A program made the position numbers and the translations under genes. The notes beneath the pieces are model-generated. The model ran no database searches. It saw nothing but the letters and a program-made list of their open reading frames with translations, and was not told where the DNA came from. DNA of 64,000 nt, from assembly GCA_003024175.1 (NCBI GenBank), contig MDYQ01000021.1, positions 62,001 through 126,000 on the forward strand, read 5' to 3'. Positions within the stretch are counted from its first letter, which is position 1; each line of letters starts with the position of its first letter. This document shows positions 1 to 64,000 of the stretch, in pieces. This stretch comes from Planoprotostelium fungivorum (Eukaryota > Evosea > Variosea > Cavosteliida > Cavosteliaceae).

Positions 1-401
1 CTGGAATATGCACGACAAAAAAATTAGTGATCCAAATGCATGGACACCAACCAGAAAAACCAAATCACATTGCTGTTCATCACTGCTGATTGCGTATGGA
101 TGCCTTGGTTCAGGGCATCATGATTCTTCTCACCTCTAGGATGGAGAAGTATCACCACAGGTGAAACGTTGCTTGTAGACGCCGAGTAACTATAACAACC
201 GGACTCCGTCATGTAAAAGATGTTCGACGACAAATTCACCCAGCAACTTCTACCTCAGACCAGATTCCATAGACGATGGTGGAATGATCGTGCACAGTTG
301 AGAAGACAACCTGCATTCGTGGTGGAAATATATGGGCGGTAGTTGAAACTGACACATATAACAATCGCGGACAGACCTGAAGGGGGAATTAAGGCGGACG
401 G
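1..401. other. No gene seen (left edge)
   Basis: No recognisable coding exon was found on either strand. The only open frame (minus, 24-239) has no family resemblance. The stretch may hold the promoter of the broken kinase gene that follows, or the end of a gene outside the window. Confidence 0.4.
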
Positions 402-434
402 TTGCATACCAGCCGGCACCGACACAGCGACGAG

Positions 435-1975
435 ATGAGGGTATGTCTATCTCCCCTTCTCAACTTCCTGCTCACCGTTCCACTCTTTGTTGCCGATAAG
501 CTTGTGTCGTTCACTTTGTCCCAGCAGAATTACACTTCGGGTGAGAATGAGACGATCCCGACAGACATTGACTGGAGCAAGCAAGATGGACGTTTCATCA
601 ACCCACCAGGGTGAACGTCATCCTTCTGGACGGGCAGTACACAAACATGCCTTGGACTTTCTCGAGTGCCAGCAGCAACATCACAGGTCTGACCGTCTCT
701 AGGTGGATTGAATTGAAAAGGAAGTACTGAATCTACGATCAGCCGCAAAGGTTCTTTGAATGTCGTGATTCGTGATTCCGCCATCGAAATGAGCGGTATG
801 GATGTCACCTTCTCTCGTCTCTGCGTGTGGTATGATGGATGGACAGTTCATCGGTCGGTCAGACATCGATCTCACCACTGATTCAGCTCAGGTGAATTTC
901 AACAGATCGCTCAAGGGTGACGTCCATCAACACTCCAGTTGTGCTCATTCGCAACACGTTCTACTCGTCAGGTGCCACTATCAGAGGCAATGGGACTCTC
1001 CTCTCTACGGACAATCTCTCAGTTGAGCAGAGGTGCACTGTGGGGTTTCGATCAGGCCAACATCACCTCATTGCGCGATCACTTTCTCTCTTGCAGTCTG
1101 GCCTGCGATCTGAAGCCCGCCAATGCCATATCTTCCCTCGTCGTCGATCGATACATCAACGGGACCAATCTACCTGTCATATTGGGTGTATCCATCGGTG
1201 AGTCGTCCGTATTCCAACTCGTGATTCAAATGAGTCAAGGTGCGAGAGTCCTCATTCTGTTGGTCATACTGGTGGGAATCATCCTAGTAAGAAGGTATCG
1301 AATTGCGAGGGGATTGTAAGCACAATTTTCCACCGTCGATTATTCGTCGATCAATCTGGGAGCGGCGAAGAAATCGATCTTAGATTGGGCGGTGAGTCGT
1401 ATCAGTAAAATATCTTTCTGATCCACGCCAGGAATTCAAGAACGTTCGCGAGATCGGCAGGTGAAATCATCGACATCGAACATCTATTTCGATGTACATG
1501 AAGCCATCATCAGAAAGATTTCGATTATCATTCTCGATTGATCTCGATCAGTAGTTCGTTTGGAGTGGTGTACTAGGCAGAGTGGAGGGAGCTCGCGGTT
1601 GCAGTGAGATGATTCGCGTGAAGAATGATCTGAAGAGAGAGACAGATCAAACAGATCCGAAGTGAAAACGTATCACAAGAGCAAGTGGTCGAATTCTGGC
1701 GAGAAGTGGCCATCATTCAAGGACTCAGAGCTCATCCCAACGTCGTCACTTGACGAGTCCTACGAAAGTGAACGACGTTAAAGATGAACAGGAAATCACT
1801 TACCCACCATCTCCTCTCAGTTTAGTCATGTGATTTCTCTTCTTGTTCTGTAATGGTCAGCGCTGAAAAGAAGAAAAGAGAGTTCTGTGAAGGAGGATCA
1901 CTCTACGACTTCTTGCGAAAAGGAACGATCAGTTCCACTCAAAAGCTGAACTTTGGGAAAGAAAGAAACGGCTGA
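435..1975 (+). pseudogene. Broken receptor-like protein kinase
   Basis: Starts with a signal peptide (MRVCLSPLLNFLLTVPLF). The ectodomain looks like a beta-helix, with repeated short strands such as SLNVVIRDSAIEMSGMDVTF, and is spread over several frames. A transmembrane helix (VLILLVILVGIILV) lies near 1240-1300. A kinase start follows: EFKNVREIGR, an intron of about 95 bases, SSFGVVY, then AEWRELAVAV. A TAG (1574-1576) and a TGA (1609-1611) interrupt this glycine loop/VAVK region. The alpha-C part (FWREVAIIQGLRAHPNVVT) and the hinge (EGGSLYDFLRKG) are still readable, but the catalytic HRD and DFG half is absent. Membrane kinases of this layout belong to the tyrosine-kinase-like group common in amoebozoans. 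It would have been a cell-surface sensor; it now looks like a degraded, 3'-truncated copy. Confidence 0.75.
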
Positions 1976-2182
1976 CTATCTATCTATCTTCAAACATGAG
2001 GTGCACAATCCTTCGAAGAGCAAAGGCTGAACGATGGAGGATGGAGATGTACGATTATAAACCTATTTTACTTTTAATGCTCAACATTTCCTCTTCTTTG
2101 TCTTCGTTGATCAAGAGACCGAATGTAATAATTCCAGGCTGACGGATTAAATGAGATGTCTAACTCCACATCAACTACCACT

Positions 2183-2993
2183 TTATACTTTCAAGTCTTG
2201 AACGACTCCGTTGACCTTCTCTAATGTATCGATCAACTTGTGCAACTCCTCTTTCGGTAATTCCAACAGGACCTATTCCATCATTAAGACATGGGCACAA
2301 CATGGGCATGGCTGATGCATGATGAATTCACCTCTTGACGTGGCTTTCCGTTGTTACTGTCCAAGATGAGATTCAGAAGGGTGAGAGGATCTCTCAGAAC
2401 AGAGATGCGATCACTCGACATGGTCAACTGCATCGATTTAGAACATGCATCGCTCCATCGATGCCCATCTGAATGTTTTCGATGAAATAAAGATCGAGTA
2501 CCTGAACTCTCCAATCAAAGTCCGCAAGTTTTGTCTCTGCAAACTGATTCGTGGCGACATCTTTCAGTGACTTCTGTATTTCTTCTCTCCTCGAAGACCA
2601 GACTGTGATGATGGCCATTCCGGCCTATCGCTGTGTGTTAGCATCATCTTCCACTTTGACTCTCTTCACCTGTTTGAGGGCCTCTCCCTTGATGTATTTA
2701 CCTGATTGAAGCAGAGATACGACCTGTGACTCGTCAACATCATTTCTAATCGAAACAATGACCTGCTCCTTGTTGAGATTCTCTCCGACTGCTTGTCGAA
2801 AGAAAGTGGAAGATGAAACTTTGATTCTGTCTATGTCCTTTGGGCTGAGATCGGGGTATCTCAATTGCCAGGCGATGAGACCACCATTCATCTCGTCCAC
2901 GACCTCATGTAAAAACTGATATCGCTCAGATACATCAGGAATAAGTCATTCGTGTACCTTCTCTGCATTAGGGAGGTGCGGAAGGGCATCCAT
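2183..2993 (-). CDS. COMM domain-containing protein (COMMD family)
   Basis: COMMD proteins form the Commander complex with CCDC22/CCDC93 and act in endosomal recycling of membrane proteins. I read about five exons. The start MDALPHLPNAEK splices to FLHEVVDEMNGG. The middle exon carries an all-helical N-terminal half (SPKDIDRIKVSSSTFF). The last exons give the COMM domain: LADFDWRVQ joined to LTMSSDRISVLRDPLTLLNL and then VLLELPKEELHKLIDTLEKV, ending VVQDLKV. The 'FDWRV' motif and the closing 'L.KEEL..LI..LE' helix are diagnostic of the family. Length, roughly 200 residues, is normal. Introns are about 40-75 bases. I cannot say which COMMD paralogue (1-10) it matches. The ATG at 2993 was chosen because it gives a clean splice into the conserved frame. 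Confidence 0.85.
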
Positions 2994-3193
2994 CTTTCGC
3001 GGTGTGATGTGATGTGTAAAATGACTTTTTTTCTATTTTTCTTGATTTTGTTCGAGAATTCATCATGGAACAGCAATGGAGACATTTGTTGCCCATGATT
3101 CTATAAGTCGATTGGATTAATCGCGTCACCTTATCTTCCACAACCGCCAATGACATCCATCGATGATGCGCCACACGATGTTTATGAACAATG

Positions 3194-4929
3194 TCACATG
3201 GGTGGTCTCGAACCGGTCTTGATCTTATAGAGGTGATACGGTGGCTTCCTCAGCTCTCTTCCCTCGTTGAATTTGGGCCATTTGGGTAGATCGTTCGACG
3301 TGACATACAAGTAACCGTCTCTAGACTGACAGAAGCTATCGGGCCACTTGAGCAGGGGAGAAGATACGAGCACCTGCGACGTGTCATGATGATGATGATG
3401 TGATCGGCCGCACCTTCACTTCGTCCGTGGCCGCATCGATGTAGTTGATCGCGTTCTGCTCGGGGGAGCCGTAATAGATTCTACCCGATTCATCTGATTC
3501 AGCACCGGTGGAGTAACCTGGTATGACGTCACGATTCGTCACGATGACGTGGCTCACCGGGGGTGCGGGTGACCAATCGAGTGGCGGCCCTGACGTTCTC
3601 TTCCGTCTGATTTTGGTCGATGAGGACCTGTCTTGCATGTCATCACAAAGTTTTTGTACTTCGATATCATTGATGCTATCGTCGTGATGATGCGAGGATG
3701 TAACATGATGATGATGATGACGATGATGGTGCACCAGTGTATATCGATGACGAGATGCAACTCAATGATATCATACTGGTGCAGACAGATAAAACAGAAA
3801 AAGAGACGAAATGACAATCGAAGATCCTCCAAACAACGAAGAGCTGAACTGACCTCTTGTGGCACAGAGTGGAACCTTGTCGAAGCCTGAGGAGAGAAGA
3901 AGACCGAACCACCGTACAATGCGATGGCGTTCGCTCCATTCGAAATGGACTTTGCCGGTTTTCCCTTCTCCCTGACGTAGAAGGGGACGTTCTCGTAAGA
4001 GCCGACGAATTTGTCGTCCGCGCGAGTGAAAGAAGAGTTGGAGAGTCTTCGGATGGCGAGTCCAGTGTTCAGATCGAGGGTAATGATGGCTCCTTCCTGT
4101 TCGATCTGAGTGACTCGAGATGATGGTGATGGACGACGATCAGATGGGTCACGATGAGATCGATCACACATTGTGTCGATGTTGATGTCGATCGCATCGA
4201 CATTATAACGATGAGATGATCACCTCTGCCGTGTCCGAGATGAAAGCGTAACCTAGATCTCCCAGTGTCAGATTGAACCTCACGTCATTGATGGAGGACT
4301 TCTCCACGAGCGCTCCAGCGGGAATTACGTAAGTACGTACGACCTTGTTCACCTTCAGATCGATGCAGACGATCTTGGGGCCTGGCAGCGGTGAGTGTTT
4401 CATTTGAATGAGATTTTACCGTTGTAGACGGCCTTCGATTGCTTCGTTCCGTTTTTGAAAGGGAATCCGGTGTCTAACACCCAGAGACGATCTTCACTGT
4501 CGATGACGACAGATTGAGCGTCGACAAACCATGAGGAAGCGTCTAGATAGCTACCAGACTGGATGCTATAGAGGTATTGGCAAAGACGATGACGTTATTC
4601 GATCTTTCCGGTGTGCATCTCGTATGACGTAGTGATGGGTGAAGAATGGATGTTCGAGATCACCTGACGCTGGGATACGGCTTGGAACTGCCACCGACCA
4701 GTTCAGCTAATGTGTATGGCTGAACTTGTCTCTGACGAGGAAAAGATGTGAAGATACGACCTTCAGAGGACACGGCGATACCGGTTGGCCATTCTTTATA
4801 TGTGGCAACTGATTTGAGCGTCTGATTGGCGCCCACTGTTTAGACTGTCAATAATGACGTTGATCACATCAACTCACACGACGATGCGAAGGTGAGGAGT
4901 AGGTAACAGAAAACGGAGAGATGATGCAT
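3194..4929 (-). CDS. Secreted major royal jelly/yellow family protein
   Basis: The signal peptide MHHLSVFCYLLLTFASSC begins at 4929 and is interrupted by an intron. Next come EWPTGIAVSSEGRIFTSFPR, the first propeller strand of the MRJP/yellow family, then CIDLKVNKVVRTYVIP with NDVRFNLTLGDLGYAFISD, then GAIITLDLNTGLAIRRL. The last exon is LLKWPDSFCQSRDGYLYVTS followed by LPKWPKF. This order is that of a six-bladed beta-propeller. Insect members bind small amines or act in melanin chemistry; bacterial and protist members have no settled function. The product is probably extracellular. Runs of GATGATG/ATCATC near 3386-3735 lie in an intron. The 5' end is divergent with the b5 reductase gene, 145 bp between the start codons. 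Confidence 0.85.
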
Positions 4930-4977
4930 TTCTGTCGTCGTGTGTCGTGGTAGATCTAATGTGTCGTGATCTCTCAC

Positions 4978-4983
4978 TATAAA
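4978..4983 (+). promoter_or_regulatory. Possible TATA box of the b5 reductase gene
   Basis: TATAAA lies 92 bp upstream of the reductase ATG, inside the short divergent intergenic space. Position fits a promoter allowing for a 5' UTR. No transcript start is known. Confidence 0.35.
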
Positions 4984-5074
4984 GGACAACGGTGAAATCT
5001 CGCCTACTTTTCTTCTTGACACAGGCGAAAAAACGTCATCAGCAGATCACAATCGAAACCACACAATCCACAAC

Positions 5075-6457
5075 ATGTTTGGCTCTGCTCATCGTATCTT
5101 CGCACGCTCTGCACGCACCAAGACTGCCGGTCAGGCTCGTTTCATGAGCACATCCAGCTCTTTCTCCAACGTCGCCTCTTCTCGCTTCGCGTGAGAGAAA
5201 CCGTCTGTGTCTCCTCTTAACTTGATATAGTGTCCCCTTTCTCGCCGCCACGGCTGTCGCCGCTGGAGCCCTCTATGCCTACAATGCTGATGCCAAGGAG
5301 GAAGAGAAGCAAGACGTGAAGAAGGCTTTGAACCCTAAAGACTTCAAGCCCGTACGTCTGGTCCACCTTCATTTTCATATGCATCACGTGTCCATTTGAA
5401 AAGTCACATTCCACGACTTTTATTTCTGACACGAGGAACAGTTCACCGTGACTGAAGTCGTCCCCTACAACTACAACTCCAAGCTCATTCGATTCGAATT
5501 GAAGGACGATGAGATTTTGGGTCTCGATGTTGCATCTGCCCTCGTCGTTCGTGCCCCCATTGGTGAAGACGGAAAGCAGGTACCTTCGTCGTCATCCATT
5601 TTCAATCGTGTACCATCGGCTCACATTTCGAACAGGTCATTCGTCCCTACACACCCATCTCCGATAACGACGATAGAGGACACTGGGATCTCCTCGTCAA
5701 GGTACTCGAACATCCGTCACATCCGATTCTCCATATGAACAAGTGCAGGTCTACGAGAAGGGAGTCATGTCCAAGCACTTGGGTGACCTCAAGCCCGGAG
5801 ACACCTTAGAAGTCAAGGGTCCCATCCCCAAGCTCCAGATCAAGCCCAACATGAAGAAGAGAATCGCCATGATTGCAGGTGATGTCTTCATCGAACCAAG
5901 TTAGGGAGAGACGTCTGATCGAAAGAAGGTGGATCTGGCATCACACCCATGTACCAGGTCGTCAACGAGCTCATCAAGGCCGAGAAGGATTCCAAGGAGA
6001 AGACCGAGCTGACTCTCCTCTTTGCCAACATCTCTGAAGACGACATCCTGTTGAAAGAGACGTGAGTTCGGTTTCACACGTTCGTCATTCATCGAGACTC
6101 GCACGATGCAATCATCTGATCTGAACGTCTATAGATTTGACCGACTGGCCAAAGAGAACTCCAACTTCAAGGTACACTACTTGATCGAGAAGCACGGACA
6201 AGACTGGAAGGGAGAGGTGACACATGATCTCATCCGCATGCACTCTAAAGATCTCATCTCAGGTTGGAAGAGTTACTACCGACTTGGCCAAGAGACTCCT
6301 TCCCCCTCCTTCTGATGAGCACCTCGTCCTCGTCTGTGGGCCTCCTCCCATGATGAATGCAGTCTCTGGTGGAAAGGCACCAGACTACTCACAAGGAGAG
6401 GTCAGTGGTATCCTCAAGGATTTGGGCTACACCAAGGATCAAGTCTACAAGTTTTAG
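5075..6457 (+). CDS. NADH-cytochrome b5 reductase, mitochondrial type
   Basis: An FAD enzyme that passes electrons from NADH to cytochrome b5. The start at 5075 gives an Arg/Ser-rich N-terminus (MFGSAHRIFARSARTKTAGQ), typical of a mitochondrial targeting peptide, then a hydrophobic stretch (PFLAATAVAAGALYAY) that would anchor it in the outer or inner membrane, like fungal MCR1. The FAD-binding motif is RPYTPI, the pyridine-nucleotide site GGSGITPMYQ, and the NADH signature CGPPPMM near the end. The C-terminus KDQVYKF is the conserved family ending (a final F). About 300 residues in some seven exons with 45-80 base introns. Every key residue seen is intact. Confidence 0.95.
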
Positions 6458-6907
6458 ATTGACATAAAGATCACACATCGTGTTTTGAATGAGACGAATG
6501 AATGATAGGCAAATGAATGAGAAGGAGAATGGACAAACGGAGAGTGATGATGCGGAGTCGGTGTGGATGATTACAAGTGGAAGATGTAACGTTTGAAATG
6601 TCTTTTATGTGTGATTGATTTCGACCTCGAGCAGGATCCAAACACCCACCTCGATTGTATCCATACGAAGAGTCACCATCACCTATCGATCATGCTGTTC
6701 GACCATTATACTAGCTGTTAATTGACGAGAGTGAGACAATTCGATTTTCGCGCCATTCTTATCCGTTCGAAAAATGAAAAAATTGAAACAAAGTTCCCTC
6801 CAAAATTTTTGAGGGACGCATTCGATAGAGAGTTGCCAAACAGGACCACACAAGGAGGTCGAAGACAAATCATCGTCTGCACCTTCTAACGTCGATCAAC
6901 TGTGTCT
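6458..6907. other. Intergenic stretch, no gene seen
   Basis: Contains the 3' UTR of the reductase gene and presumably the promoter of the next plus-strand gene. The open frames here have no coding look and no family resemblance. Confidence 0.4.
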
Positions 6908-7786
6908 ATGCAGAGGGAAGAGAGCAAATCAGAAAACATCACATACGAAAGTGATATGACCCCGATTACTTCGACTTTGGACACATCGAACGCTGAAAAG
7001 GACCTCGCCTCTCTCTCAGCCGCTTCGCAAGCGGTCATCGAACCAAGATTGCCCAAGATCCAGAAATCTGCATGCCACCAACGGAGTGTAGACTCTGTCG
7101 AGACCTCGACTCGATCCAAGGTATCTTCGTCTCTTCTTTTACCTCTGGTTCCTTCTACATCGAATGGAGATCAATCACCGATCCGAAAGATTCCCGCCTC
7201 TATCGTCATCAAGAGTCTGAGTACCTCGAGAGCCACAGAGGCAAATAAGGAGAACACGTCTTCTAACCCAGTATCGAGAAGAATCATGTGTGTGAATCAT
7301 TATCAATCATTGTACAACTGCTGATTCAGTCGCAGTTTGAGCGGAACCTACTCTTCAGACATCAAGAAAGAACCTCTCTTCACGCCAGCATCTACTTCCA
7401 CAGTTCCCGCCCAAACGGATCGACCGACTGCCAGCCAACGTCCAACAGTCTCCGCTCCATCATCACCGTCTCTGCTCGCGGGCCGAATGAAACTGAAGAA
7501 GGTGAGACGTCTCACAACCAGTCCATCTTTGCTTATGCGTTACAAGGTCTCTTCTTCAAGCGAGATGGCTTCACGTGCACCGACCCGTAGTTGTTTCTCT
7601 TACCATTTCTCTTGATGTCCATGTTGTGCATCATAGAGATCTTTGCCTGTACAGTCGGGGCGATGGAGGGTCGCCGAAGATGCATCAGCGTCTGTCATTA
7701 AATCATCTGCTGCGTTCAATTCTCTCTTTCTTTTCAACCAATCTCACATTCAAACAGAATATAGAACACTTCTTGTAAAAGAATAA
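6908..7786 (+). CDS. Unknown Ser/Thr-rich, disordered protein
   Basis: I do not recognise this gene. The first exon from ATG 6908 is rich in Ser, Thr, Glu and Lys (for example SAASQAVIEPRLPKIQK) with no folded domain visible. It continues after a short intron with SGTYSSDIKKEPLFTPASTS and SAPSSPSLLAGRMKLKK. A last exon, from about 7637, reads SLPVQSGRWRVAEDASASVI and ends QSHIQTEYRTLLVKE at 7786, 21 bp from the convergent SCAMP stop. The exon joins in the second half are uncertain. SP/TP and basic clusters suggest a phosphorylated, possibly nuclear or cytoskeletal protein, but this is a guess from composition only. Confidence 0.5.
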
Positions 7787-7807
7787 AAGTACGTCTATAT
7801 CTTTTAC

Positions 7808-8891
7808 TTAATGCTGGTGAGGCCCTGGGTTATCTAATACCTCCCTTCCTACATCATACAGAGTCCTCCTGTTCTCATACGCAACCTACACCATCATCAT
7901 CACAAATACATCACGTCTTCTCTCACCTGTCCTATGGCTTCGCGGTTGTCCACTGCATATTGTCTTATCTGGTCTCTGTTGTCGTTGGCCAATTGTCTCA
8001 AATACTCTTGATTGTCTCTGGCAACATCCACTGCAGTTTCTCCGGCACTGGCTAGGGCAGCTCGATTACCACCCATGATCCTGATTTTCTCAGACGAGAG
8101 TGAGCCTCGATGGACTCACTTGTATTCGACCGAACCCGCTCGGATGATTAAGACGATGCTGTAGATGATGACGATGATCCAGATGATGAGAGAAACGGCT
8201 AAGACGATGGCGAGGATTTTCTTCCCAGCTTGATCGGCATCGTAGACCATGTAGGCACCACTGGTGATGTCATTTAGGATGTAGAAAAAGGATGGACTCA
8301 CGCTCCGCCATCTTTGAAGCCGACGGCACAGATGATCTGATAGACGATCTGGCATGAATAGCAGAAGAACCAAAGGACCATCATCCACGTTTTCTCCCTC
8401 CTGTAATGGAATCACCATTTCCGATGGTGATGCCTCTCTCACTTGAATGCCGAGTAGAGGAGGAAATATACGATGAAAGCGACGGGGATGCCGAGCAGCA
8501 TGAGGATGGCCCATAGAACGTTGACGAATGTTGTCAGCCCGGATGCGGCGGAAATGATCATCGCGATCAGATTGGTGCATATGGCGGAGCTGTGCACTGT
8601 GGATTCGTTTAGGATAAGTCTCGGATCGAAAGATGGGGTCAATGGATGAAACTCACAATACCAACCGATGTACGCCATCTTTGTGAACCTCTGATACACG
8701 AGCGGGATATCGAGGAAGATGCGATGGCGGACGATGGGAATGCAGATGGGCCAGTTCTTCGGCAACATTGTGTCATGCAATACAGCATCCGGAAGAAGGG
8801 GAGCTTCAATGTCGGTTGGGAGTTGAGGAGGTCCAGGATCGACTGCCTGCTGGCCGAAACCCAGATTCCTGTCAATCTTTCTCAACATCAT
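7808..8891 (-). CDS. SCAMP: Secretory carrier-associated membrane protein (SCAMP)
   Basis: SCAMPs are four-pass proteins of post-Golgi and endocytic vesicles. The cytosolic segment KNWPICIPIVRHRIFLDIP matches the SCAMP signature before the first membrane helix (the 'KNWPP..P' motif). Four hydrophobic segments follow: ICTNLIAMIISAASGLTTFV, WAILMLLGIPVAFIVYFLLY, MMVLWFFCYSCQIVYQIICA and ILAIVLAVSLIIWIIVIIYS. The long cytosolic tail (NRAALASAGETAVDVARDNQ) ends ENRRTLYDVGREVLDNPGPH, just before a stop at 7808, after splicing a 41-base intron. The usual 'WYRP.Y.A' motif after helix 2 is only loosely kept as LLYSAFK. NPF repeats usual at the N-terminus are not seen. In-frame sequence extends to an ATG at 8930, so the start could be 8930 instead of 8891. 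Confidence 0.9.
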
Positions 8892-9096
8892 GGTCGTAGA
8901 TGTTATATCAGGTCGTATCGATCCTCTCACGTCGAGAAGTTGGTCTCACTCATCCTCGATCGTTGCGATCTTGATCTTTCTCAACAAAAAACCATCGTGT
9001 GACAGTCGCGAATTGCGATAACCGCAGATTCAAGCGTGGCCGCTCATATTCAATTTTAGCCCGCCAATAACGGAAACTGATGATGTGGCGAACGTG

Positions 9097-12000
9097 ATGG
9101 AAGCAAATAGCCAATCAGATACATACGAGATGGAGGAGACCGGGAGCCAGCGTGGGGATGAAGAAACGGAGGAGGAGAAGAGGGTCAAGGTAATCATTCC
9201 ACAACGAAGCTGCCGTCGATGCGATTAATGATTTGGATTTGACTCGAAACAGAATTTTAATTCACGACAGCAGAGGAGAGTGACAATCCCCGAGGAAGAA
9301 GACACAGCGACAGATGATGATGCACTCGATGCGGAAGAGAAGGTATACGTTTCACATGATCGTTAACCGACCGGTGACAGCGGAGGAAAGAACGGCTTCG
9401 CAAGCAAGCATCGTTCAGGAAGAGAGAGGACGACAGAAAGAAGCGCATCGCTGAAGATCCTAATCGTCCTAAAACGTATGTCTGAGCGACACTGACACAT
9501 ATGAGATGCTGATCGATCTGATGCGTCTTCAGTCGTTTGAAGTCTGCATCTGATGAAGAGGGTGACAATCTGATCGATGAGATCAATCACTACGTCGAAT
9601 TGCATCAGAGAAGACACGGGGGAAAGATGCCAAAGTTGAAGAGGAAGAAAGATGAGGATCCAAGAGAAGCTGATCTGGAGAAAGGAGAAGGCGGAATTAC
9701 GGTAATTCCCTCATCGAAAGATCATCATCATGCGAAAGACCAGAGTGGATGACATCTTCTCAGGAAGACGAGAGGAGAGACCTCGTTGACGAAGAGGAGG
9801 AAGAATACGAACCTCTCGATCCTGATCAGATGGATGTGAATACCCATCTCATCCCGCATCAACTCATTCTCTATAGCCACAGAGAACGGCGTTCGTGTGG
9901 ACGGAACGATCTCCCGTCATTTTACCTTCGGGAGGCATATTAGAGAGCGAGCAAGTCATTCTGACCCATTTCTCTGACGAGGCTCCCAAACTGCAGAACG
10001 ACGACGGGAGCGAATTTCGACCGCGATATTACAATCTGGACGGTTTCTTCGTGGGTAAGAAACCTCCCGTGGCTGCATCTACACAGTACAAGATGGAGAA
10101 CAGGTGTGATGATGACCATGTGATGTGATGTACGATGACGTTGTGAAGGTTGTATGAAGATGCCGGAACGATGTGGTTCGGTTCCGATGGAAGAATGGAT
10201 AATCAGATCTATCCCATCAAGCACAAACCAGAGAGATCCTCCCTCTATCATGACCCACAGGTCAGTCTACATCGTTGTAGACGACGATCGCTGATCACAC
10301 TACAGGCGATCAGCACGGAGACACGCTTCGTTGACCCCGTTTTGCCTTCAAATGCAGCGGGTTTAGCACTGTCTGTCAAAGAGAGATATTTCTCATTGGA
10401 GGTGACGTCTGTGACCTTGGAAATCATCTGATGGATGGTGATACAGGTGGATTTTCAAGAGATGAGGCTGTGGAACCATCCTCTATTCACGACGGAGAAC
10501 GTTCTGGCCTCGAAGTTAGAGACGTTGTATCTAGAATGGCTGGAACGAAAGACGATGGACCTCACCAAGTGAGGAGACGATCTGATGCTCGCATCTGAAC
10601 CTTTGAATTAGATTCTACAATGGACATCTGGAAGCTATGGAAGAAGCTTTAGAGAGGCTGAAAGAGAATCCACCGCCTAGTGTTCGCAAAGACATACAGA
10701 CGCGACTCAAATCGAGTCAGCCTCAATCTCCAAATCCAGCCCACAGCGCTCACACTACCTATCAACACCAACTCAAGAAATTGAGAGCTTCCATTCGACA
10801 GACGAGAATCATGAGAGACGACGAAGAATCAAGAGACCTTCGAGTGCTACAGAAGATGATTTCGACTTACAAACAATTGAGATCACAGAGACAGAGACAA
10901 GGTTTCACCTCTACCAACGTGAAGGTGAGGAAAGGAGATTCATCATGATGAGAAGGAGATGCATTATGAATGAGAGACTGAGAGCGATCAGTTGATGGTC
11001 AGGAAAGAAAACGTGGATGAACAAGAGGATTGGAAGAGGATTGAGAAACAGATGGATGCTGAAATTCGAGAGTTGAAAGAGGACGACGCCGCAAACTTTG
11101 CGATGGATCTGGAGGAATACAGGAGAAAGGTGTGGCGATGAGAAGATGATTGTTGCTGAATGGACGTCCTTCCAGTTACATGAGTGGGAACAAGAAGTGA
11201 AGATGGGGGAAGAGGCCAGAGATCGAGCAGAAGCAGCTCGAACTCGTAGAGCTGGTGGTCAGGTGCGTCCGGCCATCTTGTCATCTCCACATCATCAGCA
11301 CGACGAACGATCGTCATTTTTTATTTGAAGCTGATGTGGCTCAGGACCATTCCGACGATGACGAAGAGATGAAGACCTTACAAGATCAGAGTCGAGAGCG
11401 CCCCACAGAGGACGAAGAATTAGACAAGATCATGGAAAGAAGACCTCAGTTGCCTCAGCAGCGACCGTTCGATGATGAGGAGGTGAGGCAGAGTTCGACA
11501 TTTCACATAGAGTGACGATCTTCCAGGCCAAAGTAGAAATTTGGAATCGTTACAAGAAGACAAAGAGAACGCCTGGGACACCCATACAGACACCGAAGAT
11601 CATTTACAATGAGACCATCACGCCTGACAACGGTTGTTCACTTCAAGTGAGTCGACACTTTGCTCATCTTCCTCACTTGAACAGGAACAAACGAGGAGAC
11701 AGGAGATCGGTAGAACTTCTGCTTTCTTCAGGATTTCAGTCAATGGTCGTTACGTGGCCAAGACGAAACCGAGACCTTTAGATGTTTCGTTCGACGTACA
11801 GTTTCGTGAATTTTTCACGCTGCAGGTGCTCAAGTGGCCTGATTCCATCTGTGTACAGCTGTGTACCATGGTGAGTACGATGAGTCGTTCGTCACGATGA
11901 CGTCAGCAGGTCACGCCCGTCGAAACTGGAATATTATCTCAGAAATCCAACAAGGAGAATATTCTAGCAGAGACGGAGCTCAAGCTGAGCGGTGAGTCGT

Positions 12001-15000
12001 GGAGCTGATTCTCCATCGTGACACGCACCAGTGTCCACCGAGGTTAAGATCTCTCGCATCGAATACCTGCTCAACGGCAACGTATCTTTCATCCCCGTCT
12101 ATTATGACGCACAAGAAATAGGCTCACCAAGGGAAGATGGTCACATCGAAGCTTCCATCTTTGTTGCAACAGCGTGGAGCACGGACGAGTCAGGAGCTGC
12201 TATCATTCCACCTCTGAGACCCGAGTGAGTGGCATTAACCCGTTTCAACGTCCGATGACACGTTAAAGACAGAAGCAATCTCTTCAAGAGAAGAATCATT
12301 TCTTGAGATCTGCCGAGAGCATTCGCAGATTGAAGGTAATATTCATATTCACTTGAAGGTGAGATTTTAATTCGAGTAGGAGTGGTTTGTGCAGCAGGGA
12401 ATCGATCCGAATAACCCCAGGAATGCACATCTGATGCATCTGTTGAAGAGAGGCGATGTAGAAGATGGTGATGCGTCCAATCAAGCGAAAAGTTGCTCTC
12501 TCTTACACGATCACGTCGATATGCACATGACTCTACGACCAAATTATGAGCACAAGCGACGGAGAATGCTAAGGGTGAATAATCGAAATCGCCAAGTCTT
12601 TTCTCATCGTCAATCCACCGATGATCCACCATTCACTTCACCTTTAGAACCGTCAGAGACTGGGAGCGGACATCAAAGTGCAGCTGTTGGACCATCTCAT
12701 CACCCAAGAAAACATCGATCAATTGGAGAATCGAAAGAGTCACGATCCTCAGCCAGCGCAGAAAGAAGCTCAATCTCAGAGGGCCTTTTTGAGAGAAGTT
12801 CGAGCCTATCAGGCTACAACGGTCAAAGGGGTGAGAATATATGTATATCAAGTTATAAGTTTTCCCACCATTCATTTCTCTAACGAAGATAAGGATGTAG
12901 ATCGGAGGAGGAAGAAAATGCAATTGTACAGGGACATCTTGAACCCCCTCCCTCTCGTCAAATTTGATATCTGGGAGATCTTAGGTTCTATATTCAGACC
13001 TCGACGTGCGTTAAAACCGACCCGAAAGCCACGACAGTACGTCGTGGACAACAGTGACATCAAGGTGAGTGGAAACGATTCATCAACAACGAAAGTTAAC
13101 TAGATTGTAGGAATGTCAATTGTTGACGCAGATTGTAAGAGCTTACAACGTTCCTCACAGAACTGACGACGCCAATGACGTGGAGGCCTTGGATGATCAG
13201 GTGACCGATTCCGGAATTTTCATCACCGACGAATTCTTCAGGTCTGTCCTTACGTTCAAGTCACGTTTCAAGGTCAACAACATAGGACCAGAGTGGCCCA
13301 GGGTGTCAACGCTCAATGGAATGAGACCCTCCAATTTGACTTTCATCCTCCTGGTGACGACTTCTCTTCGAATAACCTATTGGAGACATCAGAAACCATT
13401 TGGATCGATCTCTTTGACGAGGTGACGATCGTAGAGACTGATCTTTGATTTAAAACCCGTCAGGTCATGGTGAACATTCACTTTGAAGGAGAGAATACAA
13501 ACGAGGTTCACCAGAGAAGAGAGAGAAGGTGGTTGGGTTCCTGTTCGCTGCCTTTCTCTGCCGTGTACGCCAACGGGAAGGTGACGAATCAGAAATCATG
13601 GTATAGACATAGGTGAACTATATGATAGGTAGAAGGGAATCTGTGGATCAAGAAGCCGATCTTCAGTCTCTCTCACAGTTCAGATACCAGTCGCAAGTGA
13701 ATCAACTCAAATGATTCTCTCGGATAAGCTGAAATCTTCCAGGTTTCACGATATGGGGATCATCAACATCAGAGAGACCACTCTCTCCATCTATTTTACG
13801 CTCGATCCTGCCCTGGGTAAGCCTCCACCAGATGTAGATGAAGATTACGTGGAGAATCCTAGCATCGAAGAGAGAGAGACGTTGAAGAGGGTGACGAATT
13901 GGATGGCCATGTCTAAATTGAGGTGAAATTATCGTCGAGAAGAGGCTTCTGAAACATGTAAAGCCATCCCAATCGAAATCTGAGACAGATTTTGCCCCAA
14001 AATTTAGACGGACAGACAGCTCTCGCCCTCCGTTACATCAGGTGATCATCTCCATCATCTTGTATATCTAACGTCAAACAGCCCTCTGGCACCACCACCG
14101 TCCATCTTAGAGATGGAAGGTCTGACAGAAGAGGTCAAAATAAGAGCTACAGTCCGTTTCGTCTCACTTATTCCGTTCTTGGAAGATAGCGTTACCTTCG
14201 TGGGTAAGACAAACGTGTGGGTTCATTCAGGGGTGGGATGAGATGCAACCGATCATGATTGATGGGTGTTCAGGAATTCCTCGAGATGAAAGCGGGAGAC
14301 GAAGAAGAGCACGCAGTGTTACTGTGTAATTACTTTCTCTATTTTGAATTGGACGCTTACGTCGTTGTTGGACACAGCGCAGAAGGTGATCACCTCATGA
14401 TCTCACGATCGCGATCAGCTGATCAAGTGATAGGCTCCTCTGCTTGTGTCTTGGTCCGATCAGTTGAGGGGACCCCTTCTCTGTGGAATCCCATCACAGG
14501 TGACCAGTACAGTGTCGACGTGCTGTGGTGCCCACTCAAATCGGTGTACATGATATTCAACGATAAGAATGTGAGCGATGACAATCGACGACGTCGCATT
14601 GACGTCATTCAGGCTTGGGCGAACACTCAGGAGAGTGAATCACCGTGGAAATTGGATTGGGACCTATCTGGAGAAGGCTGGCGTCCACTGTTCGATGCCA
14701 AGTGATGTTGAACTTTTTTCTTGCCACTCAAATTTCACAGTTTCCCCCTCCCTGCTGATATCGACAGCTTACAGCCCGAGAATCTGCCTTATCGTCAAAC
14801 TCCTGACGAGTTTGTGGAGGACCTGACATCAGACATCAACTCTGCATTGTCAGACATGATCAAGATGTCTGGACGATTCGTAACGCGGTGGCAGAGGTGA
14901 GGAGCTCAGAATCTTGTTTATCAGCTGAATGGTGAAGGGCGTGTTCGAAGGCATTACAGGAAGTACTCGATCGATGTGAAGCCGTTTATTTGGGATTAGA

Positions 15001-15339
15001 TCACTTTACGAATGATGAGGTATGAGAAGACAGTATTGATGCACCTGTTGAACGACTTCAACAGATTAGAGATGTGATCTCAAAATTCACCAACCTATAC
15101 GACATCGTTGGATTTCCCATCCAAACCAATTATACGGATATTGAAGAACTGGTTCAGGTGACTGATTCATACAGCATCCATTTGCCGTCACTCAGTCGTC
15201 GTTACAGATCGTTGAGAAGACGGGCATTCATCTTACGGACAATGAGAGAGCCGAGTTCGCTTTGGCGGTTCATGTCTTTCCTTACCCCAACCGCGTCTGC
15301 GCCATCTGGGTATTCATAGCAACCTGCGATCCGATCTGA
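9097..15339 (+). CDS. CC2D2A: CC2D2A-like ciliary transition-zone protein
   Basis: CC2D2A is part of the MKS module at the base of cilia, where it gates protein entry. The gene spans 6.2 kb in more than 20 exons. Order of parts: acidic/basic coiled-coil N-terminus (KRKKDEDPREADLEKGEG); the family domain near 9,900-10,500 (WTERSPVILPSGG, RYYNLDGFFVGKKPPVA, WFGSDGRMDN); helical region to 12.9 kb including the ISVNGRYVAKTKPRPLD C2-like strand set at 11,700-11,860; a second C2-like part ending EKRWLGS-type strands at 13,500 and TLSIYFTLDPALGKPP; then the inactive transglutaminase-like domain (EEHAVLLCNYFL, SVEGTPSLWNPITGDQYSVD, CPLKSVYMIFNDKN, WKLDWDLSG); and the closing ERAEFALAVHVFPYPNRVCA. Size and domain order match the animal protein (about 1,600 residues). 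ATG 9097 is the first in frame. Confidence 0.92.
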
Positions 15340-15349
15340 TGAGCGGGTC

Positions 15350-15357
15350 TATAAATA
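15350..15357 (+). promoter_or_regulatory. TATA-like box upstream of the GPR180/TMEM145-type gene
   Basis: TATAAATA sits 11 bp after the CC2D2A stop and about 62 bp before the next ATG. The spacing suits a core promoter and shows how little room separates genes here. Confidence 0.45.
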
Positions 15358-15411
15358 TGGTATTTTTCGGGGTCACATTTGGGAAATATGCTTTGAAGCA
15401 ACACTAACATC

Positions 15412-17010
15412 ATGTCCAAGCTGAGCCGCGACGAGCGGCAGATCACTGTGTTGTGGTGGGCTCTGTTTTTTGCCACGATGACGGCAACTGTAGAAGCAAA
15501 AGTCACGATAGAAACGATATCCACGAGTAGCTCATGGGTCTTTCTGGACAAGTTTTGTTTCGATTCATCAGGTGATTTAGACGTGATGCTGCGACGCAAG
15601 GTTGATATAGTTGTCAGGTGGTCGGCTCAATTTCGGTATCATACCAACGGCGAATACGATCCTTCCTCCTAATGCGACCATCGGTGAGAAGTTATAGACG
15701 TCGGTTCAAGTATTAACGGTCTCAGCCTTCTTTTCTGACGGAGCCTTTCGATGGCAAGCAGTTTATAAGAGTAATGCTCCATGTAGTTATAAGTTGTCTG
15801 CGTCTAATGCGTGAGATCGACCACATGAGGTGTCCAAATCTGACGATGACAGCAACTTTCCGGCGGGTGTCTTTCTTAATAATTCGGTTCCATTCGGTGT
15901 GGCGGGTGAGATTCCTCACTGGTGGTATGTGGTCCTGGCCAATTGCGACGGGGATGAGGTCGATTTCAAATTCAATATGACGAGTCTTAATGCTGGCTCG
16001 CAAGCACAGTTCTCGTACGACGAACAAGGTGAGTGACATTTGTATGTGAAGATACTACGTGTTTGCATCTCATGGACGTGTGTGTTGATGAGATCAGGTG
16101 TGTACCAGATGGGGCTGGCTTTCTCAGGTTATTTCGCTTTCATAATGCTGTGTGAGATCATCACTCTCATTCGGTGTTATCAGAGGAGAATGCACACAAC
16201 GGTGAGACATTTCACGGTTCAATGATCATCCAATGATCTTTTTGGAAGCTCATCTGGTTCATCGCCACAGCCATATTCTATCACCTTCTCTGTGCCGCAT
16301 TCTACGCAATTCATTACACCAAATACCAATCTGATGGTATAGGTTATTATGGATTATCACAGGCTGCCATTGGTGAGATCAGGCCCAGCGATCATCCCTG
16401 AATACAGTCAGGCATGCAGATGACCTCGCAGATCATCGTCCTCGTCATCATCATCCTCTTAAGCAAGGGCTATCCCGTCAGCACCAACCACGTCGAGCAG
16501 AAAAGACTCATCGTGGCCATTGTCTTCGCTTACTTTGCGAGTTACCTCGGTCTGTTCGTCTGGTTTCAAGTCGGTGTAGATCCGGCATTAGTGTGAGTGT
16601 AGACGATGACACACATCTCACCTTCTTTCAGATTATTCCTGTACGATAGCGTGCCCGGCTTGGTCATCTGTATCTTGAATCTAATCTTCGCGGCGTGGGT
16701 GGGCCGCGAGATCTACCGGACCGTGTATTACGAGAACAACTACGTGAAGAAGTCCATGTATGGACTCTTTGCCATCGCTGCCATCGGGTGGCTGTTGATC
16801 TTACCTCTCGTCACTCTCATCGCCCACTTCAGTCCGGACTACAACCGACAGAGAATCGTCACTGCTGTCTTATTCACCTTGTTTGCCGTGGAGTTCTCGT
16901 TCCTCTTCATCATATTCAGCCCCTTCCGCTACAACAAATTTTTTGCCGCCCTCGATCCAGACGAGACGGTAGAGTTTGGAACTAATAAGTCCCAAATTTT
17001 TCCAGAATAA
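15412..17010 (+). CDS. GPR180/TMEM145-type seven-helix membrane protein
   Basis: Belongs to the family with the 'rhodopsin-like GPCR transmembrane domain' (GpcrRhopsn4: GPR180, TMEM145), whose members are thought to act in vesicle trafficking or as receptors. The N-terminus is hydrophobic (WWALFFATMTATVEA), likely a signal peptide, followed by a luminal beta-rich domain. The hallmark HWWYVVLANCDGDEVDF stands just before the membrane part. Helices are seen at MGLAFSGYFAFIMLCEIITL, LIWFIATAIFYHLLCAAFYA, SQIIVLVIIILLSKGY, LIVAIVFAYFASYLGLFVWF, LVICILNLIFAAWVG, MYGLFAIAAIGWLLILPLV and ILFTLFAVEFSFLFII-like sequence near 16,870. The last exon ends FNKFFAALDP-like and then FGTNKSQIFPE. About ten exons. 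Ligand and signalling are unknown. Confidence 0.85.
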
Positions 17011-17072
17011 ATGTTACGATGTGTACGGCCTTCCATTTTTATTCCTTCCCTCGAAATCGGTTTGTATGTACA

Positions 17073-19804
17073 TCAGAAATCAAGACGTATGCGACTCGTC
17101 TTCTGTTGTTGGTTGTTCAGAATGGCTTGCAGTTCTAACACTTGCAGCTTAGCCTCGGCGTGCCCTCGCTCGTAAGCTTGATTGAATAATTGAAGGGCTT
17201 TGGTCAAGTTTTGCTTGACTCCTCTACCCTCCTTCGACATCATGGCGAGGTTGTACAGCCCATCACTGTGATTCTGATGTTACGTCAGGCGGTGAATGAT
17301 AGATGGAGATCGATTCACCTGCTCTGCACAGATCGAATACCATTTGAGAGCGGCTTTCAGATCTTGTTCCACGCCGATTCCTTCTTCATACATGATTCCC
17401 ATGTTGTTTTGAGCGTCCGTGTCGTTCTGCAGGAGAATGAGTGGGACCACCTCCTCTTCGTCTCATCGTGTAACAATATTGTTGGTATATCGATCGCATG
17501 TATCACCTCTGCAGCTGCCAGAGAATACCAATGAAATGCTTCGGCATAGTCCTGAAGCACGACGAGACCTTGGAAATAATAGGCCGCGATCTTATTCATG
17601 GCACGAGCGTGTTTCTATAAACAATTTCATTCGAACATCATACCATTTCATCATCTCACCCCTTCTGCAGCGTTCTGGAACCATTTGAAAGCCAATTTGA
17701 TGTTCTTATCATCGCCCAATCCTCGTTCGTGCATGATACCAATGTTGTACATCGCATCGAGACTGTTTTGATTCAGAGAAAATCTCGACATCCATAGTTC
17801 ATTACTTTCCACTATCAGATGCAGCCCGGAACAATCTACCCGCTTTTTCGTATTCCCTCTGAAGATCATCGATACACTTCACCTAATGATGACGAATCAC
17901 CTGAAGGAGATACTGGTATCCCAAGTTATTCATCGCATTGTGATTTCCCTTCTCCGTGGCTTTCATATAGTAACGTGTGGCCATGAGATTATCTTGCAGT
18001 ACCCCTGCATGGAATGAACGATGAGAGAATATTATTCTCACCTTTTCCCTCTTCGTAACAGATTCCGAGATTGTTGAGCGCGCTCGTATTTCCCTGGCTC
18101 TTCGTGAGATGGTTGCGACAGGTTGTAGTCTCACCTCTCTACTACTGCTGAGGAAGAGATCAACTGCAGTCTCGTAGCTCTGAATGACACCTTTTCCCTG
18201 GAAATAGAGGCTACCAAGGTTGTTTTTAGCCACAGCGTGACCACCTTCCACGGCTGATGCGTAGTACTTTGCCGCCTCTTCGTAATTCTGCTGTACACCT
18301 TTACCCTTCTCGTACAAATAGCCTTCAACTCCGTCAATTTTCGATCGAAGCCTATTCGAAATTTCGCATAGATCTCACCCAGATTGTTCATAGCATCAAA
18401 ATGACCCAGACTAATGGCCTCCGAATAATACTGGGTGGCGGTTTCAAAATTGACCGCCGTACCTCGTCCCAATTCATGCATACGTCCCAAATTGTTGATG
18501 GCTTCGACGTAATCTTGCTCCGCAGCCTTCTGGTAGAAGTGAAGAGCCTCGGCGTAATTCGTCTCCACGGCCAAACCTTGTTCGTACATCGAGGCTAGAT
18601 TATTCTGGGCGGGAGCGTAATTCATGGATGCGGCTGTCTATAATGCGTCAATCACCAGCTCTACCCACAGTGACGACAACAACACGTGCAACGTGTGACG
18701 CAAGCATTGCTTCCTTATACATCTCAATATCTCACCATGTACTGTTGGAATGCCTTCTCATAGCTCTGCAGAGTGCCGAAACCAAAAAAGTGTCGATCTC
18801 CAAGCAGAGTCAAGTGAAAAGATTCTTCTTCCTCGGTGCGAGCACCATCGAAAACATTCTGAGTCTCATTCAACGTGATGTTCTGTGTCTTTCCCATGTC
18901 TGCGGCTTGTTTCGAGATCGCCATGGTCAAATTGACTCCCAGATTATTGCTGTCTGTGATCACCTGCGCGGTGGTGAGATGACGAGACGTTGATTGATCG
19001 AGATGAGGAAACATCTCACGTCTCGTAATAGAGTGCGGATCTGTTTTCCGTATTTGATCTCTTGAAACAACTTCGTATTTCGAACTCTGACGACGAAGGT
19101 TCAGTGATGTCGAAATGTTGCGACGACTCTCACTTGTTCAGCAGAATCTCTGCACGAACGAGTGTCTTATCCAAACGGTCCAAGGCAGAATAAACACTCG
19201 CATTATCCAGATGATCTTCCAGGTCGGCCTTCCTCAACATGACCATCTCCTACAAATGTGTTGATGTCTAAAAGATGAAGGATCACCTCACCTTGGCTTC
19301 TGCTAATCGCTTCACCAATTCTTCACCATAGCCGATCTTTTTGGAGACGAGAGAAGACAAGAGACACACGGACACCAGCCTCTTTAATACGATCTCCGTG
19401 CAACCGACCTGAACGGCGTCAGGTGATGGATAGATGGCATCAGTCATCGTTACCTCACGAGGTCTCGCAGGAGAAGGCGATGTCGGCACATCTTTGGGAC
19501 TCACGCTCTGATTGAAAGACGACATGCTGGGCGATGTCTCCCCCAAAGCAATGTTCTCTGACGGAGTTCGTGTGACATGGATTGATGGACTGTTGGGAAA
19601 CGTAGAGAATGATAATCGCGGCACGAATGAGCCGCTCGATCTCAGGTCTTGTATCTCTTCGTGTGTGGAGACCAAATTGTTGTCACGCAGCATTAGATTA
19701 CTCCTTGTGAAGGTCTGTCTCAGCAGTGGGCTCGCCGTGCCTCGTGGCCTCATCAATATCCCATTGTGAGAACTTGACAAGCTGAGCCCTCCCGGACTAT
19801 GCAT
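17073..19804 (-). CDS. Sel1-like repeat protein with helical N-terminal domain
   Basis: A disordered Ser/Pro-rich start (MHSPGGLSLSSSHNGILMRP) is followed by a helical region: LKRLVSVCLLSSLV, GEELVKRLAEAK, MLRKADLEDHLDNASVYSAL, DRLDKTLVRAEILLNK. About ten Sel1 repeats (36-residue alpha-solenoid units) fill the rest; examples are AQNNLASMYEQGLAVETNYA, AINNLGRMHELGRGTAVNFE, AKNNLGSLYFQGKGVIQSYE, AMYNIGIMHERGLGDDKNI and NHSDGLYNLAMMSKEGRGV. Sel1 repeats mediate protein contacts in ER quality control, septation and signalling. Repeats lie in separate exons, introns falling near repeat borders. The helical region resembles the four-helix N-terminal domain of MLKL-like and fungal Sel1/kinase proteins, but that is by eye only. 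The gene ends 63 bp from the convergent membrane-protein stop. Confidence 0.85.
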
Positions 19805-20039
19805 GATGAGCCTGACGGCCGTTACGATGCGCGATGTGATTCAAATTTAACCTCGTTTCGATTTGTAGACACATTCAATCGCTCGTGGCAAATCATACAA
19901 TCTATGGTATCTCGTGGAGCATTATCACCCTAAACGGTTGTATGTCCACCAATATTGATGACGACGTGATGCAAACCGGTCGAGTTCTCATCTTGTTCAT
20001 ACCTGGGAAGGTGGATGGAGGCAGTTGACTACTATAGGG

Positions 20040-20327
20040 CAGATGTCGGCACATTCTGGGACCATTTGGTTTTCTTCCCATCGCCGCACAACACCCAAAC
20101 TCATGAGTTTCACGATAGGGGACGCACACCCTGACCTCATCAAACTCTCTTATCTTTCCACCGTGGGAACTGATCGACTGCAGTGCAGCAAGGCATCACC
20201 TGGACTAATGCGGAAGATGGAGGTTAAGAGGCCAGAAGACACGCTGGAACAGTTTCGAAGGCAGTCATTGTCATCTTGGATACCAAACTTCAGCTCTCCA
20301 CTGTGGGTGGATCGACGCAAGAGGTAG
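20040..20327 (+). CDS. Short unknown protein, family A copy 1
   Basis: Frame of about 95 codons from ATG 20040. Its end, KRPEDTLEQFRRQSLSSWIP followed by NF, closely resembles the end of the minus-strand frame at 20435-20713 (KPDQMLDALRRQTLSFSWEP, then NF). Two frames on opposite strands sharing a tail at protein level is good evidence that both are coded, since their DNA is not simply inverted. No known domain, signal peptide or membrane segment is seen. The upstream part (HRRTTPKLMSFTIGDAHPDL) may include an unrecognised intron. Confidence 0.5.
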   Translation, partial: QMSAHSGTIWFSSHRRTTPKLMSFTIGDAHPDLIKLSYLSTVGTDRLQCSKASPGLMRKMEVKRPEDTLEQFRRQSLSSWIPNFSSPLWVDRRKR

Positions 20328-20434
20328 CCGGTCGTGGACATACATTTTTGAGATAAAGAAGATGAGACGCAGGTCTCTTTCTTTTATGTACAGTCTCGAT
20401 GATGTGCTTTGAAAATTGGATCGAACCGTACATA

Positions 20435-20713
20435 TCAAACAGGCGTCGTGTCGACGAGTCTTTGGACATCCCTCCTGCATGGTGTGAAGTTTGGCTCCCA
20501 CGAGAATGACAGAGTCTGTCTTCGCAGTGCATCCAACATCTGATCTGGTTTCAATATGACCATCCTCCTCGTTTTCGTGAGACCGACCGGTGCCGACATT
20601 GGCGACATCGACCTTCTATAGCGGTCCCCACTTGCATCGGATGTCGATGTTGCCTTCCTCTTCATCCCCCCGCACCTCTCAGAGATTGTATGTACCTCTC
20701 CTGAAGAAGGCAT
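20435..20713 (-). CDS. Short unknown protein, family A copy 2
   Basis: Minus-strand frame ending VQRLVDTTPV. It carries a basic Ser-rich middle (MKRKATSTSDASGDRYRRS) and the tail block PVGLTKTRRMVILKPDQMLD then ALRRQTLSFSWEPNF, shared with the convergent frame at 20040-20327. ATG 20713 (MPSSGEVH) or the one inside at MKRKA could be the start. The frame stays open upstream to 20887 without an ATG, so another 5' exon is possible. The two genes stand tail to tail 107 bp apart, probably an inverted duplication that has diverged. No function can be proposed. Confidence 0.5.
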   Translation of the reverse strand: MPSSGEVHTISERCGGMKRKATSTSDASGDRYRRSMSPMSAPVGLTKTRRMVILKPDQMLDALRRQTLSFSWEPNFTPCRRDVQRLVDTTPV

Positions 20714-21078
20714 GGCAATATCTGATCTGTGGTTCTTCCTTGTCTGTGGGTGCACCCACAAGGTGGAAACCTTAACCGTTTTGGAATTCTCAGATGTTGT
20801 TCGTCTAACGTCAACACACGCCAGCAACAGCCGCGTCCTCGAGGCGGCGCTTCCTCTGTTGAAGGCAAAGATATGCTCTAAAGACACAGCAAGGTATGAT
20901 CGCTGCGTGGGGGCGGCTGTGGCCGCAGAGTGTCCCAGCGTTACCCGATCGGTGGAAGCGCTGGGAACGATAGAAATGTAGATTAAAAACGACAGTTATG
21001 CGTTTTATTCTATGCAGCACTGTCAGTCACGTGACGGAGGAGGGATTGGATTTCAGAATCGCATCGAACGATTAGAAC

Positions 21079-22632
21079 ATGGAGAAGTTGGTGCTCGTGA
21101 AGGGATCTGAGGAACAACAAGAGCAGACGTGGAAGAACCATTATGTGGAGTGGGGCAAGGGTCTGACTTTACAGCAACACATCGATCGTGAGAAGTTTCT
21201 CCTCGATAATTCTATCTTCGAGAGAGATTACCTGACTTCATGGTGATGGTCCATCGTTTCAACTCGATCTCATTTTCCATCAGGTGTCTTGTTCCTGAAG
21301 ACAAAAAGGATTCGACCGACATCCATTGTGCATGCGAGACGTATAGACGTCGTGTCTTGGTTTCTAAACCTAATTCCAGTGGATCTCGTGATGTATGCGA
21401 TCTTGCCAATCACCACCTCACACACTCAACAGGTTGAGGAACATGATTGTGAATCCGTAGCCTCCGTCTTCTGCCCCGAACAGTATAGACGAAGAGGTTA
21501 TGCCAGTCTCATGCTGTCTCTGTTATACAAGGAGATCTCGCCCGGAAGAGGTAATCACGGAGACGATCTACCTCTACATGGTAGCTGATGATGTTTCAGG
21601 TGCATCTTTCTTGTATTCAGACATCGGCACAGAGTTCTATTGGAAGTCCGGTGAGAGAGAGAAGGGTGGAGGTTATAAAGGTGAGGCTGGCAGGACGTAA
21701 AGACAGAGGTATAACTGAATTTCTCAGCTCAACCGACCGACATGCTAAACTTGTCCGTCGACACAAAGATGTCGGCAAAGGTCAGTGATCACGTAAATCA
21801 TCATCGTCACCATTCACATCACGATCGACATGGGAACATTGACATCATCCGTTTGAAGTTCATGCTGATGAGATGAAAACAGACAGAGGTATCCACCTCA
21901 GACGTCCAAAGAAAAGACGTTCGTGCCATCATCGAGAGGGACGTGACAACGTTAAGACATCAGCTAGCGCACGGTGGGGACATCACGGGCGACGTCTCAG
22001 ACAAAAGGTGAGAAGACGCGAGGAAGAGTTCCAGAGGTGCTGATGTCGATGATGTAGAGTCTGGTTCAGCGTAGTGCCCTCCATCGAGGCCATCGAGTGG
22101 CTGTTTGCGAGGACACTCTCTAACGAAGAACGATTGGGAAAGAAAGTAGAAGACATTTGGGGAGTTCAAACGGCTGGTGGGGACACGATGCATCTCGTCC
22201 ATCTCGGGATCACATTTCCATCTGATGCATCGTGTTCATCGTGTGCATCGTGTGCATGTGTGACTGATGTATCTTCGATAGATGGAGAGAGTTACGCTCT
22301 TTGGTTCTATGACTGGCCCGAAGACAATCTCGTCTTCTTGCGAATGAGATTGAGCCCATCGTCCGATCGATCGTCTGTAATGATTCGTTTCATCCAGAGA
22401 GCGATGGAGGTCGCGAAAGCTCAAGGACTAGAGAGAGTGAGACGTGATATGTTTAGAAGGTGACGACTCAATCGTGCAGGTGCACGTGTGGGACCCACCC
22501 AAAGACGCAGTCCGAGATGCAGGTTTAGACATCACCACTCGCGAGGATCACTTACCCAGCCTGTGTCTCTACGTTCATGAGGATATGGACAATGTCGTTT
22601 GGATGTGCAACGAGAAATACGCTTGGATATAA
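21079..22632 (+). CDS. LYC1-like GNAT N-acetyltransferase
   Basis: Related to yeast LYC1 lysine N-acetyltransferase. The N-terminal GNAT fold includes CLVPEDKKDSTDIHCACETY and VEEHDCESVASVFCPEQYRR followed by RGYASLML, the acetyl-CoA binding turn (R/Q-x-x-G-Y-A). The LYC1-type link FLYSDIGTEFYWKSG ('YSDIG..FY...GW') follows. The C-terminal domain reads AIEWLFARTLSNEERLGKKV, DGESYALWFYDWPEDNLVFL, and ends MDNVVWMCNEKYAWI. Lysine acetylation is the known role in yeast; the substrate here is inferred. The ATG at 21079 precedes EKLVLVKGSEEQQEQTWKNH and fits the family length of about 380-400 residues. Confidence 0.82.
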
Positions 22633-22827
22633 AGACATTCAGCTCTGCAAACTGGTCTCTTGTCTGTCGTGCGGCACCATCTCCATGTCTTATTGTCACA
22701 TATCTCGATATCGATGATGAAGAAGAAGAGACACCGACACGTGCAAGGAAAACTTAAAACTTTATCTAAGAGGCAGCTCTCTCCTCTCTGTACATTAGAT
22801 TCTCTATCTTTACATTCACGGCTTTCT

Positions 22828-24053
22828 CTATTCCACATATCGAGGTACCTCGTAGTGTCCGTGGACTTGTTTGAACTCGATGAGCTCTCGGTAGCGAGTC
22901 ATCCACAGCTCCTCTGATTTAGAAGAGGGAATCTCTTGTTCGTCCATCTCTTCCATCTGCATGCATGTCAGAGATCGGATGATGGGAGATGAAAGATGGG
23001 ATCACCTTTTCGATGAGAGGTTGTGTCTGAGCTTGAGCGGCCTGCTCGTCTATCTTCTGTTGGACCCACTTCCAATCGAAGCCGATCTTGTCTAACAATT
23101 TCTTTCTGTGGATGGGAAGATTACCTGTATGCCATTAGAACCGATCACCACCCCATGATGTTCTTTACCTTCGTACTGCAGACGTCTCTGATTGTAGACC
23201 CAGTTGTGAAGGGAGTTCCTCTTCAAGTTGGCCTTCTTCTTTCCAGATGATGTCCTCTTGCCAAGTCTGCCCTTGGGTTCATCTTTAAAGTTGGCACCTA
23301 ACATGAGACTGGGAGGGGCCAGGATGGAGGATGAGCGCGATCTCGAGCGGAGGCTGCGCTGGCTGTCCAATGCGGCGTCCTTGGCCTCGCTCTCATCGTA
23401 ATCGTCTTCAGAGTTTCTGGAATCATCCGAATGGGAGCTCTCATTGGCCAAACGGGGTGTGCTAAACTCGATGCCGATCATGCGAAGGAGTTCTACTCTC
23501 TCCTGTGAGAGGCCACCTCTGGAATGTTGGTCCAGTTGCCTCTGGATCCAATCCTGAATGTCTGAGTCGGCCTCACGGAGTGGCCCTCCTCCAATGCAGG
23601 TCTTCTTGGCAACAGAGAACATGTTCATCCAAGTCGAAGAGATGTCGGGGGAGGCTCTGTGGCGCTTGGCCAGAGGAGAGGTTGTGCTCTCGGCTGCGCG
23701 TTTATGTCTGTAGGCCTCTTCTTCGTCTCCCTCTTCATCGCTGGATATCCGTGAAGTTCTGAGCTGGGTAGAGAAGGCCTCCATCTTTTGCTTAAGAAGT
23801 GAAAGCTGTGTCGGTGTCAGAAAAACATCATGCTACCCCATAGTCCACACACCATCACGATGCCCTCTACCTCTTCTCCTACGCTGGGGTGGACGTTGTT
23901 GAAAGTTCTATCATTGAACTCCATGGGTGCCGATAAGGTAATGCCGCTACCAATGCTCAGCAGTGAGCTGTTGAGTAACGAAGGTACTGCCATTGTGGAT
24001 GTCATCTCTTTGCAAAGTCGTTCGATCACAGCCTCTCTGTGCATGCTTAGCAT
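22828..24053 (-). CDS. Helicase-associated (HA) domain protein, no helicase
   Basis: A long exon (23784-23092) starts MEAFSTQLRTSRISSDEEGD and is acidic and Ser-rich. Its second half carries ERVELLRMIGIEFSTPRLA, then after a basic stretch (LGKRTSSGKKKANLKRN) the motif LHNWVYNQRRLQYEGK, which is the 'W....R..Y..G' core of the helicase-associated domain. The last exons read RKKLLDKIGFDWKWVQQKID and end LWMTRYRELIEFKQVHGHYE-VPRYVE, another HA unit. HA domains are DNA-binding-like three-helix units first seen beside bacterial helicases and widespread as free-standing repeats in algae and diatoms. A 5' exon (ATG 24053, MLSMHREAVIERLCKEM) joins by a 47-base intron to LSLLKQKMEAF. No helicase motif is present. 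Likely nuclear, by composition. Confidence 0.7.
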
Positions 24054-24242
24054 CTTCCACCCCGATAAGAACCAGCCCGAAGATTGGCTCACCTCGCTAA
24101 CCTCTGCCTCTCGCTGCTGTGCCGTGTGGCGTCGCCTCTGTTTGAGAAATGGTTTGACTAAGCGACCTTGTCACCTCTGACGATTCTGGCAGATTTTTGA
24201 CCGTGAGGGTATACACTAAGCGAACGCGCAAGCTCAAACATT

Positions 24243-26144
24243 TTATTTGGTTCCTGTTGCTGGTAAGCTGCCCACACAGACCGAGCCCCATGCAGAGTTA
24301 CCACTGAAGACCTTCCATACCTGCACACTCCATTAGAACTTCACATCGTGAGAAGAAGGGTGAGAATGTTCTGCTCTCGGACCCGCGAGAATATGAGCAT
24401 AAGGATATCCTTTGCTTTTTCACCTGCGGATTCTGATTTGTTTGGATCTGTGTGGGCCTCCATAGTACATCCGTCGCATCTTCTCTCTTTAGAGGTGCCT
24501 CCGTTGCCTCACCCAGTTGGCCTTGAGAGGACAGACCGCAGCCAAAGACTCTTCCGTCGTCTGAATAGGGAGTCAGATCGGGTTGTCAATTACGTGTTTG
24601 TGTGAAAAACAAACGGAGTAAGAGAAAAGTAAAACCGGGTTCGCGTTCGTTTGCGATGGGAAAACCGATGGAGTGCGTTGAGAAGATGATGAGAAGGGAG
24701 GTGAAATGATGAGAAGGATGGAGTATGAAGGATGGAGTAGAAGAGGAGGGACCGACCTGCACCGAAGAGACTGTGACGAGAGCCCGCGGTGATGGTCTTG
24801 ATGGTGATCTTGTCTTTGGAGAAGGTGTCTAAGAGGGTGGGCTCATTCTTTGCTGTCTTGTCTCCGTGGCCCAGCGCACCGAATTCGCCCCAGCCCCACG
24901 TGTAGACTTGTCCATCCTCTATCGTTATGTTACAATGGTGAGGTCATATCGATGTCGATGGAAAGACCAAAGAGGTCCGTGGAAACGAAAAGATGTTCGT
25001 GTGATGAATGTCACCTGTAAGAGCCATGGAGTGCCACCCACCACATGCGATCGCTTTCACCTTCTTCTGAAGGTTCTTGAACACCTGATATAGCCGTGAA
25101 TCACTCGTGATGCATCGTCCTCACTTCGATCTCTACAGGGCGTTGTCTGTCCTCTGTGTGTCCATCACCTAATTGTCCATAACCTCCCCACCCTGCACAT
25201 GATCAAATCACATACAAGACAAAGTTCTCACCCCAGCTGAACACTTTACCGTCCTCTATCATGAAGTCAGTGAAATTCTCAAAGATCCAATGAGTGATGA
25301 TCGTGATGGAGGTGATGTAATCGAATGGAGGTGATCATCACCTGTCAGGGCTAAACTGTGAGCGAGACCGCATGCGATTCTCGTGATCTTTGGACTCAAT
25401 GGAAATTCTACGAGGGTCGTTGCAAATGCTTGGGCCTCTGGATTACCGAGTTGACCCAGATCATTGTGACCGAAGCTGAACAGCCTTCCTTCGCCTTCAT
25501 CTCCATCAGAGATCTCCCTCGATCGACAAGTCATATCGGTCGATGTGATTCCACGATATCACTTTGTAATCAATCGACTCACTCGTGAGAGCGAGAGAAT
25601 GGTTGTCTCCTGCGGCACATCCAGTGATCGACTCGAAAATGTTGTGTGGGAAGTCGATCAGCTGCAGGTCTTTCAAAATGGGTCCGTGAGGGACTCCACA
25701 TTGACCGCATGGGTTATAACCCCAACTGTACAATCTTCCACCCTCTAAAAAAAGATTAGGATCAGTTTCGAGACGAAATGCGAGCCATATCACCTTCTAA
25801 CAAGAGGGCGTGATTCTTGCCTGCGGCTAAGGAGGCGATGCGACCTGGAGTATTGACTTGATTTGCAACGTATGGATTGGAGCCTATGACTTGTATGCTT
25901 CCATCCTCTGTATGGAAAATGAGTCGATTCGTGTGACCATTTTGTGTTAGAAATTACCGTATAAGACTAGGGTATAGCTACAAGCCATAGCTATGTTTCG
26001 AGCTCTCTTAGGCAGGTCTATCGCTTTCGGTGGAGATACAACTCTTATATCGGTGGGAGTGCCTCCCAGGTCGAGTTGATTCTGACCGTTATAACCGAAG
26101 ATCCAAACATATTGGTTTAGAGGACTGTAGTCTTCTTCTTCCAT
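24243..26144 (-). CDS. RCC1-repeat beta-propeller protein
   Basis: Seven RCC1-type blades can be followed: VWIFGYNGQNQLDLGG, IQVIGSNPYVA (weak), LYSWGYNPCGQCGVPHG, LFSFGHNDLGQLGNPEA, VFSWGWGGYGQLGDG, VYTWGWGEFGALGHGDK and VFGCGLSSQGQLGEA, with intervening ITGCAAGDNHSLALT, IACGLAHSLALT and IACGGWHSMALTEDG. RCC1 itself is the Ran exchange factor on chromatin; many relatives do other jobs, and nothing here picks out Ran exchange. No extra domain is seen, and there is no signal peptide from ATG 26144. The last exon (ending SLPATGTK at 24243) depends on a 110-base intron and is less certain. Introns fall at or near blade borders. Confidence 0.85.
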
Positions 26145-26643
26145 CACGTAATGTCTTTCAGATGTGGACCATCCATGTAGATGGAATCTTTACGTAACAA
26201 GATTTTTCGACGAAGTCTAAGATTCAATTAATCAAATCGACCAGTAATGATCCTCTCTGGATGCTCTTCTTCTGCGGCCATAGACATGAGATACGTAGAG
26301 TCACCTCTATCGTCTCAATCAATGTGACGAAGAAGACACCAACGCCACGTGTTCCCGACACTTCACAACTTCCATCGCAACGTGTTGGCGATGCGAAGAA
26401 TCTCACCTCCAAAGTCTATTGGTGTCCTACCTGTCGAGGTATTTTAATACTACACATATGTGCTGATGGACGGTTATCGTGAAACGCTCCCTGGCGTGTG
26501 TTTCTGTTTTTCGGCGAGCGAAATTGTAGAAGGACCGTTCGGCTCTGTTCAGGTTAGAATTCGGTAACCATCCAACACTTAACACATACGAACCATTGCA
26601 TCTGCACAACGACACCTCTTTCTACTTTCACAGCGACTGAGTG

Positions 26644-27719
26644 ATGAGTCGCGAGAATGATGGGGAGAAGGTGGAGGAGAAGAAGGGATCGCCCACCGAT
26701 ACGAAAGGCTCACAACGACTCTCTGGCAGGTGTGTTCTGACTCTTGACTGCATCACGCTCTCGAGAAATGGAGGTATGAACATTTACCGATATTCCCTGC
26801 AGGTCCTCCGCAACGAGCTCCATCAGTAAAAATTCAGGTATCAATATAAGGTGTGATGCGTTTTTGATGTTAGCGGTTGCACATTGGTCTCATCATATCA
26901 AGGTCTTCGGGAGGACTCATTCTCGTCGAGAGCTCGAACTTTGAGCCACCGGATAGCAGCAGCAGTAATCAGTATCACATCAAAGTGAACAACTTCGAAT
27001 CGAAAAACAACAATGCAACCCCAACAACGATTACACCATCACCTTCAGAGAAGGAGTCAAACGCATGGTGAGTCGCTGATTCGAGCCGTTCCCAGATGTC
27101 CTCGTGATGTCTGTATCATCGCCGATGGTCACACAAACTGAATGGAGATAGGAAGCACAACAGTGCCTTAGATCTGAGAGAAAGTGGCACACAGAAGAAT
27201 CATCCAGAAGTCGAGAAGAAAGGTGATGACATCCATCTCACCATGATGTCTGATACCATCCATAGACAGCAAGCGTCCTCAGTTGCACATGTCTGCCCCA
27301 CCTGGTAGTCTCTCCAACTACGCCGAAGCAAAGGTGAGCCCGTGCCTTTAAATCTCTTTTAATATTTCGTAGAAGAAGGAGAAATTGATTGTGGGGAGCT
27401 CGTTCAGAGTGCAAGCGTCTCTAGACACGCAGGACGAAGAGCTGGAAAGATTCCGTGAGAAGTATCGATTCAACGACAGACACCCCGTGGAGCACGATGT
27501 GAGCATGATGAGATGTGTGGCGATGTCATCTGATATCATCAGGGCAACTTGCTCGGTAAAAAGTTTACGATATCAAAGACGAAAACGAGGATCAAGCAAG
27601 AGAAAGAAGAAGAGAAGGAGAGGAAGAGGAAAGAGAAAGATATAGAGAAGAAGAGAAAGAATCAAGCCATGCAGCAGATGAGGTCCATGAGTCAGAACGA
27701 AGTCGTTACACCCTTTTGA
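26644..27719 (+). CDS. Unknown charged protein with coiled-coil tail
   Basis: Not recognised. Starts MSRENDGEKVEEKKGSPTD and runs over about six exons: an Asn/Ser-rich part (FEPPDSSSSNQYHIKVNNFE), KHNSALDLRESGTQKNHP, then QLHMSAPPGSLSNYAEAKKK, and the best-ordered piece SSFRVQASLDTQDEELERFR with EKYRFNDRHPVEHD. The end is a long Lys/Glu/Arg helix (TRIKQEKEEEKERKRKREKD) closing SMSQNEVVTPF. The charged helix could be coiled coil or a single alpha helix. A nuclear or RNA-associated role would fit the composition, but no domain supports it. Some exon joins in the first half are unsure. Confidence 0.55.
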
Positions 27720-28083
27720 GACTTGGAGGGTGGGACAGAGGGGGGAGGACCGAAAGATTGAGACGGTAATGCGACAGCATTGTACAAATAGAAGACGACT
27801 GTTTGTTATAAAGAGAAATCTACGGATGTACCTTCTACGGCATCCATGAACAGAACACCCACGATGATGCACACCCTGTGGATGTTTGTCACTGTTTATA
27901 GAGGAGGATAGAGGCTTGAGATGTGGCATCGATTTATTCGACGTTATATCTTATCACATCAACAAAGAGGCAAGACCAAAAGAAAAGCCACAGAATACGA
28001 TATTCCCTACTCTACTTTCTGTAGTATTTGTAGAGGGAGATATCGTCACGTGGATCCACACATCCCAATCACGACACACACGC
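27720..28083. other. Intergenic stretch before the reductase gene
   Basis: Holds the presumed promoter and 5' UTR of the DFR-like gene. The frame of that gene stays open upstream to 27886, but the added residues do not resemble the family, so I treat them as non-coding. Confidence 0.4.
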
Positions 28084-29191
28084 ATGTCTAAAGAATTAGT
28101 ATTAGTTACCGGTGGAACCGGTCTCATCGCACTCCACTGCATCAAAGAATGCTTCTCCCAAGGATTCACAGTTCGCACGACCATTCGCTCCGAATCAAAG
28201 AAGGACGCCATTATGGACAGTCTTAAGAGAGCTGGCATCCCATCAGAACATCTCGATCAACTTCAATTCACCGTCGCCGATCTTCTCCAAGATGATGGCT
28301 GGAACGCCGCAGTCGAAGGCTGCACATATATTCTTCATGTTGCATCACCCTTCCCGGAGAACATGAACCCATCTGATGAGAACGAACTCATTGCACCCGC
28401 TCGTGATGGAACTCTGAGGGTCTTGAAGGCTGCCAAGGCAGCTGGTACGGTCAAGCGAGTCGTCGTCACTTCTTCCATCGCCGCCGTGTGTTATGGCATC
28501 ACCCCATCCAATCAAAATGGTCTCTTCACTGAAGAGGACTTCACCGATGAAAACAGCCCAAGCTTCAACAACGCTTATGTCAAATCGAAGACCATTGCAG
28601 AGAAGGCGGCATGGGAATACATTCGAGGCGAAGGTGTTGGGTTAGAGATGGCCACCGTCAATCCCGCAGCCGTCTTTGGACCTCCTCTCCGTCCAGACGG
28701 TGAGTTCATTGTCCAATTAACAACGGACCCTTGTTCATCTCGTCACAGGTAACTCCACTACTATCGGCATGGTCGAGAAACTACTCGACGGCTCTCTCCC
28801 CGCAGTCCCTCGCTTACGCCTGAGCTTAGTCGATGTTCGAGACGTCGCCACCCTCCATCTCCTTGCAATGACCAAGCCCGAAGCGGCCAATCAGAGATAC
28901 ATCGCCGTTGCATCCTCCACCTCCTTCTCATTCATGGACATGTGCAACGTATTGAGAACGAAACTGGGAGACAGAGCGCAGAATCTGCCGACTCGAGAGA
29001 TTCCAGACTGGTTGACGAGGATTCTGTCTTACGTCGTTCCCATGATGAAGAGTCTAAAGGGGGAGATCGGTCAAGATAGAAGATTCAGTAACCAGAAGGC
29101 ATTGGACTTGGGATGGAACCCAAAGAGCCCGGAGGAGTCATTGACGTCTGCCGCCGAGGCCGTCCTTGCCTTCAAAGAAGAAAAGAAATAA
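28084..29191 (+). CDS. NAD(P)-dependent epimerase/dihydroflavonol reductase-like
   Basis: Extended short-chain dehydrogenase, the group of dihydroflavonol 4-reductase, cinnamoyl-CoA reductase and methylglyoxal reductase (yeast GRE2). The start MSKELVLVTGGTGLIALH holds the Rossmann turn (T-G-G-T-G-x-I-A). The proton-relay motif is YVKSK (Y-x-x-x-K), and the upstream VVTSSIAAVCYG carries the catalytic Ser. ATVNPAAVFGPPL is the family 'NP..V.GP' motif. One intron (about 47 bases) splits the gene after RPDG. The second exon has RLSLVDVRDVATLHLLAM and ends EAVLAFKEEKK. About 350 residues, intact. Substrate cannot be read from sequence; an aldehyde or ketone reductase is the safe call. Confidence 0.9.
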
Positions 29192-29555
29192 TAAAAGAAG
29201 GATGATGATGATGAATTTTCGAGTGATGCCGGTGACTTTCAAGAGGGAGCGATCTGATAGAAACCACTTGCGAATCAAGAACCACTCTATCATTAGAATC
29301 AAGGTGATCTTCGTACGCACGAAGGCTGCTCAACATCAGTGCAACGTTGGGCATTGAAGACGAATGCTTCGATGGCTGCTTCTCTGAGAACTATTCAATA
29401 GAATAGCCAGAAGCTGCGGTGCTGAATGAGTCAAAAGCAGTGTCAAAGGGATGGCGGTCAGAGAACAGCGGAGCGCACTCCAGCCGCCAAGCGGGAGTCC
29501 TGTCTTTAGTCTCTGTTTGGATTACTGTGGAGCTGCTTGAGAAGCTGCAACAGAG
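29192..29555. other. Intergenic stretch, no gene seen
   Basis: Between two plus-strand genes. Open frames on both strands here lack any family resemblance. It likely holds the 3' UTR of the reductase and the promoter of the glycosyltransferase. Confidence 0.4.
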
Positions 29556-30826
29556 ATGATGCGAATTAACGACGCAATGGTCCCACAAGGACGGGTTCGT
29601 TGGGTCGTGCTGGCTATTGTATTCATCGTCTTCTTGACGATGTTGCAGATTGCAACAGTGATTGGTTAGACGTCATCTTCATTACTCACACTGCTATAGC
29701 GCAATCAAGATCTGAGGGTGAAGGACTCTATATTTCGGAACCAAACATTACGGTTGTCGATCCTCCAAAGAAGAAAGAACAGATTCACCTCATCTTCCCT
29801 GTAGACAAGCACAGCAAACGATTCTGTAGAACTCTCTTCTCAGCCTCATCAACGGTTATCCAGCTCCAAACGTCTATAATTGGGGAGAACACTTTGCGTC
29901 TGCTTCAGAGGGACAAGGAAAGAAGATCAATGGTTTCATGCCTCTGTTAGATTAACTGGACAACAACTCGATAGCCGTCTATTCGGATGCACTCGACGTC
30001 ATCTTTCAGCTACCCTTGGATGTTCTGTTGTTGAGATACAAAGAGACCCAGAAGAACTTGGTGATCGGAGCAGAGAAGAACAACACTGTGAGAAGTTTTA
30101 GACATTCTCCGCACAATCACATCACCGTCATCACCTGTTTTCACTTCCTCTCTTTTCATCTATCTTCCTCGACTCTTCGAACGATAAGATCATCATCCCA
30201 TTCATCACGTTGCCTGCAGTTGTGACAAGATGCCCCAATCGAACCTGCCTTCCAACATCTTCGGCCCAGATACCGACAAGAAAGACATCTACAGACGACC
30301 TCGCTGGCTCAACAGCGGCATCATGATCGGGCAGACGGACCACCTGAGGACCCTCTTCACCCTGACGAAAGCCAAATGGGACACGCTCATCCCTCCACCT
30401 CTCTCTGGCGATCAAGGAGTCATCGCAGAGATGTTCTATTTCAACTACGAGAGCACTATGTTCCAGATGATGCACTGGTCGACCGATGACATCGTGTGGG
30501 ACTCAGACACCAACGAGTCCACTCTAGCCAACGCACCTCTCGCACCATCACAGTTCAAGAAGAAAATCGACGTCAGAGGCATCGACCTCGATTCCACGGC
30601 CGGACGTCTGGGCTGGAATCGCATCAGCAACACGATCCCCGCCGCCATGCACTTCAACAGCGAAGAGCAGAAGATCAATCTAGACGCGTGGTGGACGAAG
30701 GCGTGGGGGTATCCGCGTTTGTCTGAGATATTGGAAGGATATGCAAACGACGAGAACGTTGGGATGCACGTGAACGGGCAGTGGATGACGTGGAACGAGA
30801 CTTGTGGGTCTTACGACCTGAGATAA
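29556..30826 (+). CDS. PLOD-like type II membrane glycosyltransferase
   Basis: A signal anchor near the start (RWVVLAIVFIVFLTMLQIAT) would place the catalytic part in the Golgi or ER lumen. The core reads IHLIFPVDKHSKRF, then INGYPAPNVYNWGE, DVIFQLPLDVLLLRYKETQK with NLVIGAEKN, then after an intron (about 30088-30222) CDKMPQSNLPSNIFGPDTD and PRWLNSGIMIGQTDHLRTLF. The 'YLNSG..IG' block and the late AAMHFNSEEQK followed by WWTKAWGYPR match the family of PLOD/procollagen-like sugar transferases found in fungi and protists. Asn sequons (NET near the end) suit a luminal protein. Acceptor and donor are unknown. Two frames are used around 29,830-29,850, which I explain by a splice. Confidence 0.75.
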
Positions 30827-30892
30827 AGATCGATGTACGTATGGATACGTGGAATAGAATGATAGAGTAGGGGACGACTGAGACGCATCGTT

Positions 30893-31410
30893 TCAATTGT
30901 CTGAAAATAGTGGACGATGAATGGCACGATGAGACCAAGTGACGCGTTTGAAGTACACATTGCACTTGCAATGGTGGGTTTTGTGGTCGATAGTTAGATG
31001 AGGGACACTCATGCAACATCTCTCAAAATCACGAGAAATTGAACGATGAAAAAGAAGGACGACGTTGATCGATTTACATGATGGGAGAAAAAATTCTGTT
31101 TGGGTGACGGTAGCGTGTGATGACGGATATTGCTTCTCTTTCATTCTCCGATTTTGAAACCACACTTGGATGTTTCTTGCTGTGATGTGAAGAGACTCCG
31201 CCAACTGTTGTCTCGAGTGTGCATTAGATACGGGTTCCTTCTGAAGGCGTCCTCTAATGTGGCTCGCTGTGCTGGAGAGATGACTGTCCTCCTTCGTCTG
31301 GGAGGCCATGTTACTTCTTTCGAAAGTTTTCTTTGGATCCAGTGAATTTCTGTGGTGGGTGATGACAAGGTGGCACCTTCATCATGATGTATGAGCTGTG
31401 TGATGTCCAT
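30893..31410 (-). pseudogene. Homeobox gene with a one-base frame break
   Basis: Begins MDITQLIHHDEGATL, almost the same start as the intact homeobox gene at 55145 (MDITRIIHQHEQSIA). The homeodomain starts RRRRTVISPAQRATLEDAFR and ends NIQVWFQNRRMKEKQ, with the recognition helix intact. Between helices 1 and 2 the frame shifts by one base near 31227: the paralogue has YPNA where this copy reads TAT-CTAATGCA, as if one C were missing. No intron signal explains it. It is either a real recent break or a sequencing error. After the homeodomain the frame stays open for about 65 residues with no domain. Homeodomain proteins bind DNA as transcription factors. Confidence 0.8.
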
Positions 31411-31659
31411 CCGTGCGAGGAAGGTTGATAGTGAGGACTCTCCGATTCAAATTCTATCATTATCTATAGAGTCTAAGTTCTGATAGAATGCATCAAAATC
31501 TTGCCACATTTCATTGGAATCTCCAAACTTTGTTCAGATTGTATCTGTTGCTATCGTGAATCTGACATTCCATCAAGTGAACCGAGGTGCCCACTTCTCG
31601 TTCGACACACGGGTGAGTCGGTGCGACACCCGTCATTCTCGTTTATTTCAACCCTATAT

Positions 31660-32890
31660 CTACCATTTACTAAAGAGGATGAAAATGGCTGAGGTGATGA
31701 GGAGGGAAGGCGCCATAAGAGATGCAGCACCAGGAACCGAAGTGGGGGAGGTGAGCTGGGAAGAGGTGAAGGTATAGGTGGTAGATGGAAGACCTATGGT
31801 GAGATGAATAAATTATGGCACGGTGGTCTCACTAGAAGCTGTGGGAGTATTGAACGAACTGTTGTAGCTGATGCTCTGTCCCCAGTCGTTCGATGCTACC
31901 AAAGAGAAGTAGATCAACGTCTGCAGAGGCAAGTTGGGTATCGCATACTGGATGTTGTTGTAAGATGTCACCGTCTGTGTCGAACTGCGTCCGGTCACAG
32001 TGTACTGCATCATGTCAGTGATGTACATGATGAGGTGTATTGACCGTGGAGTTGGTAATCGTCACGCTTCCATTGCTGTCGGTGGAAGATGTAGAATTTG
32101 TGACAGTGTAGTGGTAGTTGATGATGAAATTGTAGGCACAGACCTCAGTTGGACCGGGCAGGGCGATTCTGATAGCAGTGAGTTTTGTACGACAGATAGA
32201 TAATTACGTCAGGAGAGTTGAATTGACGGAGACCTTTGGGACATTGGGGGGAGTACCTGAACGTGGGATCAAAATCAGTCTGATGATTTCGGTGTGGAAG
32301 AGCACGTCTTTGATGATGTACCCACCGATGACTGACGGGTAGTTGGGATTCTTGTAGCATCCTTTGTTCAGTACCGCAGGGTCATAAGCCGTCGCGTCTC
32401 CTGCAGAAGCGTGAGCCGATGTTGATTGTTGTTGCTTCACCTGGATGAGAGAGGTGAGTGCTGGGGACAGCTATGTCGTTGTTTACAGTCCACAGACACA
32501 GATAGTCACCTTTCGGGGGTTAATGGAAGATGATGTAGATGTTACCCCGAGGTCAAACTCACCGAGCTCTTGTCCATCGTAGAGTCCGTCTCCGTCTCCG
32601 TCTTTCTTACACCAGTCTGAGTTCCAGCCAGTGGTCACATAAAGTCGGCCTCCATCGGTTAGAAGATGTGATGAATTTTACTTCCATCTCACCGAAAGCG
32701 TTGATTCCACTACTTCTCGCTGCCACAACTGTGTTGTTACTCGAGCACTCTTGGACTACCTTGCCCGTCGTTGCATCTGTCGTGTTGTGGCCGAGCGCTA
32801 TACAGAAAGTATCACATCCGATAGAGTCGGCTTTCTCTAGCGTCAGAGCCACGGTAGAAGAGAATAAGTGTTTCACTCACTGGGGCAGGG
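31660..32890 (-). CDS. Temptin-like/FN3 membrane-anchored protein, copy A (5' end lost at gap)
   Basis: Minus-strand exons in order: ADSIGCDTFCIALGHNTTDA with VVQECSSNNTVV, then GGRLYVTTGWNSDWCKKDGD ending DGDGLYDGQELGEF, which is the Cys-pair temptin-like module with an acidic 'DGDGLYDGQELG' loop. Next come GCYKNPNYPSVIGGYIIKD, then a fibronectin type III-like domain: PPNVPKVSVNSTLLT, YHYTVTNSTSSTDSNGS, LPLQTLIYFSLVASNDWGQS. The last exon gives a C-terminal membrane helix, SLMAPSLLITSAIFILFSKW, stop at 31660. The 5' end (signal peptide) is missing because the sequence meets an N at 32891. Likely a cell-surface or secreted adhesive protein. Exons join by 30-70 base introns. Confidence 0.65.
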
Positions 32891-33590
32891 NCGTCAGGAG
32901 AGTTGAATTGACGGAGACCTTTGGGACATTGGGGGGAGTACCTGAACGTGGGATCAAAATCAATCTGATGATTTCGGTGTGGAAGAGCATGTCTTTGATG
33001 ATGTACCCACCGATGACTGACGGGTAGTTGGGATTCTTGTAGCATCCTTTGTTCAGCACGGCTGCGTCAAAAGCTGTTGCATCTCCTATATAGAGGTGAG
33101 TCGATGGTGTTTGTTGTCATTTCGTCTCACCCGGGTGAGAGAGGTGAGTGCTGGGGACAGCTATGTCGTTGTTTACAGTCCACAGACACAGATAGTCACC
33201 TTTCGGGGGTTAATGGAAGATGATGTAGATGTTACCCCGAGGTCAAACTCACCGAGCTCTTGTCCATCGTAGAGTCCGTCTCCGTCTCCGTCCTTCTTAC
33301 ACCAGTCTGAGTTCCAGCCATTGGTCACATAAAGTCGGCCTCCATCGGTTAGAAGGTGTGATGAATTTTACTTCCATCTCACCGAAAGCGTTGATTCCAC
33401 TACTTCTCGCTGACACAACTGTGTTGTTACTCGAGCACTCTTGGACTACCTTGCCCGTCGTTGCATCTGTCGTGTTGTGGCCGAGCGCTATACAGAAAGT
33501 ATCACATCCGATAGAGTCGGCTTTCTCTAGCGTCAGAGCCACGGCAGAAGAGAATAAGTGTTTCACTCACTGGGGCAGGGTACTTTGTAG
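32207..33590. repeat. Direct repeat of about 680 bp (two near-identical units)
   Basis: Unit A is 32207-32890 and unit B 32892-33580, in the same orientation, matching almost base for base except for a more divergent patch near 32370-32460 versus 33055-33140. Each covers the temptin-like exons and the GCYKNPNYPS exon. They meet at a single N (32891). The divergent patch argues for two real paralogues or alleles and not for one read counted twice. Confidence 0.85.
32891..32891. other. Assembly gap (single N)
   Basis: One undetermined base at the exact border of the two 680-bp repeat units. It marks a scaffold join of unknown true length. Confidence 0.9.
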
Positions 33591-33700
33591 CCGTTGGGGA
33601 TGAGATCGTTATATCCCACACGAGCATAAGCGACGCTATATAGAATGGACAACAAGAGGAGAGACCGCTTGTGAAGGAAAGAGGACCATCCTGTAACCAT
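32892..33700 (-). CDS. Temptin-like/FN3 protein, copy B (3' end lost at gap)
   Basis: Starts at 33700 with a signal peptide (RSLLLLSILYSVAYA) and the first exon end VGYNDLIPNGYKVPCP, the temptin-like N-terminus. It continues through the same exons as copy A (GCDTFCIALGHNTTDATTGK, WNSDWCKKDGDGDGLYDGQE, GCYKNPNYPSVIGGYI) and stops at the start of the FN3 domain (VPKVSVNSTLLT) where the N at 32891 falls. If A and B are truly adjacent, one gene would carry two temptin modules in a row; more likely these are two gene copies whose halves are missing at the gap. Confidence 0.65.
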
Positions 33701-33830
33701 GGTTTCTATAGCTCCGAGGTCAGAGCGGCTCTTAAAATTTGGTGAATGAGGGGTCGATCACATCACTGCACACTCGGATGCAACGCCATCATCATCGTTC
33801 TCGTTTTATTCCATCTGTATCTACCATTTT

Positions 33831-34452
33831 TCGAAGAAGAGGAAGATGATGGACGCGATGATGATGATGGGAGGTGCCATCAGAGCCGCAGCACCCGTAA
33901 CCGAAGTGGAGAAGGTGAGCCAAGAAGAATACGTTCCACACCCCAACGAATTGCAACCTCTCATCCGCACGTGATACGTTCGAGCTGCACGACNAAGACG
34001 ATGTAGAGATTACCCCGAAGTCAAACTCACCGAGCTCTTGTCCATCGTAGAGTCCGTCTCCGTCTCCGTCCTTCTTACACCAGTCCGAGTTCCAGCCAGT
34101 GGTCACATAAAGTCGGCCTCCATCGGTTAGAAGATGTGATGAATTTTACTTCCATCTCTCACCGAAAGCGTTAATTCCACTGCTTCTCGCTTCCACAACT
34201 GTGTTGTTGCTCGAGCACTCTTGGACTACCTTGCCCGTCGCTGCATCTGTCGTGTTGTGGCCGAGCGCTATACAGAAAGTATCACATCCGATAGAGTCGG
34301 CTTCTCTAGCGTCAGAGCCACGGCAGAAGAGAAGAAGAGTTTCGCTCACTGGGGCAAGGTACTTTGTAGCCGTTGGGGATGAGATCGTTATATCCCACAC
34401 GAGCATAAGCGACGCTAAATAGAATGGTCAAGAAGAGGAGGGACCGCAGCAT
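33831..34452 (-). CDS. Temptin-like/FN3 protein, copy C (internal gap)
   Basis: Signal peptide MLRSLLFLTILFSVAYA at 34452, then VGYNDLIPNGYKVPCP, GCDTFCIALGHNTTDAATGK, and WNSDWCKKDGDGDGLYDGQE. An N at 33994 interrupts. Beyond it the reading gives the end of an FN3-like domain (YHVRMRGCNSLGCGTYSSW) and a C-terminal membrane helix (LMAPPIIIIASIIFLFFEKW, stop at 33831), related to but clearly different from that of copy A. The middle exons (GCYKNPN block and most of FN3) are missing, probably at the gap. Family context as for the two copies downstream. Confidence 0.6.
33994..33994. other. Assembly gap (single N)
   Basis: Second single undetermined base, between the temptin-like exons and the FN3 end of copy C. 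The expected exons between them are absent, so the true gap is probably some hundreds of bases. Confidence 0.9.
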
Positions 34453-34785
34453 GATGGGCGCTGCGCGGTGATGGCGAACTTTGAAAATGTCAGTCGGAAA
34501 ACCTTGACACCCCGAAAAACAACGGAAGGTCGCCTTCACTGAAGATCGACTCATGCATCTTCAACAACTGAAGAGACACATCCTCTAAAGACACGTTAGA
34601 GTGAGACGATTTTATCCTCATTATATATAAATGAAAGAAACGACCATCACATCACATTCTCATCTCTTCACACACGAGAAGAATAAACGAAAGAAACGAC
34701 ACTGTCCATCACATTCTCATCTTCACAAGACAAGAGTAAAACCCATTCGATCCTTCGCCTCTATTCAGAGTACACCATTCACATC

Positions 34786-35856
34786 TTAATCCAACAGAGA
34801 CAGCTGGACACCGACGTTGTTGGTTCCGTTGAGAGAAAAGTGGGTGAATCGGTTGGTATCGACGGCGGTGGACAGAGTGAGCTTCAAGTTGGAAGCGAGC
34901 TTCTGCTGCAGAGAACCGGTGACCTTTCCACTTCCATCGACCTTGACCTTGAAGGTGGTCTCTGAGTCGGGCTTGGCTTGGGCGGCGATGGCAAGCTTGG
35001 GTCTCTCCTCGGGGGTGGTGGCGTCGAAGACAGCCTCTCCTCCAAAAGCCCAGACCTTGTTGATGTTGTGGAAGTACTTGGCTCCGATCTCGGTCTTGGG
35101 TGTCTGGCCGCGGCTGTTCAACTGGCTGTACAGGGTTAGAAGAGGATGAGAGAGGGAGATGTGTGAGATTGTATGGGAAGGAAAATGGAGATGTGATATG
35201 GAGATACTCACGCGAAAGCGGCGATGTCGTAGGCGGGGGTGTTGTAGGTGGCGGTGGCGGCGATCTCCTTGAAGGTCTGCTCCTGCTTGCCCAAAAAGTA
35301 CTCGGCGAATGTTCCGAGGGAGAAATCGTTGAAGCCAAAGACGGCGGCGGCCTTGGTGGTGTGTCCCTTGGCTCTGGGCTCCCATGAAGCGTTGGCGGTG
35401 ACTCTTCTGATTCTGTACTCGGCAGCGAAGGTGGCGTTGATCTCATCGTCCTTGACGAAGGCAGTGTCGATCAGCTTGAGTCCCTGGACCTTGGTGGGCT
35501 CGAAGGTGACCTCGGCCTTCAGATCCTTCTTGGTGGTCAGCTCGAGGAGAGCGGAAGAAGGATTTCCGTTGACGGAGAACTTGTACTTGGGTGTAAGGGT
35601 GACCAAAGGTCCATCCTTGCGGAAGACAACGTTACCCTCGATAGTCTGCAGAAAATGATGAGTTGAATGTCGATAGAGGGTGAGAGGATGGGATTAGCTC
35701 ACTCCGTCTTGGTTGGTCTTGCGGGTGAAGTCAAACTTGGTGTCAGAGGGGTACTCCTTGGTGAGGAGATCTGGAGGAGGATCAGAATGAGACGGAAGCC
35801 TCTGAGGGCTCACCGTTGGTTCTCTTGGTCAAATCCTTGTACAGAGGCTGAGGCAT
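34786..35856 (-). CDS. VDAC: Mitochondrial outer-membrane porin (VDAC)
   Basis: The voltage-dependent anion channel, a 19-strand beta-barrel passing metabolites across the outer mitochondrial membrane. Starts MPQPLYKDLTKRTN, the family's 'P..Y.DLGK.A' N-terminal helix, then LLTKEYPSDTKFDFTRKT, GNVVFRKDGPLVTLTPKYKF, LKAEVTFEPTKVQGLKLIDT, AAAVFGFNDFSLGTFAEYFL, GAKYFHNINKVWAFGGEAVF and the end SLNGTNNVGVQLSLLD, the porin C-terminal signature region. About 280 residues in four or five exons, intact. The coding sequence has stronger codon bias (GTC, AAG, CTC) than its neighbours, as expected of a highly expressed gene. Confidence 0.93.
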
Positions 35857-36551
35857 CTACCATTTTCAGATCTACATCCGCAATCGAACAATGCAGACAA
35901 GGAATAGACATAGACGAGGGAGGATGGTGAACTCTATCTCAGAATGGGAAACCTTGGCTCTGCAGTTCTGTCCTGCTTTGAGAAGACGTCGTCACCTGTT
36001 GGTGTTGTCTGCTGTCTGTTGTGCAAGCAGAACTCCCGAATTCTCGGTATGTTATCGTGCCGAATTCGCGTGAACTGATAGGCAAAACATATTCTAGTTC
36101 CGAAATTTCGATCATCCGTAAAAACAGGTTGAGACCTACAGCGGTCGAATTTTCCTGAACGCAAGACAGATGTATATTTGATTTGACGAGGAGAGAATCT
36201 CAGACCTTACAGAGTCTTCATACTGGTACACGGCCTGATCGATTGGGACTTTATAGAGTTTTCAAGATGAGGCGGGTCTGTGTGCGGACTTCGCTCTAAT
36301 TTTTTTGACGACAGGCCGAAACACCCAGAAACAGACAGTTCTCTCATCAGTCGACTGATGCCCACATTCTATCGCAGACGGCCGAACATGGTTGCTACTC
36401 AACGCGATGATCGGATGGACGATGGCGCCATCGATGATGACGTGTTAAGAAGGATGAACCTCCAACATCGGGAAGCCTGAATGAAACGGTCGTATCGAAA
36501 ATATTCACACTCTGATACTTTTTATGAGATCCATCATCTAATCGGATCTTC
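35857..36551. other. Intergenic stretch of about 700 bp
   Basis: Upstream of VDAC and downstream of the ankyrin gene, both on the minus strand. A plus-strand frame of 66 codons (36280-36480) has no family resemblance. I see no RNA gene. It probably holds the VDAC promoter. Confidence 0.4.
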
Positions 36552-37233
36552 TCATGATGATCCTGTTGATGGGCGATCTTGGTTTGAACCTTTCTCTAAC
36601 GTCTGCATGACGGCACCCGTGACCAGCTGTCTTAGCTCTTCATCTCGGTTCTGACCATCTCTCTCTGTGGCCTCTACGATGCGACCTGCTTGCTCCACCA
36701 GATCTTCCGTTAAGAAGCCAGGCCCTTCCACTGTGGAAGTGTGAGATAAGATCAAATGATGGAATGATCACCAATCTCATCATCGTCGTCATCGCTAAGG
36801 GGAGGTAAAGGTATGCCGGCGACGCTCGATAGATACTGTGCGATATCGGGATGTTCTCTCTCTTCGTGAAACTTTTCTGCGGCCTGATCATTCAATATTA
36901 ACATCATTCCACTAGATCTGATGTTCTCACCGTTTGTCCGTCGTCGTTGATGGCGTGAACGTCTGCACCCAATTCGATCATAAGTTGAGCTCCCTTCAAA
37001 TTCTCTACACAGAATAATGGTGTCTCATCGTCTTCGTCTCGAATGTTGGGGTTGGCACCGGCCGTTTGAACCAACCATCTCGTCAGATCGAAATGACCCC
37101 ATGATACGGCGGCAGTGACGAGACTATAACCGTGCTCGTCTTGTGAATCAGGTGATGCACCCTCGGAGATGAGTCGACTGACGGCCTCTTTATCTCCTTC
37201 AGACGCGAGAATCCAGATGTTGCTCTCCGCCAT
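36552..37233 (-). CDS. Small ankyrin-repeat protein (YAR1/Ank1-like)
   Basis: Starts MAESNIWILASEGDKEAVSR and carries three ankyrin repeats: ASPDSQDEHGYSLVTAAVSW, ANPNIRDEDDETPLFCVENL, ADVHAINDDGQT continuing AAEKFHEEREHPDIAQYLSS. The tail is acidic (LPPLSDDDDEIVEGPGFL) and ends QTLEKGSNQDRPSTGSS. Three exons; the ankyrin repeats are read across a 46-base intron. Architecture and size (about 200 residues) fit the small fungal ankyrin proteins, among them YAR1, a chaperone of ribosomal protein Rps3. That role is only inferred from layout. Confidence 0.82.
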
Positions 37234-37574
37234 GTTGCGATGAAGAAATTCAGAAAATGAGAAGACCCAAAAATTGAGACCTCTACAAAGGACAGTCCAC
37301 ATCAACCCCGTGGGGTTTAGGGTACAGCTCCTCTCTTCAGCTCCATATTAGATAAAATCCGGCCATTCAATCTCTACCACACAGAATTTGAATTCTTCCG
37401 TTTAATTCCTTGAAGGGTTATACTCCTGACTTCGGTGCTCACCGGCATGGGGTCTTTCGACTCAACTCATTTTCACTGAACACGCACAACTGTCTCTTCG
37501 ATGGATCATCATGAAGATCGGGCGTGTTACCTTCCGTATTTGAGACGTCCGATGATCATTTATAAGACTCCAAC
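37234..37574. other. Divergent intergenic stretch, no gene seen
   Basis: Separates the ankyrin gene (minus) from the Frag1-like gene (plus), so it should carry two promoters. A few structured-looking segments (37316-37480) were compared with snRNA, U3 and SRP RNA landmarks without a match. Confidence 0.4.
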
Positions 37575-38730
37575 ATGTTCACCAGTCTAACTCACAAGCG
37601 TATCTTCACGGCCTATCTCGGCTATGCATGGGCTCCCGTAGTTGCTGCTGTTGGTGAGACATCCGATCTCCGATGTTGTCATTCTGAAGACTCTCTCAGC
37701 TTGGTTTACGACTGTCATCGCTCTGTTGATCACTTGGCTGGCTGACGGTAAACCACAATACTCCAATTCTCAGGCCAACATCCCTTTCGTCTCTAATGTC
37801 GGTGAGTCTCCAGAGATCTCACGTGATGCGACAATGACACTATATAGGTGCCGCACACAAGTCTGCTTTCATCGCAGGCTGCGTCATCACTTCCTTCTTC
37901 GTGGTCTTGTCTTTCGTGATGGAGCAAGTGCTCCGCCACAAATTGAGAATTCCAACCGCGACTCGAACCCTCCAGAAGGTCTTGGGATTCTCCGCCATCG
38001 CATTCTGCTTCGTGGCAGCCGTCTCCTTGTCGCTCTTGTCCATCTACGACGCCGACGGATACTGTGAATTGGTATTCGACAGACACCACCCCTGACGTAC
38101 GACTCAGCGAACGTACATTGGATCTGCGCTGCGATTACGATCGCAGGATTGGGTGTGGCGTTCTCCCTACAAGCTGCAGAAGTCTTGTGGCTGTGGAGAT
38201 CACACAGAGATCGCAGTCACCTCAGGCGTAATGGCATCATCAAGCTCGTTCTGGTCATCATCGGAGCGGGTGATCTCGTCATCGATTCAAAGACATCCTC
38301 TGTATTTACTGTCACGTCAGCCCTGGGTATCGCTTTTGCCGTCTTGTACTTCAAATGCGACGGAAGATCTGGAACAACTTCGTCAGGACAAGATTGTTAC
38401 GTCTCGTTCACGGCGGGTAGACGGGGTCCGCCCACAGTCACGTGCAATACTTCCACTGGAAATTGTGAATCGATCACATCGGCAGCAGCAGCAGTCGAAT
38501 GGACTCTTGCTTTCCGTGAGTCGCGATGTGACGGGCCTATGGTATCTGACGAGGAGGCAGTGGTGGCGGCTTTGATCGGAACTTTAGTGTTGGATATGTA
38601 TCCGGCCATCAAGACGTCGGTGGAAGCCATACAGTATTATGGAGCAGTGAATGACGACAAATCGAGAGAGACCACAACAGAAGATGAAAAGGAAAAATTC
38701 GAAAACACGGGCATGAATGTATCAAAATAA
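37575..38730 (+). CDS. Frag1/DRAM/Sfk1-like membrane protein
   Basis: A family of multi-pass proteins of the plasma membrane, lysosome or ER (yeast Sfk1, animal DRAM, PGAP2). First exon MFTSLTHKRIFTAYLGYAWA, then WFTTVIALLITWLADG with SQANIPFVSNVGAAHKSAFI, which fits the family's 'P.IS..G...P....F' block. Helices follow at GCVITSFFVVLSFVMEQVL, VLGFSAIAFCFVAAVSLSLL and, after a splice in the codon following GY, NVHWICAAITIAGLGVAFSL. Late residues CDGRSGTTSSG and the final helix (EWTLAFLVAALIGTLVLDMY after removing a 45-base intron) end in an acidic cytosolic tail. About six membrane segments in total, as in the family. Function in this organism is unknown. Confidence 0.65.
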
Positions 38731-38921
38731 AGAGACCAATAGTCTATAATCACGTCCTTTTCATTTCAAAGTACGTGACTGAGCAGTCATCTTCATCGAT
38801 GAGAAAAGAAGGGAAAAATGGATTTATGAAAAGATATCAATTTGGCCATTGTAAATCGCGAGTTACGTAAACCGTTTCCCGACCATGCACGGAAACTCAA
38901 ACGGAAACCGGTTTCACAAAC

Positions 38922-41900
38922 ATGAAGTACGGTAAGACCCTCTTGGCTCAAGCCAATGAAGCCTGGAGACCACACTATCTGGATTATCATCGATTGAAGA
39001 CACTCATATCAGTCCTTCGAGTGAGCTCTCAATGTGATTTGACAATCATTTGATCCTCAAACCACTTCAGGATAAGTCAACCCGAATAGAAAATAGCCCA
39101 CAAGAGGAGTCGACCTCATTTTCAGATGAGTTAGTCAGACAGATTGTGCAGGCATCCTCTTTCTGCAGGACCAAATTAGACCACTCGAAGAGACGCCTGA
39201 CTCATCTGACCGATCAACTATCTCGAGCCATGCAGGACAACAGGTGATCTCCATCGTATGGGAAAAGTCAACTCAACTCTCTTCAGTCTTCAGGCTCAGG
39301 AGACACTGTCTGCTCTTCTGATGTCTCTTCACTCTTTCGGTTCTGATCTGCATGAACTCAAGTCGTTCGCCGATCTCAATGCAACCGCTCTGACCAAGAT
39401 ATTAAAGAAGCATGACAAGCAACTGGCTGGTACAGCTGCACCTCTCAGGTAGGATCATGCATCATGTGATCCCAGGCCTGACGTCACTTGATCTCCATCC
39501 AATCATCCTTGCATCTTTCTTCCATCCGATCTCACACGATGTCAAAAGTGTTCACACTTCATATTGACGCCATCGATCAGGTCCATCATGTTGGCACGCC
39601 ATGCCAATGAGCCATTTCTCAAACAGACAGAGTTGGATGTATTGCGATCGACTCTGTCCCGGCAGATTCGAACTGCAGAGGAGTTGAGAGAGCGTCATCT
39701 CATCAGCAACCTCCAGAGGTCACCACGCATAGAAGGAGTCTACCAGGTATATCACGACAAAATTTACATCATCACACGATCAGATCCATATCACCACATC
39801 ATGTGAAACTTTCATCATGCTGTATCGCCACAGTCGATCATCACCAAACACATCATCACATAACATCCATCACATCATGATCGATTTTGATTTTCGATAG
39901 ACCTTGAGACACTTGAGGGCGGTGGAGAATTTTGAGGAGTTCCGCAAAAAGTTGTACGACGGTGATGATGAATTAGACAATCGGACTCTGTCGGCTCTGT
40001 TGATCCACGTTGCCGTGCGAGGACCTGTCGTATTCATGTCAGCTCTCCTGGAAAAGTTGAAGAATTTTCCTGAAGCCGTCTGGGGAGCCAGGGACGACAT
40101 GGACCGACCACTGGCAGGTGTGAATTCCACGGAAATTTCGAGTTCATATTCGACAGGTATGGCATCGAGAGACTGCCTGGAGGTTTTATTGAAATGGAAC
40201 GGAGAAATTTCCAGCGAAAATTCGGAGCTTTTGCGATCCACCGATGGAGAGGGCAGGGTAAACGAAATTCCATTGGATTTTCATCGACTCACGATTTGTC
40301 AGACTCCCCTTCACATTCGCGCGGAGAATTGCGGAGAAATGGACTTGCAAGCGATGGATCTATTATTAGCATCGGGTGTCGACGTACACGCTGAAGACCA
40401 ACTGGGAGGCACGCCGCTCCACTCTGCCGCTCAATGTGGTACGTTCGATTGTGAAATACCCGCGAAATTTCTGAGAACGTTCAGGGAATAATGAAGCCGT
40501 ACGGAGGCTCTTGTCGGCGGGGACCGTTGTAGATCGGACCAATAAATCGGGCCGTAGTGCCCTGCACGTGGCTGCGGCAGGTTGTAGTGAGACGATCGTC
40601 CATCAGCTACTAGAAGGAGGGGCCGACGCCGAGGTATGAAATTCCAACGAAATTTTATCGACTCACGATCGTGACAGTTGCGGGATCGTAAGGGGCAGAA
40701 CGCCCTCCACGTCGCAGCCAGATGGGCCAGAGACGATATCGCGACGTGAGAATTTCACAGAAATCTCGCCTTCTCATCGTAATGAAACCCCTCGTGATAT
40801 CCCACAGTACGCTGGTGATCGCGAGACCGAGCACTGCTTTCAGTCAAGACGAAGAAGGTACAAAAGTCGACACGCTTGTCGACGCTGAAATTTCCAGGAA
40901 ATGGTCCCCTGCACATCGCAGCCTCTTTAGGTCACACGAATGTCATTCGGAGCATCGTGGAAAATGCCATCGAGGAGGACAGACAGAGGTGGGAGGACCG
41001 AATGTTTGAGACCGTCTACAACGGTGTAGTCTCCTGTCGCTTCGCAATCAGAAGGGTATGACGGCACTACACCTGGCCGCCATTGAATCACAAGGTCCAT
41101 CAGCTGAGGTGCGTCCCATTTATCCGATTTATCCGTCATTCATCCGTTCATCCGTTGCTCACCGTCGCATTCGCAGATTCTAGTCGCATACGGAGCAGAT
41201 GTAGATGCTACAGATCTAAATGAATGGACGGCTGAGGCTCATGCTTGGTATGCTGGTGATATCGATATTGCACAGAAGATCGCAGCCAAGAAGAGACCCT
41301 TTGATGACCACAGAGGAGGTGAAGAGAAGTGTTAGTTGTAGATTGAAGGGCCCAGGGACACTTTCAGACGTGACTCCTGACACTTCGGTCAGCCCGTAAG
41401 TCTTTGAAATCTCTCCTCCATTTCCGAGATATTTCGTAGAAATCTCACACATCTCCCCTCACCTTCGAACGATCATTGATCTAAAAATAGACCTCCCGCC
41501 TCACCCATGTTGGCTCCACCGTCGCCGAGCTTGAGAAACTATCAAGCTTCGCTCCTATCTATGGTCACGCTCAGAATTCGCGCCAACACGAAAGACAGCG
41601 AATTTATCGCCGTAGTGGGAGAGAGGAAGATCATGGGCTCGAACGACCCCTTGAACGCCCTCCCTCTACAACGAGAGGGGGTGGAGGCCGACGGCACGAA
41701 TATTTGGTCCGTACAAGTCGCCCTTCCGGCCGGCGTCACGACCAAGTGAGAATCTTCCGCGAAATTTCGAAGAGAACTGAATGGCGCGTTGTAGATACAG
41801 ATATATCGTCTGTCAAGGGTCAGAATTGTTGCGGTGGGAATCGCTTCCCAGACAGAGACAAGTGAAACCCGTGGGAAAACAATTCTCCATGGACGATGGA

Positions 41901-44124
41901 GCATTCGGTAGATCTCGCAACGACGTAGGGGAATTTCAGCACGAAGAGTTTGTGGAGGAGGGGTGGCTCATTGGTAGGACGCAATTGAGGCTGAGATTCT
42001 GGTCTGAGTATGGTCAGGCAGTTTTATTCGATCCGAACATCAAGGTGACGTCATCGTAGAGTTTTACATATTTCCTCCTTTAATCAAAATCCATTGCACT
42101 TTCTTGTCGATTACATCTTCTGATTCATCCTTGAATGTATCGAAAGGAGATCATTCATCAAGATAAATCGTACAGTAAAATCATAAATAAAATTCATTCA
42201 TTGAAATGAAACCAGACGTTCCGTATGTCTATCACCACCCAAGAGCCTCTCTCCAAGGTGACCCATCTACACCGTTGTAGATTGACACCCGCAGGTATCC
42301 GAGATCACATTCCCCCTCCCGTCTCAGTACTCTGACGAGATCGTCATCAATGGAGCCGATTTGAACAAATTGACAACGGTCACGATCGATGTCCACAGCA
42401 CCAGCGGACCTCTAGTCGGCCGAGCTATCCTCCACCCGGGGCAGTTTTCAGATCTGAAGGGTGAGAATCGCAGATGCTCCGCGCATCTGCGAATTCGGGC
42501 GAGAAATGACGGAATCAGGTTCCGTCACTGCGACGCTCTTGGGACCCGATTTGGCGGGAAAAGGTTACGTTACGTTCCAGTACTTACTCATCAAGCCGTT
42601 CGAGCATCTCAAGATGGCGCTGTCACTGCATCATCCTTACTGGAAGGCAACCGCCCTGATCGGCCACAGGTGATACATCGATGGATATCGATGTCAAGTC
42701 ATCTGTACATCGACGCATCATCTGCGGAAGACGATATCGAATTCACATCAGAAACATCGTGATGTGATCGAATCAACTCTCGATTGATGTGACATCAGGG
42801 GAGGTGGCGCAGAAGAAGCATCGAAGCGTCAAGGTGACCCACACAGGAGAGTCCACATCAGAGTATGAATTTCCATCGGATTCCACCTGAAATTTCGCAG
42901 GAAAACACGCTCCTATCCTTCCGCACGGCGGCCTCCCTCGGAGCCGAATACGTCGAGTTTGACGTACAACTGACCAATGACATGATTCCAGTCATCTACC
43001 ACGACGAAGTCATCGTCGCACCCGACGCTGGGGGGGCAAAGGTGAGTTGTAGACGGTCGAGTCGAGGTGTGACGGTTTTAGGTGCCCATAGCCAACATCA
43101 CTCTGAAGCAATTCAAGAATTTTCACAGCGAGAAGAAGGTTGAGGAGGGAGGGAAGATAGAGAAGCCACCAACGAAGACGGACGACAAGAGGCCGACTCT
43201 GAACAAGAGCAGGTGATGACGTCACGCGTATCGTCACGTGACACATGTAGATCTCACGGGAATCTATCAAAGTTTTTCAATCCAGAGAGGGAGGAAGAGT
43301 TGCACATCTTAGATGCTTATCCAACGTTGGAAGAATGTTTCAAGGTGGAGGATTTATTTGTAGAGAATGTCTGTTGTATATCATCTTGATATCAATTATT
43401 ATATATTTTTGATCGATTAACGTGGAATAGCACTTGCCCGTTACGACTGGATTCAACGTGGAAGTGAAATACTGTCAGCCAGAGCAACAAGACAGAAACA
43501 ATCTCAGATTATTCGAGAGAAATCTATTCATCGATACCATACTGAAGGTGAGTTCCCTCCTTTTATTCTCCCTCGTCCTCTTTTATTCTCTTTTGTAGTA
43601 CATTGATTATCTTTTATTTATACTCTGCAGACTGTCTTCGATCACGCAGGAGAGAGGAACATCATGTTCTCTAGTTTCGATCCTGACGTGTGTCTACTCC
43701 TCAAGTCCAAGCAGCCTCAGTATCCTGTCTTCTTCTTAACCCGTGGTGGTATGAAGCAATACACAGACAGAAGAACGAAATCTCTCAGAGAAGCCGTACG
43801 GTACGTCAAACTACAACCCGCCGAAAAAATCTGACTCGTTGTAGATTCGCAAAGTCCGCCCGGCTGATGGGCATCGTTTCGAATTCACAACCGCTCATCC
43901 AATCGCCTCAGTTGATTCAGGCCGTGAAGAAGGCAGGGCTGGTCCTCTGTACCTACGGTGACGGAAACAACGACGTCGAGGTATGTTCTATAAGGCGGTT
44001 GCAGATGGAGGAAGCTGATGAAGAGTAGGTTGTCGCCATGCAGGAGAGACTGGGAACCGATGCGGTGATCGTCGATCATGTGGCGCACGTTTTTAAGAAT
44101 CTGAGGAACATGAAGAGAGAATAA
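38922..44124 (+). CDS. GDE1: SPX-ankyrin-CBM20-GDPD glycerophosphodiesterase
   Basis: Parts in order. SPX domain: [20 protein letters not shown] with YHRLKTLI, ending in the basic helix [22 protein letters not shown] domains bind inositol pyrophosphates and report phosphate status. Ankyrin repeats, 40.3-41.3 kb: [51 protein letters not shown]-like repeats, then [24 protein letters not shown]20-like starch-binding domain, 41.55-41.9 kb: [50 protein letters not shown]2-like part (42.3-42.65 kb). GDPD catalytic domain: [60 protein letters not shown] and [14 protein letters not shown]. Fungal GDE1/PHO81 have SPX-ANK-GDPD, while animal GPCPD1 has CBM20-GDPD. It should split glycerophosphocholine-type phosphodiesters. 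About 20 introns. Confidence 0.9.
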
Positions 44125-44510
44125 AGTCGGATACCTGTGCCGACTCCTATATATAGAACGAAGACGATAGAGATGTGATACAGTCTGAAGACAACAAGAA
44201 GGTCTCCCTCACACGATGAATTTCGTGGTGTGTCATTGTGACTTCTTGTCATCACGCGAATACGCCAGCGTTTCAAGGCTACCCAAATGATCGATATCCA
44301 CAGCTGAATATACCAGTGAATAGAGGAGATAGGGCTCTACTTCATCTGATCAGAGAGGGAACATCACTGTTTCTGAGATTGACAGGTGGAGCATTGTTTA
44401 CGGGTGATGCCATCATCTTCCTGGAAACAGGCCCTTCTCTTCTGAATTCGTGCATGGACAAGAATCATTTTCCCTCTTTCTCATTCTTTTAGGGCACACC
44501 ATCGGACAAG
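44125..44510. other. Intergenic stretch before the mucin-like gene
   Basis: Holds the 3' UTR of the phosphodiesterase gene and the promoter of the mucin-like gene. A frame at 44238-44492 shows no family resemblance. A CTATATATAG run lies near 44146, too far upstream to be called a TATA box with confidence. Confidence 0.35.
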
Positions 44511-45841
44511 ATGCAGTTCAGAACCTTCTTCCTCTGCTTCCTCCTCTTCACGGCCGTCTGCTTTGGTCAGAACGCCACAGAGACAACTACCGTCTCGGCC
44601 TCCAGCACCATCTCGGCTTCTAGCACTGTAGCGACTACGGTAGAATCTTCTACTTCAACACAATCGTCATCCGTATCAGTGTCCACCTCCGTGTCAGCAT
44701 CCAGCTCTGTCTCGGCATCCACTTCTGTGTCTTCTTCTGTGTCTTCTTCCGTAACAACAGAGCCCTCCAGCACCTCTTCCACCGAGACGACCAGCACCTT
44801 CAAGACGCCCATCACCACTACTCTGAATGAGACCGCAACCACCACTGGCTCTGCACCTTCCAACACTTCCAGCACCTCTTCATCAGAGACCACTAGCACG
44901 TTCAAGGCTCCCATCACCACCACCCTGAATGAGACAGAGACAACCAGCACCTTCAAGACACCCGTCACCACTACCTTGAACGACACCACAACCACTGGCT
45001 CTTCATCCAGCACTTCTAGCAATTCTTCCACCGAGACAACCAGCACTTTCAAGGCTCCCATCACCACTACCCTGAATGAGACCACAACCACTGGCTCTGC
45101 ACCTTCCAACACTACCAGCACCTTCAAGGCTCCCATCACCACCACCTTGAATGAGACCGCAACCACCACTGGCTCTGCACCTTCCAACACTTCCAGCACC
45201 TCTTCTACCAGTCCGACCAATGCGACTACATCCACCAGCAGTACCGAGTCCACTTCCTCCACAGAGACTACCTCTACCGTCACCGAGGTGCCCCCCACCA
45301 CCACTGCTCCTCAGGTGATCCATCCATACATTCATCATCAGATTCTGATCATCCTCTTTAGGTCGAAGCTGTCTCCATGACTTTCGTCGGCAACCTCTCT
45401 CGCGAGGATTTCCCCAAGCTCATCGCCGGAGTCGTTGGAACCGACCCCGAAGACATCGTCATCACAGCATGGACCAACACCTCTCAGAAGAGGGTCGAGG
45501 CCACCCACGTTGAATTCAACTTTGTCAACGGAAAGATCTCCGCCGTCGAAGCCAAGCAGAATCTCACATCGGCCATCAATGACCAGAAGGAGGGAAAATC
45601 TGACCGCTTCGCTGAAGTTGCAAAGTCCAACGGCTTCGGCAGCATCACCGTCACCAACTACAATGGAAACAAGGAGTCTGACCCCAATCGAGACCATCTC
45701 TCTCCTGGTAAGGTGGCCGGTATCGTCATCGGAGTCATCTTTGGAGTGATCTTGGTGGCTGTCATCATCTACTACATCGTCAAGAAGAGAAACCACAGAA
45801 GCACCTACACGGACTTGGGCGTGGAGCACCACCACCACTAG
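44511..45841 (+). CDS. Mucin-like surface protein, repeat-rich, one membrane span
   Basis: Signal peptide MQFRTFFLCFLLFTAVCFGQ, then about 250 residues almost entirely Ser, Thr, Ala and Val, which is a dense O-glycosylation target. After a 47-base intron (from about 45314) a small folded domain follows: VEAVSMTFVGNLSREDFPKL, DIVITAWTNTSQKRVEATHV, NGFGSITVTN. Its alpha/beta look and place beside the membrane recall SEA domains, without motif proof. One membrane helix (VAGIVIGVIFGVILVAVIIY) and a short basic-to-His tail (KKRNHRSTYTDLGVEHHHH) close it. Cell-surface coat or adhesion protein is the likely role. Strong codon bias suggests high expression. Confidence 0.85.
44790..45205 (+). repeat. 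Tandem coding repeat TSTFK(A/T)P(I/V)TTTLN(E/D)
   Basis: Five copies of a 13-14 residue unit with spacer blocks of Gly-Ser-Ala-Pro-Ser-Asn-Thr type lie inside the mucin-like gene. Units differ by few bases, so they arose by recent slippage or unequal crossing over. Copy number is likely to vary between strains. Confidence 0.85.
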
Positions 45842-46015
45842 GCGCTTTCGTGAAATAAACTATGACTCGAAAGTGTCTCTTGTCATCTGATTCAAAGAAG
45901 ATCACCGGAGTAGTTCGACCTTTCGCGTTCAAGAAAGACAAGAACCCCTCCATTCACATCATCTGGTGGCTGTGTCATCATCTGTCTCTCTTCTCATCTA
46001 AAAATGAAAAATTGT

Positions 46016-46128
46016 GCATCCGGTGGGATTCGAACCCACGCGCGGTTACCCACACTAGAAATCTCTGTCATTGCTGACAGTAAGCTTTCGCTTGAGTCTA
46101 GCGCCATAACCAACTCGGCCACAGATGC
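46016..46128 (-). tRNA. tRNA-Leu(CAA) with intron
   Basis: On the minus strand the acceptor stem GCATCTG pairs with CGGATGC. The D region GTGGCCGAGTTGGTTATGGC and the T arm GTGGGTTCGAATCCCAC are standard. The anticodon stem CTAGA/TCTAG closes a loop C-T-CAA-G-T once a 30-base intron (46061-46090) is removed between positions 37 and 38. The anticodon CAA and the long variable arm (GTGGGTAACCGC) both say leucine. The intron contains a perfect CTGTCA/TGACAG hairpin. Confidence 0.9.
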
Positions 46129-46246
46129 TGTTGTTCACGCTTTCATCAATTGCTACTGTTTCATGACGACCTCTAGTGTTTCAAACAAATCCTAAACCAT
46201 GAGGGGATGTACTGTACAGAGATGACAAAGGAGATCGTTTCGTCTT

Positions 46247-48017
46247 TTATTCGCTGAGGACAGCAATGGTAGGTCCATAGAGGCCTGTCTGTGTCACGAT
46301 CATCACATCATCGTGATGCTCACCTGACACGTACAACTTCTTTAGAGATGGAACACGAACCGCAACTGTGGCGGCGTTGACCAACTTACCCTCTCCTTCG
46401 TAGATCTAGTCCCACATGTCACGTCTCAAATCTACAGAATAAAACGAAATAAATCCACCTTCTTCACGATGAACCTTTCTCCGAAAAATTGGGACTCCCC
46501 CTGATTGTCCGTTACACGGTAAACGGCAACAGGTGACTTCTTCTGCACGTTGCCCGCAGCTTCTAAGAACCTGTCAAACTACAATCAGCCACTTTTGATG
46601 TGACCTCTTCAGCTTCACTTTAGGATGTCAATGTGTCCTATCTGATAGTATGTGTTGGTAGAATTGTCGTAGCTTGGATTGTCTATCGCAGATGGAAGCT
46701 GTTGGGCAGCCTTCTTGGACAGAGCTAAATCCATTCTAAAAATAGAATTCAGGTACTGGGGGTCACGTGACTTCACCTCTGCTCGAATACGTGCATGATA
46801 CCTGCGACGGCAGAATTGATGATGATGACGTTGCCAGGACCTCTGCATGATGATCAGATGGAAGATGATGTGTCGATGGTGACATCAAATCTCATGTTTC
46901 CGATCTGATGGTGGCATCGCATCGGATCACATGGTTCTAATGGTAACAATGATGATGAGACTGACCTGCAGATTCCGTTGGGAGTGGGTAGATCTCTGAC
47001 GATGACTCTGACTCTTCCACTGTCCTCTCTCAAGATGACATCCGACATGCCGATGAAGGACAAGTCTTCTACAAATCTCATCATGTGCGAGAAGAAGCCT
47101 TGGCCCAAATGCTTGTGATCGTTCGTCACGTAGAAGGATTTCTCGCTGAAGCGTGTGAGTGATGCGTCGATTGTTTCGGTTTACCTGAGGGCTAAGACAT
47201 CATTGGGGGTTCTGATTAGAGGATGTTCGACGGTCTCGATGTGATCTACATGAGAATCACCTGTCTGAATTCAAGTCAGATGATGAGGGGAGTGGATTGG
47301 TAATCACACCTGATGTTTGAAGATCTCGATTCGAGGATGATATGTGAAGCCATCTTCTTTGCTGGCGTAGTGGTTCACGGCGTGGATGTAAACCGTGTTT
47401 GGTTCGTCTATTTTACAGTCAATCCAGAATCTCACGTGATGTCGTGTGACGATGGTGATGATATGAAAAAGTTTCTTCTTACCAGGGCGAGAGAAAGTGG
47501 AAAGTCCATGAGCTTTGAAGATTCCTCTTGGGTTCTTGTCGCTCTTAAAGTCTTTCAGAGTGAGTTGTGTCACCTTGTCCGTCTGTAAAAGGGTCATTCC
47601 AATCTGTGAGAACAGTGGACAACGATCACCTTCGGATCGATGATAAACAGTCCGTCGCTCTCTTTGAAGTGGGCTCCATCTTCGCTGGCAAACTTTCCAG
47701 TTGGAGGGAACCATTTAGTTCTGTGTTGGAACGTCTTGTGAGCACAAGCTCCATAGATGACTCCAGACGCTGCGTGAAAATCTAGATCTTCACATCCACC
47801 TGACGTCATCAGGATAATGTCCCATTATGGACGTTCAGAATCTTGAAAAACACGTGTGACTAGTCGATTTCTCACCCAGTTGAACGCTGGCTGCCTTTCC
47901 TCTTAGCATGGGTTGGAACTTACGATTGACTCCCGCATGCTCAACACGATACGAAACGGGAATCCATAGAATGGCCACGATGACCGCCACGATCAGAATC
48001 ACTGATTTACCATACAT
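46247..48017 (-). CDS. Paraoxonase/arylesterase-like protein
   Basis: PON enzymes are calcium-dependent six-bladed propeller lactonases or esterases. Starts MYGKSVILIVAVIVAILWIP, an uncleaved signal anchor like that of animal PONs. Blade motifs follow: EDLDFHAASGVIYGACAH (the 'EDL' calcium ligand pair), DGLFIIDPK, TLKDFKSDKNPRGIFKAHGL with STF, NTVYIHAVNHYASKEDGFTY, then HPLIRTPNDVLALSEKSFYV with TND (the 'NDV' and 'TND' ligands), VRVIVRDLPTPNGIC (the 'PNGI' ligand) and GPGNVIIINSAVAGIMHVFE. The end reads TGLYGPTIAVLSE. The metal-binding Asn/Asp/Glu set appears complete. Nine or so exons. Substrate is unknown; an upstream in-frame start at 48062 is possible. Confidence 0.85.
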
Positions 48018-48684
48018 CTTGTGTGATGTGTAAACGTAGAATTTTATGTGTCCGAATTGCACAACGTCACGTCAGACCATTGTAGAGGGATGTCTTTGTT
48101 TAAACATCGCCCCACGATGATGCAAGCCACACCCACAACTTGCACGCCTGCATCGTCAAACGTGACATCCATATTCCCAATTGACAATGCTAGATACTGA
48201 CTGTTGTATATGACGTTCGAAACTTTACAAAGAAGAAGTACTGTCTGTGTCGCAATGCGTGACCGCCTTTGCACAGACAAGCGCTTAAGACAATGATTCA
48301 GTTGTATCTGTCCCCAGATCCTTCAGCTCACACAAGAAGAAAAACCGTCAATCTTTGTCACCCGTGTCGATAACATGAAAAAAGCCGTACGACCCGCGTA
48401 CAACTTAACTCTAAAGCGCTCGAAATCTATTAAAAATGCCTACCTTTTACGCAGATATACTTCGCTCACTCTTGAGAAGGACACGGAGTGTGTGTATGTG
48501 GTGTGGTTCATCTATGATTTGTATAGTATACATTCTCAATACAGTCCATATTTCTTCACACACGTGAATTCTCCATAGCATTTACTCGTAAAGGTTTCCT
48601 CCAATCCGATTAGAAACCTCCCCCACGGCGCATCACGCTCTCACGAACTCATCACGCACACGAAACGAACATCTTTAGAACATC
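48018..48684. other. Divergent intergenic stretch of about 670 bp
   Basis: Lies between the paraoxonase gene (minus) and the aquaporin gene (plus). Small frames on both strands have no family resemblance. It should contain two promoters; no clear box is called. Confidence 0.4.
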
Positions 48685-50169
48685 ATGGAGAGTCATGCCG
48701 TCACCACCTCGCTGATGGAAGGAGAAGAACACTTTTCCAAATTCCAAGGAAAATGGGATCGATTCAAGGGCTCATTCGGTAAGGGCCGCATCAAGTCCTC
48801 TCACGCCTTCACCGTGACTGCCTTTAGACAGTACATGGCAGAGGTGTTGGGGACTCTTCTCATCGTCTATGTCGGGACGGGTGAGCCGCAACTCGAATGT
48901 CCAACCAGGTGCATCGGAGACTGATGGAGGACAACAGGTACGGTGGTTGCTCTGGCCGCGAAGGACTCATTGAACACGGCATCGACGAATACATGTATCG
49001 CACTCTCCTTCGGATTTGCCGTGGCCTGTATGGTCTACGCAACGGCCAACGTTTCCGGTGGTGAGGCGCTCTTTCATCTGTCCCCTCGTCCGACATTTGA
49101 AATGTCCATCATCTCATTTTAATGACCATCTCATCCTTCTGCATCTCTCGGACTCAACGATCCAGGTCATCTCAATCCCGCCATTACGGTAGCCTTCATG
49201 TCCACCGGTAATATCAATCTCGTCAAAGGCTCCCTCTACATCGTCAGCCAATGTGTCGGCGCCATCGCAGCATCAGGTCTCGTTCGAGCGACAACCCCGG
49301 AGGAGAGCTGGCGACTCGTAGACGGTGGAGCCACACGATTGGGAAACAATATCACCGTCGCCAGAGGTGTTTTCTTAGAGCTCATCATCACCTATATGCT
49401 CATCTTCACCGTCTTCGGTACCGTACAACTCCGAAACAGTGAGACACAACGACATCATGTCTCATGATCAACCTCTTTAGGTTCCACGGGTATGGGTAAA
49501 TTGGCCGGATTGGCCATCGGCCTCGCCGTCTTAGTCAGTCACACGTTCGGACAATCGTTCACGGGACCTGGAATGAACCCCGCAAGGTCTCTGGGACCAG
49601 CCATCGTCTTCTCCTCATGGGCTGACCATTGGATCTATTGGTTGGTGAGTCGATGATCGAGTTTGATGATGTGATGAGGAGTGATCATGTGACGATGCGT
49701 GATGGATGATGTGATGACATGAGACAGGGTCCGTTAGCGGGAGGGCTCCTGGCTGCTATCACGTATCAGTTCGTACTACAGCCGGAGGATCAAGAGAAGG
49801 CGGATATTCGTTACAAGAAGAAATTGCTGGCCAGGCAACAGAAGATGTTGCACAAACAAAATCACAGTCTGAGACGACACAGGTGAGAATCTGACTCTTT
49901 CCATCATCCCACCGTTGGCGATCATCATCACGATTAGCGTCACGATCAGTATCACGATCATCATCACGATCCTCATTCTGATCCCATGCAGTTTCGGCAA
50001 ACATCATCGTGGGCTAAAAGAACATCACGCTTTCAATCCAGAAGGACCATTGACAATAGACCCCGAGGTGATCTCCTCCATCGCGATGCGTCCCATCAGA
50101 GCTGACTCGTATAGCCCCATCACGACACCGAGATGCAGGACCTGTCCGATGAGAGTCCAAAAACAATGA
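48685..50169 (+). CDS. Aquaporin/aquaglyceroporin (MIP family)
   Basis: A six-helix water or glycerol channel. Cytosolic start MESHAVTTSLMEGEEHFSKF, then QYMAEVLGTLLIVYVGTG (helix 1), the first pore motif SGGHLNPAIT, GVFLELIITYMLIFTVFGTV, and the second pore motif FTGPGMNPARSLGPA with both NPA boxes intact. The residue after the second NPA is Arg, the usual filter arginine. The final helix WIYWLGPLAGGLLAAITYQF is followed by an unusually long basic and His-rich tail (RYKKKLLARQQKMLHKQN and on to VQKQ), about 100 residues. About six exons. The tail could carry sorting or regulatory sites. GMNPARS with a small residue filter suggests water more than glycerol, tentatively. Confidence 0.93.
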
Positions 50170-50340
50170 GAGGTGAAGATCCAAACTTCGACGTCGAACA
50201 ATCCAGTGTCGTCTCAGACCCGTCCACGACGCGAATCTTGTAGATAAAAGAAAGAAATTCTGGAATTGTGTATCTACAACACTTCCTGGAAAATCGGACC
50301 AATTCCATCGGAACCCAGACACACCACACGTTACATCGTA

Positions 50341-53300
50341 ATGGAAGAGGATGATTCGGGATCGTTCTATCAATTTCAGAAGCTCTGTGGAGAGGTCGGA
50401 GACGTATCTTCTTATACAGAGAAGACGGCCATAATCTCCTCGTTCATTAAAAAATGGAGGTGATGTGTTGCTCTCCTCACCCGATCTCAATGAATAATAG
50501 AGGGGACATCTTTCTTTTATGTCGCATGCTTCTTTGCAGGGACGATAAGCGTAATTATCAGATCAAAGAGAAACGTATGGCCAAGATCTTAGGGACCATT
50601 TTAGACGTACCTGAAAGAGACATTATGACGGATTTTGAGCAAGGCGACATGTCCGAGACCGCCAAGAAGGTATCGATGCCTTGTCCGACAAGATGATTGA
50701 TGACTATAGTTTTTTACAGAGCATGGAAGCCCACAGAAACGATCGACTCTCACCATGGGACAGCTCAATCAGTTCCTCGATGAAATGACGACCTTGACAA
50801 AGATCGAAGAACAAACGAAGGCTTTCAAGAAATTGTTGAAACAATGCACGGGAGGTGATTACTCTTCATTGATTGATCATTGGTCACTGATTCGTTCGCA
50901 GATGATCTTAAGTTCTTGTGGAAGATCATGGATCACGATTTAAAGATCAATGTGGGCGCAAAATTCGTTCTCACCGCTCTACATCCCAAAGCATACGATG
51001 GTGAGTGACATTCTACATCTCATTCTCCCATTCATCGTTGGATGACCCATCACAGCTTACAACAAGACGAACGACCTCCAGATCATCATCCAGAGATGCA
51101 TCGATCAGACCATCGGTGACAAAGATCCCAAAGAGGCCAAAGGAAAGAAGGAGTTCTCGGGTGAAATCTCGCTCATGCACCCTGTCAAGCCCATGTTGGC
51201 CAGACCGGGAAAGAAGATCGAAGAGATCAGCAAGAGGTCAGATTCGGAATTCCAACTCGGATTCCGAATTTCCAAACTGACGCGTTGTAGATGTCCGAAC
51301 GGGATGTATGCCGAGGTCAAATACGACGGCGAGAGGATTCAAATTCACAAGGATGGAAACACCTTCAAGTGTTACTCGAGGTGCTATCTACACCATTGTA
51401 TTCGTTCATCGATTTCCAGGAATCTCAAACCCATGACACCACACAAGATCGCGGCCGTGGAAGAGTTTATTCCTAAGGCGATGAAAGCAGACACGGTGGT
51501 ATTAGACGGTGAAATTCTCCTTTGTGATGCACAGAACAAGGTAATATCTCATCGAAATTTTATCGTCGACATCTCTTCCACTTTTCCTTTTTCTCAGATT
51601 TTTCTCAGAAACCTCTGCCCTTCGGTACGCTGGGCGTACACAAGAAGACGGCATTCAAAGACGCGACGGTGTGTCTGTACCTGTTCGACATCCTCTATTA
51701 CGAGGGTCAATCTCTGCTCGCGAGTCCCCTCCACGAGAGGAGAAAACTCCTGGAAAAATCGGTGAAACCCATCGGGGGCAGGGTACAGCTGTCGGAGATG
51801 GAAGAATTCTCGGAATCTTCCGAGCTGACGGGCCTGATGAACAAAGCCATTCGAGAGGGTTTGGAAGGTCTCGTCATCAAAGATAAGAACTCCATCTACG
51901 AACCCAACGCGAGGCACTGGAACAAACTGAAGAAGGTGGAGGATGACGTGTCTCTACGTCACGTGACGTCATCAGGATTATCTGCAGGGTCTGGCCGATA
52001 GTGCGGACTTGCTGGTGTTGGGAGCTTATTTTGGAACGGGAAACAAGGGTGGTTTGATGTCTGTCTTTCTCATGGGAGTTTATGATGAGAACACAAAGAC
52101 GTACAAGTCTGTGTGCAAAGTCGGAAACGGTTTCTCTGATGCCGAGATCCACCGGCTGCAGAAATTGAAGATGGAAAAGGTGATGTTTATTTCGAGATGG
52201 CTCGTTGTAGTCTGATGGATTTACAGTTGGAAGCGGATGATAGTGTACCGGAGTGGCTCGAAGTGGCAAACAAACACAAACCCGCCTTTGTCATTTCAGA
52301 TCCGAAGAAGTGAATTTGAAATTTGAATCTCCCGCTCGGAGAATTGATCGACCTCAGGGCACCCGTATGGGAGATCGTTGGCGCGGAGTTCGCTCCTTCT
52401 GACACGTTCGCCACCGGAATTTCTATCAGATTTCCGCGAGTTGTCAAGCAGAGAGAGGATAAGGATTGGCACACGGCTACGACTCTGAAGGAGTTGAACA
52501 AGTTGTACAAGGCATCGAAACAGATGTCTGATTTTGTCGGCATCAACGATGACGGGTGAGTGGTTCGAATCATTGATGTGCATCACATCCAGTAAGACGA
52601 TGGGATATCGAAATACGAATATTATCATTCATGTGAAACGTACAGATCAAATCATTTGAAGTAATTCTTTGTCTCTATAATCATATGTTATCAGGAAGAA
52701 AGGAGGGAAGAAGAAAGAGGAGAAGAAAGAAAAGAAAGAAGAGAAGAAAGAAGAGAAGAAAGAAAAGAAGGAAGAGAAGAAAGAGAAGAAGAAAGAGAAA
52801 GAGGACTTGAACACGTCGTCCGATACGTTAAGAAGGGGGGCTCTGTCGAGAGTGGGTGGGGACATCACCAAACTACAATCATCCGATACACCCACCAAGG
52901 TGAGAAATCTCGCGGAAATCTCGTAGTTTGACTCGTTGTAGATGATCATCAATTTCACCGATGATTCCGGCCGCTGGGGCAAGAGGGGGATATTTGCATT
53001 AATCGATCGAAAATGGGGCGAAAAATGTCAGGACAGATTCACTCAGGAGAAGAGGTGAGACGTCAGACTACAACGAGGTAGGTTTTGACGAGATTTTTCC
53101 AGGAAATTGGGAACGGTGCACACGGTCGTTGTAGATCAAGACGATGACGTAAAAGTTATCGTGGCCAACTGTGTCGTACAAATTTCCGGGAAGAGTAAGA
53201 TCCCAGAATTTTCCCCGGAATCTTTCACGGCCTGCCTGAAGAAGGTGATAAACCCTAAACCCCACGATATTTCCGCGGGAGATCTGTACTGAAGGTGACA

Positions 53301-54594
53301 GGTCATGGCTCAGTGTAGAGAGACCGGTGCCTCTATTCACCTACCCTTCTATGGCATCTACGATATACCAAAATTAGATTGGAATTTCGTGGAAAATTCG
53401 TTCAAAGAGGCCATCGATGGAACGGGCGTCGACGTCTTCGTGTATCTTTTCTTTCACGGAACGATCTCGAATTTTCCTTGACCGTTCAGTTACGAGTACA
53501 TCAAGGAGGGTAAGAAGGTGGAAAAGGGAGGGAACGAAGAAGAAAAGCAAGAAGAGAAGAAAAATCCAGAAGGAAAGAAGAGACCTCTACCAGCTGCAGA
53601 AGATAAGGAGGAGAAGAGGAGAAAGATCGAAGAGAATTCGACTGAGAATTTGAGAGATTGCCACATCGTGTTTGATAACAGCGTGGGAGCAGAGGATAGA
53701 GACAAGTTATCGAAGCAAGCCGTGGCCATGGGTGCAAAGTGAGCGTTCGTTTCTTTCTTACGATGTTCTTCTTTACATTCAAATGACACTGGATATGAAC
53801 AATATGATATGTCATTGAACGATGTAAGATGTGTATAGTTCACCTTGACGATCGATTTTCTATCTTTTAAACTCTTATTCCAATCGCTGAATCCAATGAA
53901 TTCGATTGATCAATACAATTGATGGATACAATGAATTGATTACATCTCAGAATCAGCGACTATTGGAAAGTAGTTGGTGAAGACAAGAGCACACATCTCA
54001 TCACCAACACACCGACCTCACAGCAATCAAAGAACGTCATCCAATTGGGCAAGAAGGTCGTCAGCACGGTGAGATTCAAAATTCAAACTACGCGGGAGTA
54101 ACCGTTATGCAGAATTGGATCTCTACGAAGGGACATCACGTCGAAAACTTTGAACTTCAAGACGGAAAAATCGATGAAATTCCGGCGATATTCAAAGGCC
54201 TCACTATCTACACCGAACTCGTACTCGACGGTGATTTATTTCATTTTATTCTCTTTACTTTTCCACGAATATTCGACTGAAGATTCGTAGAAACGGTCAG
54301 GGAGAATTTAGAGAGGTACATCGTGGCTTATCACGGAGATATCGCAGAGGATGTGAGCGTTGTAGATGAAGGTTAAGATTTTGATGATGATCGCAGGTAC
54401 AATCGGCATCGCATGCAGTGAGTGATCAGAACGAGAAGAAGGTGATGACGATCATCATGATGGAGGCTGATCATGCATAGCTGTCCAAGCGTAAAGACAT
54501 CGATTGTTGTGTGGTGAGACCATCTTGGGTATGGAAGAGCATTCGGTGTGGAATCGTTCAGGACACTTCGCTCTTTAAGCCTCACGATGAATAA
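50341..54594 (+). CDS. LIG3: DNA ligase III-like with ALC1-type macro and BRCT domains
   Basis: ATP-dependent ligase of base-excision and single-strand break repair. N-terminal helical DNA-binding domain (MEEDDSGSFYQFQKLCGEVG, GQLNQFLDEMTTLTKIEEQ). Adenylation site YAEVKYDGERIQIH: the Lys of KYDGER takes AMP. Motifs VVLDGEILLCD, KPLPFGTLGVHKK, REGLEGLVIKD and HWNKLKKDYL are standard, the PFGTLGVHKK block being a ligase III hallmark. The OB part ends WEIVGAEFAPSDTFATGISI then RFPRVVKQREDKDW and SDFVGINDDG. A Lys/Glu-rich linker (about 52695-52805) leads to a macro domain (FTDDSGRWGKRGIFALIDRK, ASIHLPFYGIYDIPKLDWNF) like that of ALC1/CHD1L, which binds poly-ADP-ribose. A second charged linker precedes BRCT (DCHIVFDNSV, THLITNTPTSQQSKN, VVRPSWVWKSIRCG). 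No PARP-type zinc finger is seen at the N-terminus. Confidence 0.9.
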
Positions 54595-55144
54595 AAGGTT
54601 TGTGATGAAAAGAAACATCTATTTTTTCCATCACTCTTCGCTCTCAAGGATAAGGAAAGAAGAAGATGAGAGGGAAGGAGTGGATGCACATGGAAAGTGA
54701 CGTCGATCGACGGAGCACAGGGCATATCACACGTTCGGCAAGATATAGCCAATAAAGAGGATTCTATCTCTTTGCATTATGTTGGTCGTTACAAATAATC
54801 ATCATCAAGATCTTGATGTTCATCTAGCCTCAGGACAACAATCTGAGAGGACGAAGAGATTCACCGTCGCCCAAAAAACAAATTTTAAACAGATTGAATC
54901 AGTTCGTTCCCTAGACGTAAGATACGTCAGAAGAGACTCTACAGGAAGATATGCCATATCCAATCCATTGGATGTTTTCTCGAATTCTTTCACAACGAAT
55001 ACCCAGCGTTGATCTCTGAACTAACTCATAATTCCGCTGGTATCAAAAGGTGGGAAATTTCGTGTAATGTACGTCATGTCAGACGCGCGGCTACTTATGA
55101 ATTCAAAATCGATGTGCTCTGACAAATTACCTGGGTGACGGAGC
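54595..55144. other. Intergenic stretch of about 550 bp
   Basis: Between the ligase gene and the homeobox gene. A 77-codon frame from ATG 54779 is open but has no recognisable domain and no homologue I can name; it may be a small gene or chance. No RNA gene seen. Confidence 0.35.
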
Positions 55145-55438
55145 ATGGACATCACGCGCATCATCCATCAACACGAGCAGAGCATCGCACCTTTAGAGTC
55201 CTTCGAAGGGCCCTCTTGGATTGAGCGGAACTACAAGGTCGATGACATTCCAGCGTGTAGGAGGAAGAGAAATTCAACACCTCCGTTGCAGAGGCAGATG
55301 CTGGAGAACCTTTACAGAGTAACGCGGTACCCTAACGCCGAGACGAGAGGACAGTTGGCCGCCATCCATCACACGACCAGTAGAAAAGTACAGATTTGGT
55401 TTCAGAATAGAAGGATGAGGGAGAAGAACGATACGTGA
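55145..55438 (+). CDS. Short homeobox protein (97 residues)
   Basis: One exon. MDITRIIHQHEQSIAPLESF leads to the homeodomain RRKRNSTPPLQRQMLENLYR, VTRYPNAETRGQLAAIHHTT and SRKVQIWFQNRRMREKND. The recognition helix has WFQNRR intact, so DNA binding should be kept. The protein is almost nothing but a homeodomain with a 38-residue head. It shares the MDIT-x-x-IHH head with the frame-broken copy at 30893-31410, so the two form a small lineage family with a conserved N-terminal peptide. A transcription regulator is the likely role. Confidence 0.88.
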   Translation: MDITRIIHQHEQSIAPLESFEGPSWIERNYKVDDIPACRRKRNSTPPLQRQMLENLYRVTRYPNAETRGQLAAIHHTTSRKVQIWFQNRRMREKNDT

Positions 55439-55807
55439 GGATGAAGTACAGGATCAGCTCCACATCTACATGTTCCACCGACAAGAAGAGACGGGACGTT
55501 CACATAAAGTTAAGAGGGTGAAGACGATCGACATCTGACCGACTTTTTTCTGGCCATCTTCATACTCAGGATAGATCGTATTTCCAAGAGTAAGTGAAGC
55601 TGGCCTGACTAAGAGGAAGAGAATGTCCAGAGGAATATCACTGTCCATCTATATTTCCTTCAAAATATGAACCGCGCGCTGCTTCCATCACATCGTCTTA
55701 CACGTTGATGGTGTGACAACACAACACTCCATCATCAAGAACATCTCCATTCGCATGACACGACACCATCACCATCCACAAAGAAGACCAATCCCATGAC
55801 GATGCAT
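55439..55807. other. Convergent intergenic stretch, no gene seen
   Basis: Holds the 3' UTRs of the homeobox gene and of the long minus-strand gene. A minus-strand 60-codon frame has no family resemblance. Confidence 0.4.
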
Positions 55808-58800
55808 TTATTCCGTCAATCTCTTCAGAGGTGTTTTTCTCACTCCCCTCCTGATCATCTGGCTCGGTGATGCCGGCACGAGCTCTCTGTCAAGAGTGGC
55901 ACCCGATGGAGACTGAAGCTTCTTCTGTTTGTCTCTCATGCGATCCAGCGGTGTCCTCGGAATCGTCTGGCTGACTTTCGGTGTATTCGATTGGAACTGG
56001 CTCGGTGTAGATGGAGGGTGGGCGGGAGACGAGGGGCTGCGGAATCCGACGCTTTTTCTCGGTTTTTGTTTTTCTTTCGGGCCCGTCACTGGAAATGTAA
56101 ATTTATTTTTCACACAAGAGAATTTTATTTTTGTGAAGAGAATTTTTGTGAAGAGAATTTTTGTGAAGAGAGAAAAAAGATGGAATACTTACAGATGGGG
56201 CGGACGGCGCTGGATGGTCTCTGGCTGGGTGTAGATAGAGGTGTGGAGGGTACGTGGGACCCTGACCTCTTGCTGGAGATGACGATAGAAGGTACACCCT
56301 CTTCTTCCTCTTCCATGGTAGATGGCTCGTCATACACTTCTACAGAGTCTTCCACCTATCCAAGTGAATAAAATCGAATAAAATTTGATCACACAGAATA
56401 AACCAGAAAAGAGGAAAGAATAAATAGAATAAAATGAAATAAAAGTTCACCACAAAGGATTTCTTGGAATTTCTGTTCAGATGAGAGTGGATGGGTTGGA
56501 GGATGGAAGATGGCCCGTTGTAGTTTGACAGTTCCGACCACCTTCCCCTGGACATCATGTAGATGGTGATGAAATCTCTCTGTCCCTTCTGCTCCAACAG
56601 CTTCAGGAGCACCTCCTCTTCTTCTTCGGTCAGAGCTGTCTGCATGACTCTGGATAGGGTCTTCTTGTCTGTTGTGCATGTCAGCACAGATGATGGTGTG
56701 ATGAGATCATGTGATGAGATCATGTCATGATGATGTTGTGATGATGGATGATGTGATCGTGTGACGTACATCACAATGATCAACACCATGATCATCACGA
56801 TCATCACAACAATCATCACATCACCATGGAATCATCGACGATCATGAGGAAGACATCTCACCCCGGATTGCGGCATCGAAGGTGTCCTCCAATAGAGTAC
56901 TTCCCTCCTTCGTCCACTTTGAGTACCTCTTCTACAACACACTCAGCCACACGTCACATCACAAACTCACGCTCATCTCTAAAGCCTGCGGAAGCTGATC
57001 GGAAGCCAAGAGGATACGGATGACTAATTCTGCCTGCCAGTAATCTTGCACCCTCACTTGAATGCTCTTGAACATCCACGCGCATTCCTGGAAATTTCAG
57101 TAAAACCTGAGATTTCATCGGGATTTCACCTCGTGAGCGCCCGTTACGTTCAGGTTACGTAACACCTGGAACAGAATGGGCTCTCTCACGGCGGGAAGTA
57201 TGATGTCGTGGATGTTGGCATTGTTTTCAGACAGAGATGTCATGGCAGTGCAAGACTCGATCAATTGTCTCAAGGCCGAGCGGATGTGATCTACAACGCG
57301 TCAATGGGTGAGATTTCATCGAGATTTCACCTCCACGGATTGTAGATGGACGTTGCCAGGCGATATCCAGAGAGTGTAGGGCGGTGATGAATTTTCTCAC
57401 GCTCTTTCCGATCATAAAATAGCCACAGAACCGATCCAGCTTGTCTTCCTTCCACTCTTCGAGATCTAATAATAGATAATAGACGTGGTACCGTCAAGGA
57501 AACAATAAAATGAAATAAAATGGGGTAGGATATGAGGTGTAATTTCACGACCATATCGTTGGGAGAACCATCATAGAAGATCGCCAAGAGACTCCTGATG
57601 TCACCGTTGATGACGACCTTCATGCCCTTCACGCTGTTGATGAGGTCTTCGAACAGTACGCTGCACTTCTGTTGCTTAGCGGCTTCGCTGCGTTCGTTGT
57701 ACTTCCTGTCACAGTTGTACAAGTGAGCCGCCAGATCCCGTCTGAACCACAGGGTGACCTCGAGGTACTGTCCGAGTTCAAAATTTGAATCTGCGAAAAG
57801 GGCGGGAAATCACCTGGGCCAGTTTCTGGATGTTGACGATGTCTTCTTGTAACTGAGTGTGACCGTCTTGAGTCTGTGCGAGTTGCGTGAGACAACACAA
57901 GATGGACCACAGGTCCATTACGCGTGTGAAATATCCATCGTACTTCTTGAACGTGTCGTTGTCCTCGTGGATGGGCTGTATGTCTCCCACTAGTGAAATT
58001 TCAGTGAGATTTCGATGAAGAGTCATGGAAATTTCGATGAACGTTCGGGGAAATCTCTCACCGGCTTGTGCGATCTTTTCGATGTTCTTCCTGACCCATT
58101 TGATGATGTAACCAGGCAATGAATCGATCGATATCTCATTCGGATCATCAGGAATGAGAGAATTGTAATGGTTGTCGTTCTGCCACGTCATCAGTCACAT
58201 CACGATGCGATATCATGATGACATGGAATGAACCCATCACCCCCTCTCGATTGAGTTCCGATATGGTCTGGCATATCCACGATGTCTGATTGTTCTTCCA
58301 GTGAATCGAGAGGAGTTTGAACAAGAAATCTTCGTCTCTCTCCAATTTCTTCTCGCTGGTGAGGCCCACCTGAAAGGAGTAAAAAAAACGCCGGGAGCGG
58401 GACTCGATGTCCAGTCTCACCGCGATGCAGCTCGTGACCAATTCCTTGACTCTGTCCCAGCGAATCGAAGACTTCACGGAGGCGAGTATACGCAGGATTC
58501 TCTGCTGGCGGCCCTCTAATTTGATGTCGACGCACGCGTTGGAGAACAAGAGGGAAAAGTGGTAGCAGTATGGTTCGGTGGCTCTCTTGTGGTGACCCTT
58601 CGAGGACCTCACAACGTGCGTTCGAACCGCCTGCGGGGAATAAGATGGAAATTCCGATGAAAACTCACGAGAATATCGTTGTCGTTGTCGGACGAGGGAG
58701 GTCTGTTCAAGACGATGTTCTCGTAGTAAGTCGGCTTCACATCGTTGGACACGCTCAATTTCTTCGCATCGTGACCAGCATCGTACGTCTCCAGCATGAC

Positions 58801-60193
58801 CGAAGTACTTCGTCACACGTCAGTCGAGTTCTATAGACATGACTGCGAGAGAAATGGATGTCTCACTCGTTCTTTCCCATCCACTGCCACACGATGGTGG
58901 CGACGGTGTAGCCTTCGGAACCTTCTTCTGAACCCTCTTCGAGGTCGACAAAAGATTGAGCACTCCTAGCCTTCCATGTTCCGTTCGAATGGAGGAGGCC
59001 CGGCGTGTGGCTCGCCTTCCTGCTGCTCGTGTACTTTTGGTTGGGAAACTTTTGGATGTGATAGAGGGTGACCTCATCGCTGCGGGGATGGTTGTCGGTG
59101 ATGACTCGGAGTTGAATCCAGACGTCGTCGACTGCTTCTCGTTCAGTCTACAACGTTTCATTTGGATGAGAATCGATAGGGCATGATGAGATTATGAGAG
59201 AACTCACGCAATTGGAGGTGACACATGTACAAGACTTCGCGCTTGTCTCTTCCTCCGTGAGCAATTTCGGTGGTTACGAAACTCTCCAATCGTAACAGCA
59301 CGACCCCTGTTCGAAATTTCTATTTCCATTTTGGTGGGAACCGCCTCACCTCCGATGGAGTCACCGATGATGATGGTGTTGGTGGTCATGAGGTACAGAC
59401 AGGTGACGTAGCACCTCTCACCGTCGTAACGATAGGCCACACGGAAGAAAGGGAGAGCGTCTGTGAATCGAGAGAAGAAGTCAGAGGAATCGTAAGTAGA
59501 CTCTACGAGATGCAGCTTGTATGTGGGCTGTCGAAGGTGAGATGGAAAGGTGAAGATGGAGATGATGGAGGCGAACAGGGATGAAGAGGCTTACGCAGTG
59601 GTTGGAGAGCAGTCTCTCTTCATTGTATTCGATCATGATGACATCGCCGTTTGTTGTTCCCAAACAGATGTATGTCTATTATTTAATCAGAACTTGAGAG
59701 GTTTACATTATAAGGAATGAAGAATTGGACTCACAGTGTGAGGCGTCATAAAATCATCTGAATCCATATTATCTGAATCATCAGTTCTGCGCTCGCACAG
59801 TAGCATCTTGGTGATGGGTTCTGAGATTTCTATCGTCTTTACGATCGTGTAGCTGTCAATATCTACGAGTTGAAGCCATGAGCGGATTGCATTTCCACAG
59901 AGAGCCAGTAGGTAGGGCTTCTTGTTCAGAAGGAGCTGTATGGCGTCGATGTACTTGGTCTCATCCACCGATTTGATGGAGGCTCTCCTCTTTCCGGATG
60001 GTAATTGATAGACGTAGCTGTGTGAATCACGAACTAGCCAAGGGAGATCGTGGTCGATGTAACGTCCAAATGAAGGACCCAGTTCTTGATTATCGACGAT
60101 TTTTCTGAGCCTGGACTCCCCTAACTCTTGAGTCTTCTGTGTGAATGGACTCCTCTCCAGTGGAGGCAACAGGGCTGTCTGTGTCTCTTCCAT
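55808..60193 (-). CDS. ELYS/HOS1-like nucleoporin candidate
   Basis: One long gene in 15 or more exons. The first part from ATG 60193 looks like a WD/nucleoporin beta-propeller: YIDHDLPWLVRDSHSYVYQL, YLLALCGNAIRSWLQLVDID, YICLGTTNGDVIMIEYNEER, CYVTCLYLMTTNTIIIGDS. A long all-helical part follows: ILASVKSSIRWDRVKELVTS, SIDSLPGYIIKWVRKNIEKI, LEEWKEDKLDRFCGYFMIGK, VLRNLNVTGAHEECAWMFKS, then ALTEEEEEVLLKLLEQKGQR with DFITIYMMSRGRWSELSNYN, resembling the ELYS block where a lid helix precedes repeated 'YYLQRGRY' helices. The tail is basic and Pro/Ser-rich (SQTIPRTPLDRMRDKQKK). ELYS seeds nuclear pores on chromatin, while plant HOS1 is a relative. Family assignment is by eye and could be another propeller-solenoid nucleoporin (Nup133/155 type). 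Confidence 0.45.
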
Positions 60194-60300
60194 CTCGAGC
60201 CAATCTGGAACGTGAGATCAGATCATAAGATTCAAATCTCATCTACAACGACACTTTCGCGCTCAAAATTGGATTGAACGTAAACGCAACAACAACATCA

Positions 60301-61885
60301 TGAGTGACCTCGCAGCTTCTAACGTTGTTATTGGACTGGGATTAGCCATCATAGGTGAAGTTTTTCACTTCTTCACCTGGCAACTCTTTGTAGCTGACGT
60401 CGAACAGATATCGTAGGAGTGGTCGATAAATTTCCACACCCAGACACGAAAGTAAGTACGAATTACAACTTTCCACTCTTCTGTAATCATCGACATCATC
60501 AGATCCGCACGACCGATCACTATTCGACTGGCGGCGGCAATGCATTCAATTTCCTCTCTTCTGTCTCTGGATTCGGGCAAGAATGTCACCTCATCACTCG
60601 CATCGGTGATATACGCCCTCTTTATCATCACCATCCACTCTGACGTAACATCAGGTGATGATGATCGTGGAGACCATGTCTTACGTATCTGTCGCGATAG
60701 AAGCAACCCCATACGAACTGACTTTGTTCAACGAGTGAAGGGACAGACGGGTTTCAGTTACGTCATCATCGAGGCAACCGAAGGCACACGAACCAATATC
60801 CACACCCCGGGTGGTGATCTGGAGAGAGAACACGTCCAAAAGGTGACGAGTGGTGGATGCGCTCGGTTACATCGGCTGACGTCCATCAGTGGACCGATGA
60901 TGAAGCGTGGAAGAGTCTGATATCTCGCTCGAAACTGTTTTATTCGGGTGAACTACTCATCTTATTCGATCTCACGCATATCTTAGATATGCGATACAGC
61001 GGTGCGACGAACCTCTTGTACGATCATGCGCTGACCATCAATCCCGACCTCCCATTGCTCATCGACGTAGAGAAGACAAGAGAAGGAGGTGATCATGATC
61101 ATCATCCTCATCATCACCTTCATCACCATCATCACGCATCATGATTGACTCTTCGTGGAGAATTTATGGAGCTATTGACGCGAGCCACGTACATCGTGGC
61201 CAGCGAGACCTGGGCGACACAATTCAGCAGAGAGAAGGGCACCCTCGATCCCCTCTACACCTTCTGGCACTTGACAAAACACGCCCGAAAGGTGAATTAA
61301 GTTACGACGCGGGCGTAAATGGTGGACAGGCGAAATTCGTCATCGTGACGTACGGACGTAAGGGTAGTATACTATTACGTCCCGTAGATTTCACGGGGGG
61401 AAGTAACGTACGTATCATCGGCAGCTTCGATCAACTGTCGAAGATTATGGACAACGAGGCGTCACAAGTGAAGTGAAACGTCTGATGACATCATGTGACA
61501 TCATCAGATCCAGCAGCTGCACTTTGCTTTAGAACCTTGGAAGCACAAGCAACCAGAAGGATTGGACATCACCTTCTGTCCCTCTCACAAGACCGACCGG
61601 GTCATTGATACGAACGGTGGGCGGGAACACGCGAAATTCCGATGGAATTCGTGACACGTGTTGTACAGGTGCGGGAGACTCGTTCATAGCCGGAGTTGCA
61701 CTGGGTCTCTTGTCTTCTCTTCCCGACGCGAAATTGTTGCAATTGGGTATTTTATTCTCATTTAATGTTTCATGACGAGGACAGCTACCTGGGTGGCTGC
61801 AGAGAGCTGCAAGAAGAGGGGAGCACAGAACGAGACACCGACACGTGAAGACATAGAGAGGCAATTCGGCCAGGGCTTCTTGTGA
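60301..61885 (+). CDS. PfkB-family carbohydrate kinase (ribokinase/ketohexokinase-like)
   Basis: Phosphorylates a sugar or nucleoside with ATP. ATG 60301 gives MSDLAASNVVIGLGLAII, and a 60-base intron (within 60354-60408) joins it to DIVGVVDKFPHPDTK, the usual PfkB first strand. Next: YSTGGGNAFNFLSSVSGFGQ (the N-terminal GG signature), ECHLITRIGDDDRGDHVL, FSYVIIEATEGTRTNIHTPG, ATYIVASETWATQF, AKFVIVTYGRKGSILLRP. The second signature, DTNGAGDSFIAGVALGLLSS, contains the catalytic Asp and the anion hole; an intron (61617-61668) cuts it at the NG. The end is ATWVAAESCKKRGAQ and REDIERQFGQGFL. About nine exons. Sugar specificity cannot be read. Starts 107 bp from the divergent nucleoporin-like gene. 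Confidence 0.88.
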
Positions 61886-62086
61886 AGAAGGACATGGAAG
61901 GAATAAATAGACGATGATGACCATGTGATTGATGATGTGATTGATGATGAGAAGAGACATTTTAGACCTTTAAATTTTAACTCCAATCCCAATTGCTAAC
62001 CTTGTGAAGATCCTGTTGTGCTCTCTCCGAAGCCACGAGGACCCATCTGATGACATTAAGAACATGATCTCCAACATCATGACCCA

Positions 62087-63091
62087 TCACCTCTTAAATT
62101 CGTTCCACACGTGCTCCAACTCGGGTGGTGCTATCTCTCTCGTCGTGCAGTGTTCATCCACGTAGTAATGTGAATAGACAATAGATGCAGCTCCGCAGAC
62201 AAAGAGAGCGCATGAGAAGAAGAGAAGCCAAGACAGTGGTGATGTTCTGGGTGGTTTCGTTTGGATAGAGGATGTGGCGTCCTCGATATCTTTCTTCTGT
62301 GTCTTGATAGGGGATTTAGATGATTCTTGTTCCTGTGGACTCGTGGGTGCCTGAAGATCATGTCAATGTGTGCAGATGTTAGGATGCATCATTACCTTCT
62401 TAACGGATGGAGGTCTGGGCATGTTTCTATCGGCAAAAGCTGATCCGGATGAGCTCTTAACGGCCATGGTCTGTAGTCGTCAATGACAATGCGGAATGTG
62501 TTGTTCATGCATACCTTCTTCTTCAAGACGTAACCGACACTGTCTGTAGGTGTGGATGTGCTTTCATCTTTCGAAGCGGGTTGAGGTGTGTGAGGAATGG
62601 TGGTCTCTCGATCGATTGAGATCTCATCGTGTTCATCGATCTCCTCCATCACTGTCTTATCCATGAAGTCCTTCTCCACTTCACCTTCGAAGAGGCAACG
62701 TCTGATGTCAGGTGCTACGAGGGGTAAATTTGTATGATGACGATGGAATCGCTCACGAGGTGATCTGCGTGCCTTTTCGTCCTTTACATCCGAAGAGCAG
62801 CCTCCTTCTTCGAGTTTTAGAATCTCGGCGATCTCTTCTAACATCATCCTCTTTGTTCTACGGCTCTTTCCACCCGAATGAGTCTAAATGGTCAATCAAC
62901 AATCTCCTTCGTAAAATAATAAGACTCACGTTCACGACGCCCTTCAGCTTTGGATGGCATTTTACAAACTCTGTGATCTGACTCAATGTGGGGTCCAAAC
63001 CAAGAGCGGGAGAGGATGGTGGCGAATAGATGAGCTCTCCTGACTCCGCCTTCAATTTCTCAAGTTTAGGAGTGACTTTACAGTCTGTCAT
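62087..63091 (-). CDS. Unknown tail-anchored protein, Pro/Ser-rich
   Basis: Not recognised. Starts MTDCKVTPKLEKLKAESGEL and PPSSPALGLDPTLSQITEFV, then SGGKSRRTKRMMLEEIAEIL, an acidic disordered part (IDEHDEISIDRETTIPHTPQ), TSTPTDSVGYVLKKK and PIKTQKKDIEDATSSIQTKP. One membrane helix near the end (LLFFSCALFVCGAASIVYSH) is followed by a short tail ending LEHVWNEFKR. A single helix so close to the C-terminus fits a tail-anchored protein of the ER or nuclear envelope, with the disordered head in the cytosol or nucleus. Four or five exons. Divergent from the H2A-like gene, 167 bp between starts. Confidence 0.6.
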
Positions 63092-63258
63092 GTTGCTCTT
63101 GTGGTGATTCCAAAAAATGAGATCATCTTTCAGTTGGCGCCTTTTCGCAAAGTGCGAGAAAATTCAAACGGCCAACTTTGGCGCCTGCATCTGATCAGAA
63201 GACAAATTCTCAATTTGCAAACGAACGTGAGGGTGGAGAGATATCTGGAACACATAAA

Positions 63259-64000
63259 ATGCCAATCATTCCCGTCGTCGATGTCAAATCACTGGATCGA
63301 ACACGACCGCAATATGGACCTCTTGATCCGGGCCCTCCTCCGTCTTCAGCAGCAGGATTACTGGTTCCAGTGTCCTGTGTTTACGAAGATCTCCAACAGC
63401 ACCCTGTCTTTGGCATGGATGGCAGACCGAGAAGACACCAACGCAGCACAAGCAGCCACGTCTATATAGCTAGTGTATTACAGTGTCTGATGGCAGAAGT
63501 GCTAAAATCAGCCGGTAATGCTGCGAAAGAGGAGGGTGTATGCACCATCGAGCCGGATCACATTGGGACAGCATTGAAGAAAGATGAGAAACTGCTCAAG
63601 TTGGTCGTGGCACTGAAGGGAGACGCCGACGTCACCGGAGGAGAGACTCCAGCTGTGGTTGAAACTGACCAAGTTCAAGTGAGTGTCTTCACAAGACGAT
63701 GAGACGCCCTGACTGAGGACATCGATAGTTGTTTGATTTGAACGCGGACTGGCTGCAGATTGTGTTCTACCACGTCGAAACTGTCCATCTCATCCAGTCC
63801 TGCTCGTTCGTGTGCAAGAGTTGGAGGGAGATGTTGCACCCTGACAGCAACTTTTGGAAGCGCCGGTTTCTCAGTCTGTATCACTTGAAGCCGAGGGGCA
63901 ATATACCTGACGAGGCTTATCTTCAGGTATGCGCAACGGTGTATGTAGACTGAGATGGATACGAGGCGTTCCAAGATGGTGCTTACAGCTGGAGAGAAGT
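63259..64000 (+). CDS. Histone H2A-like domain spliced to an F-box (partial, runs off the window)
   Basis: Residues 1-30 form a Pro-rich tail (MPIIPVVDVKSLDRTRPQYG). Residues 31-118 follow the H2A fold: SAAGLLVPVSCVYEDLQQ matches H2A 'SRAGLQFPVGRVHRLLRK'; VYIASVLQCLMAEVLKSAGN matches helix alpha-2; AAKEEGVCTIEPDHIGTALK and KDEKLLKLV match alpha-3. The L1 loop is about six residues longer. At codon 140 a GTGAGT donor (63679) opens a 50-base intron ending TAG at 63728. In the same phase the next exon gives an F-box: NADWLQIVFYHVETVHLIQS, CSFVCKSWREMLHPDSNFWK. That exon has an in-frame stop just before it and no ATG of its own, so it needs the upstream exon. A second intron (63927-63988) precedes the window edge. 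F-boxes link proteins to SCF ubiquitin ligases. Without splicing the first exon would end at 63702, giving 147 residues. Confidence 0.72.
63679..63728 (+). other. Phase-0 intron joining the H2A-like and F-box exons
   Basis: Starts GTGAGTGTC and ends GATAG, 50 bases, within the size range of other introns here. Phase is 0 on both sides. It contains the in-frame TGA at 63700-63702 that would otherwise end the H2A-like frame. Confidence 0.65.

What the first reader, a model, noticed from the sequence alone, without database searches (positions are those of the whole stretch)
63259..64000. A histone H2A-like domain fused by splicing to an F-box
Seen: an H2A-like frame reaches a consensus donor at 63679 in phase 0. 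The next exon, 50 bases on, is a clear F-box (WLQIVFYHV..., VCKSWREM...FWKRR), has a stop codon directly before it and no ATG of its own. Known: F-boxes bind SKP1 to bring targets to SCF ubiquitin ligases, and core histones are chromatin parts. Inferred: a protein that reads or sits in nucleosomes, or mimics H2A/H2B dimers, while recruiting ubiquitination. I know of no described H2A-F-box protein.
Basis: partly seen in the sequence, partly recalled or inferred. Interest (0 to 1): 0.88.

Follow-up and report, generated by a model that had tools for sequence, protein, structure and literature searches.

The report
Amoeba H2A–F-box–H3 fusion protein family
In one fungus-eating amoeba, a small gene family joins a histone H2A-like part, an F-box (the usual handle of a protein-tagging enzyme) and a histone H3-like part into one protein, a combination our searches met in no other organism, which suggests a ubiquitin ligase that uses pieces of histones to find its target.

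Summary
The organism is Planoprotostelium fungivorum. The window holds exons 1, 2 and part of 3 of a six-exon gene; continued past 64000 it encodes 686 residues: H2A-like fold, F-box, H3-like segment, an unassigned region, weak ankyrin matches. The H2A-to-F-box junction (63678|63729, phase 0, 50-base intron) recurs at the same codon in the three paralogs, with a stop codon in the F-box frame at most 15 bases before the F-box exon in 4 of 4 copies. NCBI's models contain the same junction in 4 of 4 copies. H2A, F-box and H3-like parts of the window copy are under purifying selection. Three protein searches and three (weak) viral scans met no relative outside this species. Most likely mechanism, inferred: an SCF substrate receptor whose tail-less, acidic histone folds capture free histones, a histone chaperone or chromatin. 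Closest analogue: animal ABTB2 (double histone fold + ankyrin + BTB). Expression and binding were not testable; the H3 assignment rests mainly on the first half of the fold.

The parts
63259..63678 (+). Exon 1: start codon and H2A-like histone fold (fold about residues 30-118)
   Evidence: Pfam Histone E 2.7e-4 alone; PDB H2A E 8.6e-16 with the 4-copy profile; 56-60% identical to three paralogs
63679..63728 (+). Intron 1, 50 bases, GTGAGT...TAG, phase 0; TAG is also an in-frame stop before the F-box
   Evidence: homologous introns of 54, 53 and 54 bases in the three paralogs (for c55 and c462, for c381)
63729..63926 (+). Exon 2: F-box (66 codons)
   Evidence: Pfam F-box-like E 2.7e-5; PDB FBXO44/FBXO6 E 0.013
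63927..63965 (+). Intron 2, 39 bases, GT-AG; homologous to a 42-base GC-AG stretch in the paralogs that NCBI models leave in
63966..64000 (+). Exon 3, first 35 of 78 bases (continues to 64043 in window-extended coordinates); exons 4-6 lie at 64114-64442, 64482-64819, 64858-65555 beyond the window and carry the H3-like segment and ankyrin matches
   Evidence: exon 3 omega 0.05-0.09 against three paralogs; skipped in the NCBI model P0004
63177..63184 (+). E2F-type motif TTTGGCGC, 74 bases before the start codon; may instead serve the divergent neighbour
   Evidence: that TTTSSCGC is an E2F-type site is recalled

Best explanation
Shown: one gene, spliced as its four copies agree, encodes an H2A-like fold, an F-box, an H3-like segment, an unassigned region and weak ankyrin matches, in three copies with intact reading frames in Planoprotostelium fungivorum. 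Inferred: the F-box binds SKP1 and makes the protein a substrate receptor of an SCF (CUL1) ubiquitin ligase. The two histone folds, without basic tails and acidic, no longer package DNA but act as binding arms: the H2A-like fold for an H2B-type partner, the H3-like fold for an H4-type partner or a histone chaperone. The ligase would thereby be brought to non-nucleosomal histones, their chaperones or chromatin. Ankyrin repeats may add a further binding site. The single-gene fusion itself I hold at about 0.95, the H3 identity of the second fold at about 0.85, and the histone-directed SCF mechanism at about 0.4.
For: Junction conserved in 4 of 4 copies, same codon and phase, with stops in between and intron lengths of 50/54/53/54. 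Omega between the window copy and c381: H2A exon 0.40 (0.25-0.64), F-box 0.23, H3-like 0.19, exon 3 0.09. NCBI models P0001-P0004 all contain the junction. H2A identity. H3 identity: hhalign probability 74, E 2.8e-5 against own H3, and at most 0.3 against own H2A, H2B, H4 and two genes I label NF-YC and TAF12; local score 81 for the window copy against a shuffle mean of 25.3, SD 4.4, 0 of 2000 shuffles reaching it; of the 60 PDB rows shown (165 matched) 59 are named H3 and one only 'Histone domain-containing protein'; the 60 rows shown of 137 with the 4-copy profile are H3 plus one viral doublet 'Gamma'. SKP1 in the genome. Loss of tails and charge.
Against: No transcript, protein or binding data. 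H3 evidence is strong only for about 47 residues (first helices); PDB E-values are 0.024 (window copy) and 0.11 (profile), and Pfam Histone on the isolated segment is 0.14 for the window copy and absent for c381, c55 and c462; in c462 a phage-tail chaperone model (0.059) scores as well as a histone fold (CENP-T 0.073). Pfam counts two Histone stretches in the window protein but one in each of P0001-P0003. The F-box is weak in whole proteins (E 0.00074-0.076), and CUL1 was not searched. The H2A fold has the highest omega (0.41-0.52). One copy has a premature stop and no N-terminus, and a fifth is a relic.
Confidence: 0.45

Rival explanations
1. The two histone folds pair with each other (or homodimerise) as a mere scaffold, like the double histone fold of SOS1 or ABTB2, and the ankyrin or unassigned region chooses an unrelated substrate. 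The protein is an SCF receptor that has nothing to do with chromatin.
For: The 2026 review says SOS double folds mediate intramolecular contacts and sees no evidence that these eukaryotic proteins replace nucleosomal histones (PMC13088155, section 12). Basic tails are lost. Ankyrin matches, all under cut-off, in the four NCBI proteins.
Against: H2A and H3 are not handshake partners in nucleosomes (recalled); the two folds are separated by an F-box; each part is specifically H2A-like or H3-like rather than generic. The same review reports DNA binding for ABTB2/Cca3 in certain cell-cycle states.
Confidence: 0.3
2. The protein is a chromatin-resident histone variant: it enters nucleosomes through its H2A-like part and brings SCF to chosen sites.
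For: H2A fold complete from helix 1 to helix 3; paralog c381 keeps five of six acidic-patch positions (E, E, E, D, K, E); the window copy has an E2F-type motif like the canonical histone genes examined.
Against: No basic tails, net negative charge, a 7-8 residue insertion in the first loop; three of six acidic-patch positions changed in the window copy (Q, E, K, D, E, K at H2A 56, 61, 64, 90, 91, 92; patch and numbering recalled, residues).
Confidence: 0.15
3. The family is decaying: a lineage-specific fusion amplified by duplication with little function.
For: Copy c462 lacks the N-terminus and has an in-frame stop, C127 is a relic; among the young copies omega is 0.59 and 0.84 for the H2A exon and 1.22 for exon 3 of c381 against c55 (26 codons); no homologue elsewhere.
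Against: The window copy is intact although dS from its paralogs is 0.58-1.6 in most parts, and omega is 0.05-0.52 in every part compared.
Confidence: 0.08
4. Two adjacent genes mis-joined by prediction: a small H2A-like protein ending at the stop 63700-63702 and a separate F-box gene.
For: Mis-joined histone models are known in animals (PMC9145170, passage). Retained intron 1 would give a 147-residue H2A-like protein. NCBI's models are predictions too and not proof.
Against: The gap is 50-54 bases, has stops in the F-box frame and no usable ATG in 4 of 4 copies; the phase and codon of the junction are conserved.
Confidence: 0.04

Closest known systems
ABTB2 (Cca3): double histone fold + ankyrin + BTB/POZ, animals (PMC13088155, section 12 read)
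   Same: Multidomain eukaryotic protein that combines histone folds, ankyrin repeats and a domain type used as a cullin-ligase adaptor (BTB-CUL3 role recalled)
   Different: Two contiguous folds, related to H2B and H2A (identities given there for its relatives Cca3S), and the adaptor is BTB; here H2A-like and H3-like parts flank an F-box
Histone doublets, triplets and quadruplets of giant viruses, including H2B-H2A-H3 triplets (PMC9145170, passages)
   Same: Several histone folds in one polypeptide, with H2A before H3; [quoted passage not shown]
   Different: The word F-box does not occur in that paper's text; three viral-contig scans confirmed no relative
Single-domain eukaryotic double histone folds with 60% or more identity to histones (Miyake et al. 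2026, as told in PMC13088155, section 12; original not seen)
   Same: Histone fusions in eukaryotes
   Different: Single-domain, reported from animals; no ligase domain mentioned
SOS1 histone domain (PMC13088155, section 12)
   Same: Histone folds reused for protein contacts in a non-packaging protein
   Different: A Ras exchange factor, no ligase domain
ASB9-CUL5 (PMC12914668, title and start of abstract seen in search listing)
   Same: Ankyrin-containing E3 substrate receptor reported to act on histones
   Different: Uses a SOCS box and has no histone fold (the latter recalled)
macroH2A and KDM2A/B (recalled, no call)
   Same: H2A fused to another domain; F-box protein working on chromatin
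   Different: Neither joins a histone fold to an F-box

Membership tests
F-box protein | F-box domain over the family cut-off | tested here: inconclusive
   24.3 bits against a 24.3 cut-off for the exon alone; under the cut-off in whole-protein scans, 13.2-19.7 bits; best PDB matches are F-box proteins
F-box protein | Binds SKP1 in an SCF complex | not testable with these tools
   SKP1 family matched over cut-off at 3 places in the genome; no binding data
Core histone H2A | Complete H2A-type histone fold | tested here: met
   PDB H2A alignment over profile 24-116, E 8.6e-16; hhalign 99 against own H2A
Core histone H2A | Basic N-terminal tail and net positive charge for DNA packaging | tested here: not met
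   N-terminal 30 residues -1 to +1, exon 1 -4 to -10, own H2A +11
Histone H3 | H3-type fold, three helices | tested here: inconclusive
   First about 47 residues H3-like; third-helix part aligns only with gaps
Histone H3 | H3 basic tail | tested here: not met
   Preceded by F-box exons; segment charge -10 to -15
ABTB2 / double histone fold proteins | Two contiguous histone folds that pair within the chain | tested here: not met
   The H2A- and H3-like parts are separated by an F-box; pairing itself not testable (structure tool off)
ABTB2 | Ankyrin repeats plus BTB | tested here: not met
   Ank matches under cut-off, no BTB row in Pfam scans at E 10 (HMMER filters drop most matches above 0.1)
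Giant-virus histone multiplets | Viral relative with the same order of folds | tested here: inconclusive
   No relative confirmed among 68, 118 and 50 pattern matches, but each scan used only two short peptide patterns

The most novel reading that the evidence does not exclude
A histone-decoy ubiquitin ligase: an SCF substrate receptor that evolved by capturing the host's own H2A and H3 folds, so that one arm binds H2B and the other H4, letting one protein seize both kinds of free histone partner, or their chaperones, for ubiquitination, possibly in S phase under E2F control.
Probability: 0.2. Interest if true: 0.92.

Novelty: new variant of a known kind. Interest (0 to 1): 0.74.

Why it matters
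A 2022 review states that no fused multi-histone proteins had been confirmed among eukaryotic histones and warns of mis-predicted splicing (PMC9145170, passage). A 2026 review does list eukaryotic double histone folds, among them ABTB2, SOS and a large single-domain family (PMC13088155, section 12), so histone fusion in eukaryotes is not new as such. New here is an H2A-like and an H3-like part around an F-box; four copies, shared intron phase and purifying selection make it credible without transcript data. If the histone folds do choose the substrate, it would be a ligase built from histones, a natural design for targeting free histones or their chaperones. Searches of the held open-access papers for H2A/F-box fusion terms returned 0 papers, and a looser one 13 papers, of which I saw titles and abstract starts only; subscription papers and preprints are not held.

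Tried and rejected
Structure prediction of P0004 with its three paralogs: tool switched off, so no fold search was possible. Giant-virus origin: three viral scans confirmed nothing, but each used only two short peptide patterns, so they are weak. H3 genes next to F-box genes elsewhere in the genome (C133, C64) were checked as possible further fusions: at C133 the F-box frame has its own ATG about 270 bases past the histone stop; at C64 the F-box lies 1.3 kb past the H3 stop; neither supports a fusion. A fifth locus, C127, proved a fragmentary relic. Searches for relatives of the H2A part inside long proteins (1 of 603 candidates passed, itself) and of residues 300-660 (1 of 2586 passed, itself) gave nothing outside the species; they did not list the paralogs P0001-P0003 either, which exceed the 1.75-fold length limit, so they would also miss any relative longer than about 1155 residues. 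The genome paper of the amoeba is not held. NCBIfam gave no usable match.

Full report
What was checked. The window frame 63259-63678 is open for 140 codons and ends at a GTGAGT donor in phase 0; a 50-base intron ending in TAG leads to an open frame 63729-63926 with an F-box. In the F-box frame the stop TAG lies at 63726-63728, with another stop 15 bases before the exon; the one in-frame ATG in the intron lies upstream of both, so the F-box cannot be started there.

The organism and the rest of the gene. The window is G000:C142:62001-126000 of a 36.9-Mb assembly. A protein search with a profile of three spliced copies returned four proteins, all from Planoprotostelium fungivorum (4 with E <= 0.01 of 8000 scored), an amoeba of the Variosea. 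Beyond the window the gene continues to 65555 in window-extended coordinates: six exons, introns of 50, 39, 70, 39 and 38 bases, 686 residues. NCBI's model of this copy (P0004, 660 residues, named 'histone H3-like') equals mine minus the 26 residues of exon 3, and the H2A-F-box junction of each of the four copies occurs letter for letter in its NCBI model. Whether RNA data stood behind those models is unknown to me; the genome paper is not held.

Paralogs. Searching the genome with exon 1 gave six places: the window copy, three relatives at 56-60% identity (C381, C55, C462), and two other H2A-type genes (C444, C36). The three relatives continue through a short intron into the same F-box exon, then the same downstream exons as far as their frames go. 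Intron 1 is 50, 54, 53 and 54 bases long and the codon phase is identical; because the lengths differ by numbers not divisible by three and stops lie in it, it cannot be coding in all copies. C462 is damaged (no N-terminus, in-frame stop) and C127 is a relic. C381 and C55 read on past the ankyrin region into a further stretch that looks F-box/leucine-rich by eye, which NCBI also joins (P0001, P0002); the window copy stops before it.

Selection. By Nei-Gojobori counts with codon bootstrap between the window copy and c381, omega is 0.40 (0.25-0.64) for the H2A exon, 0.44 (0.23-0.77) for the H2A fold, 0.23 for the F-box exon, 0.09 for exon 3, 0.19 for the H3-like part, 0.23 for the rest; against c55 0.42, 0.52, 0.16, 0.06, 0.24, 0.22; against c462 0.29, 0.41, 0.27, 0.05, 0.15, 0.30. 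Bootstraps reaching 1: 13 of 1000 for the H2A fold against c55, 3 of 1000 for the H2A fold and 3 of 1000 for the F-box against c462, 0 of 1000 in the other 15 rows. dS is 0.58-1.6, except 2.9 for exon 3 against c55 and three rows against c462 where it is undefined, so some ratios are near saturation. Among the younger copies constraint is less clear: H2A exon 0.59 (c381-c55) and 0.84 (c381-c462), F-box 0.13 and 0.68, exon 3 1.22 and 0.22, H3-like 0.31 and 0.19. The last c462 row rests on a poor alignment (28% identity over 87 codons).

What the parts are. H2A-like: PDB search with the four-copy profile lists H2A chains from E 8.6e-16, aligned from before the AGL of the first helix to the end of the third; against the genome's own histone-fold genes hhalign gives probability 99 for H2A, 10.8 for one I label NF-YC and at most 0.3 for H3, H2B, H4 and one I label TAF12. 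A 7-8 residue insertion lies in the first loop. Host origin is only hinted at: HI before helix 3 is found in 4 of 4 copies and in the C444 H2A, where the two PDB chains aligned have HL, but the C36 H2A also has HL; the S of VYLASVLEYL (C444) is shared by two copies (window, c381), the other two have G. No tree was built. F-box: weak but consistent; the genome has at least 129 F-box-like stretches (150 of 245 candidates scored), and SKP1. H3-like: Pfam counts two Histone stretches in the window protein (the place of the second is not printed) but one in each of P0001-P0003. Comparison with own H3 is specific: window copy 81 against 24-36 for the five other folds, shuffles mean 25.3, SD 4.4, maximum 53, 0 of 2000; 191 window ORFs used as decoys reached at most 46. 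The other three copies score 57-61, with 0 of 2000 shuffles each, shuffle maxima 52-56 and best decoys 44-52, so they are much closer to noise. The isolated segment is not significant in Pfam (Histone 0.14 and CENP-T fold 0.052 in the window copy; nothing in c381 and c55; CENP-T 0.073 and a phage-tail model 0.059 in c462). Ankyrin: Ank_4 E 0.0012 in the spliced window protein, under its cut-off.

Mechanism. An F-box most simply means SKP1-CUL1 recruitment (established for the family; not tested here). Histone folds need a partner; H2A's is H2B and H3's is H4 (established). The parts lack basic tails and are acidic: exon 1 -4 to -10, H3-like -10 to -15, whole protein -51 to -71 in the three copies computed, against +11 and +20 for own whole H2A and H3; fold alone, H2A differs little (0, -4, -3 against +1) and H3 more (against +4). 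That argues against DNA packaging and for protein capture. I therefore favour a substrate receptor with histone-fold arms, and keep as the main rival a scaffold use as in SOS1 and ABTB2.

Regulation hint. TTTSSCGC (an E2F-type consensus, recalled) occurs 7 times in the 64-kb window (3.66 expected; 8 of 100 shuffles reach 7), about 0.03 per 300 bases. It lies within 300 bases upstream of 6 of the 6 canonical histone genes examined (two H3, two H2B, one H2A, one H4; the H2A and H4 are divergent neighbours and may share one promoter; the other histone loci were not examined) and of the window copy, but not of c381 or c55; c462 has no N-terminus and was not examined. A divergent neighbour starts 167 bases away, so the site may not belong to the fusion gene.

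Novelty. Outside the species nothing was found: proteins; viral contigs. Relatives of this amoeba with sequenced genomes may simply be lacking. In the open-access library no paper combined the searched terms for an H2A/F-box fusion (0 papers; 13 papers, titles and abstract starts seen only).

Noticed in passing
63177-63184 and G000 histone genes: E2F-type TTTSSCGC motifs lie upstream of 6 of 6 canonical histone genes examined in this genome and of the window fusion copy, not of two paralogs.
   Followed up: partly
L008 (C381), L009 (C55), P0001, P0002: Two paralogs read on past the ankyrin region into a second F-box/leucine-rich-like stretch (by eye), giving NCBI proteins of 1225 and 1291 residues.
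   Followed up: partly
L035 (C133), L023/L029 (C155), L025/L028/L030 (C9): Several divergent H3 variants besides canonical H3, possibly a centromeric type among them.
   Followed up: no
L008-L010, intron 2: The paralogs carry a GCAAGT...CAG stretch of 42 bases (GC-AG intron or coding insert) where the window copy has a 39-base GT-AG intron containing a stop.
   Followed up: partly
62087-63091, - strand: The divergent neighbour looks like a gene with short introns, several SP/TP sites and one C-terminal membrane stretch (by eye).
   Followed up: no
P0003 / L010 (C462): NCBI's model of the damaged copy is spliced so as to pass over the in-frame stop.
   Followed up: no
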